Assembly: GCF_014652675.1 (NCBI RefSeq)
Contig: NZ_BMZG01000001.1
Coordinates: forward strand, 124,001 to 188,000
Reading direction: 5' to 3'
DNA from: Formosimonas limnophila
GTDB lineage: Bacteria; Pseudomonadota; Gammaproteobacteria; Burkholderiales; Burkholderiaceae
DNA: 64,000 nt
The first letter of the stretch is position 1; every line of letters starts with the position of its first letter. The notes under the pieces are model-generated. The model did not search any database and had not been told where the DNA came from. It saw nothing but the letters and a program-made list of their open reading frames with translations. Below, piece after piece: positions 1 through 64,000 of this stretch. The position numbers and the translations under genes are program-made.

Positions 1-77
1 GCTATGCACCATTGACAGAGCCTGTCAAAATGGTAGCAGACATCAAACAGTTACTGGTGCAGTCAATACAGTCATAA
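1..77 (+). CDS. C-terminal end of an unidentified gene (partial)
   Basis: An open frame enters from the left edge and reads 24 codons (first complete codon at 3) to a TAA at 75-77, ending in the residues QLLVQSIQS. The stretch is helical and amphipathic in look, and the spacing to kup (68 nt) fits a preceding gene on the same strand. It is too short to identify, and the only evidence that it is coding is the open frame and the position, so the call is tentative. Confidence 0.45.
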   Translation, partial: YAPLTEPVKMVADIKQLLVQSIQS

Positions 78-83
78 GCTATC

Positions 84-114
84 CGCACGAAAAGCATGAT
101 TTACTTCTCGTGCG
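84..114 (+). other. Hairpin upstream of kup
   Basis: CGCACGA at 84-90 pairs with TCGTGCG at 108-114, and the pairing extends inward with one mismatch. No T-run follows, so it is either a weak terminator of the preceding gene or a hairpin in the kup leader. Confidence 0.35.
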
Positions 115-145
115 CTTCACGTATTTATAAGGATAAAGGTGATTC

Positions 146-2026
146 ATGAGTCAAATTAACGATCCGCACAAACAAGCCTTGCATGCTTTGGCTCTCGGTG
201 CGTTGGGTATTGTCTTTGGTGACATCGGTACGAGTCCTCTGTACGCCATGAAAGAGAGTCTGGGCGGGCATTACGGCCTAACCACTGATGCAGCCACCAT
301 CATGGGGGTCTTGTCATTGATGTTTTGGTCGGCGATTTTGGTGGTGTCCATCAAATACGTCACCTTCATCATGAAGGCTGATAACAAAGGTGAGGGTGGG
401 ATTCTCGCGCTGATGGCTTTGACGTTGCGTGGCAAGGAAGGTAATGCAAAGTATCGCTGGGTGTTGGTTCTGGGGATTTTAGGGGCATCCATGTTTTATG
501 GTGACTCGGTGATTACGCCCGCTATTTCGATATTGTCTGCAGTCGAGGGGCTTGAGGTTGTCGCGCCCTCGCTGCATGAATACATTTTGCCGATTGCTTT
601 GATTATCATCACGGGGTTATTTTTGATTCAAAAGCATGGCACAGGAGCAATTGGTGTGCTATTTGGGCCCGTTTGTGCGTTGTGGTTTTTGAGTTTGGGG
701 GCTTTAGGGGTTTATCATATTATTCAAAACCCTGCGATCTTGGCTGCATTGAGTCCGCACCACGCGGTGAGTTTTTTTATGGATTATCAGGTAAAAGCCT
801 TGATGGTCATGGGTTCAGTATTTCTTGTGGTCACTGGTGGCGAGGCGCTTTATGCTGACATGGGGCATTTTGGGCGTAAGCCGATTATCTTGGCGTGGTA
901 CGCTTTGGTGTTTCCCGCTTTGATGCTCAACTACTTTGGGCAGGGTGCGTTTATTTTGTCTGATGTCGCGGGGGCAAAAAATCCCTTTTTTATGATGGTG
1001 CCAAGCAGGGGTGTTTTACCGATGGTGATTTTGGCGACTTTGGCAACGATTATTGCTTCGCAGGCGGTTATTTCGGGAGCTTTTTCGCTTACCAGTGCGG
1101 CAATGAAGCTGGGGTATTGCCCACGATTAAAGATTGTTCATACCAATGAAAAAGAAAAAGGGCAGATTTATGTGCCATTTGTTAATTGGTTTTTGTGGGC
1201 ATTGGTGGTGTTTGCGGTGTTGTACTTTAAAACATCGAGCAATCTGGCTGCGGCGTATGGCATTGCAGTGACCACGACGATGTTGATTGATGATGTTTTG
1301 CTTTTGGTGGTGATGTTGACTGTGTGGCGCTGGTCAAAACCTGTGGCTTGGCTGTTGTTTGCTGCTTTTGTCGTGGTTGATGGCATGTTCTTTGGTGCGA
1401 ATGTGATTAAGTTCACCCATGGTGGTTGGTTCCCAGCGGTGTTGGGGGCGGCGATATTCATTGTGTTGATGACGTGGAAACGAGGCAAAGATTTGGTTCA
1501 CGACCGCACGGAAGGCGTGAACTTACCGCTTGTTCCCTTCATGCAAAGCCTGCTTGAGCATCCACCAACACGGGTGGAAGGCACAGCAATGTTCATGCAT
1601 GCTGATTTGAGTAATGTACCCAATTCTTTATTGCATAACCTGAAACACAACCGAGTATTGCATGAACGAATCGTGTTTTTGGGTATTCACACTGAGGATG
1701 TGCCTTATATTGCTGATGAGGCGAAAATCCACATTGATGAAATTGCAGATAATGTCTATGTGGTCAATGGTCACTATGGCTTTAAAGACGAGCCGATTAT
1801 GGCCGAAATTATGGGTTTGTGCGCCCACCAAAACCTCAATCTGGAGATGATGGACACCTCGTTTTTCTTAAACCGCGAAACCGTGATTCCAAGCAAACTC
1901 AAAGGCATGGCCATTTGGCGTGAACGGATGTTTGCGCTCATGATGCGCAATTCGGTACGTGCAACGGATTACTTCCAAATCCCACCCAATCGGGTGGTGG
2001 AAATGGGGACACAGGTGGAGATTTAA
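146..2026 (+). CDS. kup: Kup-family potassium transporter
   Basis: Inner-membrane K+ uptake protein of the Kup/HAK/KT family, which imports K+ with protons. The protein is 626 residues, the usual length. The family signature GDIGTSPLYA lies near residues 25-34, followed by about 12 hydrophobic segments up to roughly residue 455 and a soluble cytoplasmic C-terminal domain of about 170 residues. The ATG at 146 is preceded by AAGGATAAAGG, a usable ribosome binding site. It is a single-gene unit closed by the terminator at 2051-2080. Nothing in the sequence points to truncation or unusual composition. Confidence 0.95.
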   Translation: MSQINDPHKQALHALALGALGIVFGDIGTSPLYAMKESLGGHYGLTTDAATIMGVLSLMFWSAILVVSIKYVTFIMKADNKGEGGILALMALTLRGKEGNAKYRWVLVLGILGASMFYGDSVITPAISILSAVEGLEVVAPSLHEYILPIALIIITGLFLIQKHGTGAIGVLFGPVCALWFLSLGALGVYHIIQNPAILAALSPHHAVSFFMDYQVKALMVMGSVFLVVTGGEALYADMGHFGRKPIILAWYALVFPALMLNYFGQGAFILSDVAGAKNPFFMMVPSRGVLPMVILATLATIIASQAVISGAFSLTSAAMKLGYCPRLKIVHTNEKEKGQIYVPFVNWFLWALVVFAVLYFKTSSNLAAAYGIAVTTTMLIDDVLLLVVMLTVWRWSKPVAWLLFAAFVVVDGMFFGANVIKFTHGGWFPAVLGAAIFIVLMTWKRGKDLVHDRTEGVNLPLVPFMQSLLEHPPTRVEGTAMFMHADLSNVPNSLLHNLKHNRVLHERIVFLGIHTEDVPYIADEAKIHIDEIADNVYVVNGHYGFKDEPIMAEIMGLCAHQNLNLEMMDTSFFLNRETVIPSKLKGMAIWRERMFALMMRNSVRATDYFQIPPNRVVEMGTQVEI

Positions 2027-2050
2027 GAAAGCTTGTTGGTCTGACATAAA

Positions 2051-2080
2051 AACCAGTGCGAATGGGCACTGGTTTTTTTA
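2051..2080 (+). terminator. Intrinsic terminator of kup
   Basis: Perfect 9-bp stem (AACCAGTGC at 2051-2059 with GCACTGGTT at 2066-2074), 6-nt loop and a T-run to 2079. Confidence 0.9.
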
Positions 2081-2145
2081 TAGGTGATGTACGGGTATGA
2101 GTTGAGCGGTATGATTTTGTTATTGATAAAATTGAAGGAGTGGCA

Positions 2146-3204
2146 ATGAAGGCGATTGTGGTGGGTTATGGTTTGTCGGGTAAGGTGTTTCATGTGCCTT
2201 TGCTCAAAGCGGCGAGTATTGAGGTGGCTGCGGTTGTGACGCGAGATGAGGAGCGCCGTGCTCAGGTGCGTGCGGATTGTCCTCAAGCTTTGCTATGTGA
2301 TGATTTGAGTGCGGCGTTGAGTGCTGAACCTGATGCGGTGCTGGTGGTTGTGGCGAGTACCACCGCGAGTCATACGCCGTTAGCGATTGAGGCTTTGCAG
2401 GCTGGGCGGCATGTGGTGGTGGATAAGCCTGTGGCGTTGACGGCAGATGAGTTTCGACAGGTCGTTGATTTGGCTCAGGCATCTGGGCGGTGGGTGATTC
2501 CGTTTCAAAATCGGCGTTGGGATGCGGATTTTTTGACTTTGCGTGGGTTGTTGTCACAAAATGCTCTGGGCGAGGTGGTGCGTTATGAGGCGCGTTTTGA
2601 CCGCTATAATCCTGTGGTCAAAGACCGCTGGCGCGAGCACAATGTCGCTGGAGCGGGGATGCTTTATGACTTGGGGCCGCATTTGATTGACCAAGCTTTG
2701 CAGTTGTTTGGTCGACCTGATTGGGTGTTTTGCACCTTGCTGCAACAGCGAGCAGGTGCGCAGATTGATGATGGATTCGAGCTGGTTTTGGGTAAAAACG
2801 ACTCAAGTTATCCTTATGTGACTTTGGGCGCTTCGGTGTTCAGCAGCCTCGGCGATGCAGCCAGCGGGGCACCACGGTTTAAGGTATTTGGCCGACAAGG
2901 CACTTGGCTTAAGAGCGGCTTTGACCCTCAGGAAGTCCCACTTCGTGCGGGTGAGATTCCAATACAGATCGATTGGCAAACCGAATCAGAGTCGGCGCGT
3001 GGTCGTCTGCTCGACGGAGTGTTGCAGTCAGAAACACGAACTCAAGCTGGGGTGGGGCAATGGCCGTATTTTTATGTGCAAGTGGCTCGTGCTATATCTG
3101 GCAACGGCGAACCACCTGTGCTCGCCAGTGAAGCGGTGGTGACTTGCGAGGTGATTGATGCGGCGTTAGCGAGTCATCAACGTGGCATCAAGGTGCGCCT
3201 TTGA
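2146..3204 (+). CDS. Gfo/Idh/MocA-family oxidoreductase, YdgJ-like
   Basis: NAD(P)-dependent oxidoreductase with an N-terminal Rossmann fold (VVGYGLSGKVFHVPLL near the N-terminus) and the family's DKP motif (VVVDKPVAL, about residue 95-103), followed by a GFO_IDH_MocA C-terminal domain with the NRRWDADFLTL and DRWREH segments typical of Escherichia coli YdgJ. Substrate is unknown; relatives act on inositols or sugars. A GTG six bases upstream is in frame, but the GAAGGAG Shine-Dalgarno at 2134-2140 overlaps that GTG and is correctly spaced for the ATG at 2146, so I use 2146 (352 residues). It converges on the hexokinase gene, sharing the terminator between them. Confidence 0.85.
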   Translation: MKAIVVGYGLSGKVFHVPLLKAASIEVAAVVTRDEERRAQVRADCPQALLCDDLSAALSAEPDAVLVVVASTTASHTPLAIEALQAGRHVVVDKPVALTADEFRQVVDLAQASGRWVIPFQNRRWDADFLTLRGLLSQNALGEVVRYEARFDRYNPVVKDRWREHNVAGAGMLYDLGPHLIDQALQLFGRPDWVFCTLLQQRAGAQIDDGFELVLGKNDSSYPYVTLGASVFSSLGDAASGAPRFKVFGRQGTWLKSGFDPQEVPLRAGEIPIQIDWQTESESARGRLLDGVLQSETRTQAGVGQWPYFYVQVARAISGNGEPPVLASEAVVTCEVIDAALASHQRGIKVRL

Positions 3205-3220
3205 CCAATGCCAGATAACA

Positions 3221-3252
3221 AAAAAACGCCCAATAACCATTGGGTGTTTTTT
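3221..3252. terminator. Bidirectional terminator between oxidoreductase and hexokinase
   Basis: A-run, CGCCCAAT / ATTGGGTG stem with a 4-nt loop, then T-run (3221-3252). It lies between convergent genes and would work in both directions. Confidence 0.85.
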
Positions 3253-3264
3253 GGTGATGAAAAC

Positions 3265-4524
3265 TCACATGCTCAATGCTGCCGTGGCTGCACCGATGAA
3301 GTTGGCATCAACGCCAGTGTCGTTTTGCATGATGCGCACGGTTACGTTGTCGGGAATCAATCGCGTGAGTGTTTCTTCGACACGTTGAGGGTAGCCGTTG
3401 GTCAACCAAAATAACGAACCTTCGGGCAAAATGCCGACAATTTGGGCTTTGTCTGTGGGTAGATCTTGTGCCTTGATGACGCCTGCGAGCGCGGCGGCGA
3501 CGAGATCTGCGGAGCGATTAATGAGAGCAATGGCGACATGAGACATTGGGCCTTGATAGCGGCGTAACTGCGTCACGTGACCTGCATGGGTGTTTTCGTT
3601 GTCTTCTGGATCAAAATCCAAGCCGTCAGGCAATGCCATGCAGGCTTCGCGGCCCACGATCCGACCGTAGATTTTGGCCAAATAGCGGCCACTGACGGCT
3701 TTTTCTAAACGCTGGCGACCCGGCGAGTCGTTGGGGTTGTCTGCATCAAGCTCGTCGTCATAGTGTGATAGGCAAGCTGGGTGAAAGTTACCAAGCTCTA
3801 AATTCACGGCCATCAATTCATCTTGTCCCCACCGAGCGGCGATGTCGGGGGCGAGTTTGGTGATTTGAGTGGTGCGAAAAAATCCCGCTGCATTCATGCC
3901 CGTTCCTGCAATCAAACCCAAATATTGATCACAATCAGGCGACATCCATGCACCCGCAATCAGTGCTGTGACTGTGTCGTTTAAAACGGGGGTTTTCAGG
4001 GCTGTATGGCCTTGCGCTGTGATGGCTTGCGTGAGCAGGGCACGCGCAGATTGGCCTATCACGTCGTCAACGTTGATGTTTTTTGTCCAGTTGATGAGTG
4101 ATGCATCACCGTCTGGTTTGTTTTCGCTGGGGTATGAGAAGCAGTAGCCCAAGTTGAATTCAGGTGGTGGTGAGAGCTTGTTTAATAAGCTCGCTTGTCG
4201 GTTAAAAAACTCATCAGCGGAAACATTGCCGGGAATCTGTGCATCAAACATCAGGGTTTTGTCAGCCAACGGGCCATTGATGAATTCGACGGTGTCGGCT
4301 GTCATCTTGATGTGTCCCGCGCGCACGTTTGTCCCGCCTGCATCCAAAATGAACGCTTCGCCAGATAAATTCTGTTTGGGCAATTTTAAATACGCAGGTA
4401 AAGACTTGATTTGTTGGCCTGCTTGACTCAAGCCTTTGTGAATGTTTGCAGCGAGTTCGTCACGTGCTTGTGTGAGTTGCTCATTGGTCAGCGTCAGCGC
4501 GGCGATGGCGTCGTCAAAGTTCAT
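3265..4524 (-). CDS. Hexokinase of the eukaryotic (HK) family
   Basis: ATP-dependent sugar kinase that would phosphorylate glucose or another hexose. The 419-residue protein follows the two-domain plan of yeast and animal hexokinases, not bacterial Glk or ROK: phosphate-binding LDAGGTNVRAG (residues 60-70), the sugar-site block GYCFSYPSENK...LINWTKNI (126-150), NDT with the presumed catalytic Asp183, GTGMNA (207-212), NLELGNF (241-247, sugar-binding Glu243), and EKAVSGRYL (274-282). The single catalytic unit lacks a regulatory half. Translation start has AGAGGGGAC upstream. It stands alone, convergent with the oxidoreductase. The family assignment is firm from the motifs; the sugar specificity and the evolutionary source are not known. 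Confidence 0.88.
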   Translation of the reverse strand: MNFDDAIAALTLTNEQLTQARDELAANIHKGLSQAGQQIKSLPAYLKLPKQNLSGEAFILDAGGTNVRAGHIKMTADTVEFINGPLADKTLMFDAQIPGNVSADEFFNRQASLLNKLSPPPEFNLGYCFSYPSENKPDGDASLINWTKNINVDDVIGQSARALLTQAITAQGHTALKTPVLNDTVTALIAGAWMSPDCDQYLGLIAGTGMNAAGFFRTTQITKLAPDIAARWGQDELMAVNLELGNFHPACLSHYDDELDADNPNDSPGRQRLEKAVSGRYLAKIYGRIVGREACMALPDGLDFDPEDNENTHAGHVTQLRRYQGPMSHVAIALINRSADLVAAALAGVIKAQDLPTDKAQIVGILPEGSLFWLTNGYPQRVEETLTRLIPDNVTVRIMQNDTGVDANFIGAATAALSM

Positions 4525-4670
4525 CGGATGTCCCCTCTAATCAGAGTTTTAGTTGTTTAAAAATACTTTTGAAAATTTACCCGCTTTTGCTTGATAGTTC
4601 AAGTTCTAATGAGAGCATGGTGCGTTTTATGGTTTTCGTTGCGCGATGGTTTCGGGTAAAGACAATTTTG

Positions 4671-4703
4671 AAAAAGCCGTGTTGTCATGAACACGGCTTT
4701 TTT
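4671..4703 (-). terminator. Intrinsic terminator of fumarase gene
   Basis: AAAAAGCCGTGTT at 4671-4683 pairs with AACACGGCTTTTT at 4690-4702. It lies just downstream of the fumarase stop codon on the minus strand, with T/A runs on both sides. Confidence 0.88.
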
Positions 4704-4712
4704 GATTGGTGA

Positions 4713-6233
4713 TTAAGCTTCAGATGTCTTGAGCTGCTCGATTTTGACTTTCCACTCTTTGGGGCCTGTCTCGTGCACGGATACCCCGTTTGAGTCAACG
4801 GCGACCGTGACGGGCATGTCCACGACATCAAACTCATAAATCGCTTCCATTCCCAGATCCGCAAAGCCGACGACCTTGGCTGCTTTAATGGCTTTTGAAA
4901 CGAGATAAGCAGCACCGCCGACTGCCATGAGGTAGGCAGCTTTGTGCTTTTTGATGGCGTCAATACCCGCTGGGCCACGCTCAGATTTACCAATCATGAC
5001 GGTCAAGCCCGTTTGAGCTAGCATCATTTCGGTGAATTTGTCCATGCGCGTCGCGGTAGTAGGGCCTGCTGGTCCAACGATTTCATCACGAACAGGGTCA
5101 ACAGGGCCAACGTAGTAGATGGCACGATTGGTGAAATCCACGGGTAGAGCTTCGCCTTTGGCGAGCATGTCGGCGATGCGCTTGTGTGCCGCGTCGCGGC
5201 CAGTCAGCATTTTGCCATTGAGTAATAGTGTTTGACCGGGTTTCCAACTCGCAACTTGCTCTGGCGTGAGTGTGTTTAGGTCAACTCGTTGGCTTTTTTC
5301 GGTGTCTGGCGTCCAGTTGACGTTTGGCCATGTGTCGAGTGACGGTGGTGTGAGTACTGCAGGGCCGCTGCCATTGAGGGTGAAATGCGCGTGACGTGTG
5401 GCGGCACAGTTGGGCACCATACCGACAGGTAAAGATGCTGCATGAGTTGGATAATCTAAAATTTTCACATCCAAGACGGTGGTCAATCCACCCAATCCTT
5501 GTGCGCCAATGCCGAGTGCATTGACCTTTTCATAAAGCTCAATGCGTAATTCTTCGATGCGATTGGATGGGCCGCGCTCCAACAAATCAGACATATCAAT
5601 TGGCGCCATGATCGATTCTTTGGCCAACAACATTGCTTTCTCAGGCGTGCCGCCAATACCCAAACCCAATATGCCCGGAGGACACCAACCCGCACCCATG
5701 GTGGGGACAGTTTTGAGCACCCAGTCCACGATGGAGTCGGACGGATTGAGCATCACCATTTTTGATTTGTTTTCTGAACCACCACCTTTGGCTGCGACGA
5801 CGACATCCACTTCATCGCCAGCAACAAGTTCGATGTGGACGACAGCGGGTGTGTTGTCTTTGGTGTTGCGGCGTTTGCCTGCTGGATCTTCGAGAACTGA
5901 GGCACGCAAGACATTGTCAGGGTGTAAATAAGCACGGCGCACGCCTTCATTGACCATTTCTTGAACGGTCATTTTGCTGTCAAAACGCACATTCATACCG
6001 ATTTTGAGAAATACAACGCAGATGCCTGTGTCTTGACAAATCGGGCGGCGACCTTCAGCGCTCATGCGGCTGTTGGTCAGGATCTGGGCAATTGCGTCCT
6101 TGGCCGCGGGAGCAGCTTCGCGCTCATAGGCTTTGGCCAAGGCTTTGATGTAGTCTTCTGGATGGTAGTACGAAATGTACTGAAATCCATCGGCGATGGA
6201 ACTGATGAAGTCTTCTTGGGCGATGAGGGTCAT
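4713..6233 (-). CDS. fumA: Class I fumarate hydratase (4Fe-4S)
   Basis: Iron-sulfur fumarase of the TCA cycle, interconverting fumarate and malate in the cytoplasm. It is a 506-residue fused alpha+beta protein. The three cysteines expected to hold the [4Fe-4S] cluster are visible: RPICQDTGIC (Cys66), GAGWCPPG (Cys184) and MVPNCAATRH (Cys276). The C-terminal domain (from about residue 330) contains the GPAGPTTATRMDKF segment. Unlike class II FumC it should be oxygen-sensitive, and cluster assembly would depend on the isc operon at 36-43 kb. It has its own terminator and no close operon partner; the next gene upstream ends 55 nt before its start. Confidence 0.95.
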   Translation of the reverse strand: MTLIAQEDFISSIADGFQYISYYHPEDYIKALAKAYEREAAPAAKDAIAQILTNSRMSAEGRRPICQDTGICVVFLKIGMNVRFDSKMTVQEMVNEGVRRAYLHPDNVLRASVLEDPAGKRRNTKDNTPAVVHIELVAGDEVDVVVAAKGGGSENKSKMVMLNPSDSIVDWVLKTVPTMGAGWCPPGILGLGIGGTPEKAMLLAKESIMAPIDMSDLLERGPSNRIEELRIELYEKVNALGIGAQGLGGLTTVLDVKILDYPTHAASLPVGMVPNCAATRHAHFTLNGSGPAVLTPPSLDTWPNVNWTPDTEKSQRVDLNTLTPEQVASWKPGQTLLLNGKMLTGRDAAHKRIADMLAKGEALPVDFTNRAIYYVGPVDPVRDEIVGPAGPTTATRMDKFTEMMLAQTGLTVMIGKSERGPAGIDAIKKHKAAYLMAVGGAAYLVSKAIKAAKVVGFADLGMEAIYEFDVVDMPVTVAVDSNGVSVHETGPKEWKVKIEQLKTSEA

Positions 6234-6288
6234 GATGGTGTGCTCCGAGGTTTTGAAAAGAATTTTTTGAAAACAAAGTGGATGAACG

Positions 6289-8022
6289 TTAATTTTGACG
6301 AAGTAGTATTAGGGGGTTTTTGCGTTCGACAGGGCGCTCGCCAGACCAAACCTGAGACCATCGTCGACCATCAAGCTCAAAATTAGCCTGTTTGATGTCA
6401 ATGTTCTTTGCGGCAAGGGCATTGGCTGTGCTCAAAATATATGGACAACGAACCTCTTTGAAAGCCTCTCGCATAGACACAAAAGGCACGTTGGCATAAT
6501 AACGCATCGCCCCTCTGGTGTTCAATGACAAGTCATTGCCGTGGACACAAGTGGTTTGGACAGGCAGTTGTGCAGCCAGTGATTGGCCAGTGCTTTCGTA
6601 GCTGCGTGTTTCGTCAAGCCAAGGCATGGCAAGTGTAGCGAGCAATACCCACACCACGACCAAACCACTCGATGATAGAGCGACTGATTTCCAAATCGCG
6701 CGTGGTTGAAAATACAAACGCCAACGTAAGATGGTTAACCAAGCAATAGTCATCACAATGGCAATCAAAAATGGCCACCATTTGAATGCCATTTCAAAGT
6801 TTGGTGCCAGTTTATAAATGTTTTCAGAAAGTTGGGAAGGCGCACCAATCCACGCGGTCATCCAAAATAACCAAATGGTTAGAATCAGTGCAGAAAATGT
6901 CAGTAATGAAAACCAGTCAATGATGTTGGCTCGTCCACGATTGAGTGTGGCCAGACCAAAAGGAGCCAAAACCAAGAGTCCTGGTGTGAAAAACAACATG
7001 GATTCTTCGAATCTTTGTCCTGCGATGAGAAGGTGTAGGGCAGGGACGAGCAACAGTAGAATGCCCAGTGCCATCATGGGGCTTTGCCAGCGCATTTTCC
7101 ATTGCCACAGACACCAAAGTGCCAAAGGCCAAATGGGCCAAGTGAATATAAAAATATTACGTCCAAAGAATGCCATGTCCTTTGACGAGAGCGGGGCGAA
7201 GTGTTGTTGGTCAAGCCATAATTGAAAAAACTCTCCGTCTTGTGCTGCACCAAGATACCAAGCAATCGGAAAGCCTAAACCAAATAGTAATACAACCGGC
7301 GACGTCTGCAGGCTCGTGTCGCGCCAATGAACAAAAAACAATACGCCCAGCGTCGCCACCACAAAAAACACAAACAAAGATAAAGGCAAAGTTAAGCCCA
7401 GAGCAGCTAATCCTGCCGCCCATGTCCAACGGCTGGTCAGTGGTCGAGTTAAGCTGGCCACTGCACCGTTGAGCCAAAGTAAAATAGCCATCAAAACGGT
7501 AGCGCCCTCACTGATATCATGGGTGTGCGCTGCGATACCGTAGGTCGCGATCATCAATAAAACAGCTGAGTCGGCTAACATGCGCGCATAGTCTTTTGCC
7601 ATCGGTTCGCCGCCAAATGCCAAACGTTGTGGCTGGACCTCGTCACGGTTGCCCAGTCGATAGACCGCACTCCAAAGTAACGTCATACTGAAAAAATCTT
7701 GGCAGGCGATGGCAATCTGAGCAGAATGGAATGGACTAAAAATACCACTAAAAATCTTGATAAAAATCGCCCCAATCCAATAAGGCAAAGGACCGACGTC
7801 GGTGACAAGCATCCCTGCAACATTGGGCATTAACCAATCTGATAGCGCACCATCAGCCATGGTCAGCATGACCCCAAAACTACCCGCCTCTTGACGCCAC
7901 AAGCCGCGCCAAGTTAAACCTGGAATGATATAAAGCAAAGCCATGAGCAACATAAAACGACGCGGCAAGAGGGCAGCATCCTGCTGATTCAGGCGCAATG
8001 GTGTAGGGATGTTAGGTGGCAT
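6289..8022 (-). CDS. PMT/ArnT-like membrane glycosyltransferase
   Basis: Integral membrane protein of 577 residues resembling ArnT/PMT-type glycosyltransferases, which use polyprenyl-linked sugars at the periplasmic face. The N-terminus has a short cytoplasmic tail, a first hydrophobic segment (residues 24-36) and then an acidic loop, GLWRQEAGSFGVMLTMADG, in the place where this family keeps its catalytic acidic residues. About 10-12 hydrophobic segments follow, and the last ~110 residues form a soluble periplasmic domain (DETRSYESTGQSLAAQL onward). There is no strong ribosome binding site before the chosen ATG; an ATG 23 codons later is an alternative. The acceptor (lipid A, glycan or protein) cannot be told from sequence. 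Confidence 0.75.
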   Translation of the reverse strand: MPPNIPTPLRLNQQDAALLPRRFMLLMALLYIIPGLTWRGLWRQEAGSFGVMLTMADGALSDWLMPNVAGMLVTDVGPLPYWIGAIFIKIFSGIFSPFHSAQIAIACQDFFSMTLLWSAVYRLGNRDEVQPQRLAFGGEPMAKDYARMLADSAVLLMIATYGIAAHTHDISEGATVLMAILLWLNGAVASLTRPLTSRWTWAAGLAALGLTLPLSLFVFFVVATLGVLFFVHWRDTSLQTSPVVLLFGLGFPIAWYLGAAQDGEFFQLWLDQQHFAPLSSKDMAFFGRNIFIFTWPIWPLALWCLWQWKMRWQSPMMALGILLLLVPALHLLIAGQRFEESMLFFTPGLLVLAPFGLATLNRGRANIIDWFSLLTFSALILTIWLFWMTAWIGAPSQLSENIYKLAPNFEMAFKWWPFLIAIVMTIAWLTILRWRLYFQPRAIWKSVALSSSGLVVVWVLLATLAMPWLDETRSYESTGQSLAAQLPVQTTCVHGNDLSLNTRGAMRYYANVPFVSMREAFKEVRCPYILSTANALAAKNIDIKQANFELDGRRWSQVWSGERPVERKNPLILLRQN

Positions 8023-8051
8023 GTGGTATTGAAAATTGACAAGCTAAAAGC

Positions 8052-8078
8052 AAAAAGGCAGCGTCAAGCTGCCTTTTT
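8052..8078 (-). terminator. Terminator downstream of rpmE2
   Basis: AAAAAGGCAGC (8052-8062) pairs with GCTGCCTTTTT (8068-8078) around a 5-nt loop. It separates rpmE2 from the glycosyltransferase gene on the same strand. Confidence 0.88.
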
Positions 8079-8132
8079 GTATGAGATTTATGGATGCACA
8101 TAATGCTGCCCAATCTCATGGGTACGAAACGA

Positions 8133-8399
8133 TTACTCAGCAGCTTTGGTAGCTGGCGTGCGCGAGCCGTATTTGCTGCGGAATTTCTCGACGCGACCAG
8201 CGGTGTCGATGATTTTTTGTGTGCCTGTGTAAAAAGGGTGAGATTCAGAAGAAGTCTCTAACTTAACCAGCGGATAAGTTTTGCCCTCAAACTCAATGGT
8301 TTCACGTGTGTTAACAGTTGAGCGTGTGACGAATTTAAAGTCGTTAGACATGTCGTGGAAAACCACTTCACGGTAATCAGGGTGAATGCCTTGTTTCAT
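8133..8399 (-). CDS. rpmE2: 50S ribosomal protein L31 type B
   Basis: Ribosomal protein L31 of the zinc-independent (C-minus) type, 88 residues: [16 protein letters not shown] start, [13 protein letters not shown] in the centre and a basic C-terminal extension. The cysteine pairs of the zinc-binding form are absent. In many bacteria a type B copy replaces the zinc-binding form under zinc limitation; whether a second L31 exists elsewhere in this genome cannot be seen. A ribosome binding site (AAGGATACATT region at about 8400-8412 on the minus strand) precedes the start. Confidence 0.95.
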
Positions 8400-8616
8400 A
8401 ATGTATCCTTACGGGTTAAGTGGCAGCCAATTGAGCCGCTGAAAAATTATCAGCCATTAACCCAATCACACGCCTAAAATAAAAAGCCGCTCATTATCAC
8501 ATAAGTTGTGACATCCGACAAGCGTCCTGTGGATTTTTCGTCAAAGAAGTCAATTGGCTGTCTTGTTTTAGAAACAGCGGTAGAATCTGCACTTTTAGTT
8601 ATGGTAATCATCTCCA

Positions 8617-9132
8617 ATGTCTGAATCAAAAATCGCAGCACCAGTCAAAAACTATATGACGCCTGCAGGTTTTGCACGGCTTCGTGCTGAGTTGACAAAT
8701 CTGGTTGAAATAGAGCGTCCAGAAGTCACTCAAGTGGTTTCATGGGCAGCCAAAAATGGCGACCGTTCAGAAAACGGCGACTATTTGTATGGTAAGAAAC
8801 GTTTGCGAGAAATTGATCGTCGCATTCGTTTTTTGATTAAGTCACTTGAGAATGCTGCAGTGATTGATCCTGCAGCACAAAAGCACGGCGAGCAAATCTT
8901 CTTTGGCGCGACGGTGACCTATTGGCGTGAAGCGGATGAATGCGAGCACCAAGTGGTGATTGTTGGAAAAGATGAGGTGGATACGGCGCGTGGCTGGGTG
9001 AGCTGGCACAGCCCTATTGCCAGAGCCATGCTGAAATCGCGTGTCGGCGATGAAGTTCGCGTTCGCCTGCCAGATGGCGTGGATGTGATTGAGATTTTGG
9101 ATGTTCAGTATGTCGCTCTACAGAAGCTGTGA
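8617..9132 (+). CDS. greB: Transcription elongation factor GreB
   Basis: Transcript cleavage factor that enters the RNA polymerase secondary channel and rescues backtracked complexes. The 171-residue protein has the N-terminal coiled-coil with RSENGDYLYGKKRLREIDRR, in which the acidic tip residues (ENGDY) are present, and the C-terminal FKBP-like domain. The length, the basic patch RRIRFLIKSLE and the YGKK motif favour GreB over GreA. A TAGAAT at 8581-8586 could be its -10 element, but I see no matching -35. It is a single gene followed by a long non-coding stretch. Confidence 0.93.
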   Translation: MSESKIAAPVKNYMTPAGFARLRAELTNLVEIERPEVTQVVSWAAKNGDRSENGDYLYGKKRLREIDRRIRFLIKSLENAAVIDPAAQKHGEQIFFGATVTYWREADECEHQVVIVGKDEVDTARGWVSWHSPIARAMLKSRVGDEVRVRLPDGVDVIEILDVQYVALQKL

Positions 9133-9547
9133 CTTCAGGTGTTGGTTAACCGAATCTTGCCGAGCTTGTTTTTATATTTTCTTGTGACCAACGAGATTGA
9201 CAAAAACTAATAATTTGTTGCTTTATGGTGCTCGCGCAATGTTTTTGTAGGAATTACCTTTATAAACAGAGTAAAACTGTTTGATTTTTAAAGGATTTTG
9301 TCGTAACATTCGTTCCAATCAAAGGTGGTTTTTAGGAATGCTCAACATTATTATTGTCATTCTATCTTCCTTGTTTTTTGCATAAAAAACAAACTTTTAA
9401 ATTCTGTGGAACAATTTTTGGTTTATGAGCTGTATTTCGTTTAGCGATTGAAACGCAATGAGTGAACATAAAAATAGTATTTCCCACTAGTAGTTGTCCC
9501 AATAGCATATTCAATTGGGTCATCAGACTTAAATCATGGAGTACAAC
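9133..9547. other. 415-bp AT-rich intergenic region, nothing recognisable
   Basis: Between greB and the PBP7 gene. It is AT-rich with runs of A and T and short open frames without ribosome binding sites. I see no terminator-grade hairpin, tRNA or conserved motif. It presumably carries the promoter of the downstream endopeptidase gene. Confidence 0.5.
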
Positions 9548-10645
9548 ATGAAATACCTAAATAATAAACTGGCCATTACTTCTGTGGTGTCAGTTCTTGC
9601 GTTGACTTTGGCTTTGCCTGCAACAGCCAAAACCAATAACAAGCCGTCAGCGAAAACACCTGCAGCTGCAGCGAAAAAAGCAGTGGTTAAAACGTCAAAT
9701 AAAGCCGCAGCAGTTAAACCGAAAGAAACAAAAAAAATTGCGGCTAGTAAAACAGCCAAGCCCGTTGCTTCTGCCAAACAAGTGAATGTGGCTAAGGCCA
9801 AACCTGCACCTGTTGTACGCCGCGTTTCTTATGGGCGCCAGTACGGCTTAGATCAAGCATATGATCCATTGAGCTTGCGTGCGAGTGTTGCGCTGGTGGT
9901 TGATCAAAATAGCTGGACAACCGTGTATGACAAAAACTCACATTCACAGTTACCGATTGCGTCTATTACCAAACTCATGACCGCGATGGTTACGCTGGAT
10001 GCAGGTTTGGATATGAGCGAAACCATTACCATTAATGAAGAAGATGCGATGCATTATCGTTCATCACGCCTGGCGACGGGGACGACTTTGACGCGTCGAG
10101 ATGTGCTCTTGTTGGCATTGATGTCTTCGGATAATCGTGCAGCTTACGCGTTGGGTCGTACTTATCCAGGTGGGCTATATGCCTTTATTCAAGCAATGAA
10201 CGCCAAGGCGTCTATGCTTGGTATGAGTGGTGCTCGATTTGTTGACCCAAGCGGCTTGTCTGCCTCTAATCAAGCATCTGCTATGGATCTGGCGAAGATG
10301 GTTAATGCAGCCTCTCAGTACAAAGTGATTCGTCAGCTTTCTACCGCTGAGTCAGCTACTGTTTATACGCCATCTGGCCGCCAATTGGTTTATCATAACA
10401 GCAATCGCCTAATTTCTCGCAACATGGGCTGGAACATTGGACTCCAAAAAACAGGTACATTGACTGCAGCAGGTAAGTGTGTAGTGATTCAAGCCTTTAT
10501 TAATGGCGCGCCAAAAATTATTGTGTTGCTTGATTCTGCCAATGCAAACTCGCGTGTCACTGATGCTCAAGCGATTAAAGACTGGCTCGAAGCAGGTGGT
10601 GCAGGCACCATTTCAAGTGTGCGTCGCACGGCTGAAAATAGCTGA
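9548..10645 (+). CDS. pbpG: D-alanyl-D-alanine endopeptidase (PBP7-like)
   Basis: Periplasmic penicillin-binding protein of the S11 peptidase family that cleaves D-Ala-meso-DAP cross-links in peptidoglycan. Active-site motifs are all present: SITK (Ser139-Lys142), SDN (194-196) and KTG (301-303). A signal peptide (residues 1-27, ending LPATAK) is followed by an unusual Ala/Lys/Pro-rich linker (about 28-90) before the catalytic domain. An in-frame ATG lies at 9536, but the GGAG at 9538-9541 is spaced 6 nt from the ATG at 9548, so I choose the latter (365 residues). A strong terminator follows at 10661. Confidence 0.9.
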   Translation: MKYLNNKLAITSVVSVLALTLALPATAKTNNKPSAKTPAAAAKKAVVKTSNKAAAVKPKETKKIAASKTAKPVASAKQVNVAKAKPAPVVRRVSYGRQYGLDQAYDPLSLRASVALVVDQNSWTTVYDKNSHSQLPIASITKLMTAMVTLDAGLDMSETITINEEDAMHYRSSRLATGTTLTRRDVLLLALMSSDNRAAYALGRTYPGGLYAFIQAMNAKASMLGMSGARFVDPSGLSASNQASAMDLAKMVNAASQYKVIRQLSTAESATVYTPSGRQLVYHNSNRLISRNMGWNIGLQKTGTLTAAGKCVVIQAFINGAPKIIVLLDSANANSRVTDAQAIKDWLEAGGAGTISSVRRTAENS

Positions 10646-10660
10646 TGCATGATGACTTAA

Positions 10661-10692
10661 AGAAAAAGCCTTCCTTGTGAAGGCTTTTTCTT
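10661..10692 (+). terminator. Terminator of pbpG
   Basis: Perfect 13-bp stem, AGAAAAAGCCTTC (10661-10673) with GAAGGCTTTTTCT (10679-10691), loop of 5 nt, T-rich tail. Confidence 0.92.
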
Positions 10693-10769
10693 TCTGCAGT
10701 ATTGGCTCAAAGAGTGAACCACTAAAAAGAAATATCTGTTAGGGCAACACGTCCAACAAACATTAACTC

Positions 10770-13700
10770 ATGAATACAAAAGAATCTCAGAAACAGCACG
10801 ATACGTCACATTCTTCTAAACAGCGCGGTGAGCATCGCCTTAAGGCGCGAGCTCGTCCAGCATCGGATGGCCGAATTAAAGGCACTAAAATAAATCGAGC
10901 TGTTGATTCTGTTGTGGCGGAAAAGTTTAAAGCCAGTATTGAGTTTCCAGAGGCTTTGCCTGTCAGTGCGGAGCGCACCAAAATCTGCGAACTGATTCAA
11001 AATCACCAAGTCATCATCGTTTGTGGTGAGACGGGCTCGGGCAAAACCACGCAGTTACCAAAAATGTGCTTGTCATTGGGGCGTGGCATTGGCGCGGGAG
11101 GGCTTGGCTTAATTGGTCACACGCAGCCACGACGGCTGGCTGCGACGAGCACGGCCAAACGAATTGCTGAAGAGCTCAATACACCACTGGGCGAGGTGGT
11201 GGGTTATAAAATTCGTTTTCAGGACAGGTTGCATGATGGGGCGTCTGTTAAGTTAATGACCGATGGGATTTTGCTGGCCGAGACGCAGACCGATAAACTG
11301 CTGAGTCAGTACGACACCATCATCATTGACGAGGCGCACGAGCGCAGTTTAAACATCGATTTTTTGATGGGCTACATCAAAGAAATTTTGCCTAAGCGGC
11401 CTGATTTAAAGCTCATTATCACTTCCGCGACGATTGATGCGGAGAGGTTCTCCAAACATTTTGCCAATGAGCAAGGTGACGCACCGATTATTAACGTCAG
11501 TGGTCGCACGTATCCAGTCGAAGTGCGCTATCGACCGATTCAGGCGAATGAAAATGACAAAGACCGTGATTTATATGACGGCATTGTTGATGCGGTTGAT
11601 GAGTTGGCGCGTGAAGGTTCAGGCGATGTACTGGTGTTTTTGCCAGGGGAGCGCGAGATTCGCGAGGCGGCTGAGAGCTTGCGAAAGCACCATCCGCCAC
11701 ACGTCGAAATTTTACCGTTGTTTGCTCGACTGACCGCAGCAGAGCAGGAGCGAATTTTTAAACCATCAAATGCTCGACGCATTGTCCTTGCGACGAATGT
11801 GGCAGAGACCTCACTGACAGTGCCTGGGATTCGCTACGTGGTAGATTCAGGTTTGGCGCGGGTGAAACGTTACTCGTACCGTCAAAAAGTTGAGCAACTA
11901 CAAATAGAATCCATCTCAAAAGCGGCGGCGAATCAACGTTCAGGGCGTTGCGGGCGTGTCGCAGCGGGGGTGTGTATTCGCTTGTATGATGAGGCAGAGT
12001 TCATTGCGCGGCCTGATTTTACAGACCCTGAGATTTTGCGCTCATCACTCGCCAGTGTGATTTTGCGCATGAAGGCGTTGGGATTGACATCGATTGAAGA
12101 GTTCCCCTTTGTCCAAGCACCGCTTAATCGGGCGATTGTCGATGGTTATCATTTGTTACAAGAACTCGGTGCGATTGATGACAAATACCGTTTGACGTCG
12201 ATTGGTAATAACATTGCCAAACTACCCATTGATCCGAAAGTTGCCCGCATGATGCTCGCTGCGCGTGATGAAGGCGCTTTGCGCGAAATGCTCATTATTG
12301 CCAGCGCGCTGTCGGTAAAAGATGTGCGCGATCGCCCTGTCGATGTGCGTCCTCAGGCTGACGCTGCACATGCCAAATTCAACGACCCACGCTCTGAGTT
12401 TCTCACCTACCTAAAAATTTGGACGTGGTTTGAAAATGCAGTTGAGCACAAAAAGTCGAATCGCCAGCTTCAGGACAAATGCCGAGAAAATTTCCTCTCG
12501 CCGCTGAGACTTCGTGAGTGGCGCGACGTTCACACGCAGTTATCAAGCATGGTTAAGGAAATGGGGTGGCGCATCAATGAAGTGGAGCCGACGCATGAGC
12601 AACTCCATTGTGCGCTGCTCGCAGGATTGCTCGGTAACATCGGTTACAAAAATGACAAGGTGGATATAGCGGACAAGAATAAAACTGGGCAACGCCAACA
12701 ATACTATCTCGGCGCACGCGGCATTCAGTTTTATCTCTGGCCAGGTTCGAGCGTGTCGAAGAAAAATGCACAGTGGGTCATGGCTGCCGAATTGGTGGAG
12801 ACCTCACGCTTGTTCGCTCGGACGTTGGCAAAAATCGAACCACAGTGGTTAGAGAAGCTCGGTGCACATTTGCTCAAAAAATCGTACTCAGAACCACGAT
12901 GGCGAAAACGCGCAGGACAGGTTCAAGCCGACGAGCGCGCGACATTGTATGGTCTCGTGGTGTACAGCCAACGACCTGTGAATTACTCGCGCATTGATGC
13001 TGTGCATGCACGCGAGATATTCATTCGCGAAGGGGTGGCGACGCATGATTTAGAAGGGCGCTTTCCGTTCATCACGCACAATCGCCAACTCATCGCGCAG
13101 ATTGAAAACATTGAGCATAAATCACGTCGGCAGGATGTGCTGGTTGATGATGAGTTAATCGTCGCATTTTACGATTCGGTGATTCCTGCGGATATCTGTA
13201 ACACACGCGCTTTACAAAAATGGCACGACGAAGTCACTCGTGCGAACCCCAAAATTCTGTACCTTTCACGCGATGAACTCATGCGCCACGAGGCGGCTGG
13301 GGTGACCACGGATGTATTTCCGAAAGTCATGAATGTGTCGGGTGTGGACTGCGCATTGACGTATCACTTTGAGCCGAACTCGCCGCGCGATGGCGTGACG
13401 CTGACGGTTCCGATTGCATTGCTCAATCAGGTTTCTGCGCATCAGTGCGATTGGTTGGTGGCGGGTATGGTTAAACCGAAAGCGCAAGCGTTGCTCAAAT
13501 CATTGCCTCAGAAATTGCGTCGTCACTGTGTACCTTTGCCTGATTATGTCGATGAGTTCATTGAGTGGGCGAATGCTGAGAAAAAATCATCAGATAAGTT
13601 TGTGATTGATGCGTTGATTGAGTTCTATCGTTTGAAAACGCAGCAACTCATCAAAGCCACAGACTTTAAAACAGAGACGTTGCCCGCGCATTCGTTCATG

Positions 13701-14702
13701 AATTTTAAACTTGTCGATGAGTATGGTCGACAGCTTGAGATGAGTCGAAATCTGTCTTTGTTGCGCACGCATTTTGGTGGACAAGCACGCGCATCTTTTC
13801 AAGAAGCTGTGCCGAAAACCGATGTGCGTGAAACGGCGGTACCTGCTATTACAACTTGGGATTTTGGTGTGTTGCCTGAGCTGATGGAGTTGCAAAAAGG
13901 CGATAAAAAATTATATGGTTACCCTGCTTTACAAGCGCATGGTACGCACTGTGAGCTATCTGTGTGGGATGAGGAGTCGGTTGCACAGACGGTGCATGTC
14001 CAAGGTGTGCTGTGTTTGGCGCGTTTACAGCTTGCGGACACGATGAAGCATTTGGAGAAAAATATTCCTGATGCGATCAATATGGGGATGCTGTACACGG
14101 GATTAACCGCTGACAGTTTAGATGCTTTAAAGTCAGACATCGTGCAAGTGGCATTGCAACGTGCGTGTGGTTTGTCGGATGCGTCGCAAACACCGCGCGA
14201 TGCGGAGAGCTTTAATCAAATGGTGGTTCAGGCGAAAACCCGCGTTGGGTTGATTGTTCAAGAGGTCTCGCGTCTGGTGCTGAATATTTTGACTGAGTGG
14301 CAAGCTGCGAGCAAAAAGCTCATGGGCGTTAAGCCGCATGTCAATACGTATCAAGACATTCAGTCGCAAGTCGAAAAACTCACACCGAAACGATTTTTGT
14401 TAAACACACCCTATACGCAATTGGCACATTATCCGCGTTACTTTAAAGCGATTGTATTACGTATGGATAAGCTGAAAAATGATGCCACGCGCGACACTCA
14501 AATCATGCGGGATATGTTGCCTTTGATTCAAAACTGGCAGCGTGCGGTGAATGAGCGACAGGGTGCTTTGGATGATGCACTGGTACAGTTTCGCTGGTTA
14601 TTGGAGGAGTTGCGTGTGGGGTTGTTTGCGCAGGAGCTTCGCACGCCGATGCCTGTGTCGGTCAAACGGCTTTATAAAGTGTGGGAAAGTATGCAGCGGT
14701 GA
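10770..14702 (+). CDS. hrpA: ATP-dependent RNA helicase HrpA
   Basis: DEAH-box RNA helicase of 1310 residues, the full bacterial HrpA length. E. coli HrpA rescues stalled ribosomes and affects mRNA processing. Seen in order: a basic, disordered N-terminus; Walker A GETGSGKTTQLP (86-97); DEAH with DEAHERSLN near residue 190; SAT motif III; QRSGRCGRV motif VI near residue 395; winged-helix/ratchet and OB-fold regions; then the long C-terminal DUF3418-type extension (about residues 700-1300) found only in HrpA. The start ATG has no strong Shine-Dalgarno. azlC begins 24 nt downstream and may be cotranscribed. Confidence 0.95.
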   Translation: MNTKESQKQHDTSHSSKQRGEHRLKARARPASDGRIKGTKINRAVDSVVAEKFKASIEFPEALPVSAERTKICELIQNHQVIIVCGETGSGKTTQLPKMCLSLGRGIGAGGLGLIGHTQPRRLAATSTAKRIAEELNTPLGEVVGYKIRFQDRLHDGASVKLMTDGILLAETQTDKLLSQYDTIIIDEAHERSLNIDFLMGYIKEILPKRPDLKLIITSATIDAERFSKHFANEQGDAPIINVSGRTYPVEVRYRPIQANENDKDRDLYDGIVDAVDELAREGSGDVLVFLPGEREIREAAESLRKHHPPHVEILPLFARLTAAEQERIFKPSNARRIVLATNVAETSLTVPGIRYVVDSGLARVKRYSYRQKVEQLQIESISKAAANQRSGRCGRVAAGVCIRLYDEAEFIARPDFTDPEILRSSLASVILRMKALGLTSIEEFPFVQAPLNRAIVDGYHLLQELGAIDDKYRLTSIGNNIAKLPIDPKVARMMLAARDEGALREMLIIASALSVKDVRDRPVDVRPQADAAHAKFNDPRSEFLTYLKIWTWFENAVEHKKSNRQLQDKCRENFLSPLRLREWRDVHTQLSSMVKEMGWRINEVEPTHEQLHCALLAGLLGNIGYKNDKVDIADKNKTGQRQQYYLGARGIQFYLWPGSSVSKKNAQWVMAAELVETSRLFARTLAKIEPQWLEKLGAHLLKKSYSEPRWRKRAGQVQADERATLYGLVVYSQRPVNYSRIDAVHAREIFIREGVATHDLEGRFPFITHNRQLIAQIENIEHKSRRQDVLVDDELIVAFYDSVIPADICNTRALQKWHDEVTRANPKILYLSRDELMRHEAAGVTTDVFPKVMNVSGVDCALTYHFEPNSPRDGVTLTVPIALLNQVSAHQCDWLVAGMVKPKAQALLKSLPQKLRRHCVPLPDYVDEFIEWANAEKKSSDKFVIDALIEFYRLKTQQLIKATDFKTETLPAHSFMNFKLVDEYGRQLEMSRNLSLLRTHFGGQARASFQEAVPKTDVRETAVPAITTWDFGVLPELMELQKGDKKLYGYPALQAHGTHCELSVWDEESVAQTVHVQGVLCLARLQLADTMKHLEKNIPDAINMGMLYTGLTADSLDALKSDIVQVALQRACGLSDASQTPRDAESFNQMVVQAKTRVGLIVQEVSRLVLNILTEWQAASKKLMGVKPHVNTYQDIQSQVEKLTPKRFLLNTPYTQLAHYPRYFKAIVLRMDKLKNDATRDTQIMRDMLPLIQNWQRAVNERQGALDDALVQFRWLLEELRVGLFAQELRTPMPVSVKRLYKVWESMQR

Positions 14703-14726
14703 GATTGATATTTAAAGGGGAGATGA

Positions 14727-15527
14727 ATGAATAAATTGTGTCGTTTGTTTGGTGTAAAGCTAGATGGTCATGCTCAGAAGCTTGAGTTTGACGCAGCCAT
14801 ACGTGATGGGCTTCAAACCATTAGCAGCACTGTGCCTGCGATGATGATTTGGGCTGTGGTGACTGCGGCTGCGATGATGGGGGCTGGGATGCCGCCGTTG
14901 TATGTGTTGCTGATTAACCTCGTGGTTTATGCGGCGTCTGCTCAGCTGGCGGTGTTGGCGATGTTGATTGCGGGCGCACCGATGGTGATGATTTGGCTGA
15001 CGGCATGTGTGGTGAATTTGCGGTTTGTGATTTTTAGTGCGTCGTTGAAACCCTATTTTCAGCACTTGCCGTTCAAACATCGTTGGTTATATGGTTTTTT
15101 GAATGGTGATATTAATTCGATGTTGTTCAATCATCGTTATCGCAATGAGGTGCCCACACAGGCGTCTGTACAACAAACAGGGTTTTTCTTGGGCATGGCG
15201 TTGACCAATTATTTGGTGTGGCAGGTTGGTACGGTGGCCGGTGTGTTGTTGGCCAGTTTGATTCCAGCCGAGTGGGGGTTGAAATTGGCGGCGGCTCTGA
15301 CATTGCTGGTGTTGGTGATTAAGATTGTTGACCATTGGGCTGCGGTGGTAGGATGCTTGGTGACGGCTTTGGTGGCGTTGTTTTTTCAGTTTTTGCCGTT
15401 TAATCTGTGGATTTTCTTGGCGATTATTGTGGGAGTGGCCGCGGCACTGCTAGTGGAAACCGTTTGGCCGAATGGTTACTTGAATCAAAGCGCCAGATTG
15501 AGAGCGGTGCAGAGGGAGGTCTCATGA
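14727..15527 (+). CDS. azlC: AzlC-type branched-chain amino acid exporter, large subunit
   Basis: Inner-membrane protein of 266 residues belonging to the AzlC family, which with AzlD exports branched-chain amino acids and analogues. The family motif region GMPPLYVLLINLVVYAASAQLAVLAML is seen near residues 53-80, with about seven or eight hydrophobic segments in total. The start is supported by AAAGGGGAG upstream. Its TGA overlaps the azlD ATG in an ATGA arrangement, indicating translational coupling. The substrate is assigned by family only. Confidence 0.88.
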   Translation: MNKLCRLFGVKLDGHAQKLEFDAAIRDGLQTISSTVPAMMIWAVVTAAAMMGAGMPPLYVLLINLVVYAASAQLAVLAMLIAGAPMVMIWLTACVVNLRFVIFSASLKPYFQHLPFKHRWLYGFLNGDINSMLFNHRYRNEVPTQASVQQTGFFLGMALTNYLVWQVGTVAGVLLASLIPAEWGLKLAAALTLLVLVIKIVDHWAAVVGCLVTALVALFFQFLPFNLWIFLAIIVGVAAALLVETVWPNGYLNQSARLRAVQREVS

Positions 15528-15862
15528 CTGGAGCAGCACATTTTTGGATGCTGGCCGCAGTGGCTGGACTTGCGGTAACGACAGTGGTGACTCGGGGATT
15601 CTTTTTATTCACGCCGTCGAGCTTTGTTTTGCCACGCTTGGTGCAACGTGCGCTGAAATACGCACCGACCGCGGCGATTGTGGCGGTGATTACCCCTGAT
15701 ATTTTGATGCAGGGCGGCCAAGTAGATTTGAGTTGGCACAACAAAGCGTTGATTGCCACCTTGGTGGCCAGTGTTGTGTTTGTCTGGCGGCAAAGTTTGT
15801 TGTTGATGATTGCGGTTGGGATGTTGGTTTATACCGTATTGAGGCTGGGATTCGGGTGGTGA
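15524..15862 (+). CDS. azlD: AzlD-type branched-chain amino acid exporter, small subunit
   Basis: Small membrane protein of 112 residues with four hydrophobic segments, matching the AzlD family (TRGFFLF...LVQRALKYAPTAAIVAVITPD). The start ATG at 15524 overlaps the azlC stop (ATGA) and is preceded by AGAGGGAGG. It is the obligate partner of AzlC. In-frame codons upstream of 15524 lie inside azlC and are unlikely to be used. Confidence 0.9.
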   Translation: MTGAAHFWMLAAVAGLAVTTVVTRGFFLFTPSSFVLPRLVQRALKYAPTAAIVAVITPDILMQGGQVDLSWHNKALIATLVASVVFVWRQSLLLMIAVGMLVYTVLRLGFGW

Positions 15863-15980
15863 TTTTGACGAAGTGGTACGCTGCTGGCGCAAAAAGTGTA
15901 TCTGTGAACAGACCAATTTAGTGGCTATAGTGATTGAGAGTTGGCTTTATCACCCATTATCTAATTTTTCGGAGCATTTC

Positions 15981-17294
15981 ATGAGTACTAACTTGGACAA
16001 TCTGTGGATGCCATTCACAGCCAATAAGCAGTTTAAGGCTGCACCACGCCTGCTGGTTTCTGCCAAAGGCATGTATTACACCAGCCATGACAACCGCCAG
16101 ATTCTCGATGGCACAGCAGGTTTGTGGTGTGTGAATGCGGGGCATGGTCGTGAGCAGATTGTCAATGCGATTACTGAGATGGCCAATATACTGGATTATG
16201 CACCGATGTTTCAGATGGGGCACCCCAAAGTATTTGAAGCGGCGACGAAATTGGCAGAAATCACGCCTGAGGGCATGAATAAAGTGTTTTTCACCAATTC
16301 TGGTTCTGAGGCGGTGGATTCGGCCTTAAAAATGGTGTTGACCTATCATCGTGCGAATGGCCAAGCGCAGCGCACAAAATTCATCGGCCGCGAGCGTGGT
16401 TATCATGGTGTGGGTTTTGGCGGCATTTCGGTCGGTGGTATTGGCGGTAATCGTAAGCACTTTTCGGCGAACCTCATGGTGGGTGTTGACCATTTGCCGC
16501 ACACGTTGAGCATTGAGCACGCCGCTTTTAGCCGTGGCGAGCCTGAGTGGGGCGCGCATTTGGCGGATAACTTAGAAAATATTTTGGCATTGCATGATCC
16601 ATCGACGATTGCTGCGGTCATTGTGGAGCCTTTGGCTGGTTCAACGGGGGTGCTGATTCCACCGAAAGGTTACCTCAAACGTTTACGCGAATTGTGTGAT
16701 AAACACGGTCTGTTGTTGATTTTTGACGAAGTGATTACGGGTTTTGGTCGTTTGGGCACGCCATTTGCTGCGCAATATTTTGATGTCATACCTGATGTCA
16801 TGACGTTGGCAAAAGGTTTGAACAACGCGGCGGTACCAATGGGAGCGGTGGTCTGCCGTGATGAAATTTATGAAACGGTAGTGAATGCGGCGCCTGAGAG
16901 CGCGATTGAGTTTTTTCATGGTTATACCTACACAGGTCATCCATTGGCAGCGGCTGCGGCTTGCGCGACACTGGACGTATACCGCGACGAAAAACTATTT
17001 GAGCGTGCAGCCAGTCTGTCGCAGCACTTTGAAAATGAAATCCACAAACTTCGCAGTGCGCCACATGTCAAAGACATCCGTAACCTTGGATTGGTCGGCG
17101 GCGTGGAGCTGAGTTCGCGAGATGGTGCAGTGGGTGCTCGTGCGTATGAGACTTTCCTCAAGTGTTATGAGGCGGGTGTGCTCGTGCGATACACAGGGGA
17201 CATCTTGGCTTTCTCGCCACCACTCATTGTCTCCGAAGATGAAATTACGCGCATTTTCGCCACGGTCGGTGAAGCATTAAAAGCCGTTGCCTAA
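15981..17294 (+). CDS. Class III omega-amino acid:pyruvate aminotransferase
   Basis: PLP-dependent transaminase, 437 residues, of the omega-amino acid (beta-alanine):pyruvate type. The MPFTANKQFKAAPRLL start, the NSGSEAVDSALKMV cofactor loop, IFDEVITGFGR (PLP-contacting Asp) and TLAKGLNN with the Schiff-base Lys are all present. The start ATG at 15981 follows CGGAG at 15970-15974; in-frame codons further upstream lack a ribosome binding site. It is followed 31 nt later by mmsA, and the pair fits conversion of beta-alanine to malonate semialdehyde and then acetyl-CoA. The exact amino donor is inferred from this context. Confidence 0.88.
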   Translation: MSTNLDNLWMPFTANKQFKAAPRLLVSAKGMYYTSHDNRQILDGTAGLWCVNAGHGREQIVNAITEMANILDYAPMFQMGHPKVFEAATKLAEITPEGMNKVFFTNSGSEAVDSALKMVLTYHRANGQAQRTKFIGRERGYHGVGFGGISVGGIGGNRKHFSANLMVGVDHLPHTLSIEHAAFSRGEPEWGAHLADNLENILALHDPSTIAAVIVEPLAGSTGVLIPPKGYLKRLRELCDKHGLLLIFDEVITGFGRLGTPFAAQYFDVIPDVMTLAKGLNNAAVPMGAVVCRDEIYETVVNAAPESAIEFFHGYTYTGHPLAAAAACATLDVYRDEKLFERAASLSQHFENEIHKLRSAPHVKDIRNLGLVGGVELSSRDGAVGARAYETFLKCYEAGVLVRYTGDILAFSPPLIVSEDEITRIFATVGEALKAVA

Positions 17295-17325
17295 CAACAT
17301 CATTAATAGAGACAAAGGAAATGGA

Positions 17326-18822
17326 ATGAATACGATTTTTAACTGGGTCAATAACGCGCCTGCTTCCAGTGATTCAACCCGCCGCAATGAAGTCACGAAT
17401 CCAGCCACAGGCGCTGTCATCAGAGAAGTAGTTTTGTCTTCTGCTGACGATGTGAATCAAGCCGTTGCTGCGGCACAGGCCGCATTCCCAACATGGCGTG
17501 ATACACCGCCCTTGCGTCGCGCGCGCATCATGATGAAGTTTCGTGAATTGCTCGAAATCAATCGCGATAAGCTCGCCGCATTGATTACTGAAGAGCATGG
17601 CAAAACCTTTGACGATGCGCAAGGCTCGGTGACGCGTGGCATCGAGGTGGTTGAGTTTGCACAAGGCATCGCGCACATGCTCAAAGGCGAGATTGCTGAA
17701 AATGTCGGTACGGGTGTGGATTCGCACTCGTTGCATCAGCCGCTCGGGGTTTGTGCTGGCATTACACCGTTTAACTTTCCTGCCATGGTACCGTTGTGGA
17801 TGTTTCCGATGGCGATTGCGTGCGGTAATACCTTTGTACTCAAACCTTCTGAAAAAGTACCGTCTTGCTCAATGTTACTCGCTCAGTTGGCCAAAGAGGC
17901 AGGCTTGCCTGACGGCGTTTTGAATATTGTCAATGGTGATAAAGAGGTGGTGGATGCGCTGCTCACGCATGATGATGTGAAAGCCGTGTCGTTTGTTGGC
18001 TCAACACCGATTGCTAAATATATTTATCAAACAGCCGCAGAACACGGTAAACGTGTGCAGGCTTTAGGCGGTGCAAAAAATCACGGTGTGGTCATGCCTG
18101 ATTGTGATTTGGAGTTCACCGTTAATGCGCTCATGGGCGCAGCGTATGGCTCAGCAGGTGAGCGTTGTATGGCAATTTCAGTGGCGGTTGCCGTCGGTGA
18201 TGTCGCTGATGTGTTAGTTGCGAAGTTGGCAGAAAAAGCGGCTGCACTCAAAATCAACAATGGCATGGTCACAGGTACCGAAATGGGTCCAGTCATCTCC
18301 GCGGCTCACCGAGACAAAGTGATTGGTTACATTAATGCGGGTCAAAACGAAGGTGCGACGCTCGTCGTCGATGGTCGTGGTGTATCGGTTGATGGTCATG
18401 AGAACGGCTTTTTCGTCGGTGGCACGTTGTTTGATCACGTCACGCCTGAGATGACGATTTATAAAGAGGAAATTTTCGGCCCTGTTCTGTGCGTGGTTCG
18501 TGTGGCGACATTGGAGGATGCGATTGCACTGATTAACCGCAACATGTACGCCAACGGTACAGCTGTTTTCACCAGTAATGGCGCGGTGGCGCGACGTTTT
18601 GAAAACGCGATTGAGGTCGGTATGGTGGGTGTGAATGTGCCTATCCCAGTACCTATTTCGTTCTTCTCTTTTGGTGGCTGGCGCAATTCGCTGTTTGGTG
18701 ACCAACACATCTATGGGCCCGAGGCGATTCGCTTTTATACCCGTAGCAAAGTCATCACGCGTCGTTGGCCTGAATCAGGCATGGCTCATGCCAACTCATT
18801 CGTGATGCCGACGTTGGGCTGA
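17326..18822 (+). CDS. mmsA: CoA-acylating (methyl)malonate-semialdehyde dehydrogenase
   Basis: Aldehyde dehydrogenase of 498 residues that oxidises malonate or methylmalonate semialdehyde to acetyl-CoA or propionyl-CoA with NAD+ and CoA. MmsA hallmarks are visible: GVCAGITPFNFPAMVPLWMF, VGSTPIAKYIY, GSAGERCMAIS with the catalytic cysteine, IPVPISFFSFGGWRNSLFGD, and the KVITRRWP C-terminal block. The ATG at 17326 is preceded by ACAAAGGAA. It forms an operon with the aminotransferase upstream and ends at a strong bidirectional terminator. Confidence 0.93.
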   Translation: MNTIFNWVNNAPASSDSTRRNEVTNPATGAVIREVVLSSADDVNQAVAAAQAAFPTWRDTPPLRRARIMMKFRELLEINRDKLAALITEEHGKTFDDAQGSVTRGIEVVEFAQGIAHMLKGEIAENVGTGVDSHSLHQPLGVCAGITPFNFPAMVPLWMFPMAIACGNTFVLKPSEKVPSCSMLLAQLAKEAGLPDGVLNIVNGDKEVVDALLTHDDVKAVSFVGSTPIAKYIYQTAAEHGKRVQALGGAKNHGVVMPDCDLEFTVNALMGAAYGSAGERCMAISVAVAVGDVADVLVAKLAEKAAALKINNGMVTGTEMGPVISAAHRDKVIGYINAGQNEGATLVVDGRGVSVDGHENGFFVGGTLFDHVTPEMTIYKEEIFGPVLCVVRVATLEDAIALINRNMYANGTAVFTSNGAVARRFENAIEVGMVGVNVPIPVPISFFSFGGWRNSLFGDQHIYGPEAIRFYTRSKVITRRWPESGMAHANSFVMPTLG

Positions 18823-18827
18823 TTGAT

Positions 18828-18862
18828 AAAAAACCGCTTGTGTTGATACAAGCGGTTTTTTA
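18828..18862. terminator. Bidirectional terminator between mmsA and upp
   Basis: A-run, ACCGCTTGT / ACAAGCGGT stem with a 6-nt loop and T-run. It lies between two convergent genes. Confidence 0.92.
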
Positions 18863-18887
18863 TGGGTGTTAACCATCGTTGTGTCTT

Positions 18888-19538
18888 TTAGCCTTTTGTG
18901 CCAAAAATACGATCACCCGCATCGCCTAAGCCTGGGACGATGTAAGCGTGTTCATTGAGCATTTCATCGAGTGAGGCGACGTATACTTTAATCTCTGGAT
19001 GAGCTGCGTGAAAAACTTTGATGCCTTCTGGTGCAGCGACGAGCGCGAGGAAACGGATGTTTTCTGGTGTGACACCTCGCTTGATGAGGACGTCAACGGC
19101 ATGGATGGCGGAATAACCTGTTGCAAGCATGGGGTCGCAGAGGATGAATAATCGCCCTTCAGTTTCGGGCAATCGCACGTAGTACTCTACAGGGCGATTA
19201 TCCACTGCACGGTAGAGACCAATGTGGCCTTGGCGTGCGGAGGGGAGAAGATCAAGTAGTCCGTCTGCCATGCCGAGACCCGCGCGAAGGACGGGAACAA
19301 TGGCGACTTTTTTGCCTGCGATGACGGGTGCGGCGAGGTCACACAGTGGTGTTTTGATGTCTTTCGTTGTCATGGGGAGGTCGCGGGTGAGTTCATAACC
19401 CATGAGCAGCGTGAGTTCGCGAAGCAGTGCACGGAATGTGCGGGTCGACGTTTGCTCGTCACGCATGTGTGAGAGTTTGTGGGCAACGAGCGGGTGATTG
19501 ACGACGTACAGATTTGGGTGATTGGGGTGTGGGGTCAT
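18888..19538 (-). CDS. upp: Uracil phosphoribosyltransferase
   Basis: Pyrimidine salvage enzyme making UMP from uracil and PRPP. The protein is 216 residues, with [14 protein letters not shown], the PRPP loop [11 protein letters not shown] and a C-terminal [15 protein letters not shown] end, all family hallmarks. Diverges from uraA, the uracil permease, so uptake and phosphoribosylation of uracil share one intergenic control region. No strong Shine-Dalgarno is visible before the ATG. Confidence 0.95.
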
Positions 19539-19879
19539 GGTGTGGCGATAGGTGGGTTGATGATGGTGGAATTTTAGCAGGGTGTTTGCGAAAGTTCACA
19601 GAAAGTTGTGTGATATCTTGCCAATTTTATCTCTAAAATTTTTGAAGTGGTTCTGTAGTAATGAGTTATAGCGCAATGATCCCAGTAAGGGATGTGCTAA
19701 TTTTATGTGGTCATGAGTTTGGTTTTTTTGTTGTTTTGCGTATTTCTTTGGTGGTGGATAAAGGGAAATTCACTTTTTAGACATTTTTTGAAGGCGGCGA
19801 TAAGTGCCTACGGTATAATTTTCGGGTTTCGCTGACAAGTGAGTTTGTGAATTAATTTGTATTAAGACAGGAGAATGAA
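19539..19879. promoter_or_regulatory. Divergent upp/uraA control region
   Basis: Non-coding 341-bp region between two divergent uracil genes, so it must hold both promoters. On the uraA side a TATAAT lies at 19814-19819, 61 nt before the ATG; I see no good -35 at 17 bp. No riboswitch or terminator-like hairpin was recognised. Confidence 0.5.
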
Positions 19880-21193
19880 ATGGCGGGAGACTTTTTTCCA
19901 ACATGGACTGAAAAACATCATGGCGTGATTGCCCCTGATGAGCGTTTGCCTATGGGACAGACCGCTATGATGGGGGTTCAGCATGTCATTGCCATGTTTG
20001 GTGCGACGATTTTGGGGCCCTTGTTGATGGGGTTTGACCCAAATGTGGCGATTCTAATGTCTGGTATTGGCACTTTATTGTTTTTTGTGGTGACTGCTGG
20101 TCGCGTGCCGAGCTATCTTGGCTCGAGCTTTGCATTTATTGGACCTGTGGCGGCTGCGACAGCATACACGGCAGCGTTCACGCCGAATCCCAATGTGTCG
20201 GTGGCTCTGGGTGGGATTGTGGTGTGTGGCGTGGTTTATTTTTTGATGGGGGTGCTGGTGCACTTCATGGGCACATCGTGGATAGAAAAACTCATGCCAC
20301 CTGTGGTCACGGGGGCTGTGGTGGCGGTAATCGGCTTAAATCTCGCCGGTGTAGCGGTGATGGGGGCTAAGGCGTCAAGCGCAGATGCGTGGTACATGAT
20401 GATGACGGTGGTGTGTATTGCAGCGACAGCGGTGTTTGGTGCGGGGATGATTCGACGATTGCTGATTTTGGTGGGGTTGCTGCTGGCGACACTTTTGTAC
20501 GTGTTGTTTGTCAACGTGCTTGGTTGGGGTGTTGGTGGTGAGCATGGGGCTAAGGCTTTCGATTTCTCAAAGGTCTCTGATGCGCCATGGTGGGGTGTGC
20601 CGACACTGACATCGCCTGTATTTGACACACAGGCGATTTGGCTGATTGCACCGATTGCGGTGATTCTCATTGCAGAGAATCTTGGTCATCTACGCGCAAT
20701 CAGCGGAATGATGGGCAAGGATATGAATCCGTACATGGGGCGTGCTTTTATGGGTGACGGCTTGGCGACGGCTTTGTCTGGGTTCTTTGGTGGTACTGGT
20801 GTGACAACCTACGCAGAGAACATCGGCGTGATGGCGGTGACCAAAATTTACTCAACATTGGCTTTCGTTTTTGCAGGTGTATTTGCGATTTTGTTGGGGT
20901 TCTCGCCTAAAGTGGGTGCTTTGATTGCTTCGATTCCTGCGCCTGTTTTGGGTGGTGTTTCGATTGTGGTGTTTGGATTGATTGCGGTGGCTGGGGCGAA
21001 AATCTGGGTGGACAATAAGGTTGATTTCTCTAAGAATCATAATCTGATTGTCGCGGCTGTGACTTTGATTGTTGGGGCGGGCAATATGTCGTTGCACATT
21101 GGTTCGTTTGAATTGGGGGGGATTGGTGTGGCGACATTTGGTGCCATTATTTTGTATGCGTTTTTGCGCTTGGGTGCTAATCGTATTGATTGA
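19880..21193 (+). CDS. uraA: Uracil/xanthine permease, UraA-like
   Basis: Nucleobase:cation symporter-2 family transporter of 437 residues with about 14 membrane segments. Seen: MGVQHVIAMFGATILGP near the N-terminus, the PSYLGSSFAFIGP segment, the acidic pair in IAVILIAENLGHLRA and the SGFFGGTGVTTYAENIG motif, which together point to uracil rather than purine specificity. Good ribosome binding site (AGGAGAATGAA). Divergent from upp, consistent with uracil salvage, and ended by a terminator at 21251. Confidence 0.93.
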   Translation: MAGDFFPTWTEKHHGVIAPDERLPMGQTAMMGVQHVIAMFGATILGPLLMGFDPNVAILMSGIGTLLFFVVTAGRVPSYLGSSFAFIGPVAAATAYTAAFTPNPNVSVALGGIVVCGVVYFLMGVLVHFMGTSWIEKLMPPVVTGAVVAVIGLNLAGVAVMGAKASSADAWYMMMTVVCIAATAVFGAGMIRRLLILVGLLLATLLYVLFVNVLGWGVGGEHGAKAFDFSKVSDAPWWGVPTLTSPVFDTQAIWLIAPIAVILIAENLGHLRAISGMMGKDMNPYMGRAFMGDGLATALSGFFGGTGVTTYAENIGVMAVTKIYSTLAFVFAGVFAILLGFSPKVGALIASIPAPVLGGVSIVVFGLIAVAGAKIWVDNKVDFSKNHNLIVAAVTLIVGAGNMSLHIGSFELGGIGVATFGAIILYAFLRLGANRID

Positions 21194-21250
21194 TTACTTT
21201 CATCTGCACGAAAACTGTGCAAATCATACTGAAGAACTATTCGATTGTTA

Positions 21251-21277
21251 AAAAACCACCCGAATGGGTGGTTTTTT
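21251..21277 (+). terminator. Terminator of uraA
   Basis: AAAAACCACCC (21251-21261) pairs with GGGTGGTTTTT (21266-21276) around a GAAT loop, with a T-run. Confidence 0.92.
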
Positions 21278-21287
21278 ATACAAGGAA

Positions 21288-21349
21288 TGCACCAAAACGA
21301 AGAAATTGCACCAAAATAATGCAATAATGAGGTGGTTGCACCAAAATAA
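21288..21349 (+). repeat. Three TGCACCAAAA direct repeats upstream of glnA
   Basis: Copies start at 21288 (TGCACCAAAACGA), 21306 (TTGCACCAAAATAA) and 21336 (TTGCACCAAAATAA, identical over 14 bp). The GCACCA core matches half of the NtrC recognition sequence, and the middle copy continues to TGCAA, giving a loose palindrome at 21306-21324. They lie about 135-195 bp before the glnA start, a distance suited to an enhancer. A regulatory role is inferred. Confidence 0.5.
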
Positions 21350-21484
21350 ACCAAAAGCCAAAAACCCGCTTCGCCTAAGATAGACACCAGTTGAAACGCG
21401 CGCACTATGCACCACAAAGCGAGCGAAATGTAGACACATAGCCTAACAGGGCACGTTCATCTTCTAACACGAGGAGTTTTAAAA

Positions 21485-22897
21485 ATGAGTGAGATTGCAA
21501 AAGTCATGCAGTTGGTCAAAGACCAAGATGTGAAATTCATTGATTTTCGTTTTACAGACACCAAAGGCAAAGAGCAGCACGTTTCTGTGCCTGTATCAGC
21601 TTTTGATGAGGACAAATTCGAGTCCGGCCATGCATTTGATGGCTCGTCGATTGCGGGTTGGAAAGGCATTGAGGCATCTGATATGTTGTTGATTCCAGAC
21701 CCAGCAACAGCCAACATTGACCCGTTTACCGCAGAAACCACATTGAACTTGACTTGTGATGTCATAGAGCCAGAAGATGGCAAAGGCTATGACCGCGATC
21801 CACGCTCGATTGCGAAACGCGCTGAAGCGTACCTCAAATCAACGGGTTTGGGCGACACAGCGTACTTTGGTCCAGAACCAGAGTTCTTCATTTTTGACTC
21901 AATCCGTTACAAAATCGACATGCAAGGCTCATTCGTGCGCATCGGTTCAGAAGAAGCGGGCTGGTCATCATCAGTGAAAACCGAAGGCGGCAATCTCGGT
22001 CATCGTCCTGGCATCAAAGGTGGCTATTTCCCAGTCGCACCAACTGATACATTCATGGATATGCGTTCTGAAATGTGCTTGTTGCTGGAGCAACTTGGTG
22101 TGCCTGTTGAAGTACATCACCATGAAGTCGCTGGTGAAGGCCAAAACGAAATCGGTACAAAATTCTCAACGCTGGTTCAGCGCGCTGATTGGACTCAAAT
22201 TCTCAAATACGTGGTTTGGAACGTGGCACATGCTTATGGCAAAACCGCAACATTCATGCCAAAACCAGTTGTCGGTGACAACGGTTCGGGTATGCACATC
22301 CACCAATCGATTTGGAAAGATGGTCAAAACTTATTCGCAGGTGACGGTTACGCAGGTTTGTCTGAAACCGCTTTGTACTACGTGGGCGGTATCATCAAGC
22401 ACGCGCGTGCATTGAATGCAATTACCAACCCATCGACCAACTCGTACAAACGCCTCGTGCCACACTACGAAGCACCTGTGAAGTTGGCGTATTCTGCGAA
22501 AAACCGCTCAGCGTCGATTCGCATTCCATTTGTCTCAAATCCAAAAGGTCGCCGCATCGAAGCACGCTTCCCAGACCCAATGGCCAATCCATACTTGGCA
22601 TTCGCAGCGATGTTGATGGCAGGCTTGGACGGTATTCAAAACAAAATCCACCCTGGTGACCCAGCGACGAAAAATCTTTATGACTTGCCACCAGAAGAAG
22701 ATGCATTGGTACCAACCGTGTGCAGCTCGTTAGAGGAAGCATTGGAAGCGTTGGATGCGGATCGTGAGTTTTTGACGCGCGGAGGTGTGTTTACTGACTC
22801 GATGCTCGACGCGTACATCGCGTTGAAAATGGAAGATGTCAAGTTGACTCAGATGACAGCCACCCCGCTGGAATTTCAGTTGTACTATAGCCTGTAA
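21485..22897 (+). CDS. glnA: Glutamine synthetase type I
   Basis: GS-I, 470 residues, making glutamine from glutamate, ammonium and ATP; dodecameric in the cytoplasm. The beta-Grasp N-domain is followed by FDGSSIAGW, the metal-site block [35 protein letters not shown] and the [20 protein letters not shown] block. The adenylylation tyrosine context [10 protein letters not shown] is present, indicating control by GlnE. The ribosome binding site is GAGGAG. The gene leads the nitrogen cluster glnA-DUF4124-ntrB-ntrC, but a strong terminator at 23000 means the downstream genes are mostly expressed separately or by readthrough. Confidence 0.97.
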
Positions 22898-22999
22898 TCA
22901 GTTGATTCGTGTGCGCGGCGGTGATGGTGAACTCCGATAGTTGATAATGACCATGCCGCGCATACGTTAAAAGCTTCTTTTCTCGTGTGAGAAGTTAAT

Positions 23000-23033
23000 G
23001 CGCTGGTACGGTGACCGTATCAGCGCTTTTTTT
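23000..23033 (+). terminator. Terminator of glnA
   Basis: Twelve-bp stem with one G-T pair (GCGCTGGTACGG at 23000-23011 with CCGTATCAGCGC at 23015-23026), TGA loop and an oligo-T run to 23033. Confidence 0.9.
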
Positions 23034-23034
23034 G

Positions 23035-23562
23035 ATGAGTTTCATGCTAAAAATGATGCTAAAAAAAGCCACACAAATGTTTTTCATAACCACGATGTTC
23101 AGCGCGAATATCGTGACGGCGCACGCCCAAACCACAGAAACAAGCATCTATATTTGCACGCAAGCAGATGGCAGTATCAAACTACAAAACCTCAATGCGG
23201 GCAAAAACTGCACGACAAAAACTGTGCGCATCACCGAACCCGTGCGATTACCGCGCGTCGTTACAAACCCTGGTGATCCTCAACCTGCGGCCAATGCCAT
23301 CATCATCGGCTCTCGTGTGAGCCAGCAAATACAAGGGCAGCGAGACACAGGTCGTGAAGCGATTCTGCGCAATGAGCTATTTCTGGCTCAAGCCTTACTG
23401 GCGAAGCTACAAAACGAATTTCAAAATGGCACACCAGAGCGTCGTGGTGACGAGCGAAACTATCAAAAGTACCTTGACCGCACTGAGCAACTCAAACAAC
23501 AAATCAGCCTCACGCAAGCAAATATCTCTGCGTTGAGCCGTGAGCTGTCGCGGATGCCTTAA
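23035..23562 (+). CDS. Exported DUF4124-like protein between glnA and ntrB
   Basis: Small exported protein of unknown function. The N-terminus is a signal peptide ending NIVTAHA, followed by IYICTQADGSIKLQNLNAGKNC, which has the Cys-x-Asp-Gly layout of DUF4124, and then a Gln/Arg-rich helical tail likely to form a coiled coil (EQLKQQISLTQANISALSRELSRMP). Several in-frame ATGs (23035, 23044, 23053, 23056) are possible starts; the GTG at 23011 lies within the glnA terminator and is unlikely. It ends by overlapping the ntrB start by one base. DUF4124 proteins in this position are common in Burkholderiales. Function unknown. Confidence 0.7.
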   Translation: MSFMLKMMLKKATQMFFITTMFSANIVTAHAQTTETSIYICTQADGSIKLQNLNAGKNCTTKTVRITEPVRLPRVVTNPGDPQPAANAIIIGSRVSQQIQGQRDTGREAILRNELFLAQALLAKLQNEFQNGTPERRGDERNYQKYLDRTEQLKQQISLTQANISALSRELSRMP

Positions 23563-24656
23563 TGCCACACACATTCCCCAACATCGCTGTGGATAGCCTG
23601 CAAGTAGCCGTGGTCATACTTGACCGAGGCGCACGCGTTTGTTCGCTCAATGCAGCGGCGCAAGCCATGTGGGGCAGCGCGCTGAATCATGCGCTTGGTG
23701 CGACGTTGGATCACTGGTTTGTCAATGATGAGACACTGATTACATTGCAAACCCACATGGCGCAGGGTAAAAACGAAGTGTGCCGCGGTGTGCTTAAACT
23801 GCTTCGCTCGAATGAGTCAGGCAGTGTGCTTGTGCATGTGGTGTTGTCACCTGTCTCACCCTCAGATGAGAACCCACGTGCTGAACCATTGTCCTATTGT
23901 CTCGAATGTCATCAACTCGGCTCATACGAGCACGTTAATCAAGACAACCAGTGGCGATCACAGGTTCAAAATCACCAAGACCTCATGCGTCAGCTTGCTC
24001 ATGAAGTGAAAAATCCGCTCGGCGGCATTCGAGGTGCAGCACAATTACTTCAGGACGAATTGCGCGAAGTCGCGCCTGAGCTGACTGAATACACCGAAAT
24101 GATGCTCACCCAAGTGGATCGCTTAAAAAACTTGGTTGATCAATTTTTAGTACCGTATCGAAAAGGCAATGCGCAAATGGCCGCGCTCAATGTCCATGAA
24201 GTCTGTGAAGCGGTTTATCGCATCGCCAAAATTGAGTTCCCGCAAATCGATTGGGTTCGCGACTATGACGTCAGCGTTCCGGATGTGGTGGGCGTGTCAA
24301 ATTACTTACAGCAGCTTCTGCTCAACCTTGTCCAAAATGCAGCCCAAGCAGTACAGCACAACGAGACCGCCATGCCCCATGTCATCATTAAGACCCGCGT
24401 GGCTCGAAACACCATGGTGGGACACACCATGCACCATTTGATGGTTGAGCTATCGGTGATTGATAACGGCGCAGGCGTGCCGCCTGAGATTTACGATACT
24501 TTGTTTTTGCCGATGGTCACTCAGCGTGAGGGCGGCACAGGCCTTGGGCTTTCCGTTGCGATGCAAATTGCTCAGCAGCATGGCGGCACGATTGAAGTGG
24601 ATAGCCGAGTGGGACACACGCAGATGAAGCTGCTTTTACCCGTGGCGAAAGCCTGA
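23562..24656 (+). CDS. glnL: Nitrogen regulation sensor kinase NtrB (GlnL)
   Basis: Cytoplasmic histidine kinase, 364 residues, that phosphorylates or dephosphorylates NtrC in response to PII. It has a PAS-like N-terminal domain (about 1-115), the H-box QLAHEVKNPLGGIRGAAQLL with His147, the N-box NLVQNAAQAV, DNGAGVPP and GTGLGLSVAMQIAQQHGG of the HATPase domain. No membrane segments, as expected for NtrB. The start overlaps the preceding gene stop (TAATG), so it is translationally coupled. ntrC follows after 101 nt. Confidence 0.95.
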   Translation: MPHTFPNIAVDSLQVAVVILDRGARVCSLNAAAQAMWGSALNHALGATLDHWFVNDETLITLQTHMAQGKNEVCRGVLKLLRSNESGSVLVHVVLSPVSPSDENPRAEPLSYCLECHQLGSYEHVNQDNQWRSQVQNHQDLMRQLAHEVKNPLGGIRGAAQLLQDELREVAPELTEYTEMMLTQVDRLKNLVDQFLVPYRKGNAQMAALNVHEVCEAVYRIAKIEFPQIDWVRDYDVSVPDVVGVSNYLQQLLLNLVQNAAQAVQHNETAMPHVIIKTRVARNTMVGHTMHHLMVELSVIDNGAGVPPEIYDTLFLPMVTQREGGTGLGLSVAMQIAQQHGGTIEVDSRVGHTQMKLLLPVAKA

Positions 24657-24757
24657 TGTGAGCGAATCTATGGCAATGCAAGTACAAAATAGCGGCTGAA
24701 GTTTTAAAAAAATCGTGTGGAACAATCAACCCACAATCGATACAAAGGAGAAAAACC

Positions 24758-26251
24758 ATGTACGGCTTAAACGACAAACCCACTGTCTGGGTGGTGGACG
24801 ATGACAAAAGCATTCGCTGGGTACTCGACAAAGCCTTGCAAAAATCTCGCCTGCCTTACCGCATGTTTGCCGATGGTCAAGAAGCCCTTGACGCACTTGA
24901 AGCATGGCAGCGACAACCGTCGAAATCCCGTCAACCGGGTGATTATCCCGCGTTATTGCTGTCAGACATTCGTATGCCGAACGTCTCAGGCATCTCGTTG
25001 CTACAAGGGTTCAAAGAAATCGCGCCCGACGTTCCCGTCGTCATGATGACGGCGCACGCTGACCTTGATAATGCGGTTTCGACATTTCAGATGGGTGCTG
25101 CTGAGTACATTGCCAAACCTTTTGATACCGACGAGCTAATGGCGTTGCTCAAGCGATTTTTGCAGCCGGCCAGTAGTCAGAGTCCTGTGACGGTGGAAGG
25201 GGGGACACAAGCTGAGCATACCTTTGGTCTGTTTGGTCAAAGCCCAGCGATTTTGCAAGTTCTGCGAACCATCGGACGCCTGTCTGCGACGCAAATCAAT
25301 GTATTGCTCACGGGTGAAACTGGCTCAGGCAAAGAGCTCGTCGCTCGCGCCCTACACAACACTAGTGCACGCTCGGCCAAACCATTCATCGCCATCAGCA
25401 CCGCCGCGATACCCGCACATTTACTGGAGTCTGAATTATTTGGTCATGAAAAAGGGGCTTTCTCAGGTGCGAGCACAACCCGCACAGGGCGGTTTGAAGA
25501 AGCCGCAGGCGGGACGTTGTTTCTCGACGAAATCGGTGATATGCCGCTTGATTTGCAAGCACGCTTGCTGCGTGTATTGTCGGAAGGCGTCTTTTATCGC
25601 GTCGGTGGAAATGCGCTTGTTAAGGCCGACGTTCGTGTCATCGCCGCCAGTCATCAGGACTTAGCCCAACGGGTTGCTCAAGGTCAATTCAGAGCAGACT
25701 TATACCACAGACTCAATGTCGTTGGTATTCACTTGCCGCCACTGCGTGAACGCTCCGAGGACATTCCACTGCTCATGCATCACTTCCTCGCCAAGGCCGC
25801 TCGAGACCTCGGTCAGCCGCAAGCGAAAACCCTCACGTCGTCTGCGATGGCGATTTGCCAAAAAGCGCACTGGCTCGGCAACGTTCGTCAGCTCGATAAT
25901 GTTTGTCGCTGGCTCACCGTTATGACCCCCACGCCTGAAATCAATGAAGCAGACTTACCCACTGATGTGCGCGAGATACTAGCCATGGCGATTTACTCTG
26001 CAGACGAGCGTGATGTCCAAAATCAAGGCAATCAACCAGTGACAAACATCACTTACTGGCAAGACGCCTTGCGGCTTGCAGTCGATAAGGCTCTGATGGA
26101 TGGTCAGCCTGCTGTGATGATTAAACTTCAGGATCAGTTCGAGCAAGTAGTCATTGCCCAAGCGCTCAAGTACACCCACAATCACCGACAAAAAGCGGCA
26201 CAGCTGCTCGGAATCGGTCGAAACACTATCACGCGCAAAGTCAAAGACTAA
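24758..26251 (+). CDS. glnG: Nitrogen regulation response regulator NtrC (GlnG)
   Basis: Sigma54-dependent activator, 497 residues. Receiver domain with acidic pocket VVDDDKS and phosphoacceptor Asp70 in [10 protein letters not shown]; compared with E. coli NtrC (Asp54) about 16 extra residues (around [15 protein letters not shown]) sit before it. AAA+ domain with Walker [15 protein letters not shown], the sigma54-contact loop present as GAFSGA rather than GAFTGA, Walker [15 protein letters not shown]-terminal Fis-type helix-turn-helix [24 protein letters not shown]. Strong ribosome binding site (AAAGGAG). Expected to act at nitrogen-regulated promoters, possibly at the GCACCA repeats before glnA. 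Confidence 0.95.
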
Positions 26252-26265
26252 TTGCGGTGGCGTAG

Positions 26266-26657
26266 AACAAAAAAATCAAAGTTGAATTAAACGATGTTGA
26301 TGATGTGCTGCATGAGGCGCTTTGGATTCAGGCTGATAGTAAGTTGATTCAACGAGCTGTGATAAATTTAATCACCAACGCTATCAGATATAGCCCAGAT
26401 GATACTCAGATTCGGGTGACGGTATCGGCCAGTACAGGTTATGTGGCGTTGGCATGAGTTCACAAAAATTAGCAGCACTGTGCCAAGAGTCACAAATGCG
26501 CATGATTGATTCAGAGAAACATACCGATGCCGCAGGCAGCCTTGGTATCGGATTGAATATGGTGAAAACTGTGATGCAGCGACATAAAGGCGAATTGCGC
26601 ATTGAAAGCGAGCTTGGCAAGGGCAGTACTTTTACACTGATATTGCCTGTACCTTAG
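26266..26657 (+). pseudogene. Remnant of a sensor histidine kinase (HATPase domain)
   Basis: The stretch encodes, in two frames, the C-terminal ATPase part of a membrane-type histidine kinase: first the N-box region (LIQRAVINLITNAIRYSP) up to a stop at about 26457, then, in another frame from 26454, the rest of the domain with SLGIGLNMVKTVMQRHKGELRIES and a GSTFTLILP end. The segment that should carry the D-x-G-x-G box is missing at the junction, so a small deletion caused the frameshift. The sensor and H-box portions are absent. It is a decayed fragment unrelated to ntrB, which is intact upstream. Confidence 0.85.
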
Positions 26658-26665
26658 TTCAGTCA

Positions 26666-26726
26666 AAGGGGCTGATGAATCAAGCCCCTTCATTATGATC
26701 GTGAATCATGTTTGACATGATTCACG
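26666..26726. other. Two hairpins between kinase remnant and Lpd-family gene
   Basis: First, AAGGGGCT (26666-26673) with AGCCCCTT (26683-26690). Second, a perfect 11-bp inverted repeat CGTGAATCATG (26700-26710) with CATGATTCACG (26716-26726). Neither has a clear T-run; they may terminate transcription weakly from either side. Confidence 0.5.
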
Positions 26727-26826
26727 TCGGCACAATCCATTTATCATCACTTGCCATCCTCTAAATGCGATTTAGATCTTTCGCAAAACCATGATAAAAC
26801 CATTGCGGTAGCACAATATCTTGCAT

Positions 26827-28266
26827 TTAGCCGATAGCTGTTTGACTATCGAGGTGGGCGGCCAAATCACGCAGTGCTGTGCGCAGTCCTTCTTCAATCA
26901 CGGGGTGATAGAACGGCATGGCGAGCATTTGATCGACCGTCAGTCCCATTTGATGAGCCCATGCCAATAAGTGCGCGATGTGCTCGTTTCGTGGACCAAT
27001 CATTTCTGCACCCAAAAACTTTCTCGTCTGGATGTCTGCATAGACGCGCAGTACACCGTGGTTGACGAGCATGACGCGTGATCGGCCTTGATTGTGAAAA
27101 GACACTTGGCCTGCCGAAGATGTGCTCAAATCAAGTTCTCGAAAGTGTGTGCCAACACTGGCGATGTTTGGATCTGAAAACACAATGGCAATCGGCGTGC
27201 GACGGTCGCCCAATTCGATAGGTGCGTTGAGTGCGATGCGTGCGGCATTTGCTCCTGCAATCGCGCCTTCATCAGCCGCTTCGTGCAAGAGGGGTAGCTC
27301 TGCATTGGCATCACCGGCGATGAATATGTGTGTGTCACCTATTTGCATGGTGTGTGGGTTAAAAGCAGGAATGCCTTTGTCATTTAGAGCGACAGCGGTG
27401 TTAGGCAGATTTAGTTTATCTAAGTTCACGCGGCGACCTGCGGTTGAGATGAGGTATTCAAAAACTTTGCTGTGTGAGATGTCGTTGTTGTCCACGTAAT
27501 GAATCAGTACGCCGTCGGCGACACGCTCAACGCTGGTGATGCGCCCATCACTGATGTAATTCATCTCGTTTTGAAAAAACTTGAGTGCTTCATCACGTAC
27601 GACAGGGTCAGACAAGTGAGCGATGTGGTGGCGACGACCCATGAGTGTGACATCCACTCCAAGTCGAGATAATGCTTGACCGAGTTCTAACCCGATGACG
27701 CCTGCGCCGACGACGAATGCACTTTTTGGTAAATCAGTCCAGCTAAAGACGTCGTCATTGACCACTAGTCTGTCACCAGCGGCTGCGAGTTCCACGGGTT
27801 TGATGGGGGTTGAGCCTGTGGCGATGACAATGGACTTGGCGTGGATGATTGCGCTCCTACCATTTTCTAAAGCGACCTCTAACGTGTGTGCGTCTTTGAA
27901 TGTGGCGTAGCCATGCAATTTGTCATTGGCGTCAATGCTCTCAACACCCTCAAGCACAAAGCCGACGAAGCGGTCACGTTCAGAACGTACACGATTCATG
28001 ACGCGGACACCATCAACGGTGGCAGCAGGGACATCAATACCAAATGCCTTTAACTTATCCTGAGCGTGTATGGCTTCGGCTGCGGCAATCAGCAGCTTCG
28101 ACGGCATACAACCCACGCGGGCACAAGTCGTGCCATAAGGGCCGCCTTCGACAATGAGGGCAGATACACCTTGCTTGCGTGCGGCACGGTATGCTGCTAA
28201 GCCTGCGGTGCCTGCGCCGATGACGGCGACGTCGATGGTGATGTCCAGAATTTTGGGAGTACTCAT
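26827..28266 (-). CDS. Dihydrolipoamide dehydrogenase-family flavoprotein
   Basis: Class I pyridine nucleotide-disulfide oxidoreductase, 479 residues. FAD-binding VAVIGAGTAGLAAYRAARKQG near the N-terminus, the redox disulfide in TCARVGCMPSK, a second nucleotide-binding site (VVGAGVIGLELGQALSRLGV), FAD motif IFIAGDANAE and the interface HPVIEEGL with the catalytic His-Glu pair. Canonical Lpd has C-LNVG-C; the ARVG variant belongs to a separate subgroup of Lpd-like enzymes. An upstream in-frame extension of 61 codons looks like non-coding DNA; the ATG at 28266 begins the conserved part. No E1/E2 dehydrogenase genes are adjacent, so a role in a 2-oxoacid complex is not supported by context. Confidence 0.8.
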   Translation of the reverse strand: MSTPKILDITIDVAVIGAGTAGLAAYRAARKQGVSALIVEGGPYGTTCARVGCMPSKLLIAAAEAIHAQDKLKAFGIDVPAATVDGVRVMNRVRSERDRFVGFVLEGVESIDANDKLHGYATFKDAHTLEVALENGRSAIIHAKSIVIATGSTPIKPVELAAAGDRLVVNDDVFSWTDLPKSAFVVGAGVIGLELGQALSRLGVDVTLMGRRHHIAHLSDPVVRDEALKFFQNEMNYISDGRITSVERVADGVLIHYVDNNDISHSKVFEYLISTAGRRVNLDKLNLPNTAVALNDKGIPAFNPHTMQIGDTHIFIAGDANAELPLLHEAADEGAIAGANAARIALNAPIELGDRRTPIAIVFSDPNIASVGTHFRELDLSTSSAGQVSFHNQGRSRVMLVNHGVLRVYADIQTRKFLGAEMIGPRNEHIAHLLAWAHQMGLTVDQMLAMPFYHPVIEEGLRTALRDLAAHLDSQTAIG

Positions 28267-28440
28267 ATTAAAATCCAATTCGTGGTTGAGATTGTTTGAC
28301 GATGGCGTGTTTAGATTGGTACGTGGAGCTGCGATTGGTTTTGATTGAAGGTTGGTACTCGAACAGTCGCGGATTACGCCTAATTTCACAATCAATTGAT
28401 TAATAATGAAGCTAACTAAAATAATGATGCGGTAAAAATT

Positions 28441-28460
28441 GGCGGGCATGAATGCCCGCC
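28441..28460. repeat. REP-like GGCGGGC palindrome, copy 1
   Basis: GGCGGGCAT / ATGCCCGCC with a 2-nt loop, followed by TTA. A close relative occurs at 31651-31668. It lies just downstream of the peroxiredoxin gene on the minus strand and could help end transcription or stabilise the mRNA end. Confidence 0.6.
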
Positions 28461-28492
28461 TTACAGATGCCGATTCTTAACTCAGGGTTAAA

Positions 28493-29233
28493 TTAGGCAC
28501 GTGCTTTAATCCAGCTCAAAATATCGTCAGAGCCACCAACCAGTGCGCCATCAACAAACATCTGCGGTGATGTGGCGCGACCAGCCACGGCAGATAACAA
28601 ACGTTGGCGCACGCTATCAGCCAAAGGCATTTCAAAGTACGACACATTCGCCGCGTTTAATGCTTCTTTTGCGGTAGTACAAAATGGGCAGCCTGGCTTG
28701 GTGAAAAGGGCCACTTGTTCAGGTTTCGCAGCAGCTGGTGCGATGTGGTTGAGCATGGTGTCAGCGTCTGATACGAGGAACGGGTCGCCTTCGACGTCTG
28801 GTTCGATGAACATTTTGTCAACGATGCCATCTTTGACGTACATCGAGTAGCGCCATGAACGCTTGCCAAAACCAATTGCTTCTTTACCAACCAACATGCC
28901 CATACCTTCAGTGAACTCGCCGTTGCCATCAGCAATCAAACGCACATTGTGCACGCCTTGATCCGCGCCCCATGCTTCCATTACGAAGCCATCGTTGACC
29001 GATATGCACAAAATGCTGTCTACGCCTGCGGCTTTAAACGCGGGTGCGAGTTCTTCGTAGCGCGGTAAATGGGTCGATGAACAAGTCGGTGTGAATGCGC
29101 CAGGCAAAGAAAATACCACAACGTTTTTACCTTTGAATAATTCGTCGGTGTTGGTTTTGACCCATTGATTGTTTTCACGCAGCATGAAGGATACTTGCGG
29201 TACGGCTTTGGTTTCGTGATTGGCTAATGTCAT
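28493..29233 (-). CDS. Peroxiredoxin-glutaredoxin fusion (hybrid Prx5)
   Basis: Thiol peroxidase with its own reductant domain. Residues 1-165 form a Prx5-type peroxiredoxin with peroxidatic Cys51 in PGAFTPTCSSTHLP; residues 173-246 form a glutaredoxin with CPFC (182-185) and SPQMFVDGALVGGSDD glutathione-site features. Such fusions, as in Haemophilus influenzae, use glutathione to reduce hydrogen peroxide and organic peroxides. An in-frame ATG lies four codons upstream, but GGAG is 6 nt from the ATG at 29233, so I choose it. Single-gene unit. Confidence 0.93.
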   Translation of the reverse strand: MTLANHETKAVPQVSFMLRENNQWVKTNTDELFKGKNVVVFSLPGAFTPTCSSTHLPRYEELAPAFKAAGVDSILCISVNDGFVMEAWGADQGVHNVRLIADGNGEFTEGMGMLVGKEAIGFGKRSWRYSMYVKDGIVDKMFIEPDVEGDPFLVSDADTMLNHIAPAAAKPEQVALFTKPGCPFCTTAKEALNAANVSYFEMPLADSVRQRLLSAVAGRATSPQMFVDGALVGGSDDILSWIKARA

Positions 29234-29675
29234 GTGTTTCTCCATTTGATTAAAAATGACTCATTCGGTGTGTTTGAGCATGTGGGCATAATACAGGTGG
29301 AACGACTGCACGTCTAATGAAGGTTTTAAATGATTACGATAGCTATAAGCTAATTAAATAGATTTTTAATTTAATTTAACAATGATTTTGCATCCACTAT
29401 GCGTGCTTAAATTGAAGAGGGTTGGATATTCTTCACCTGAATGGCTGTTTCGCAGCGTTCCGCATTTTCATAAATGCGCTCAAACAGATTTATGGTGTTG
29501 ATCTGGCGACTGTTTTCTATCTATGCTTATGATTTTATGGGAGTAACTTTTATTTAATGGGGTTGTATTTGGTGCTAAGCAGCCAAAACTTGCGGTGGCG
29601 AGCCGTGCTAAAATGCCATTTAGCGCTCGTCATTTCATCATCCACAAAACAATAAACCATTATTCTGAGGGGTTC
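29234..29675. promoter_or_regulatory. 442-bp divergent control region, peroxiredoxin / amylosucrase
   Basis: No gene seen. On the plus strand an extended -10 element, TGCTAAAAT, lies at 29606-29614, about 60 nt before the amylosucrase ATG; no convincing -35. The first 120 bp are strongly AT-rich and should hold the peroxiredoxin promoter on the other strand. Confidence 0.45.
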
Positions 29676-31625
29676 ATGCTCACCAACGACCAACAAATCA
29701 ATTTAATGCTCACGCAAGTGCGCACGCATTTGGCGCAAAACACACAGCCGATTGGGTTTTTTGGACATGGGATTGATTTTTTGGCACAAGCCGAGGCTTG
29801 GCGCTCGTTTGATGAGCGGCTGTTGCACCATTTTCCTGCGCTGATTCGCGAGCTGAATCAGGTTTATGGTGAACGCTCAGATTTTCTTGAGTTTGTGCAA
29901 TCGTTGGTTTTAGCAGCATATGTTAGCTGGCAGCAACGCTCGCCATTATTAAAGGCTCAGGATGCCACCCGTGAAACGACGCCTGATTGGTTTGCCTCTG
30001 AGCAAATGGTCGGCGGGGTGTGTTATGTTGATTTGTTCGCGGGTAATTTGCAAGGCGTTGTGGCGCAGATTCCGTATTTTAAAGAATTGGGCTTAACCTA
30101 TTTGCACTTGATGCCACTATTTAAATGTCCAGAGGGGCAAAGTGATGGTGGTTATGCGGTGAGCAGCTATCGGGAGGTCAATCCTCAATTGGGCGCTATT
30201 GAAGATTTGGCTGCTGTCGCGGCGGCTTTGAAGGCAGCAGGTATTACATTGGTGGTGGATTTTATCTTCAACCATACGTCGAATGAGCACTTTTGGGCGC
30301 GCGAGGCTTTGGTAGGTAATCCGTTGTATCAAGACTTTTATTACATTTATCCCAATCGCACCGTGCCAGATGCCTTTGATGCGACGGTGAGGGAGATTTT
30401 CCCTGACCAGCATGCGGGCGCATTTTCGCAGCTCGATGATGGGCGTTGGGTATGGACGACGTTTAATAGCTTTCAGTGGGATTTAAATTATAGCAACCCC
30501 GCAACTTTTACCGCGATGGCGCAAGAAATGCTGTTTATTGCCAATCTCGGTGTGGATATTTTGCGCATGGATGCTGTGGCATTTATCTGGAAAAAACTGG
30601 GTACAGATTGTGAAAACTTACCTGAAGCCCATGCGTTGATTCGCGCGTTTAATACAGTCGCTCGCATCGCTGCGCCGAGCCTACTCTTTAAGTCTGAGGC
30701 CATTGTTCATCCTGATAAGGTTGTTGAATACATCTCATCAGATGAATGTCAGCTCTCGTATAACCCACTGCAAATGGCATTGTTGTGGAACTCTTTGGCG
30801 ACCAGAGAAGTGAATTTGCTCGAGCAAGCGTTAGAGCGACGTCATAATCTGCCCGCCCACACCGCTTGGGTTAATTACGTGCGTTGCCACGACGACATTG
30901 GCTGGACATTTGCTGATGAGGATGCCGCAGAGTTTGGGATTAACGGGTTTTCGCATCGGCAATTTTTAAACCAGTTTTATGTGAATCGCTTTGAAGGCAG
31001 TTTTGCGCGAGGCGTGCCGTTCCAAGACAATCCACAAACAGGTGATTGTCGCATCAGTGGAATGTGTGCCTCCTTGGTCGGACTGGAGCAGCAAGACGCT
31101 TATGCGGTGGACAGAATTGCCTTGCTGTACAGTGTGGCTCTGAGCTCGGGCGGCTTACCTTTGATTTACTTGGGTGATGAAGTGGGCACACTCAATGACT
31201 ATGATTATGTGAATGATGCACACAAGGCGTCTGATAGTCGCTGGGTTCATCGACCACGTGTTGATGTGTCTCGATATGCACAACGTTACGAAGCAGGTAC
31301 AGATGCGGCGATGGTGTTTGGGCGTTTGCGACGCATGATACAGGTGCGTCAGGGGACTCCTGCACTCGGTGGTACGCAACTGACTGTTTTTCATACACAC
31401 AACCCTCATGTGCTCGCGTACTGGCGCGGTGTAGAAGATGGCGAGCGAGTACTGGTACTTTGTAACTTCAGTGAGTTTGCACAATCAGTGGCAGCCGAGA
31501 CGTTGATTGCGTTGCCGTCACTGCTGGTTGATTTGTTGTCGGGGCAGTCGGTATTGGTGGGTTCTGGAGTGACGTTGTCCGCTTATCAAGTGCTTTGGCT
31601 GAGTGTGCCACCTCAGTTAAGTTGA
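29676..31625 (+). CDS. Amylosucrase (GH13 subfamily 4)
   Basis: Glucansucrase that converts sucrose to an alpha-1,4-glucan and fructose without nucleotide sugars. The 649-residue protein has the family layout: all-helical N-terminal domain, (beta/alpha)8 barrel with [13 protein letters not shown], nucleophile Asp in [10 protein letters not shown] (about residue 299), acid/base Glu in FKSEAIVHP (about 341), transition-state Asp in RCHDDIGW (about 406), and a C-terminal beta domain. The ATG at 29676 follows TGAGGGG; in-frame codons upstream lack a ribosome binding site. No sucrose permease or fructokinase lies next to it. Amylosucrase is inferred over sucrose hydrolase from overall resemblance; the two are close. 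Confidence 0.85.
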
Positions 31626-31650
31626 TTTTTTTGCGTTGAGTTTTTGTCGA

Positions 31651-31668
31651 GGCGGGCGTGCGCCCGCC
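31651..31668. repeat. REP-like GGCGGGC palindrome, copy 2
   Basis: GGCGGGCG / CGCCCGCC with a TG loop, followed by TTAT. It resembles copy 1 at 28441-28460 and sits 25 bp after the amylosucrase stop codon. Confidence 0.6.
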
Positions 31669-31742
31669 TTATGATTTTAAAGAGGGTGGTTGATTGTCAC
31701 TCTGGTTTTTTGATTTTATTTTGAAAGTTTTGAGGCTGTTGT

Positions 31743-33572
31743 ATGTTATTTAAATGGTTTGAGCGTCGTATTGATCCATATCCACCTGAAGAGCCGACGC
31801 CACCGCGCGCGGGTTTGCTGCCTTTTCTGTGGTCATGTGTGGATGGTTTGCGGGTGTATATCTTGGCATTGATGGTGTTGACAGCACTGATTGGTGGGTT
31901 TGAGGCGCTTTTATTTAGCATGATGGGCAAAGTGGTTGATTGGTTGGCCACGACTGCCCCTGCGCAGCTGTGGGTTGAGCGTGGCGATGCCTTGATGTGG
32001 ATGGTGGCGCTGATTGTTGGCAGCCCGATTGTGGTGGCGCTGCACTCTATGATTAAGTTACAAACATTGCAAGGCGCGTTCCCGATGCGACTGCGATGGA
32101 ACTTTCATCGTTTGATGTTGGCGCAGAGTATGGGGTTTTATCAGGATGAGTTTGCGGGACGTGTGTCGGCGAAGGTCATGCAGACTGCACTGGCGGTGCG
32201 CGATACGGTCATGTTGTTTGCAGACATTATGGTGTTTTTGGTGATTTATTTTGCGACGTCGGCGTTGATTTTAGGAGAGCTTGGTCTGTGGCTTATGGTT
32301 CCATTGCTCTGTTGGGTGGTGCTGTATGCGTGTGCGGTGAAGTTTTTTGTACCACGTTTGGCACGTACGGCTCGCGCACAGGCTGATGCACGTTCGTTGA
32401 TGATGGGGCGTATTACGGATGCTTACTCAAATATTGCCACTGTGAAGCTATTTTCGCATGCCTCCCGTGAGTCGGGTTATGCAAAAAATGCGATGCAAGA
32501 GTTCATGGTAACGGTATTCAAACAAATGCGTTTGGGTTCGAGTTTTGAAATTGTGAATCATATTTTGAGCATGATGCTGATTCTCGGCACGGCGGGGGTG
32601 GCACTTTGGCTTTGGCAAACAGGTCAAGTGGGTGTTGGCGCGGTCGCAGCGGCCACCGCTATGGCACTGCGCTTGAATGGCATGGCGCAGTGGATTATGT
32701 GGGAACTGTCGCAGTTATTCGAGCACATAGGTACGGTGCAAGACGGCATGAATACATTGTCCAGACCGCACACTGTGCTGGATGTGCCAAATGCTCCTGC
32801 GCTCAACGTGGGGCGGGGTGAGGTGGTGTTTGACGACGTGACCTTTAATTATGACAGTGACAGAAAATTGGTTGAGAATCTGTCACTGCGTATCAGGGCG
32901 GGTGAAAAAATCGGTTTGGTTGGTCGCTCAGGTGCGGGCAAAAGTACGATTGTGAATCTACTTTTGCGCTTTTATGATGTGCCATCGGGTCGGATTTTGA
33001 TTGATGGACAAAACATTGCGCAGGTGTCTCAAGACTCCCTACGCGCTCAAATCGGTATGGTGACGCAGGACACTTCGCTGCTGCATCGTTCGGTACGGGA
33101 TAATATACTGTATGGTCGCCCATCCGCCTCCGATGAAGAGATGATTGAAGCATCTCGCCGTGCGCAAGCGTTTGAATTCATAGGTGGTTTGAGTGATTTG
33201 GCTGGTAGGGAAGGCTTTGAAGCCCACGTCGGTGAGCGAGGAGTCAAACTCTCAGGTGGTCAACGCCAACGCATCGCCATCGCTCGAGTTATGCTCAAAG
33301 ACGCACCGATACTTCTGCTTGATGAGGCCACCAGTGCACTTGATTCTGAGGTAGAAGCTGCGATTCAAGAAAGTCTATATCAGCTTATGGAGGGAAAAAC
33401 CGTAATTGCGATTGCTCACCGTCTCTCCACTATCGCTGCGATGGACCGCTTGATTGTCTTAGAAAAAGGGCGAATTGTGGAGGAGGGGACTCATGTAGAG
33501 CTGTTGAAGCAAGATGGATTGTACGCACGGTTATGGGCGCATCAAAGCGGTGGATTTTTGGGCGAAGAATAA
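31743..33572 (+). CDS. ABC exporter, fused permease/ATPase
   Basis: Type IV (MsbA-like) half-transporter of 609 residues. Six hydrophobic segments occupy about residues 35-330. The nucleotide-binding domain has Walker A GRSGAGKSTI, Q-loop VTQDTSLL, signature LSGGQRQRIA, Walker B ILLLDEATSALD and H-loop AIAHRLS. The Pro/Glu-rich N-terminus (ERRIDPYPPEEPTPP) is typical of a proteobacterial subgroup of uncharacterised exporters. It would act as a homodimer in the inner membrane; substrate unknown. The gene is followed directly by an IS5-type remnant. Confidence 0.9.
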   Translation: MLFKWFERRIDPYPPEEPTPPRAGLLPFLWSCVDGLRVYILALMVLTALIGGFEALLFSMMGKVVDWLATTAPAQLWVERGDALMWMVALIVGSPIVVALHSMIKLQTLQGAFPMRLRWNFHRLMLAQSMGFYQDEFAGRVSAKVMQTALAVRDTVMLFADIMVFLVIYFATSALILGELGLWLMVPLLCWVVLYACAVKFFVPRLARTARAQADARSLMMGRITDAYSNIATVKLFSHASRESGYAKNAMQEFMVTVFKQMRLGSSFEIVNHILSMMLILGTAGVALWLWQTGQVGVGAVAAATAMALRLNGMAQWIMWELSQLFEHIGTVQDGMNTLSRPHTVLDVPNAPALNVGRGEVVFDDVTFNYDSDRKLVENLSLRIRAGEKIGLVGRSGAGKSTIVNLLLRFYDVPSGRILIDGQNIAQVSQDSLRAQIGMVTQDTSLLHRSVRDNILYGRPSASDEEMIEASRRAQAFEFIGGLSDLAGREGFEAHVGERGVKLSGGQRQRIAIARVMLKDAPILLLDEATSALDSEVEAAIQESLYQLMEGKTVIAIAHRLSTIAAMDRLIVLEKGRIVEEGTHVELLKQDGLYARLWAHQSGGFLGEE

Positions 33573-33593
33573 AGCTATTGCTTGTGTTGCAAG

Positions 33594-34151
33594 CTTTCTG
33601 TAGAAGTCGTCACGGCGATCCACTTGAGAGACTCAATGGAGTGATGGGTTGGCAAATGTTTGCGCCAATGATTTCGCGAATCACCCCTGTCGAGCCTAAA
33701 AGCAATGCAGGTCGGCCCCGCACCGAGAGCGTATTGTTATTTAAGATTCTCATACTCAAGAAACTCTACGCATTATCAGACGACGCAGTTGAGTACCAAA
33801 TTCGCGACCGCTTAAGTTTCATGCGGTTTCTCGGTTTAAAGTTATCCAGCAAAATACCTGATGCCAAAACCATCACAAGCCTTACCAGACTTACTGCGCA
33901 GCGCAGATGAAGGCGGCGCGGCTGTATACGCTGACAGTGCTTATAAACCTGACGAAATCGACGGCATCTTATTTGCAAAAGGCTTGAACAACAAGATTCA
34001 CGAGCGTGCTTACCGCCACAAACCACTGACTGACGCGCAAATTGCCGATAATACGTTTAAGTCACGCAAACGCTCGCGGGCGGAGCATGTGTTTGGTAGT
34101 ATCAAAGCTTTGGCCAGTCGCGGAGTGCTGGGGGATTTTTAAAGGTTCCCT
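33594..34151 (+). pseudogene. IS5-family transposase remnant
   Basis: Two pieces of one IS5-type DDE transposase in different frames. The first (to about 33890) has GDPLERLNGVMGWQMF, the RPR..SVLLFKILILKKLYALSD region and DAKTI; the second (from about 33900 to 34142) has AVYADSAYKPDEI, KIHERAYRHKPLT and the SRKRSRAEHVFGSIKAL block that bears the final catalytic Glu. The central DDE region with the first Asp is deleted, and the frame is broken at the junction. An AAAGGTTCCC at 34142-34151 may be the right terminal repeat; I find no matching left end. Not functional. Confidence 0.85.
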
Positions 34152-34158
34152 TAAGTTT

Positions 34159-34770
34159 TTAAGTGCGTTGTGGAGGCTGACTGATCTTAAAATCTAAATG
34201 GGTTTTAATGGTTGGCCATTCCGCGGCAATAATTGAGTACAGGGCCGTATCGCGCAGCGTGCCATTTGGCATAAGTGAATGCGCGCGCAGCATACCGTCA
34301 AGCTGTGCGCCGAGGCGTTCAATTGCGTTTCGGCTTTGGGTGTTTAATCGATGTGTGCGAAACTCTACAGCGATACACTGCCAAACTTCGAAGGCATGAG
34401 CGAGCATCATGCGTTTGACAATAGTGTTAAGACCTGTGCGCTGTGAGGATTGAGCATACCAAGTGGAGCCGATTTCGACGCGATTATAAGTGGCTGTGTT
34501 TTCGATGTGCATGAACGAGGTCATGCCAATGACCCGCTCGCCTGATTCGGTTTTTTGGATGATGGTGTAGGGGACCATGCTGCCTTTTTCATATAGATCA
34601 AGTCGTCGATTGATTTCTGTAGCCATATTATCGGCGGTTGGAATGAATGTATACCAAAGCTTGTTTAATTCACCATCCATGCAGGCGGTTTTTAACCCAT
34701 CTAAATGTGCCATTGACGTGAGCTCTAAACGAGCTTTTTCGTGATCTAAGGTAACTGCGGTGAGTGACAT
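34159..34770 (-). CDS. GNAT-family N-acetyltransferase
   Basis: Acetyl-CoA-dependent N-acetyltransferase of 203 residues, nearest in layout to RimJ/RimL-like enzymes that act on protein N-termini or small amines. The acetyl-CoA fold is visible as VIGMTSFMHIE and the EIGSTWYAQSSQRTGLNTIVKRMMLAHAFE region, followed by VEFRTHRLNTQSRNAIERLGA, typical of the GNAT motif B. The glycine-rich pyrophosphate loop (Q/RxxGxG/A) is degenerate, present as QRTGLN, as in this subgroup. Upstream sequence has a TGGAGGCAAC ribosome binding site. Substrate unknown. Confidence 0.85.
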   Translation of the reverse strand: MSLTAVTLDHEKARLELTSMAHLDGLKTACMDGELNKLWYTFIPTADNMATEINRRLDLYEKGSMVPYTIIQKTESGERVIGMTSFMHIENTATYNRVEIGSTWYAQSSQRTGLNTIVKRMMLAHAFEVWQCIAVEFRTHRLNTQSRNAIERLGAQLDGMLRAHSLMPNGTLRDTALYSIIAAEWPTIKTHLDFKISQPPQRT

Positions 34771-34824
34771 GTTGCCTCCATTTTTGATAGGGATTCGTCG
34801 GAAAGAGGATTTGTTGTGTTTGTT

Positions 34825-36018
34825 TTATTTCATGCTCAAGCTTTTTAAACCGTCACTCAAGTCGCAGAGTAAATCATCTATGTCTTCCAATCCGATTTGG
34901 TAGCGTATCATGGGTAATGTGTGTGTTGCATGATCACGTGTTGGTTTGAGATGGCCGAAAGTGGGCAAGGCCAGTGACTCAAAGCCGCCCCAACTAAATC
35001 CGATACCAAACATCTTGTATGATTCGACCATTTGAGTTAGCGCTTCCTCGGAGTATTTTTCATGAAACAACACACCAAACAACCCGCTGCTGCCCCTGAA
35101 GTCCCGCTGCCATAATTCGTGCTGGGGGTGTGAGGATAGAGCAGGGTGTAGTACTTGAGCGACTTCGGATTGCTGACTAAACCACTGAGCGATTTTTAAG
35201 GCGGATGCTTCGTGGGCTTTCATACGCACAGACAGTGTGCGTAACCCACGTAGCGCGAGTGAAATGTCGCCACTGCCTGAAAACTGACCAGTCTGGTGCA
35301 TGGCATTGCGAACGGATGGATGGCTGTGCTCGTTGCAAACTACCGCACCCATCATCAAGTCTGAGTGTCCACCGATGTATTTGGTCAAAGCGTGAACGAT
35401 GATGTCCACACCGTGCTCAAATGGTTTAAAGAAGAGTGGTGTTGCCCAAGTATTGTCCATCATGGTTGTGACGCCTTTGGCTTTGGCAGCAGCGCAGATT
35501 GCGGCGGTGTCTTGAATTTCAAAGCTCAGAGAGCCTGGCGATTCTAAATAGACCAAAGCAGTGTTCGTTTGAATCCAGTCTTGAATATCAAGACCCAGAC
35601 GAACAGGATAGTAGGTGGTTTGCACCCCCATGCGCACCAAAAACTCATCACAAAACTTGCGTACGGGGCCGTAAACAGTATCCACCATTAATAAATGCTG
35701 CCCAGAGCTGAGTTGTGACAACAAGGCAGTGGATATGGCTGCCAAACCAGAGGGTGCGAGAAAAGCAGAGTAACCGCCTTCTAATTCACAAAGTGCATCA
35801 GTCAGCGCAAACGATGTTGGCGTGCCAAGGCGGCCATAAGTGTAGGCTTCGCGACCCGAACCATACGACTTTTGCGCTTCGCGTAGAGCGGTCATGTTGT
35901 CAAATAGTATTGTTGAGGCTTGATAAATGGGTGGGTTGGCTGTATGGGTATGCGCGCCTGCGCGTGCGGTGCGTCCTGATGTGACGCATGTGGTGGGGAT
36001 GCTTTTTTGGGCTGACAT
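34825..36018 (-). CDS. metC: Cystathionine beta-lyase
   Basis: PLP-dependent Cys/Met metabolism enzyme, 397 residues, that cleaves cystathionine to homocysteine, pyruvate and ammonia. Seen: YTYGRLGTPTSFALTDALCELEGG, the YLESPGSLSFEI loop, DNTWATPLFFKPFEHG and HALTKYIGGHSD with the cofactor-binding lysine. The YLESPGS motif and FRGSSGLFGV block favour MetC over the gamma-synthase or gamma-lyase. It diverges from iscR with 120 bp between them. It may also have cysteine desulfhydrase activity. Confidence 0.9.
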   Translation of the reverse strand: MSAQKSIPTTCVTSGRTARAGAHTHTANPPIYQASTILFDNMTALREAQKSYGSGREAYTYGRLGTPTSFALTDALCELEGGYSAFLAPSGLAAISTALLSQLSSGQHLLMVDTVYGPVRKFCDEFLVRMGVQTTYYPVRLGLDIQDWIQTNTALVYLESPGSLSFEIQDTAAICAAAKAKGVTTMMDNTWATPLFFKPFEHGVDIIVHALTKYIGGHSDLMMGAVVCNEHSHPSVRNAMHQTGQFSGSGDISLALRGLRTLSVRMKAHEASALKIAQWFSQQSEVAQVLHPALSSHPQHELWQRDFRGSSGLFGVLFHEKYSEEALTQMVESYKMFGIGFSWGGFESLALPTFGHLKPTRDHATHTLPMIRYQIGLEDIDDLLCDLSDGLKSLSMK

Positions 36019-36034
36019 AAAGTATGGGGTTTGA

Positions 36035-36069
36035 ATACCCGAGTAAATTAATCGGGTTTATGTTACAAT
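36035..36069 (+). promoter_or_regulatory. iscR promoter with IscR type 1-like operator
   Basis: A palindrome at 36035-36061 (ATACCCGAGTAAAT then TAATCGGGTTTAT) follows the layout of IscR type 1 sites (ATAxxxGACTxxxxxAGTCxxxTAT). It is followed at once by an extended -10, TGTTACAAT (36061-36069). The operator covers the -35 position, as in E. coli, where [2Fe-2S] IscR represses the operon. Confidence 0.65.
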
Positions 36070-36138
36070 GCAAACAATGAGAAATAAATCAATGCAGCCA
36101 TTGTATCGAATATCACCGACATCAAATAAGGAATTCCC

Positions 36139-36588
36139 ATGAGGCTCACCACGAAAGGACGATTTGCGGTCACAGCGCTACTCGATGTGGCTTTGCGCTC
36201 AACGGATGGCCCCGTTAATTTGGCGGCTGTGTCCGAGCGTCAGCAGATTTCGTTGTCGTATTTAGAACAATTGTTTGGCAAATTGCGTCGCCATGGCTTG
36301 GTTGATAGTGTGCGTGGACCCGGTGGTGGTTATGTGCTTGCTCGTCAACCTGACACCATCACGGTTGCTAATATTATTATTGCGGTCGATGAGCCGCTGG
36401 ATGCACGCTCGTGCGAAGGTCGTGAAGACTGCCAAGGTGGTCAAAGATGCATGACACACGATTTGTGGCAGAACTTGAACCAGAAAATGTTTGATTATTT
36501 AGAGTCTGTTAGTCTCCATGATTTGGTTAATGATTTCCAAGCCAGTCAGCCGAACGAAGCAGGCGAGCAAATGATTCGTATCCAGTAG
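36139..36588 (+). CDS. iscR: Iron-sulfur cluster regulator IscR
   Basis: Rrf2-family winged-helix repressor, 149 residues, controlling the isc operon. The [2Fe-2S] ligands Cys92, Cys98, Cys104 and His107 ([16 protein letters not shown]) are at the same positions as in E. coli IscR. The helix-turn-helix lies in residues 25-55. Ribosome binding site AAGGAA. First gene of the isc operon, with an IscR-type operator in its promoter. Confidence 0.96.
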
Positions 36589-36669
36589 TGCGCTGATATT
36601 GCCTATATCTGTTGTTAATTATTGTTAAAACCTTGTAAAAATTTAAATAAAGTTTTTGGAGTGAACACC

Positions 36670-37884
36670 ATGAGCCACAAAATGCCGATTTATATGGATT
36701 ATTCAGCCACCACGCCGATTGACCCGCGTGTTGCTGAAAAAATGATTCCCTTTATCACCGAACAATTTGGCAATCCCGCTTCACGCAGCCATCCTTATGG
36801 CTGGGAAGCCGAGCAAGCGGTTGAGACCGCGCGCGGTCATGTCGCAGCATTGGTTAACGCCGATCCACGTGAGATTGTCTTTACTTCAGGTGCGACTGAG
36901 TCCGACAATCTGGCGATTAAAGGCGTTGCGCAGTTTTACCAAGACAAAGGCAAACACATCATCACCGTTAAAACCGAGCACAAAGCTGTGCTTGATACCT
37001 GCCGCGAGTTGGAGCGTCAGGGTTTTGCAGTGACTTACCTTGATGTGCTCGAAAATGGTTTGCTCGATTTAAACGCACTCGCCGCTGCTATGCGTCCTGA
37101 TACGATTTTGGTCTCGGTCATGCATGTCAACAACGAAATCGGTGTGATTCAGGACATCGCTGCCATCGGCGAAATGTGCCGCGAGCGTGGGATTATCTTC
37201 CACGTTGATGCAGCTCAATCGACGGGCAAAGTGGCGATTGATTTGAGCACGCTCAAAGTTGATTTGATGAGCTTTTCCGCGCACAAAACTTACGGCCCGA
37301 AAGGCATCGGTGCACTGTACGTGCGCCGCAAACCGCGCATTCGCTTAGAAGCACAAATGCACGGTGGTGGTCATGAGCGTGGTATGCGCTCAGGTACTTT
37401 GGCAACCCATCAAATCGTCGGGATGGGTGAAGCGTTTCGCATTGCGCACGAAGACATGGCGACCGAAAATCAACGAATCCGTGCGTTGCGTGATAGATTG
37501 TGGCAAGGTTTTTCAACCATGGAAGAAGTGCACATCAATGGCGACATGACCCAGCGCGTACCGCACAACCTCAACGTTAGCTTCAACTTTGTTGAGGGCG
37601 AGTCCTTGATTATGGCGATTAAAGATGTTGCGGTATCGTCTGGTTCCGCCTGTACTTCGGCGTCGCTTGAGCCATCGTATGTGTTGCGTGCTTTGGGTCG
37701 CTCGGATGAGCTCGCTCACTCCTCGATTCGCTTCACTGTCGGTCGTTTCACTACCGAAGCTGAGGTTGATGAAGTGATTGCCTTGTTGCAAAGCAAAATC
37801 GCCAAGCTGCGCGAACTCTCACCTCTGTGGGAAATGTTCAAAGAAGGTATTGATTTGAATACCGTGCAATGGGCTGCGCACTAA
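36670..37884 (+). CDS. iscS: Cysteine desulfurase IscS
   Basis: PLP enzyme that takes sulfur from cysteine for Fe-S cluster and thionucleoside synthesis. The 404 residues match the standard IscS length. PLP lysine in [12 protein letters not shown] (Lys206) and active-site Cys328 in [21 protein letters not shown] are both in place, as is the C-terminal [21 protein letters not shown] that docks IscU. The ATG at 36670 follows TGGAG; in-frame codons further upstream are not needed. Confidence 0.97.
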
Positions 37885-37903
37885 AACCAACGAAGGAATT
37901 GCC

Positions 37904-38296
37904 ATGAGCCTCAAAACCAGCCTGATATTGGTGCTCACTGTGTTGAGTGGAGTGAGCTTGGCGGCGCAAGCCTCAACGGGCGTGAGTTGCTTGATTCATG
38001 GCAAATTGATTGAAAAAATGACTGTAACAGGTGAATTGAAACACCAATACACCGTGGTCATTGAACAATCGGCGAACGACTCGGCAAGTCGCAATGATTT
38101 TAAAGATTGCCAAACGCGTTTTAAACGAGGGCAAAAGTTGGTGTTCTCATCCGTTGAGAATATCGACTTAAAGCAAACTCCGCGTGTTTGGTTGCACTAC
38201 ACCTATGGTGATGACAGAGGTGGCGCCCGTTGGGAAGGCTATCAATTCATCAATCGCAATATTTACAAGGAGCGTCAAAATGGCTTACTCAGATAA
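37904..38296 (+). CDS. Small exported protein of unknown function within the isc operon
   Basis: A 130-residue protein with a clear signal peptide (residues 1-23, LAAQAS cleavage region) and a mature domain with two cysteines (VSCLIHG and KDCQTRF) that could form a disulfide. I do not recognise a family. It starts 19 nt after iscS with GAAGGAATT upstream, and its last 17 nt overlap the iscU start, so it is cotranscribed and coupled to iscU. A periplasmic product in the middle of a cytoplasmic assembly operon is odd. It could be an insertion that was tolerated or an unrelated stress protein. Confidence 0.75.
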   Translation: MSLKTSLILVLTVLSGVSLAAQASTGVSCLIHGKLIEKMTVTGELKHQYTVVIEQSANDSASRNDFKDCQTRFKRGQKLVFSSVENIDLKQTPRVWLHYTYGDDRGGARWEGYQFINRNIYKERQNGLLR

Positions 38297-38663
38297 ACTC
38301 ATGGACCATTACGAAAACCCACGCAATGTCGGTGCTTTTGACAAAGGTGACGACAGTGTTGGCACAGGCATGGTCGGCGCACCCGCGTGTGGTGACGTGA
38401 TGAAATTGCAAATCAAGGTCAACGACGCGGGTATCATCGAAGATGCGAAGTTCAAAACCTACGGCTGCGGCTCAGCGATTGCTTCATCATCGCTCGTCAC
38501 CGAGTGGGTCAAGGGCAAAACCGTTGATCAAGCACTCGAGATTAAAAACTCACAAATCGCCGAAGAGCTTGCCTTGCCTCCAGTCAAAATTCACTGCTCG
38601 ATTCTCGCAGAAGACGCGATTAAAGCAGCAGTGGCGGATTACAAAGCCAAGCACAACGGTTGA
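38280..38663 (+). CDS. iscU: Fe-S cluster scaffold IscU
   Basis: Scaffold on which the [2Fe-2S] cluster is built, 127 residues. Ligands Cys37, Asp39, Cys63, His105 and Cys106 are present (PACGD, YGCGSAIASSS, KIHCS) along with LPPVK (99-103), the HscA recognition motif. The ATG at 38280 lies inside the end of the preceding gene and has AAGGAGCGTCAAA upstream. A perfect 13-bp hairpin follows the stop codon. Confidence 0.97.
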   Translation: MAYSDKLMDHYENPRNVGAFDKGDDSVGTGMVGAPACGDVMKLQIKVNDAGIIEDAKFKTYGCGSAIASSSLVTEWVKGKTVDQALEIKNSQIAEELALPPVKIHCSILAEDAIKAAVADYKAKHNG

Positions 38664-38665
38664 TA

Positions 38666-38695
38666 CGAAAAAAGTAGAAACCTACTTTTTTCGTG
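38666..38695 (+). terminator. Hairpin between iscU and iscA (partial terminator)
   Basis: ACGAAAAAAGTAG (38666-38678) pairs perfectly with CTACTTTTTTCGT (38683-38695). The T-rich 3' arm and GTTTT tail make it terminator-like, placed inside the operon between iscU and iscA, so it may reduce or stabilise upstream mRNA relative to downstream genes. Confidence 0.7.
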
Positions 38696-38810
38696 TTTTA
38701 GATTTGAAATTTTGTTAGGGTTATCCTGACAAAAGTTGATGAAACCCAAGATGAAAAAGCAACAACCAGCACAACAAAAAAGCGCAATTCACTTTTTTGA
38801 GGAGTAAAAA

Positions 38811-39134
38811 ATGGCAGTCTCAATGACCGCTGCGGCGGCACAACACGTACAAAACTTCTTGACCAAACGCGGTAAAGGCGTCGGTCTGCGTCTCGGCGTG
38901 CGCACCACAGGGTGCTCGGGTATGGCTTACAAACTTGAATACGCCGACAACGTGGCCGAAGACGACAATGTGTTTGAAGCGCACGGCGTGAAGTTACTCA
39001 TTGACCCCAAAAGTTTGGCCTATCTCGATGGCACGGAGCTGGACTACACGCGCGAAGGTTTGAACGAAGGTTTTAAATTCAACAACCCCAACGTCAAAGA
39101 TGAGTGTGGTTGTGGTGAGTCGTTTCACGTTTGA
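38811..39134 (+). CDS. iscA: Iron-sulfur cluster carrier IscA
   Basis: A-type carrier, 107 residues, with the conserved cysteines Cys35 (TTGCSGMAY) and Cys99/Cys101 (ECGCGESF). Ribosome binding site TGAGGAG. The 147-nt gap to iscU contains the hairpin at 38666. Its TGA overlaps a possible TTG start for the next gene. Confidence 0.97.
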
Positions 39135-39139
39135 TACAA

Positions 39140-39580
39140 ATGAATATTTACCCACTGCCGCTGATGTTGGGGTTGATGGTTGCTCAATATATATTGGGCG
39201 GCTTCCCGTCGCTGACGCACGCGATTGCTCATCCGATTGGTTTGGTTGCTTTGGCAGTCGGTGGTTTTGGGTTGATATTGATGCTGATTTCGTTCATTGG
39301 GTTGAAACGACGAAACACCACCGTTGATCCAACGCGCTCGCCCGACGTTTTGGTGACGACTGGTTTATATCGCATATCGCGTAATCCCATGTATTTGGGC
39401 ATGTTGTTGATGTTGTTTTTGATACCGTTGATGGCGATGAGGCCACGTCCTTTGCTGTTCACCTTGGTGTTTTTCTTAATCATGAACTTCTATGTTATCC
39501 CGCGTGAAGAGCGGCGCATCGAAAAAATCTTTGGTAGCGCATTTACTCAATACAAAAAGCGAGTGCGTCGCTGGCTATGA
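39140..39580 (+). CDS. ICMT/PEMT-like membrane methyltransferase
   Basis: Membrane protein of about 146 residues with four hydrophobic segments and the C-terminal block TTGLYRISRNPMYLGMLLML...YVIPREERRIEKIFGSAFTQYKKRVRRW, which matches the isoprenylcysteine carboxyl methyltransferase / phospholipid methyltransferase superfamily (RNPMYLG and the E-E-R motif bind S-adenosylmethionine). Substrate unknown. The ATG at 39140 is five bases after the iscA stop; a TTG at 39131 overlapping iscA is an alternative. No strong ribosome binding site, so it may depend on coupling to iscA. It is not a standard member of isc operons. Confidence 0.78.
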   Translation: MNIYPLPLMLGLMVAQYILGGFPSLTHAIAHPIGLVALAVGGFGLILMLISFIGLKRRNTTVDPTRSPDVLVTTGLYRISRNPMYLGMLLMLFLIPLMAMRPRPLLFTLVFFLIMNFYVIPREERRIEKIFGSAFTQYKKRVRRWL

Positions 39581-39653
39581 TTGTTTTTTTATCAAATTAA
39601 TTATTTATCCAACTCAATTGCTTTAATAATAAGGCCATCGTCGGCCGCGATAC

Positions 39654-40142
39654 ATGAAACAAAATTATTTTGAACTGTTCCAACTCCCCATCGGCTTCGC
39701 CATTAACGAAGCCGATTTGGCTTTGCGTCATCGTGCAATCATTGATAAAGTTCACCCCGACCGATTTGCCGCAAAAAGCCCGATGGAGCAGCGCCTCGCG
39801 TTACAATGGTCCACTTTTGCTAACGAAGCGTTTGATACCCTGCGCGACCCGATTGCTCGTGCGAAATATCTACTGCAATTGTACGCGCCTGAGTTGACGG
39901 GTGAATCCGTGCGCGTGACGTTGCCGCAAAATTTTTTAATGCAGCAAATGGAATGGCGTGAAGCTTTAGAAGATGGTAATCTCGATGCCGTGCGCGACGA
40001 AGTGTATGCTGCGCAAGTCACTGCGTTGGCTGATTTAAGTACCGCGTGCGCCGCGCAAGATTGGAACGCAGCACAAATACACATTGCGCAAAGTCAGTTT
40101 ATCGATAATTTTTTGAAGCAGTTGCCATATACAGATCAATAA
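39654..40142 (+). CDS. hscB: Co-chaperone HscB
   Basis: J-domain protein of 162 residues that delivers IscU to HscA. The HPD motif is present (VHPDRF, His34-Asp36), and the C-terminal three-helix IscU-binding domain follows (from about residue 85). It starts 73 nt after the methyltransferase gene and is followed 11 nt later by an AbiH-family gene instead of hscA. Confidence 0.95.
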   Translation: MKQNYFELFQLPIGFAINEADLALRHRAIIDKVHPDRFAAKSPMEQRLALQWSTFANEAFDTLRDPIARAKYLLQLYAPELTGESVRVTLPQNFLMQQMEWREALEDGNLDAVRDEVYAAQVTALADLSTACAAQDWNAAQIHIAQSQFIDNFLKQLPYTDQ

Positions 40143-40153
40143 AGAGAAAAACG

Positions 40154-41143
40154 ATGGAAACGATGGAAAGAATTTTAATCATTGGAAATGGCTTTGACTT
40201 AGATTTAGGTTTAAAGACTTCGTATCAAGACTTCCTAAAATCAGCAGTTTTTACAACATTGATAAAAGAACAAAATGGCTTGGCTCGTTATTTATATATA
40301 AAAAATACAATTCAAAACTGGGTGGACGTTGAGCATGAGTTAAAAAATTATGCCAATGATTTATACAATAAACCTGAAGCGCTTCTTAGCTTTTTAAATT
40401 TCGATCCTTCTGCTTCTAACAGGATACCCTCATTTAAAACCAATCTAAAAAAGGAGTTTGTTGCGTTAAAAGAAGCATTATGCACGCATTTAAATGACGA
40501 GCAAATGAAAGAAAAGATAATCGATTCAAATGCTTCTAGAATATTAAAATATGGGACTTTATTTAATGACCAAGGCAAATACCACGACTTTAATTGGTCA
40601 ATAGAAAAAAAAGGATTTGACTCAATTTATTCGTTTAATTATACCAATAGCCTTGAAAATTACACAGGTCGAACGGATGGAGGGCACGCTGTAGAACCAT
40701 TTTTTATTCACGGTTCTTTGAATCAAAATAACATAGTTTTTGGCGTTGAGGATGATTCAGTACCAGAGGAGTGTAATTTTTTACTTAAATCAGACCATGC
40801 AGCATTTGGGGGTGCTCCAGATTTATTGCTCAGTATTTCAGAAGAATCTAAGGAGTTCCATTTTTTCGGCTGCTCACAGGGAGATACCGACAACGCGCAT
40901 TTTGAAAACTTTTTTTCTGCGTTAGCCAAAACACCAAATGCCATGAACAAATCAACAATCAAACACCATTTACTCTTTTATGTCTATGGACAATCAGGCT
41001 ATCAAACCATAAGAAATCGAATTTTGCATTTAACCATTGGTCAGCTTGCTCGCTTTAAACTTAATCAAAAAGTGACTTTTTATGACATAAAAAAGAACGT
41101 AATGATAGACCAAAACTACTTGAACCAACTTTCAACAGATTGA
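40154..41143 (+). CDS. AbiH-family protein inserted in the isc operon
   Basis: Protein of 329 residues with the hallmarks of the AbiH family, first described as a lactococcal phage abortive-infection protein: ILIIGNGFDLDLGLKTSYQDF (GNGFD at 11-15), SFNYTNSLENY (160-170), FIHGSLN (184-190) and FFGCSQGDTDNAHF (237-250). The nucleotide-binding-like N-terminus suggests a nucleotide or nucleic acid target, but the biochemistry is unknown. Codons are strikingly A/T-ending compared with hscB and hscA, a sign of transfer. Its gaps are 11 nt to hscB and 12 nt to hscA, and AAAGAGAAAAACG precedes the ATG, so it is cotranscribed with the chaperones. Defence activity here is inferred from family only. Confidence 0.85.
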   Translation: METMERILIIGNGFDLDLGLKTSYQDFLKSAVFTTLIKEQNGLARYLYIKNTIQNWVDVEHELKNYANDLYNKPEALLSFLNFDPSASNRIPSFKTNLKKEFVALKEALCTHLNDEQMKEKIIDSNASRILKYGTLFNDQGKYHDFNWSIEKKGFDSIYSFNYTNSLENYTGRTDGGHAVEPFFIHGSLNQNNIVFGVEDDSVPEECNFLLKSDHAAFGGAPDLLLSISEESKEFHFFGCSQGDTDNAHFENFFSALAKTPNAMNKSTIKHHLLFYVYGQSGYQTIRNRILHLTIGQLARFKLNQKVTFYDIKKNVMIDQNYLNQLSTD

Positions 41144-41155
41144 TGCAAAGCAAAC

Positions 41156-43048
41156 ATGGCACTTCTCCAAATCTCCGAGCCCGGTGAATCCACCGCCCCC
41201 CATCAACACCGCTTGTCCGTCGGCATTGATTTAGGCACGACGAATTCGCTGGTTGCTACCGTGCGTCACGGTTTTCCGTCTGTGCTGGCCGATGAGTCGG
41301 GGGCGACGTTGTTGCCGTCTGTGGTGCATTATGCCGACGCGCAGATTGATGTCGGTTTGAGCGCGAAACAAGCGTCAAGCACAGACCCGAAAAACACCAT
41401 TGCTTCTGTCAAGCGACTGATGGGGCGCGGTTATCAAGATGCATTGCAGTTGCCCGATGCGGGTTATACCTTGGTTGATACGCCAGGTATGGTCAGTGTA
41501 CAGACCGTGCAGGGCGTTAAAAGCCCCGTTGAGGTGTCGGCTGAAATACTCAAAGCCTTGTATCAGCGCGCATTACAAAGTTTGAACGACGATATTGTGG
41601 GCGCGGTGATTACCGTGCCTGCGTATTTTGACGACGCGCAGCGGCAAGCGACCAAGGCGGCGGCGGAGTTGGCGGGGTTGAATGTGCTGCGCTTGCTCAA
41701 TGAGCCGACGGCGGCGGCGATTGCTTATGGCTTAGATCTTGCTGATGGGGCGGATGCGAAAGAGGGCACATTTGCGGTTTATGATTTGGGTGGCGGGACG
41801 TTTGATGTGTCGATTCTGAGGTTAACGAAGGGCGTGTTTGAAGTGCTCGCGACGCATGGTGATACCGCGCTCGGTGGCGATGATTTTGATCATCGGGTGT
41901 ACTGCTGGATTTTAAAAGAAGCTGATTTAATCGGATTGCACGCCAACTTGTCGGCGCAAGACATTCGCTTGTTACAAGCCAAAAGCCGCGCGGCGAAGGA
42001 ACATCTGACTGCTAACGGCGTGGCGAGCATTCGCGCGAGTTTGTCTGACGGTCATCAGGTCAATTTGATGCTGTCGCAAGCGCAGTTCTTTGAAATGACA
42101 AAGACACTGGTTGATAAAACGGTGCGCGTGCTCGATGAAGCCTTGAACCAAGCGAATGTCAAAAGTCATGAGCTGCAAGGCGTGGTGATGGTTGGCGGTG
42201 CGACGCGTATGCTCAATATTCAACGCGCTGTGACCTCACATGTGGCGTGTCCTGTGCTCAATGATTTAAACCCAGACGAAGTGGTCGCGCTTGGCGCGGC
42301 GATGCAGGCGAATGTCCTTGCGGGCAATCGCGCCGATGACGATTGGCTTTTGCTCGACGTGATTCCACTCTCGCTCGGCGTGGAAACGATGGGTGGCTTG
42401 ACGGAAAAAATCATCCCACGCAACAGCACGCTGCCGATTGCGCGTGCGCAAGAGTTCACCACATTCAAAGATGGTCAAACGGCGATAGCATTGCATGTCG
42501 TTCAAGGTGAGCGTGAGTTGGTGTCTGAGTGTCGCTCGCTGGCGAAATTTGAGCTGCGTGGTATTCCGCCGATGGTCGCTGGTGCGGCACGCGTGCGCGT
42601 GACTTATCAGGTTGACGCCGATGGTTTACTGACAGTGTCTGCTCGCGAAATGAATTCAGGTGTGTCTACTGAAATCACGGTCAAACCATCGTTCGGCTTG
42701 TCTGATGACGAAATTGCTGACATGCTCAAAGCAGGTAACGCCAACGCTGTCGCTGACATGCAGGCACGCGCGTGGCGTGAAGCGGTTGTTGATGCCGAAC
42801 GCATCGTTCTCGCGGTCAATGGTGCGATTGCGGAGGATGGTGAGCTGCTGTCTGATGCTGAGCGTATGGGCTTATTGAATCATATTGAGGTTGTGCAAGA
42901 ACTCATGAGCAGCCACGATGTGGCGCAAGTCGACGCCGTGCGCGCTGCTTCTGACGCTTTAGCAAAATCCTCCGAAGACTTTGCTGCGCGTCGCATGGAT
43001 AAAGCCATTGCGACTGCTCTGTCAGGTCAATCCATCGATAACTTATAA
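41156..43048 (+). CDS. hscA: Fe-S assembly chaperone HscA
   Basis: Specialised Hsp70 of 630 residues that releases clusters from IscU. ATPase domain has [55 protein letters not shown] and the [13 protein letters not shown] region; the substrate-binding domain begins with [21 protein letters not shown]. The length and absence of the DnaK C-terminal tail fit HscA. No strong ribosome binding site is visible before the ATG; the upstream AbiH-type gene may supply translational readthrough. Confidence 0.95.
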
Positions 43049-43075
43049 AATTATTTTTTCAAAAGAATCAATATC

Positions 43076-43414
43076 ATGCCCATTATCAAAGTCCTACCAC
43101 ACGAACACCTTTGCCCCAATGGTGCCGAGTTTGAAGCCAAATCAGGTGTCTCTGTCTGTGATAATTTATTAGAACACGACGTGGACATCGAGCATGCCTG
43201 CGAAAAAGTCGCTGCTTGCACGACTTGCCACGTGATTGTTCGCCAAGGCTACAGGTCGCTCAATGACATTGAGGATCAGGAAGAGGATTTGCTCGACATG
43301 GCATGGGGTTTGACCTCGCTGTCGCGTCTGTCCTGCCAAGCGATTGTTGCGGATGAGGACTTAACGATTGAACTGCCGAAATACACGAAAAATCATGCCA
43401 GTGAAGGGCACTGA
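43076..43414 (+). CDS. fdx: [2Fe-2S] ferredoxin, isc system
   Basis: Adrenodoxin-type ferredoxin of 112 residues providing electrons for cluster assembly. The four cluster ligands are Cys42, Cys48, Cys51 (ACEKVAACTTC) and Cys87 (RLSCQAI). Starts 27 nt after hscA. No iscX follows; the next gene is convergent. Confidence 0.97.
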   Translation: MPIIKVLPHEHLCPNGAEFEAKSGVSVCDNLLEHDVDIEHACEKVAACTTCHVIVRQGYRSLNDIEDQEEDLLDMAWGLTSLSRLSCQAIVADEDLTIELPKYTKNHASEGH

Positions 43415-43433
43415 TGGTAAAGAAAAGCGCGGG

Positions 43434-44060
43434 TTAAAACCCTTTCGGGACTTCCAAACGGAGTTTCACGCTAACCAATCGAAATACCACAATGAGGCTA
43501 CTTGATATCAATAAGCTAACAATGTCATTGGCATTAAAGTGCAGTAAGGCAATATAAATCCAAGCGCCAATAAAAGCACATGAAGCATAAGGGCGGCTAT
43601 CGGTCAGCAGCAATGGCGTGTCACCGCACAAAATATCGCGAATCACACCACCAAATGCTGCGCCAATCACCCCAAGCATCGCAGCGACGAAGTAGGGCAT
43701 GTGAGCGTCAAGTGCAATTGCTGTGCTGGTAATGGTGAATAAACCCAAGCCAAGCGCATCTGCAACAATCATGCCCTTGCGTGAGAGTACGCGGTGCATG
43801 AAGTCTAATGTTTTACCTGCTAACAGTGAGCAGACAAAAATCGCAATCACATAATTTTGATGTTCCACCCAGTAAAATGGTCGTCGGTCGAGCAAAATAT
43901 CACGCAATGTCCCGCCGCCAAAAGCGGTGACAAATCCAATAATGAACACGCCAACTGAGTCAAATTTTCGTTGTTGAGCACGGATGAAACCAGAAATACA
44001 AAAGGCGATGATGCCAATGGCTTCAATGAATGGGATGAGTTTGATGACAGTGGGGAACAT
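43434..44060 (-). CDS. TRIC-type (UPF0126) membrane channel
   Basis: Inner-membrane protein of 208 residues with seven hydrophobic segments built from two repeats, visible as GFVTAFGGGTLRDILLDRRPFYW (about 42-64) and GVIGAAFGGVIRDILCGDTPLL (about 134-155). This is the prokaryotic TRIC / YadS / UPF0126 family, reported to conduct monovalent cations as a homotrimer; another member of the family is tied to glycine transport, so the substrate is open. It converges on fdx. Confidence 0.88.
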   Translation of the reverse strand: MFPTVIKLIPFIEAIGIIAFCISGFIRAQQRKFDSVGVFIIGFVTAFGGGTLRDILLDRRPFYWVEHQNYVIAIFVCSLLAGKTLDFMHRVLSRKGMIVADALGLGLFTITSTAIALDAHMPYFVAAMLGVIGAAFGGVIRDILCGDTPLLLTDSRPYASCAFIGAWIYIALLHFNANDIVSLLISSSLIVVFRLVSVKLRLEVPKGF

Positions 44061-44130
44061 TAGTGACTTTATGGCTTATTTAGATTAGTTCGCCATTTTA
44101 CTGTGTTTGCTTGAATTGGCTTGAGGGATT

Positions 44131-44158
44131 TTGCGATTAGGCACTTTTGTGCTACAAT
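44131..44158 (+). promoter_or_regulatory. rpsO promoter
   Basis: A -35-like TTGCGA (44131-44136), 16-bp spacer, and TACAAT at 44153-44158 preceded by TGC (extended -10). Transcription would begin near 44165, right at the leader hairpin below. Confidence 0.65.
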
Positions 44159-44164
44159 GCTGGC

Positions 44165-44183
44165 TGCTCATAAATCATGAGCA
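44165..44183 (+). other. Leader hairpin of rpsO mRNA
   Basis: TGCTCAT (44165-44171) pairs with ATGAGCA (44177-44183), loop AAATC, at the predicted 5' end of the transcript. It may stabilise the mRNA; a link to S15 autoregulation is possible but not shown by sequence. Confidence 0.4.
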
Positions 44184-44244
44184 TCACGGCGCGGCGGCAA
44201 TCAGGCTGTCTCGTTCGCAAGTGTTTAATTTTTAAGGAAATATT

Positions 44245-44514
44245 ATGTCTGTTACTACAGAAAACAAAGCAGCTATCGTCGGCGAATACCAACGTGCTCA
44301 AGGCGATACAGGTTCTCCAGAAGTGCAAGTGGCTTTATTGACTGCACGCATCAACGACTTGACTAATCACTTTAAAGCCAATGCAAAAGATCACCACTCA
44401 CGTCGTGGTTTGCTCAAAATGGTTAGCCGCCGTCGTAAATTACTCGATTACCTCAAACGCACCAATGCTGATACGTACCGTTCACTCATCGAACGTTTGA
44501 GCCTGCGTAAATAA
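44245..44514 (+). CDS. rpsO: 30S ribosomal protein S15
   Basis: S15, 89 residues, which binds the 16S rRNA central domain. The conserved block [36 protein letters not shown] is present. AAGGAAAT ribosome binding site. It precedes pnp as in most proteobacteria, with its own terminator between. Confidence 0.98.
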
Positions 44515-44528
44515 GTTTGACCGAATCA

Positions 44529-44567
44529 AAAATGCCTGTGTTGAATTAACGCAGGCATTTTGTTTTT
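44529..44567 (+). terminator. Terminator of rpsO
   Basis: AAAATGCCTG (44529-44538) pairs with CAGGCATTTT (44552-44561); the stem continues inward with GTT/AAC through a T-G pair, and the 3' side is T-rich. Confidence 0.85.
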
Positions 44568-44623
44568 AAAAATCCAACCAAAATTTATTTTACCAACCCG
44601 CAATGAGTTATTCGGTGATGTGT

Positions 44624-44662
44624 TATTCCAAGAGTTTTTATGATTTAAACACTGTTGGAATA
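44624..44662 (+). other. Inverted repeat in the pnp leader
   Basis: TATTCCAA (44624-44631) pairs with TTGGAATA (44655-44662), 37 nt before the pnp ATG. In E. coli a pnp leader hairpin cut by RNase III is the basis of PNPase autoregulation; this shorter repeat is in the equivalent place, but the function is inferred. Confidence 0.35.
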
Positions 44663-44698
44663 GCATAACCGACTCGTTGCACACATTAAGGAAATATC

Positions 44699-46804
44699 AT
44701 GACAATGTTCAATAAAGTCACCAAAACCTTCCAATACGGTCAACACACCGTGACCATGGAAACAGGCCAAATTGCACGTCAAGCCACAGGCGCGGTTTTG
44801 CTTAACATGGATGATACGGTCGTTTTAGCCACCGTTGTGGCCAAAGAGCAAGTGAAAGACGGGCAAGATTTTTTCCCATTAACAGTTGATTACATCGAAA
44901 AAACCTATGCAGCAGGTCGCATCCCAGGTGGTTTTTTCCGTCGTGAAGGCCGTCCTTCTGAAAAAGAAATTTTGGTGTGCCGTCTCATCGACCGTCCAAT
45001 GCGCCCATTGTTCCCAGAAGGTTTTTACAATGAAGTGCAAGTCGTCGTACAAGTGATGTCATCCAATCCTGAAGTTGATCCAGATATCCCTTCATTGTTA
45101 GCAGCCTCTGCAGCTTTAGCGATTTCAGGCATTCCATTCGCAGGACCAGTCGGCGCGGCACGTGTGGGTTATATTGACGGTCAATATGTCTTGAACCCAA
45201 CTTTGAGCCAATTGGCAAATTCGCGCATGGACTTAGTTGTTGCAGGTACTGAGTCAGCCGTGTTGATGGTGGAGTCTGAAGCACAACAATTGCCAGAAGA
45301 AGTCATGCTTGCAGGTATCGTTTACGGCCACGAGCAAATGCAAGTGGCGATTGACGCAATCTATGACTTGGTACGCGACGGTGGTAAGCCTGAATGGAAC
45401 TGGCAAGCGCCTGCGAAAAACGAACCGCTGATCGCTCAAATCAATGAGTTGGCCGAAGCTGACATGCGCGCTGCGTATCAAATTCGCGAAAAGCAAGCCC
45501 GTACAACCGCATTGCGCGCGGTGTCTGACAAAGTTAAAGCCGCTTTGCCCGATGTTGAAGCTGTTGAAATTAACGACTTGTTGTTTGCTGTTGAATCGAA
45601 TGTGGTTCGTTCACAAATTTTGAGTGGTCAACCACGTATCGATGGTCGTGACACACGCACTGTGCGCCCGATTGAAATCAGCCTTGGTTTATTGCCACGC
45701 ACGCACGGCTCAGCATTATTCACCCGTGGTGAAACGCAAGCCTTGGTGGTTGCTACTTTGGGCACCAAAACCGATGAACAAATGATTGACGGACTTGAAG
45801 GCTCAAGCCGCGATCGCTTCATGTTGCATTACAACATGCCACCGTCAGCAACGGGCGAAACGGGTCGAGTTGGCTCACCAAAGCGCCGTGAAATCGGTCA
45901 TGGTCGTTTAGCGAAACGCGCTTTGGCAGCATGCTTGCCAAGCCACGAAGATTTTCCATACACCATTCGCGTGGTCTCTGAAATCACCGAATCAAACGGT
46001 TCATCGTCAATGGCGTCAGTTTGTGGTGGTTGTTTGTCTTTGATGGACGCAGGCGTACCGATGAAAGCGCACGTGGCAGGTATCGCTATGGGTTTGATCA
46101 AAGACGGCGGCAAATTCGCAGTGTTGTCCGACATTTTGGGCGACGAAGATCACTTGGGTGACATGGACTTTAAAGTGGCAGGTACCGCCATTGGCGTGAC
46201 TGCATTGCAAATGGACATGAAAATCCAAGGCATCACCAAAGAAATTATGCAAGTTGCCCTCGCCCAAGCACGCGAAGGCCGTATACACATTTTGGGTCAC
46301 ATGGAAGCGGCGATTAGCGGCGGCCGTGCTGAGATGTCTTCGTATGCACCGCGCTTGTACACGATGAAAATCAATGCCGACAAAATTCGTGACGTCATCG
46401 GTAAAGGCGGCGCAACCATTCGTCAACTCACCGAAGAAACAGGTACCACAATTGACATCCAAGAAGACGGCACCATCACCATCGCCTCTAATGACGCTGA
46501 AAAAGCTGCTGAAGCGCAACGTCGCATCAGTGAGTTGACCGCAGAAATTGAAGTGGGTAAAACGTATGATGGTACTGTACTGAAAATTTTGGACTTCGGT
46601 GCGATTGTTCAATGCTTTCCTGGTAAAGATGGTTTGTTGCATATCTCTCAAATCGCTCACGAGCGTGTCAATGCTGTATCTGATTACCTCAAAGAGGGGC
46701 AGCAAGTCCGTGTGAAAGCAACTGAGACAGATGACCGAGGTCGTGTGAAATTGTCAATGAAAGCCTTGATTGAGCGTCCAGTAGCGCCCGCTCAAGAAGG
46801 CTAA
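44699..46804 (+). CDS. pnp: Polyribonucleotide nucleotidyltransferase (PNPase)
   Basis: 3'-5' phosphorolytic exoribonuclease and degradosome component, 701 residues. Two RNase PH-like domains ([14 protein letters not shown] and the second-core [33 protein letters not shown]), then KH (about residue 555-615, [16 protein letters not shown]) and S1 (about 620-695, [19 protein letters not shown]) domains. ATG at 44699 has AAGGAAAT upstream; a second in-frame ATG is two codons on. Confidence 0.97.
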
Positions 46805-46809
46805 TTACC

Positions 46810-46860
46810 TTAAAAACATCTGTTTTTAATTAAGCCTCGCAGGATACGCGGGGCTTTTTG
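46810..46860. terminator. Terminator region between pnp and apt
   Basis: A TTAAAAACA / TGTTTTTAA palindrome (46810-46829) is followed by the main terminator: AAGCCTCGC (46832-46840) with GCGGGGCTT (46848-46856), one T-G pair, T-run to 46859. Convergent genes flank it. Confidence 0.88.
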
Positions 46861-46963
46861 TTTTGTGCAAACAACAGAGAATGGTTATAAATAATCACAT
46901 GTTTTCATAATTAAAAAAATGAACAAATGCGTTTTCATATTGACATTGAGATAAGTACCTTAG

Positions 46964-47485
46964 TTAAGCGGGTACTGTAATCATTGAATAACAATCAAAC
47001 CCAGCCAGTTTCTCGCGTCCACCGAGTCCATCGAGTTCGAGTAAAAAGCCAAATCCCACTGTTTCACCGCCCAACTGTGACACGAGTTGCGTTACAGCAT
47101 GAGCGGTGCCGCCCGTGGCCAGTAAGTCATCAACAATGAGAACGCGCTCGCCCGCTTGGATGGCGTCTGCGTGAATTTCTAAGCGGTCTGTACCGTACTC
47201 TAATGCGTAGTTAACACCAATCGTGACTGAAGGCAGCTTATTTGGTTTTCGAACAGGGACAAAGCCTGCGCCAAGTGCATAAGCGAGCGTAGGAGCAAAG
47301 ATAAAACCACGCGCTTCTGTGCCAATCACCTTGTCGATTTTCTGGTCTTTAAACTGCGCGATAAAGGTATCCATAATGGTTTTAAGGCCGATGGGGTCTT
47401 CAAGTGCTGTGGTGATGTCGTAGAACAATATTCCCTCTTTGGGGTAATTTGGTACTTGTCTAATGAGCGATAAGATGTCTGTCAT
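46964..47485 (-). CDS. apt: Adenine phosphoribosyltransferase
   Basis: Purine salvage enzyme, 173 residues, making AMP from adenine and PRPP. The PRPP loop VLIVDDLLATGGTA and the FIFAPTLAYALGAGFVPVRKPNKLP block are typical. I choose the ATG at 47485 (MTDILSLI) because AGGAC lies 8 nt before it; the longer frame would overlap lplT. It follows lplT by 35 nt on the same strand, likely one transcript. Confidence 0.95.
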   Translation of the reverse strand: MTDILSLIRQVPNYPKEGILFYDITTALEDPIGLKTIMDTFIAQFKDQKIDKVIGTEARGFIFAPTLAYALGAGFVPVRKPNKLPSVTIGVNYALEYGTDRLEIHADAIQAGERVLIVDDLLATGGTAHAVTQLVSQLGGETVGFGFLLELDGLGGREKLAGFDCYSMITVPA

Positions 47486-47520
47486 TTTTGTGTCCTGTGT
47501 GCAGTCAAAATCAAAATAGG

Positions 47521-48837
47521 TCAAATGTGTTCGTGATGAGCGATTTCTTCAATGAGTTTATCGGCATCATGGTGTTTTTTATTGTACAAATACCAGCGGT
47601 AAAACATCATCATAAGCACAGTGATGAATACGATGAACAACACGATTGCTGTATGCAATGGCACATGGAAGTATTTAAGTCCAGCGTAGATAGACAGCAT
47701 CAACAAAATACTTAAGTTTTCATTGAAGTTTTGTACGGCAATAGAGTGACCTGCGCTGAGCAGGACGTAACCACGATGCTGAAGCATCGCATTCATCGGC
47801 ACGAGGAAAAATCCGCCAAGTGCACCAATCATCACCATGAGCGGGAATGCAATGTACACCGAGCGAATCCACAGCAGTGAAATCAGTGACACACCAAGTA
47901 ACATGCCAAGTGGAATCACCGACGTGGCGCGGCGCATGGCGATAAATCGTGCGGCCAGTATGGCACCGATGGTACTGCCGATGCCGACGAATGCTTGCAT
48001 GACGAATGAGTCATTTTTTGTCTGTCCCAGGTCTTGCTGAGCCCAGTCGAGGATGATGAACTGCATGACTGCCGCCACACCCCACAGCAATGTAGTAATC
48101 GCGAGAGAAATTTGGCCAAGTTTGTCGCGCCACAGTGTCATATTGCAGTGCCAAAAGTCTTTGATGAGTGCACCGACGCGGTGTGCTTGCTTTTCGTATC
48201 GGACGCCTGTGTCGGGAATCAATCGATTTAAAATGGCCGCAAGCGCATAAATCAGACAAATGATGAAAATAGCGGTGGTCGCTGGTGTGAAGCTGGTGAA
48301 GGGGAACAGGCTGTGAAACCAAACTTGCACATTACTCTTGGCGAGTAATGCACCAGTGGCTGTGCCAAATATGATGGACAGCACCGTGGCTGCTTCAATC
48401 CACCCATTGGCCACCACGAGTTTTTCGGCTGGCAACAGTTCAGTGATGATGCCGTATTTGGCAGGTGAGTAAGCAGCGGCACCCAACCCGACAACGGCAT
48501 AAGCCATGAGCGGATGCACACCAAAGAGCATGATGGACGCACCAATGATTTTGATGGAATTGGTGATGAACATGACTTGCCCTTTGGGGCGAGAGTCAGC
48601 AAAGGCACCGACAAACGGAGCGAGCAACACGTAAGATATGGTGAAAAAAGCCTTGAGCATTGGCTCTAAACTGGAGTCGGCCAGCATTTCAGCCAGTAAA
48701 ATCACAGAAGCGGCCAATAGTGCATTATCAGCCAGAGAAGAGAAAAATTGTGCGGCGAGGATGGTGTAAAACGCCCGACTGGTCGAGCGAGTCATTTTTA
48801 CTTGATTTGTTGCTGGTTGGCTATGATGCACAGGCAA
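47521..48837 (-). CDS. lplT: Lysophospholipid transporter LplT
   Basis: MFS-type inner-membrane flippase of about 430 residues with 12 hydrophobic segments, which returns lysophospholipids from the periplasmic face. Hallmarks are FYTILAAQFFSSLADNALL at the N-terminus, RPKGQVMFITNSIKI in the first cytoplasmic loop, YSPAKYGIITELLPAEKLVVANGWIEA and FNENLSILLMLSIY. The acyltransferase partner Aas is not next to it. An ATG 14 codons in (48795) is an alternative start. Divergent from alr, an arrangement known in Burkholderiales. Confidence 0.92.
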   Translation of the reverse strand: MPVHHSQPATNQVKMTRSTSRAFYTILAAQFFSSLADNALLAASVILLAEMLADSSLEPMLKAFFTISYVLLAPFVGAFADSRPKGQVMFITNSIKIIGASIMLFGVHPLMAYAVVGLGAAAYSPAKYGIITELLPAEKLVVANGWIEAATVLSIIFGTATGALLAKSNVQVWFHSLFPFTSFTPATTAIFIICLIYALAAILNRLIPDTGVRYEKQAHRVGALIKDFWHCNMTLWRDKLGQISLAITTLLWGVAAVMQFIILDWAQQDLGQTKNDSFVMQAFVGIGSTIGAILAARFIAMRRATSVIPLGMLLGVSLISLLWIRSVYIAFPLMVMIGALGGFFLVPMNAMLQHRGYVLLSAGHSIAVQNFNENLSILLMLSIYAGLKYFHVPLHTAIVLFIVFITVLMMMFYRWYLYNKKHHDADKLIEEIAHHEHI

Positions 48838-49133
48838 TCCTCAAAAATAACACAGTCAATGTTTGCAATGTGTTTCAAACTCATTGGTTAAACATGTGCT
48901 GCAAGAGTGTTTTTACATGTTTTTAAGTAGGCGAATTTATATCATGAATCCGTGTCCAGCGGTGATTTAATCGCGACCAAAATAGGAGAGATGCACGAAG
49001 TTAGCAGATTAATAAAGAAATATATTGTGAAAATGAGTGTTTTTTTGAGTGAAATTAAGCACCAACAGTGACTACAATTGCACAGATTCAAAGACCAAAT
49101 AGCAAGAGACTTATCAGCCCGTAGGAGTTCTTT

Positions 49134-50216
49134 ATGCCGCGCCCCATTATCGCCAAAATTTATCCGCAAGCGGTTGCGCACAATATTACTGTTGCACAAA
49201 CAATTTCAGGTGCGAAAGCATGGGCCACCATCAAGGCCAATGCCTATGGCCATGGCATTGAACGTATTTTTTCTGGACTGCAAGGTGCGCAAGGCTTGGC
49301 CATGCTCGATTTCGACGAAGCGCGACGTGTGCGTGAGCTCGGCTGGGAAAAGCCTATTTTAATGCTCGAAGGGTGCTTTTCTCCTGATGATTATCGCTCT
49401 GCGCAGTCACTGGATTTAACGGTGGTGATTCACCATGCGGCGCAGATCGACTGGCTGATTGCAGCCAATCTGCATAAAAATTTGAATGTGTATTTGAAAA
49501 TGAACACGGGTATGAACCGCGTGGGGTTTATGCCGAGCGAATACGGTGCGGCATTTGAGCGACTCAATGCTTTGGCTAATGTGGGGAACATCACGCTCAT
49601 GACGCATTTTGCCAATGCTGATTTAAGTGATGGCCTTACAGAAGCGATGGAGCGGTTTAATTCAGTGACTGCACCCATACTCATTCAACATCCACAGCTT
49701 GAGCGTAGCTGCAGCAATTCGGCTGCTGTTCTGGCGCATTCATCTGCGCATTTTGACTGGGTGCGTCCAGGAATTATGATTTATGGTAGCTCTCCGTTTG
49801 CGAACAAAAGTGCCCATGAATGCGGTCTGTTACCAGCTATGGCATTGCAATCAGAAATCATCGGTGTACAGCACATCGTTGCGGGCGAGGCGGTCGGCTA
49901 TGGTTCGAGGTTTGTTGCTGATAAGCCAATGACGATTGGTGTTGTGGCTTGTGGCTATGCCGATGGTTATCCGCGTCATGCACCAGATGGCACGCCAGTG
50001 ATTGTCGGTGGTGTTCGGACTCGATTGATTGGGCGAGTATCGATGGATATGTTGATGGTTGACTTGACCGATATAAGTGGCGTTGGCATTGGCTCAACGG
50101 TTGAGCTCTGGGGAAAGAATGTGCCGATTGACGATGTGGCGCAGGCATCTGGTACGATTGGTTATGAGCTGATGTGTGCATTGGCACAGCGAGTGCCTGT
50201 GGTGGTCGAGACATAA
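49134..50216 (+). CDS. alr: Alanine racemase
   Basis: PLP-dependent racemase giving D-alanine for peptidoglycan, 360 residues. The PLP lysine is Lys34 in WATIKANAYGHG; the second catalytic base, a Tyr, is in GEAVGYGSRFVADKPM. Ribosome binding site GTAGGAG. Also conserved are NTGMNRVGF and the C-terminal RVSMDMLMVDLTD. A TACAAT at 49073-49078 could be its -10 element. Ended by its own terminator. Confidence 0.95.
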   Translation: MPRPIIAKIYPQAVAHNITVAQTISGAKAWATIKANAYGHGIERIFSGLQGAQGLAMLDFDEARRVRELGWEKPILMLEGCFSPDDYRSAQSLDLTVVIHHAAQIDWLIAANLHKNLNVYLKMNTGMNRVGFMPSEYGAAFERLNALANVGNITLMTHFANADLSDGLTEAMERFNSVTAPILIQHPQLERSCSNSAAVLAHSSAHFDWVRPGIMIYGSSPFANKSAHECGLLPAMALQSEIIGVQHIVAGEAVGYGSRFVADKPMTIGVVACGYADGYPRHAPDGTPVIVGGVRTRLIGRVSMDMLMVDLTDISGVGIGSTVELWGKNVPIDDVAQASGTIGYELMCALAQRVPVVVET

Positions 50217-50264
50217 GTAACGTGTGACGAGTGTACTTATATTTGATGGATTATCGGGAAAGAC

Positions 50265-50288
50265 AAAGACGCGAATTTCGCGTCTTTT
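50265..50288 (+). terminator. Terminator of alr
   Basis: AAAGACGCGA (50265-50274), ATT loop, TCGCGTCTTT (50278-50287): a perfect 10-bp stem with T-rich end. Confidence 0.9.
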
Positions 50289-50464
50289 GTATTTTTAGGG
50301 GTAAATACACGTGATCTGACTTGATAAATGACTTGGTATTGTCGTTGGGCTGATAAAAAACCACTTTAAATGCGCACAAAATAAGTGTATTAAAAATTCT
50401 CCACCCTGAAGATCCAAAGGTGTTTCGTGCTAAAAAAGTACATTTCATGATTATGCTGCACCAA

Positions 50465-51038
50465 TCCACCCCAGCAAAAGCTTGTGATGGCGAGTTTTTT
50501 GGCATTAACGGCCTTGTTGTTGGCTGCGTAAGCGACACAGACATCTAAGTCACTCATACCTTGGGCATCGGGGACTTTGCTGGTGACGTTTTTTTTTGAA
50601 TGTCTTGAATGTTGGTGATGACAGACACATCGCCTTGACGTATGAAGAGGCTGGTGCAATGGCGTAGTAACCAGCTTTGGCCAATCGGCGGCAGATGTCT
50701 TTGATGTGTTCGTGGACACCGAAAATTTCGTGTATGACCAGCATCATGTCTAAGTTTTTGCCTGTAGCAGGCATGGCGAAATAGGAGGGGATATTACCAT
50801 CCTTGGTGGGCACTTTGACTTCGCCGACGGTTAGGTCAATACTGTCGGTATAAATGGTTTGTGAAGTGACGGGTAAAACGGCAGCGGCGAAGCCTGCTGC
50901 TAAACTACCCTTAATGAAGTTGCGGCGATCGACAGGCTTTGTGGGGGCAGGTGGACTGGTGTGCTCAAAAACAGGTTTGGAGGTGTTTATGTGTGCGCTC
51001 CTTGGTGGATGGGTGGGGTAAAGTTGTTTTGTGAGCAT
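50465..51038 (-). pseudogene. Broken Tat-exported dienelactone hydrolase
   Basis: The intact frame from 51038 has a twin-arginine signal (DRRNFIKGSLAAGFAAAVLP) and then a DLH-type alpha/beta hydrolase core (LDMMLVIHEIFGVHEHIKDICRRLAKAGYYAIAP). About 50650 a one-base loss shifts the frame (the continuation LFIRQGDVSVITNIQDIQ is readable in another frame), a second shift follows in a run of nine A at 50589-50597, and the third frame then carries VTSKVPDAQGMSDLDVCVAYA...AITSFCWGG with the nucleophile cysteine. Sequence after FCWGG is unrelated, so the C-terminal third, including the catalytic Asp and His, is lost. Confidence 0.85.
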
Positions 51039-51100
51039 ACACCAAAACGTTTGTTAGGATATTGTGCGTAGGATAAGACGGGAAAGCAAGGAGTGGAGTG

Positions 51101-52594
51101 ATGAGTGATGGAAAAAATACATTAGCAACATTGGCGATGTCGCGTGGGGTTGAGGAGCAGGCGGCACAAAAAGGTGATGACTTGATGGGGCGGGCGGCAC
51201 GTGCAACGGTAGACTGGCTGATGCCGCAGGTCAGTGCTGGAGCGACTATTTGGGTTGCTGCGGGTGTGGGCAACAATGGAGGTGATGCTTTGTTAGCGGC
51301 ATCGTTGTTGCATGAGCGTGGTTTTCGTGTGTCGCTGATTGTACCAACACTACCAGTGAGTGCAGCAACACAATCTGCTCTGCGACAATGCGAAGAGCAA
51401 GGTTTGCCCATATGGCGTGAACGTTCGGAATGGCAAGCTCAAACAGTCACATCTGCACCTGATTGGGTGATTGATGGTTTGCTGGGCATTGGATTAAGTC
51501 GTGCACCAGAAGGTGTTTTTGCCGAATTGATTGATGATTTGAATGCTCTGTCTGTGCCGATTGTGGCCTTGGATGTGCCCTCTGGTGTGGATGCGCAGAC
51601 GGGTGTTGTTGCGGGTTCTGCGATTCGGGCTTGTTTTACTTTGACTTTTTTGTATCAAAAGTCAGGTTTGTGGATGGGCGATGGGGCAGATTGTTCAGGC
51701 GAGGTGGTTTTGGCTGATTTGGATTTTGCCTCGTCGTCATTGATTGAGAGCGATGGGCGTTTGAATCTTCACCATGAGGGCACTTTAAGCCAACTCAAAC
51801 GCCCGCGCAACAGCCACAAAGGTCGATTTGGCTCAGTGGTAGTGGTTGGTGGGCACGTTGGTATGGTGGGCGCTGCAATCTTGGCGGGGCGTGCCGCATT
51901 TTCGGCTGGGGTGGGCAAGGTTTTGTTGCATCTGCTGGATGACCGATTAGTGGTTGACCCGATGTCGCCCGAATTAATGATGCGCGGAGCGATGGAGGAT
52001 GTGTCTGGTGTAAATGCGGTGGTGATTGGGCCTGGGCTTGGTCAGAGCGAGCAGTCGTTGGCTGCTTTGATGAATGTGCTCTCTGTGATGACGCCACAGC
52101 AATCTTTGGTAGTGGATGCGGATGCCTTGAATTTGATGGCGCAGCATGAGTCACTGCGTCGAGATTTGATTGGTCGAGAGTCGTTTGCGGTTTTGACGCC
52201 ACATCCGACGGAAGCGGCGCGTTTGCTGAACATAAGCACAGTACAAATTCAGGCCAATCGAATCGATGCGGCGCAAACTTTGGCGAAGTTGTATCACAGT
52301 GTCGTGGTGCTCAAAGGCGTCGGTACGGTGATTGCCTCACCGGATGGTGCGTATTGTGTCAACACAACGGGCGGTGCGGCACTGGCTGTGGCGGGGCAGG
52401 GTGATGTGTTGTCTGGATTGCTGGCTGCGTTACTGGCGATGGGGGGTGCGCCATTTGAAGCGGCTTGTTTGGCTGTGTATGTGCATGGTATGGCAGGAGA
52501 TGATTACACGCAGGCTGTGCAAGGCACGATTGGCCTATCGCCCAGCCACATGCCGCAGCTGATTAGCGCGGTTTTGAATCGTTTGCAGGCTTAA
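51101..52594 (+). CDS. nnrD: Bifunctional NAD(P)H-hydrate epimerase / dehydratase
   Basis: Repairs damaged NAD(P)H hydrates: the N-terminal YjeF_N domain (about 1-210; GVGNNGGDALLAASLL) epimerises them, and the C-terminal ribokinase-like domain (about 225-497) dehydrates them using ADP or ATP (VVIGPGLGQSEQSL and AGQGDVLSGLLAALLAMG). Domain order matches E. coli Nnr. AAGGAG at 51088-51093 is 7 nt from the ATG at 51101; a GTG one codon before is less likely. Confidence 0.94.
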   Translation: MSDGKNTLATLAMSRGVEEQAAQKGDDLMGRAARATVDWLMPQVSAGATIWVAAGVGNNGGDALLAASLLHERGFRVSLIVPTLPVSAATQSALRQCEEQGLPIWRERSEWQAQTVTSAPDWVIDGLLGIGLSRAPEGVFAELIDDLNALSVPIVALDVPSGVDAQTGVVAGSAIRACFTLTFLYQKSGLWMGDGADCSGEVVLADLDFASSSLIESDGRLNLHHEGTLSQLKRPRNSHKGRFGSVVVVGGHVGMVGAAILAGRAAFSAGVGKVLLHLLDDRLVVDPMSPELMMRGAMEDVSGVNAVVIGPGLGQSEQSLAALMNVLSVMTPQQSLVVDADALNLMAQHESLRRDLIGRESFAVLTPHPTEAARLLNISTVQIQANRIDAAQTLAKLYHSVVVLKGVGTVIASPDGAYCVNTTGGAALAVAGQGDVLSGLLAALLAMGGAPFEAACLAVYVHGMAGDDYTQAVQGTIGLSPSHMPQLISAVLNRLQA

Positions 52595-52616
52595 ATGCAG
52601 ATGTCCAAGCCTTCTG

Positions 52617-53358
52617 TTATTTGTATTTGGGATCGAGGGTATTCATCGCACGATTCCGCACGATTCCAAAATGTAAATTACAAACCGTAGTTGTGACGAC
52701 CACGTGCGTGGTGCATTGAGTGTGCGGTTGAGGTGTTCACCCAACGACTCAACCAGTGTGCGTTCATACTGCGAGGAAAAAACTCTCGCCCGCTGTGTCC
52801 ATAAACATTGTAGGCGGTTGAGATGGACTGAAAAATAAAAAATGCCAAAGGATGTACTGGAACCATGAAAATAATCACAGAAACAATCAGTGCTTCAACC
52901 AATGCCTCTGTGGGGTGAAAGCTGTAAGCAGCAAAAGCTGTTGGATACACAGAGGGATGATGGAGTTGGTGCATGGTACGAAACCGCTTAGGCGAGTGCA
53001 TCAGACGATGCGACCAGTAGAAAAAAGTATCGTGCAAAACCAGCATCACCAAAATACTTAAGCCGAACCACCAAATCGGGTACGTGCCCATATCAAAATA
53101 AATCAAGCTGTATTGAAGTAAACCAGAACCTAAAATCAACGAATTAATCACCGCAAAAATCAGCACGGTGACCATTGAGTACATTAACTCTCTTTTGATA
53201 TTCATGCGTCAGTCAAACTGCTTGGGGGCGTGCTCATGCACACGGCCTAAGCCACCTTCTCCCGTTGGTCGAGCAATCAAAAACATTATCGCAGCCATAC
53301 CAATGTAGCGAAAGCCGTACAGAATAAAAGCAAAAACACCTGCCCATAAAATTTGGAT
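52617..53358 (-). pseudogene. Broken sterol desaturase / fatty acid hydroxylase gene
   Basis: One frame across this region encodes a membrane di-iron hydroxylase with three lesions. (1) TGA at 53209-53211 separates an N-terminal membrane segment (FAFILYGFRYIGMAAIMFLIA, ending HEHAPKQFD) from the main part, which resumes at once with RMNIKRELMYS. (2) After HNYGL comes TAA (52678-52680), then FTFWNRA continues the family's conserved YFTFWDR block. (3) GCACGATTCC is tandemly duplicated (52648-52667), shifting the frame; removing one copy gives FTFWNRAMNTLDPKYK and a stop at 52617-52619. The middle 175 codons retain His motifs HDTFFYWSHRLMH, HQLHH and HSMHH. No start codon is seen for the N-terminal part. 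Confidence 0.82.
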
Positions 53359-54675
53359 TTAATTATTAATGAATGGAATTTCACCGTTTGGTAAAAGCAA
53401 CCACATCTGACCCACTTGTTTGGTATGTCCAGCCAACTCGCCTGCGGTTTGACCAGAACCCCAGTAAATATCTGCGCGTACCGCACCACGAATCGCGCCG
53501 CCTGTGTCTTGAGCAATCATCAGTCGGTTTAGTGGTTGTTTGCTGTGTGGGTGTGTGGTGGATAGATAGGTTGGTGTGCCATAAGCCGTGTAGCGAGGAT
53601 CAACGGCGATGCTGTGCTCCGCTGTGAGTGGCACGCCTTGTGCACCGATTGGCCCATCGTTGGAGCTTGGCAGTATTTGAAAAAACACGTAACTTGGGTT
53701 TTGGTTGAGCACTTCTCGTCGTTGTTTGGGGTGTTTGGCGAGCCAGTCTTTGATTATTTGTGCGGACACTTCATGAAGTTTTACGTAGTTGTAATCTGCA
53801 AGCCATTTGCCAATCGCTTTGTAGCGATGACCGTTTTGCTCTGCATAACTGAGCCGAACGGTGCTGCCGTCAGTAAGCTTTAATCGGCCTGATCCTTGAA
53901 TTTCTAAGAAAAATAAATCAACTTCATCATCGGCCCAACCAAGAATAGGGGCTGCTTTTAGTGGTTCAGCGTCGATTTGCTCACGGGTGAGGTAGGGCAC
54001 GAGTTGTTGGCCATTCAGTCGTGTTTTGAGCACTTTTGTTCGACTGTCGATGGTGAAGTCGCTGGTTGTTAAAGTGGCATCTGTCTGTGTTTTGTCGTCT
54101 GGATGAGGGATGACTTGCCACGTGCCATTGACGCGGCGAACGGTGAGCGTAGCTTGTTGCTTGGCTGTTTCATCTATGGGCAATACAATCAAATCAGTTG
54201 GGATGCCATAAATGGGGAAGCGTGCGGTTGCTGTGCGTGTGAGTGAGCCCTTGATGACGGGCTCGTAGTAGCCAGTGATCAGACCTGTGGTTTTGCCGTT
54301 TTCATTCAATTGCCACGCGGTGAAATGTTGCTCAAAAAACTGCCGTGCAGACGTAGCATCTGTGGCGTTGACTTGCTTGGCTTGCTGGCAAACCGTCTCC
54401 CATTTTTTAGGCATGGATGAGTTGCAGCTTTTTAAAAATGCAGACAAGCTAAGAGTTGCATTTTGCTCAGGCCAAGCGGGTAGATGGGTGACTGGCAATG
54501 GTGCATAGTTCGCTGGGCGAGCTGTGTTTGCGGTGGTTTTTGACGGTGCGGCGTTTGGCTGAGGAGAAGATTTTGAGGTTTTATCATCCGTGGTGCAACT
54601 GATGAGTAAGCAGCTAACGATGACGACAGCAGTGCTTTTGATTAATTTAGGCGGAAAAAGGGCTTTGGAGTGCAT
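53359..54675 (-). CDS. mltA: Membrane-bound lytic murein transglycosylase A
   Basis: Outer-membrane lipoprotein that cleaves peptidoglycan with 1,6-anhydro bond formation. 438 residues: lipoprotein signal with lipobox LISC (Cys27), a Ser/Thr/Ala-rich linker, the MltA barrel domain (TGLITGYYEPVIKGS onward) and the 3D domain with AQDTGGAIRGAVRADIYWGSG, which contains the catalytic Asp of DIYWG. It diverges from gnd with 103 bp between them. Confidence 0.95.
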   Translation of the reverse strand: MHSKALFPPKLIKSTAVVIVSCLLISCTTDDKTSKSSPQPNAAPSKTTANTARPANYAPLPVTHLPAWPEQNATLSLSAFLKSCNSSMPKKWETVCQQAKQVNATDATSARQFFEQHFTAWQLNENGKTTGLITGYYEPVIKGSLTRTATARFPIYGIPTDLIVLPIDETAKQQATLTVRRVNGTWQVIPHPDDKTQTDATLTTSDFTIDSRTKVLKTRLNGQQLVPYLTREQIDAEPLKAAPILGWADDEVDLFFLEIQGSGRLKLTDGSTVRLSYAEQNGHRYKAIGKWLADYNYVKLHEVSAQIIKDWLAKHPKQRREVLNQNPSYVFFQILPSSNDGPIGAQGVPLTAEHSIAVDPRYTAYGTPTYLSTTHPHSKQPLNRLMIAQDTGGAIRGAVRADIYWGSGQTAGELAGHTKQVGQMWLLLPNGEIPFINN

Positions 54676-54778
54676 GATTAGTGAAAATTTTTAAAAAACC
54701 GACCATAAAGCAAAAGCAAACTGTGGTCAATCGTTTTACAATGGCGAACACTTTGATAACACCATTTGAGGGGAACAC

Positions 54779-56293
54779 ATGAGTACAACAGATATCGGTT
54801 TGGTCGGTTTGGCTGTCATGGGGCAAAATTTGGCATTGAACATTGCTGATCACGGCTACACGATTGCGGTCTATAACCGCAGTCCAGAAAAAACCAACGA
54901 ATTTATGGCGCATTGCAAAGCAAATGAGCCTTCGCACGAGCGTTTGATTGGCTTTGCGGATTTGAGCGAGTTTGTTCAAAGCATCAAACGCCCACGCAAA
55001 ATCATTCTCCTTGTCAAAGCTGGCGCAGCAACGGACGCGACCATCGACGCCTTGCTCCCACATTTAGAAAAAGACGACATCATCATCGATGGTGGTAATG
55101 CGTTGTGGACGGACACCATTCGCCGCGAAAAAGATTTATCAGCTAAGGGTTTTGAGTTTATTGGCTCAGGTGTCTCAGGTGGCGAAACGGGCGCGCGCTT
55201 TGGCCCATCACTCATGCCAGGTGGCACGGCCCAAGCGTGGGCATCGCTCGAGCCGATTTGGCGAGACATCGCAGCCAAAGTTGACCCTGTCACAGGTGCG
55301 CAGCTCAGCGGCGCAGAACCGGGCAAACCAATTGAAGGCGGTGTGTCGTGCACGGCGCACGTTGGTTCTGATGGCGCAGGTCACTATGTCAAAATGGTGC
55401 ACAACGGCGTCGAATACATCGACATGCAGCTCATCTGCGAAGGCTACAGCCTGATGAAAAACATGCTTGGCATGAATGCAGGTGAAATCGGCCAAGTCTT
55501 TGAAAAATGGAATCAAGGTAAGTTATCCAGTTTCCTGATTGAAATCACTGCCGATATTTTGCAACAAAAAGACCCAGCTGACGCCACAGGCGACACGTGG
55601 TTTGTTGACAAGGTCCTCGACACCGCAGGTCAAAAGGGCACAGGCATGTGGACCGCCGCGAATGCGCTTGAGCTCGGTGTACCTGCCAATGCGATTGCGG
55701 AAGCGGTATTTGCTCGCTCATTATCAGCGCTGAAAGAGGAACGTGTGGCTGCGAGTTCGATTCTCAAAGGCCCAACCTTGCCGTTTGAATCGGACCGTGA
55801 AGCAATCATCGAGGCCATCGGTGATGCGCTCTACAGCTCAAAAATCTGCGCTTACGCGCAAGGCTTCCAACTCATGAAAGAAGCGGAAAAAGAATACAAC
55901 TGGACACTCGACTTTGGGACCATCGCTCAAATTTGGCGTGGCGGTTGCATCATCCGTGCGGCATTTTTGCAAAAAATCACGGACGCATACAGCAACAATC
56001 CAGAATTGAAAAATCTGATGTTGGACTCGTATTTCACCAATGCTTTGCACGACGCGCAAAATAACTGGCGCGAAGTCATCGCCTTGGCTGTTCGTCATGG
56101 CATTCCCGTACCAGCGTTTAGCTCTGCGTTGGCGTACTTTGATGGCTACCGCAGTGCGGTGGTGCCTGCCAACTTATTGCAAGCACAGCGTGATTATTTT
56201 GGTGCTCATACTTATGAGCGTACTGACGAGCCACGTGGTCAGTTCTACCATCTCGATTGGCCACAAACGCCACGTGTGCAAAGCAAGATTTAA
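54779..56293 (+). CDS. gnd: 6-phosphogluconate dehydrogenase, decarboxylating
   Basis: Oxidative pentose phosphate enzyme making ribulose 5-phosphate, CO2 and NADPH. NADP-binding [17 protein letters not shown], substrate motif [19 protein letters not shown], the catalytic Lys in [19 protein letters not shown] and C-terminal [14 protein letters not shown] are present. At 504 residues it is the long form. Ribosome binding site GAGGGGAAC. A TACAAT at 54737-54742 is a -10 candidate; a weak ACAACGC / GCGTTGT hairpin follows the stop. Confidence 0.96.
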
Positions 56294-56352
56294 ATAAAAC
56301 CCACAACGCTCGGCTTGATGTCAGGCGTTGTTTTATTCCCAAGGAGACAAAA

Positions 56353-56742
56353 ATGAATCAAATAAACAAAGGCTTAGCGATTTTGGCGTGTGCTTTGACA
56401 CTCGGGTTGATTGGTTGTGCCACCACCTCAGGTACACCCAACATCGAGTCGTCTATGGAAAAGATGGGGGAACATATTGGTGCAGCCATGAAAAGCACGA
56501 ATATGAACGACTTTGCGATGCATGCCAAAGCGTTCCGCGAAAACGTTGATCATGCAGGTCAAAACACTTACCCAGGCACCACCTCTGAACAAACCATGTA
56601 CCGTGAAGGTATTGCGAAGTTGGCACAAGGATTAAATGCAGTGGATGCGCAGATTGTTGCAGGTGATTTAGACGCGGCGAAAAATGCGTTGAAAGCACTG
56701 TTGCCTGTGCGCAATCAGTACCACGCAGTTTTGAAGAAATGA
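56353..56742 (+). CDS. Cytochrome b562-like lipoprotein
   Basis: Protein of 129 residues with a lipoprotein signal peptide (lipobox LIGC, Cys22) and a mature four-helix-type domain that aligns by eye with cytochrome b562: SSMEKMGEHIG at the start of helix 1, ending LLPVRNQYHAVLKK, compared with the E. coli NNMETLNDNLK and TTRNAYHQKYR. The two haem ligands of cytochrome b562, Met near the N-terminus and His near the C-terminus, are both conserved. The lipid anchor is unusual, since E. coli b562 is soluble. Good ribosome binding site (AAGGAGAC). Follows gnd by 59 nt; haem binding is inferred. Confidence 0.75.
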   Translation: MNQINKGLAILACALTLGLIGCATTSGTPNIESSMEKMGEHIGAAMKSTNMNDFAMHAKAFRENVDHAGQNTYPGTTSEQTMYREGIAKLAQGLNAVDAQIVAGDLDAAKNALKALLPVRNQYHAVLKK

Positions 56743-56795
56743 GGATTTAAATGCATTTAAAAAGCAACTAAAGTTATCTAACAGTGTTTAATTTT

Positions 56796-56830
56796 AAAAA
56801 AGCCCCAGGATGAATTCGGGGCTTTTTTTT
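56796..56830 (+). terminator. Terminator of the lipoprotein gene
   Basis: A-run, GCCCC (56802-56806) with GGGGC (56818-56822), then eight T. A-run and T-run extend the stem. Confidence 0.88.
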
Positions 56831-57118
56831 ATGGTGATTTGGTTTTAAAAAATTAAAAGGCTAAATCTATGAGTTACAGAATCATGTTAATTCACTTCTT
56901 GATTTTTTCAACTAATTTGATGGCTAGTGTTTGGGAGTTTTTTGCACATCTAAGTTATTCATACGCTTGTTGTCCAAACTATATTTGTATGGTTTTCTGA
57001 AAGGGTATTTATTAGTCTGATTTCCAAGTAAAATGATACTTCCTTATTTTGGCGGGCAGGTGTGCACTATTTGAGTGCATGACTGACCCACATCCGATTT
57101 TTTACTTTTGAAAGCGCA
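56831..57118. other. AT-rich region upstream of pckG, nothing recognisable
   Basis: With the lipoprotein terminator this makes a 376-bp non-coding stretch. It is AT-rich, with a half copy of the GGCGGGC motif at about 57051. It presumably holds the pckG promoter; I could not pick one with confidence. Confidence 0.45.
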
Positions 57119-58948
57119 ATGATGACTCTATATTCATTTTCTCCCCCTGATTATATTAAGCACCAGCCTCTATTGGCGTGGGTGGCTCAGATGGCCGAGT
57201 TGCTCGAACCAGCACGGATTCACTGGTGTGATGGTTCTGAGGCTGAATACAACCAATTATGCGAGCAAATGGTGCAATCAGGCACACTAAAGCGATTAAA
57301 TCCTGAAAAACGTCCCAATTCTTATTTGGCATGGTCTGATCCTTCTGACGTGGCACGAGTAGAGGATCGCACATTCATTTGTTCGGTGAGCAAAGAAGAA
57401 GCAGGCCCGACGAATAACTGGATGGCGCCTGATGAAATGCGCGCGACATTGAATCCTTTATTTAAGGGCGCGATGCGTGGCCGCACCATGTATGTTGTAC
57501 CGTTTTCGATGGGGCCGCTGGGATCGAACATTGCGCACATCGGTGTGGAGTTGTCCGACAGTCCTTATGTGGCGGTGAATATGCGCTTGATGACGCGTAT
57601 GGGACGTGCTGTGTATGACGTATTGGGCACAGATGGTGAGTTTATCCCTTGCGTGCATACGGTGGGCGCACCATTGGCCGATGGCGAACAAGACGTGGCG
57701 TGGCCGTGTAATCCTGACACGAAATACATTGTTCATTACCCCGAAACCCGCGAAATTTGGTCGTATGGTTCGGGCTATGGTGGTAATGCATTGCTGGGCA
57801 AAAAGTGCTTGGCGTTGCGCATTGCATCTACCATGGGACGAGATCAAGGTTGGTTGGCTGAACACATGCTGATTCTCGGTGTGACATCACCAGAAGGCAA
57901 AAAGCACCACGTCGCAGCGGCATTCCCTTCAGCCTGCGGCAAAACCAATTTCGCCATGCTGATTCCACCTGCTGGTTTTGATGGCTGGAAAGTGACCACC
58001 ATCGGTGACGACATTGCATGGATTAAACCAGCCGCAGATGGCAAGCTATACGCCATCAATCCTGAAGCAGGTTACTTCGGCGTGGCACCAGGCACAAATG
58101 AGCAGAGTAATCCGAACTGCATGGCCTCGCTCAAGTCAGACGTGATATTCACCAATGTCGCACTGACGGACGATGGCGATGTTTGGTGGGAAGGCTTGAC
58201 CAAAGAAGCACCCGCACACCTCATCGACTGGCAAGGCAAAGATTGGACACCCGCATCAGGTACAAAAGCCGCACATCCGAACGCACGCTTTACGGTCGCA
58301 GCGACGAACAATCCAGCATTGGATGAGCAATGGGACAATCCCGCAGGTGTTGCGATTGATGCCTTTATCTTTGGTGGTCGTCGCTCAAACACTGTGCCGC
58401 TGGTGAGTGAAGCGCGCAATTGGGTTGAGGGCGTTTATATGGCCGCGACAATGGGCTCTGAGACTACCGCCGCTGCATTTGGTGCGCAAGGCGTAGTACG
58501 CCGTGACCCATTTGCCATGTTGCCATTCATGGGCTACAACATGTCTGATTATTTCCAACATTGGTTGAATATGGGCAAAACACTCGGCGATAAAGCCCCC
58601 AAAATCTACTGTGTCAACTGGTTCCGCAAAAATGCCGAAGGCCAATTCGTCTGGCCAGGGTTCGGTGACAACATGCGCGTACTCGCATGGATGCTCGCGC
58701 GACTCGAAGGCAAAGCCGCTGCTGGTGTGGAGCAAGTGTTCGGTATCAGCCCACGCTACGAGGATTTGAACTGGAATGCCAGCAGTTTTGGGGCTGAGCA
58801 GTTTGAGACGGTGATGTCGATTGATAAAGCTGATTGGCAAGCTGAATTGGGATTACACGGTGAGTTGTTTGATATGCTCAAGCACCATTTGCCGCAAGAG
58901 TTGGTAACAACCCGCGAAGAGCTAAGTGAGCGTGTCGCGGCATTGTAA
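57119..58948 (+). CDS. pckG: GTP-dependent phosphoenolpyruvate carboxykinase
   Basis: Gluconeogenic enzyme converting oxaloacetate and GTP to PEP, CO2 and GDP, 609 residues. Seen: [30 protein letters not shown], kinase-1 P-loop [13 protein letters not shown] with the reactive Cys, GDDIAWI, and [14 protein letters not shown]. This is the GTP family, distinct from ATP-dependent PckA. Two adjacent ATGs (57119, 57122) could start; no strong ribosome binding site is seen. Confidence 0.96.
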
Positions 58949-58976
58949 GTTGACGTATTCAAGTTAATATCGAATA

Positions 58977-59003
58977 AAAAATGAGGCTTAATGCCTCATT
59001 TTT
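58977..59003. terminator. Bidirectional terminator between pckG and yehW
   Basis: AAAAATGAGGC (58977-58987), TTAAT loop, GCCTCATTTTT (58993-59003): perfect 11-bp stem between convergent transcripts. Confidence 0.93.
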
Positions 59004-59032
59004 TATGCCATCAACGCCTGATTAAAGAGTTT

Positions 59033-59761
59033 TTACCTTTTAGCCAATAGACCGAGCAACATATCCACCGCCACAGCAAGTAATCCGACCAGCAAAGCCC
59101 CTTGAATCACATAAGCGGTGTTGTATCCAGTCAAGCCGACAATAATCGGTGTGCCCAATGTTTTCGAACCAACCGTCGAGGCGATAGCGGCCGTGCCAAT
59201 GTTGATGGTGACCGATGTACGAATCCCAGCGAGGATGATTGGCCAAGCCAGAGGCCACTCGACATGACGCAGCATTTGAGCGCGGCTCATGCCCAAGCCT
59301 GTTGCGGCTTCTCGTGCTACGGTGGATACAGAGGTAAAGCCCGCAATTGCCCCTTCCACAATCGGCAACAAACCATACAACGACAAAGCAATCAAGGCAG
59401 GCGTCGCACCGAAACCAATCAGAGGTGCGGCGATGGCAAGCACGGCCACAGGCGGGAATGTTTGCCCCATGGCGACGGTGGTGTCAACCAGCGGTTTGAA
59501 TTCTTTGCCTCGCTCACGGGTCACAAACCAACCCGCTGTGATACCGACGATGATCGAAATGATGCTTGAGGCCGCCACAATCCCAATGTGACTGATGAAT
59601 AAACGCCAAAATGGGTCTTGCGTATAAATCGGTCTGTCCAATGAGGGAAAAAGTGCTGAGAATAATGGATAGGTGAACGGTAAGCCAAAAGTCAGTGCGA
59701 TCAAACCCAACCACACCCAAAGTGTGGGGGAGCGAAGGAGCTTTAGCCAGCTGCGGATCAT
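59033..59761 (-). CDS. yehW: Osmoprotectant-type ABC transporter permease 2 (YehW-like)
   Basis: Membrane permease of 242 residues, last gene of a four-gene operon in the E. coli yehZYXW order. About six hydrophobic segments; the ABC-coupling EAA loop is seen as AATGLGMSRAQMLRHVEWPLAWPII. GIRTSVTINIGTAAIASTVGSKTLGTPI is typical of OpuC/ProW-like permeases. It overlaps the ATPase gene by 4 nt, so the two are translationally coupled. Confidence 0.9.
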   Translation of the reverse strand: MIRSWLKLLRSPTLWVWLGLIALTFGLPFTYPLFSALFPSLDRPIYTQDPFWRLFISHIGIVAASSIISIIVGITAGWFVTRERGKEFKPLVDTTVAMGQTFPPVAVLAIAAPLIGFGATPALIALSLYGLLPIVEGAIAGFTSVSTVAREAATGLGMSRAQMLRHVEWPLAWPIILAGIRTSVTINIGTAAIASTVGSKTLGTPIIVGLTGYNTAYVIQGALLVGLLAVAVDMLLGLLAKR

Positions 59762-60693
59762 GCTGCTCTCAATAAATCGGAGAAGTGCAATTCGCCGATG
59801 ATTTGTTTGTGCTCATTCATGACGGGCAACACATTCACCTCGTGTGCGACAAAGTCAGATAAAGCCTCTTTGAGACTGGCATTGTCGGCAATCGCTAAAT
59901 GAATGGGCGCATCGCTGCCACCGAATCGAGTTCGCTCACTCACGGTTTGCAGGGACAGCATCTTAACGCCCAAATCGCTACGCCCGATGAATTCGCGCAC
60001 AAAGTCATTGGCAGGATGTGCCAATATGTGGGCGGGGTGGCCTTGTTGCACAATCTGGCCTTTATCCATGAGTACCAAGTGGTCAGCCATTGTCAAAGCC
60101 TCGTCAATGTCGTGTGTGACCAGCAAAATGGTTTTGCCTGATAACTCATGAATGCGACGAACTTCATCTTGCAGCACCGAGCGCGTCACAGGATCAAGCG
60201 CACCGAACGGCTCATCCATCAGTAAAATTTCGGGGTCTGCTGCCATGGCGCGCGCGACGCCGATGCGCTGTTGTTGACCGCCTGATAATTGATGAGGGTA
60301 ACGCTCGCGGTACTCGGTAGGTTCGAGATTGAGCATGGTTAGTAACTCATCCACGCGCTGACGGATGCGTTGTTTGTCCCAGTTCAGGAGTTGCGGCACT
60401 GTGGCGATGTTCTGTGCCACCGTCCAGTGCGGGAATAGCCCAGTTGACTGAATCGCGTATCCCATACGGCGGCGCAAGTCTTCAATTTTGAACGAGCGGG
60501 TTTCTTCCCCAGCAAATAAAATCCTGCCAGAGTCATGCTCAATCAAACGATTGACCATTTTGAGTGTGGTGGATTTGCCAGAGCCTGACGCGCCAATCAG
60601 CACGGTGATTTTTCCCTTGGCGATGTGCAAATCCAATGTATTGATGACTGTGCGTCCATCGAATATTTTGGTGACTTGTTCAAAAACAATCAT
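59758..60693 (-). CDS. yehX: Osmoprotectant-type ABC transporter ATPase (YehX-like)
   Basis: Cytoplasmic ATPase of 311 residues. Walker A GASGSGKSTTLK, Q-loop YAIQSTGLFPH, signature LSGGQQQRIG, Walker B EILLMDEPFGALDP and H-loop VTHDIDE. The C-terminal part carries a single CBS-like region (NASLKEALSDFVAHEVNVLPVMN) as in OpuCA/YehX-type proteins. The start codon overlaps the end of the upstream permease gene by 4 nt. Confidence 0.93.
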   Translation of the reverse strand: MIVFEQVTKIFDGRTVINTLDLHIAKGKITVLIGASGSGKSTTLKMVNRLIEHDSGRILFAGEETRSFKIEDLRRRMGYAIQSTGLFPHWTVAQNIATVPQLLNWDKQRIRQRVDELLTMLNLEPTEYRERYPHQLSGGQQQRIGVARAMAADPEILLMDEPFGALDPVTRSVLQDEVRRIHELSGKTILLVTHDIDEALTMADHLVLMDKGQIVQQGHPAHILAHPANDFVREFIGRSDLGVKMLSLQTVSERTRFGGSDAPIHLAIADNASLKEALSDFVAHEVNVLPVMNEHKQIIGELHFSDLLRAA

Positions 60694-61859
60694 GGTTTCC
60701 TCTCCTCACACACAGCCTGTTGTTTGTCCAGTAAGGACACCAAAATTTTAAACAGTGCATCGGCACAGACAGCCAAAATCACCACGGGAATCACACCCAG
60801 CATGACCAAGTCAATCGCGCTGCCCGACAAGCCACGAAACACAATCGCCCCGAATCCGCCTGCGCCAATCAACGCAGCCACCACCGTTAAACCAACTGCC
60901 TGCACCGTACTCACTCGTAAGCCTGATAGCAGCACGGGCAAAGCCAGTCGTGCTTGTATCCGCCACAGTATTTGCCAACTGGTCAACCCCATCCCGCGTG
61001 CGGCATCTACCACAGCGGGTGGGACTTGAGACAAGCCTGCCACCGTCGAGCGAACAATGGGTAATAATGAGTAAAGTGTTAGGGCAATCACCGCAGGTGT
61101 GACGCCAATGCCTTTGATGCCCCAATCAGCGAGCAGCGGATAACGAGTAGATAGTGCAGCCAATGGCGCAATTAGCAAACCAAACAACGCGATAGAAGGG
61201 ATGGTTTGTATCACGCTCAAGACTTTGAAAATCATCTCACCCAACTGCGTGCGACGAAATGCCAAAATACCCAGCGGAAGCCCAATCAGCAAAGTCACAC
61301 ACAACGTCAACATCACGATGAACAGATGGCGAATCAGTGCATCATCAAATGCGACTCGGTTATTGGTATACTCTTTCAGCATTGACAGTTCTGACAGCAT
61401 CCCTGATGACAGCAAAACCGCCACAGACAGAAAAACCACCAAAGCGCCAATACTGCGATACGTTGCCGACGTGGTCAAACGCGCCACCGCATCGACAGCC
61501 ATCAACCATGTCAGTAACACCCACAGCCAAAAACCGCCTCCGAAGGATACACGGGCGAGGGCAGAGCCGCTTTTCGTGATTTGGCGGGCATAATCACCCG
61601 CGACAAAAAACATCGCTGCCATCAGCAAAGAGGCAGCGAGAATCGTGGATAAATAAACGCGCCGCGTTGGCTTGACAAAAACCGCAGCCACCAAAAACAA
61701 CAACGGCGTGAGTAAAAGCCATCTACCTGTCTCACCGAAAACAGAGAAAAAATCAATGCCTGTGGCGGTGACAATGCGATTGGGCGACGAGCTTAAAAAT
61801 GGCAGCATGAAGCCAGCCATCATCAAGGCAAGAAGCAGTATCAGTACGCGGTTTTTCAT
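60690..61859 (-). CDS. yehY: Osmoprotectant-type ABC transporter permease 1 (YehY-like)
   Basis: Large permease of 389 residues, matching the length of YehY (about 385) and longer than the second permease. The N-terminal half has three or four extra hydrophobic segments; the C-terminal half has the transport domain with RHLFIVMLTLCVTLLIGLPLG and the EAA loop AARGMGLTSWQILWRIQARLALPVLL. It starts 18 nt after the binding protein gene. Confidence 0.92.
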   Translation of the reverse strand: MKNRVLILLLALMMAGFMLPFLSSSPNRIVTATGIDFFSVFGETGRWLLLTPLLFLVAAVFVKPTRRVYLSTILAASLLMAAMFFVAGDYARQITKSGSALARVSFGGGFWLWVLLTWLMAVDAVARLTTSATYRSIGALVVFLSVAVLLSSGMLSELSMLKEYTNNRVAFDDALIRHLFIVMLTLCVTLLIGLPLGILAFRRTQLGEMIFKVLSVIQTIPSIALFGLLIAPLAALSTRYPLLADWGIKGIGVTPAVIALTLYSLLPIVRSTVAGLSQVPPAVVDAARGMGLTSWQILWRIQARLALPVLLSGLRVSTVQAVGLTVVAALIGAGGFGAIVFRGLSGSAIDLVMLGVIPVVILAVCADALFKILVSLLDKQQAVCEERKP

Positions 61860-61877
61860 GGGTTGATTTGTGTCAAA

Positions 61878-62870
61878 CTATTTCACAAACCCTTTGCTTT
61901 TTAGGTATTTGGCAGCGACCGCTTTCGCATCTTTGCCCTCGATGGCAATTTGCGCATTGAGTTTTTGTAAGGTGGGGGTGTCCAATGAAGCAAATACAGG
62001 TTTGAGTACTTCTTCAATTTGTGGGTGCTTCTTCAGTGTTTCTTCACGAATCAATGGCGCGGGTCCATAGATGGGTTGCGCACTTTTGGGGTCATCGAGC
62101 ACCACGAGACCAAGCGAGGTCACAGCGCCATCGGTGCCATAAGCTAGAGCGGCATTCACACCTGAAGTTTGTTCGGCAGCGGCTTTGATAAACACCGTGG
62201 TGTCACCACCTGCGAGCACGAGTGTGTTATCTTGTTTCAGTTTAAAACCATAGGTTTTTTCAAATGATGGCAGTGCATCGGGACGCTCCATAAACTCGGC
62301 TGAGGCAGCCAGTTTAAATTTGCCGCCGCCATTAATCCATTTGGATAAATCATCGAGCGATTTGAGCTGGTTGGCCGTGGCCACGTCTTGACGCACTGCG
62401 ATGGCCCAGGTGTTGTTGGCTGGCGCTGGCTGCAACCACACAATTTTATTCTTCTCAAAATCGAGGTTTTTGACCAGCTCGTAACCAGCTTTGGCATCTT
62501 TCCACGCAGGATTTTTTTCATCGGCAAACATAAAAGCGCCATTGCCTGTGTACTCTGGATAAATATCAATCTCACTGGCTTCTAATGCGCTGCGAACCAC
62601 ATTGGTCGCGCCCAGTTGTACCTTATCCACGGTCGGAATGCCTTTGTCATTGAGTACTTGCACAATGATGTTACCCAGCAGTGCGCCTTCGGTATCGATT
62701 TTTGATGCGACGCGAACAGGATTTGTGCCGCTTGTTGCGTTGTCTGTTTTGCTCGTAGGTTTTGGTGCATCAGGCTCCGCACCGCAAGCCATCAGTGCTG
62801 CACTGACGCTTAATGAAAGGCTCAATTTTAAAAAGCGGCGGCGGGATGTGTTGCTTAAAAGAAAGTTCAT
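61878..62870 (-). CDS. osmF: Osmoprotectant-type substrate-binding lipoprotein (OsmF/YehZ-like)
   Basis: Substrate-binding protein of 330 residues, with an RRRFLKLSLSLSVSAALMAC signal peptide that combines a basic run with a lipobox (Cys29). The mature protein is of the OpuAC type: PVRVASKIDTEGALLGNIIVQ, EIDIYPEYTGNGAFMF and GVNAALAYGTDGAVTS. Ligand is a quaternary amine by family, though YehZ of E. coli binds betaines weakly. The ATG at 62870 follows AAAGGATTT; in-frame codons upstream lack a ribosome binding site. First gene of the operon. Confidence 0.92.
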   Translation of the reverse strand: MNFLLSNTSRRRFLKLSLSLSVSAALMACGAEPDAPKPTSKTDNATSGTNPVRVASKIDTEGALLGNIIVQVLNDKGIPTVDKVQLGATNVVRSALEASEIDIYPEYTGNGAFMFADEKNPAWKDAKAGYELVKNLDFEKNKIVWLQPAPANNTWAIAVRQDVATANQLKSLDDLSKWINGGGKFKLAASAEFMERPDALPSFEKTYGFKLKQDNTLVLAGGDTTVFIKAAAEQTSGVNAALAYGTDGAVTSLGLVVLDDPKSAQPIYGPAPLIREETLKKHPQIEEVLKPVFASLDTPTLQKLNAQIAIEGKDAKAVAAKYLKSKGFVK

Positions 62871-62980
62871 CTTAAATCCTTTGTGGTGAAAGGTGGCTTT
62901 ACACATCGTTAGACGTTGTTCACATCAAAAACTGACATGCCTTTCAAGAGTATAACCTGATTGTGGTCGCACGTTTTTGT

Positions 62981-64000
62981 TCAGGTCAAAGCGTGAAATA
63001 TGGTTTTGATTTGCGTGACGCGGTCATTCAGCGTTGGCATTTTGTAGGTCATTTTGAGTTTGTTTTGGCCGTTGAGTTGTACATTTTTGTCTTTTTGAAT
63101 CAACTGAATGATTTTCAAACCATCCACGCTGCTGTTGGCATCGAAGTGGATGTGGCCGAGATTGTCAGCGACGTCAATTTTTGTGATGCCGAGCTCTAAT
63201 GCGGCCAATCGTAAACGATGGGTTTCAATGAGGGCTTGCGCAGGCTCAGGTAGCTTACCGAAGCGATCGATGATTTCCTCTTGTAAATCAGACAGTTCCT
63301 GTTCTGTCGTGACGCTGGCTAAGCGTTTGTAAAGCTGTAGGCGCTCATTGACGTCGATGCAGTAGATGGCGGGGAGCAGGGCGGGTGTGTGTAGATTGAT
63401 GTCAGTGGTGATCCCAAGCGGTTTGGACAGGTCGGGTTGTTTGCCTTGACGCAGGGCCTTGATGGCGGCGTTGAGCATGTCATTGTAGAGACTGAACCCG
63501 ATTTCGTACATGTTACCCGACTGTTTGTCACCAAGAACCTCTCCCGCGCCACGGATTTCCATGTCTTGCATGGCGAGGAAAAAGCCTGAACCGAGCTCTT
63601 CCATCTGACAAATCGCGTCAAGGCGGCGTTTGGCTTGCGAGGTGAGGGCATCTTCGGAGTGGATGAGCAGGTACGCGTAGGCTTGGTGGTGACTGCGGCC
63701 AACTCGGCCGCGCAATTGATGCAGTTGCGATAGGCCGAATTTGTCCGCGCGGTGCATGATGATGGTGTTCGCGTTTGGTACGTCAATGCCTGTTTCGATG
63801 ATGGTGCTGCACAGCAACACATTTGCACGCTGGTGATAAAAGTCTCGCATGACGCCTTCGAGCTCGCGCTCATGCATTTGGCCGTGGGCGATGGCGATGC
63901 GGGCTTCTGGGATGAGGGTTTCGAGCTGGTGGCGGCGATTTTGGATGGTCGAGACTTCGTTGTGGAGGAAATACACTTGGCCGCCGCGTTTGAGTTCGCG
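62981..64000 (-). CDS. mfd: Transcription-repair coupling factor Mfd, C-terminal part (partial)
   Basis: The frame enters from the right edge and ends at 62981. Visible are the later part of the helicase (FLHNEVSTIQNRRHQLE, NVLLCSTIIETGIDVPNANTIIM, QLRGRVGRSHHQAYAYL) and the C-terminal TRCF domain (GAGEVLGDKQSGNMYEIGFSLY...). Mfd displaces stalled RNA polymerase and recruits UvrA. About 340 of the usual ~1150 residues are in the window; the rest lies beyond it. The frame is open through 64000. Confidence 0.96.
   Translation of the reverse strand, partial: RELKRGGQVYFLHNEVSTIQNRRHQLETLIPEARIAIAHGQMHERELEGVMRDFYHQRANVLLCSTIIETGIDVPNANTIIMHRADKFGLSQLHQLRGRVGRSHHQAYAYLLIHSEDALTSQAKRRLDAICQMEELGSGFFLAMQDMEIRGAGEVLGDKQSGNMYEIGFSLYNDMLNAAIKALRQGKQPDLSKPLGITTDINLHTPALLPAIYCIDVNERLQLYKRLASVTTEQELSDLQEEIIDRFGKLPEPAQALIETHRLRLAALELGITKIDVADNLGHIHFDANSSVDGLKIIQLIQKDKNVQLNGQNKLKMTYKMPTLNDRVTQIKTIFHALT

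Follow-up and report, generated by a model that had tools for sequence, protein, structure and literature searches.

A probable cassette slot between hscB and hscA in a Burkholderiaceae isc cluster, occupied by an AbiH gene with a possible SIR2-like fold

In the 64,000-nucleotide stretch of DNA that we analysed (the window), taken from a Burkholderiaceae draft genome of 2.22 Mb in 55 contigs (G000) whose genus also holds Hydromonas duriensis, a gene of the AbiH family lies between hscB and hscA in the isc cluster. We consider this junction to be probably a cassette slot of the minimal-mobile-element (MME) kind that now holds a possibly SIR2-like AbiH protein. Foreign A+T-rich genes, AbiH among them, would be swapped as whole genes at the junction, most likely via homologous recombination within the conserved genes on either side, which is the simplest mechanism. 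Because the cargo is co-directional and close before hscA, it could use isc expression without cutting off hscA, and IscR control would act on whichever cargo occupies the slot. A central-pathway operon may in this way receive foreign genes again and again at one site, a member of a recognised defence family among them, and the genes in the same slot of other species are candidates for new defence or conflict functions.

The genes of the cluster occur in the order iscR, iscS, a 130-aa ORF, iscU, iscA, a phospholipid-methyltransferase-like gene, hscB, AbiH, hscA, and fdx (Table 1). A sequence-only reading of the window had placed an AbiH-like gene between hscB and hscA, separated from them by 11 nt and 12 nt; TIGR profiles established the identity of both neighbours, with the window HscB scoring below the cut-offs of three stricter HscB models. 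Both gaps were confirmed from the end of hscB (40142) and the start of hscA (41156), though a second ATG at 40163, the position at which the H. duriensis AbiH starts, is also a possible start and would make the gap to hscB 20 nt. Relative to H. duriensis, the window carries one extra 9-nt repeat unit at the AbiH start. The fdx gene directly follows hscA, at 75–85% identity, in four relatives within the genus and in three genomes of the sister genus g22. An assembly artefact was ruled out because the separate assembly of H. duriensis DSM 102852 has the same hscB-AbiH-hscA order.

Table 1. Features of the isc cluster in the window and contents of hscB-hscA junctions in other genomes; positions are those of the sequence named in the first column.
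Sequence	Feature	Position	Strand	Basis or description
Window	Type-1 IscR-binding-like site, upstream of iscR	36035..36059	+	22/25 consensus match
Window	iscR	36139..36588	+	TIGR02010, 210.9 bits (cut-off 207.55)
Window	iscS	36670..37884	+	TIGR02006, 755.6 bits (cut-off 643.2)
Window	iscU	38280..38663	+	Named by position and conservation; start set by relatives; 95–98% identical in 4 genus relatives
Window	Hairpin with U-rich tail, iscU-iscA gap, possible attenuator	38662..38697	+	Fold energy against shuffles
Window	iscA	38811..39134	+	Named by position and conservation; 86–94% identical in 4 genus relatives
Window	hscB, left border of slot	39654..40142	+	TIGR00714, 72.4 bits (cut-off 46.75)
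Window (G000)	AbiH gene, cargo of slot	40154..41143	+	329 aa; PF14253, 93.4 bits; same-place relative in H. duriensis; alternative start 40163
Window	hscA, right border of slot	41156..43048	+	TIGR01991, 824.2 bits (cut-off 708.55)
Window	fdx (ferredoxin), end of isc cluster	43076..43414	+	Named by position and conservation
G002 (H. duriensis)	Junction cargo: AbiH			352 aa, open frame, 78% identical to window AbiH
G001	Junction cargo: GIY-YIG gene and 246-aa ORF			GC 0.32
G003	Junction cargo: GIY-YIG gene, six palindromic repeats, 209-aa ORF			GC 0.37
G005	Junction cargo: GIY-YIG gene and 193-aa ORF			GC 0.40 (0.37 from inner start)
G045 (g22)	Junction cargo: GIY-YIG gene and 269-aa ORF			GC 0.32
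L185 (another Burkholderiales family)	434-aa ORF	2322-3623	-
L185	HicB-like ORF	1871-2086	-	PF15919, 49.7 bits (cut-off 27)

Based on a Pfam profile search, the window protein belongs to the AbiH family, as the sequence-only reading had proposed: PF14253 matched far above its curated cut-off of 30.9 bits and across the domain (profile positions 1–251 of 260), and the GNGFD, SFNYT, IHGS, and GDTD motifs are all present. The PADLOC AbiH model also matched (E 1e-6, 26.5 bits), and a search of NCBIfam returned nothing up to E 0.1. The window protein thus shares its profile match and motifs with AbiH as described from Lactococcus, but its gene resides on a 2.2-Mb draft genome inside a betaproteobacterial isc cluster; it is the single AbiH profile match in G000. 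The gene is compositionally foreign. With a GC of 0.34 and a GC3 of 0.31, against a window ORF mean GC3 of 0.52 (sd 0.05), it has the lowest GC3 (z −4.0) of 54 window ORFs of ≥90 aa, chosen mechanically and longest-first, which bears out the deviant codon composition reported earlier.

We compared the junction among species of the genus, with one genome per species. Six genomes were searched and HscB was found in five, the sixth (G004, 85% complete) giving none. All five junctions are filled, each with a co-directional A+T-rich gene before hscA, and the cargo is of four kinds: AbiH in two species and other genes in three. AbiH is therefore present at the same place in a relative, H. duriensis (contig record NZ_SNZE01000006.1). 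When cargo genes were compared pairwise with tblastn (E 1e-4), none matched except AbiH with AbiH. The non-AbiH cargo proteins had no Pfam family over the cut-off, and three of the four kinds had no defence annotation over the cut-off. The GIY-YIG protein of G001 matched PADLOC PDC-S14 at E 1.3e-4, and the G005 cargo gave sub-threshold matches to PDDEXK_5 (E 0.0029) and PADLOC PDC-M02A (E 0.0024). Of the slot ORFs inspected, none was recognisable as an integrase or a transposase.

Outside the genus, filled junctions were rare. In g22 (all three genomes covered; 97%, 88%, and 70% complete), one junction is filled (G045), with cargo that has no Pfam family over the cut-off and no PADLOC match, and the other two (G026 and G059) are empty, with a 50-nt gap. 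Across the family, HscB was matched in 155 of 160 genomes, and 40 junctions outside the genus were fetched; leaving aside the three of g22, all 37 have gaps of 4–327 nt, and the 327-nt gap (L050) contains just short overlapping ORFs in several frames. Across the order, HscB was matched in 81 of 120 genomes, four of which were the window's own or already seen; among the other 77, 68 were examined and 9 were not fetched. The junction was visible in 67 of the 68, the exception (L159) having no hscA within 1482 nt, and 65 of these 67 gaps are ≤366 nt, with a 79-aa ORF in the 366-nt gap (L174). One of the two larger gaps (L136) holds a LysE-type gene of ordinary GC; the other (L185) holds a 434-aa A+T-rich ORF (GC 0.44 vs. 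0.57 for the stretch), which neither Pfam nor PADLOC matched, and after it an ORF for a HicB-like antitoxin. Most genomes sampled thus have a closed junction; a filled one is mainly a habit of this genus, seen once in its sister g22.

An excerpt of PMC3082526 defines the Neisseria MME as a conserved gene pair with different whole-gene cassettes between its members in different genomes. The hscB-hscA pair fits this definition at the species level, with four kinds of cassette in five filled junctions of the genus and one filled junction of three in g22. It differs from the Neisseria case in that it lies in the isc cluster of Burkholderiaceae, in that the cassettes vary here from species to species and not among strains, and in that four of the slots also carry a GIY-YIG gene. 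In a search at the level of titles, we recognised no report of genes inserted between hscB and hscA; the MME kind itself is known, and hscB-hscA is a place for it for which we found no earlier report.

Sequence divergence between G000 and G002 is consistent with exchange at the junction. At four-fold degenerate sites, identity between the two is 0.76 for AbiH (57/75), whereas it is 0.44 for HscA (115/263), 0.41 for IscS, 0.40 for HscB, 0.37 for IscR, 0.51 for IscU, 0.57 for IscA, and 0.37 for Fdx. In shuffles that kept codon-family composition, the expectation for AbiH was 26.2 ± 3.8 of 75, and 57 was reached in 0 of 10000; the same shuffling gave 92.9 ± 6.9 for HscA, for which 115 of 263 was observed. 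G000 and G002 are sisters in none of three trees (two built by different methods from a concatenation of seven isc proteins, the third from HscA plus HscB); these trees disagree on the placing of G002 (with an ultrafast bootstrap of 65 and SH-like supports of 0.92 and 0.99), and some of the ORF starts used are too early (e.g., that of IscA in G002), which may blur them. Because the four-fold identity of AbiH exceeds that of HscA and no tree joins the two species, AbiH reached at least one of them late.

DNA identity was followed along the G000/G002 alignment. In 60-column steps, AbiH and its spacers range from 0.64 to 0.96, hscB from 0.47 to 0.82, and hscA past its start from 0.47 to 0.88; identity climbs at the hscB tail and drops again within hscA. 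AbiH itself is uneven, its low-identity steps overlapping the hscA range, and the 5' end of hscA is similar in all eight genomes compared. Together with the excess similarity of AbiH, these steps fit homologous recombination in the flanks, with putative breakpoints placed from the steps only. In the closest pair, G001 and G005, the flanks are colinear (hscB 0.83–0.93 and hscA 0.77–0.97 per 60-column step), the spacer just after hscB aligns poorly, and the cargo is unrelated. ComEC is present, as it is also in 10 of 14 control genomes, and therefore gives no indication of competence.

Genes might instead be brought in by a self-moving element, driven by GIY-YIG homing or by repeats, rather than by recombination in host flanks. 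A GIY-YIG gene follows hscB in G001, G003, G005 (where its frame is broken near its start), and G045, and the slots of these same four genomes contain ATTCCCN8GGGAAT palindromes (L009 2357-3091, L007 979-1091, L008 1987-2446, and L044 1222-1241), a form that we take to resemble the dRS3 repeats of Neisseria. Both AbiH-bearing species, however, lack the GIY-YIG gene and the palindromes at the slot, the palindromes being absent from the entire window, and we consider this explanation unlikely.

AbiH is rare in the genomes sampled. Using the window protein as query, we found matches in 4 of 398 family genomes: G000, G002, G162 with a distant match (E 3.8e-13), and G003 with a match of 26 residues that lies elsewhere and not at the slot; nothing was found in G001 or G005. 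Among 369 class genomes, a two-sequence profile (A1) matched only that of the window. Both of these searches begin with a loose first look and may miss relatives. AbiH profile matches occurred in 5 of 398 genomes of a phylum sample. A phage or plasmid donor was sought and not found: phages gave no AbiH match, plasmids gave one distant match (Bacteroides ovatus, 30.5% identity), and viral contigs gave five loci at 27–30% identity, with four further scans returning only the same contigs.

The promoter region suggests how the cargo may be expressed. Scored against the type-1 IscR consensus as printed in the part of PMC3899308 that gives it, the site upstream of iscR is the sole match with ≤3 mismatches in 64 kb, and as good a match arose in 0 of 100 shuffles. 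All five species of the genus have an IscR-like site ahead of iscR, which matches the consensus at 20–22 of 25 positions. The isc operon is thus probably repressed by IscR, and IscR control is plausible whatever the cargo, because the site recurs in all five species. Cotranscription of AbiH with the isc genes is likewise plausible. The sequence-only reading had taken the operon to be continuous; the shared strand and short gaps agree with this, but a 16-bp hairpin with a U-rich tail between iscU and iscA (−18.8 kcal/mol, z −3.6; equalled in 1 of 200 shuffles) makes continuity uncertain. In G001, the iscU-iscA gap is only ~20 nt and therefore has no room for such a hairpin. On the + strand from the hscB tail to the hscA start, scanning with a consensus gave a single weak terminator-like site, which lies within AbiH; matches of this kind arise by chance at ~9 per shuffle of the region.

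The earlier reading had gone further and tied AbiH to iron-sulfur status and oxidative stress through IscR. In such a dedicated link, AbiH would have been recruited into the isc operon, and IscR together with iron-sulfur or oxidative stress would govern abortive infection. The recurrent IscR-like site, the common orientation with gaps of 11 and 12 nt, and the open AbiH frame that two species retain at this position all agree with this. However, three of the five species hold other genes behind the same kind of promoter, with AbiH not found in G001 and G005 and represented in G003 by just the short match elsewhere; AbiH spread late and did not descend with the operon; and the hairpin lies in the gap between iscU and iscA. 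Because those three species carry other genes, we favour a permissive exchange slot over an AbiH-isc circuit and regard a dedicated link as distinctly unlikely; what survives of the earlier claim is a plausible IscR control of any cargo, not of AbiH specifically. Any coupling to Fe-S status would belong to the slot and not to AbiH, because the cargo changes while the promoter stays. A broader version, in which exchangeable conflict genes of the genus share the isc operon as an expression dock under IscR control, with any defence-type cassette that lands before hscA switched on when Fe-S clusters fail, as may happen in infection or oxidative stress, seems to us rather unlikely; stress-coupled defence is possible but not favoured. 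The IscR-type promoter offers a direct test of whether the cargo is tied to iron-sulfur stress.

An old vertical insertion, with AbiH already in the operon of the genus ancestor and later lost or replaced in some lineages, would account for the shared position of AbiH in G000 and G002 and for their almost identical spacers but is highly improbable, as the equal synonymous divergence of AbiH and its neighbours that it entails is not seen in this pair (0.76 vs. 0.37–0.57 for the seven isc genes) and the two species are non-sisters in every tree, with middling support for the placing of G002.

As the current occupant of the exchange slot, AbiH would most likely act alone as an abortive-infection effector of SIR2-like fold, which, after a phage trigger, may halt the infected cell by destroying NAD+ or in some other way. 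A passage of PMC3506569 names AbiH as a predicted enzyme of the Sir2 superfamily, and an entry in PMC12322248 gives it no known mechanism, credits it with an Abi phenotype, and reports inhibition of Vansinderenvirus. According to an excerpt of PMC12774641, SIR2 domains of defence systems cleave NAD+. Across seven aligned AbiH proteins, G11-N12-G13, N162, H186-G187, G239, and D246 are invariant, and the order of these motifs is shared by SIR2_2 proteins of relatives, with their G-x-G, N, H-G, and G..D; in a second SIR2_2 set, the histidine is missing in one of four. Local hhalign comparisons of AbiH and SIR2 profiles were non-significant (probabilities of 0.5% and 5%), and a forced global profile alignment lined up the four motifs at a probability of 41%, all with profiles of 4–7 sequences.

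AlphaFold2, given six sequences, produced an AbiH model with a pLDDT of 66 and a pTM of 0.62. The solved structure with the best Z against this model was SIR2/HerA (Z 6.4, rmsd 7.7 over 215 residues); KomBC took ranks 10 and 13, with unrelated folds interspersed, one of them at rank 2. The first Foldseek hit was KomC (E 0.02, probability 0.41), and a sequence search of solved structures with AbiH gave nothing useful. We take the match to a SIR2-like fold as suggestive because such scores also occur between unrelated folds. AbiH thus resembles the SIR2 NADase effectors (SIR2/HerA and KomC of Kongming) in motif order and, weakly, in fold, but differs in that no profile match is significant and no partner gene lies between hscB and hscA here. 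With moderate confidence, we infer that AbiH is a putative NAD+-directed abortive-infection effector.

Other genes in and near the cluster also vary. The 130-aa ORF between iscS and iscU (37904-38296) had no Pfam match and was matched only in G000 and G001 among the five species. The methyltransferase-like gene between iscA and hscB (39131-39580) was matched in G000 and G002, with no match in G001, G003, or G005, and each of the three g22 stretches also gave a partial match at its edge. At 33533-34142, two adjoining ORFs in different frames resemble a transposase remnant, judged by eye from their translations.
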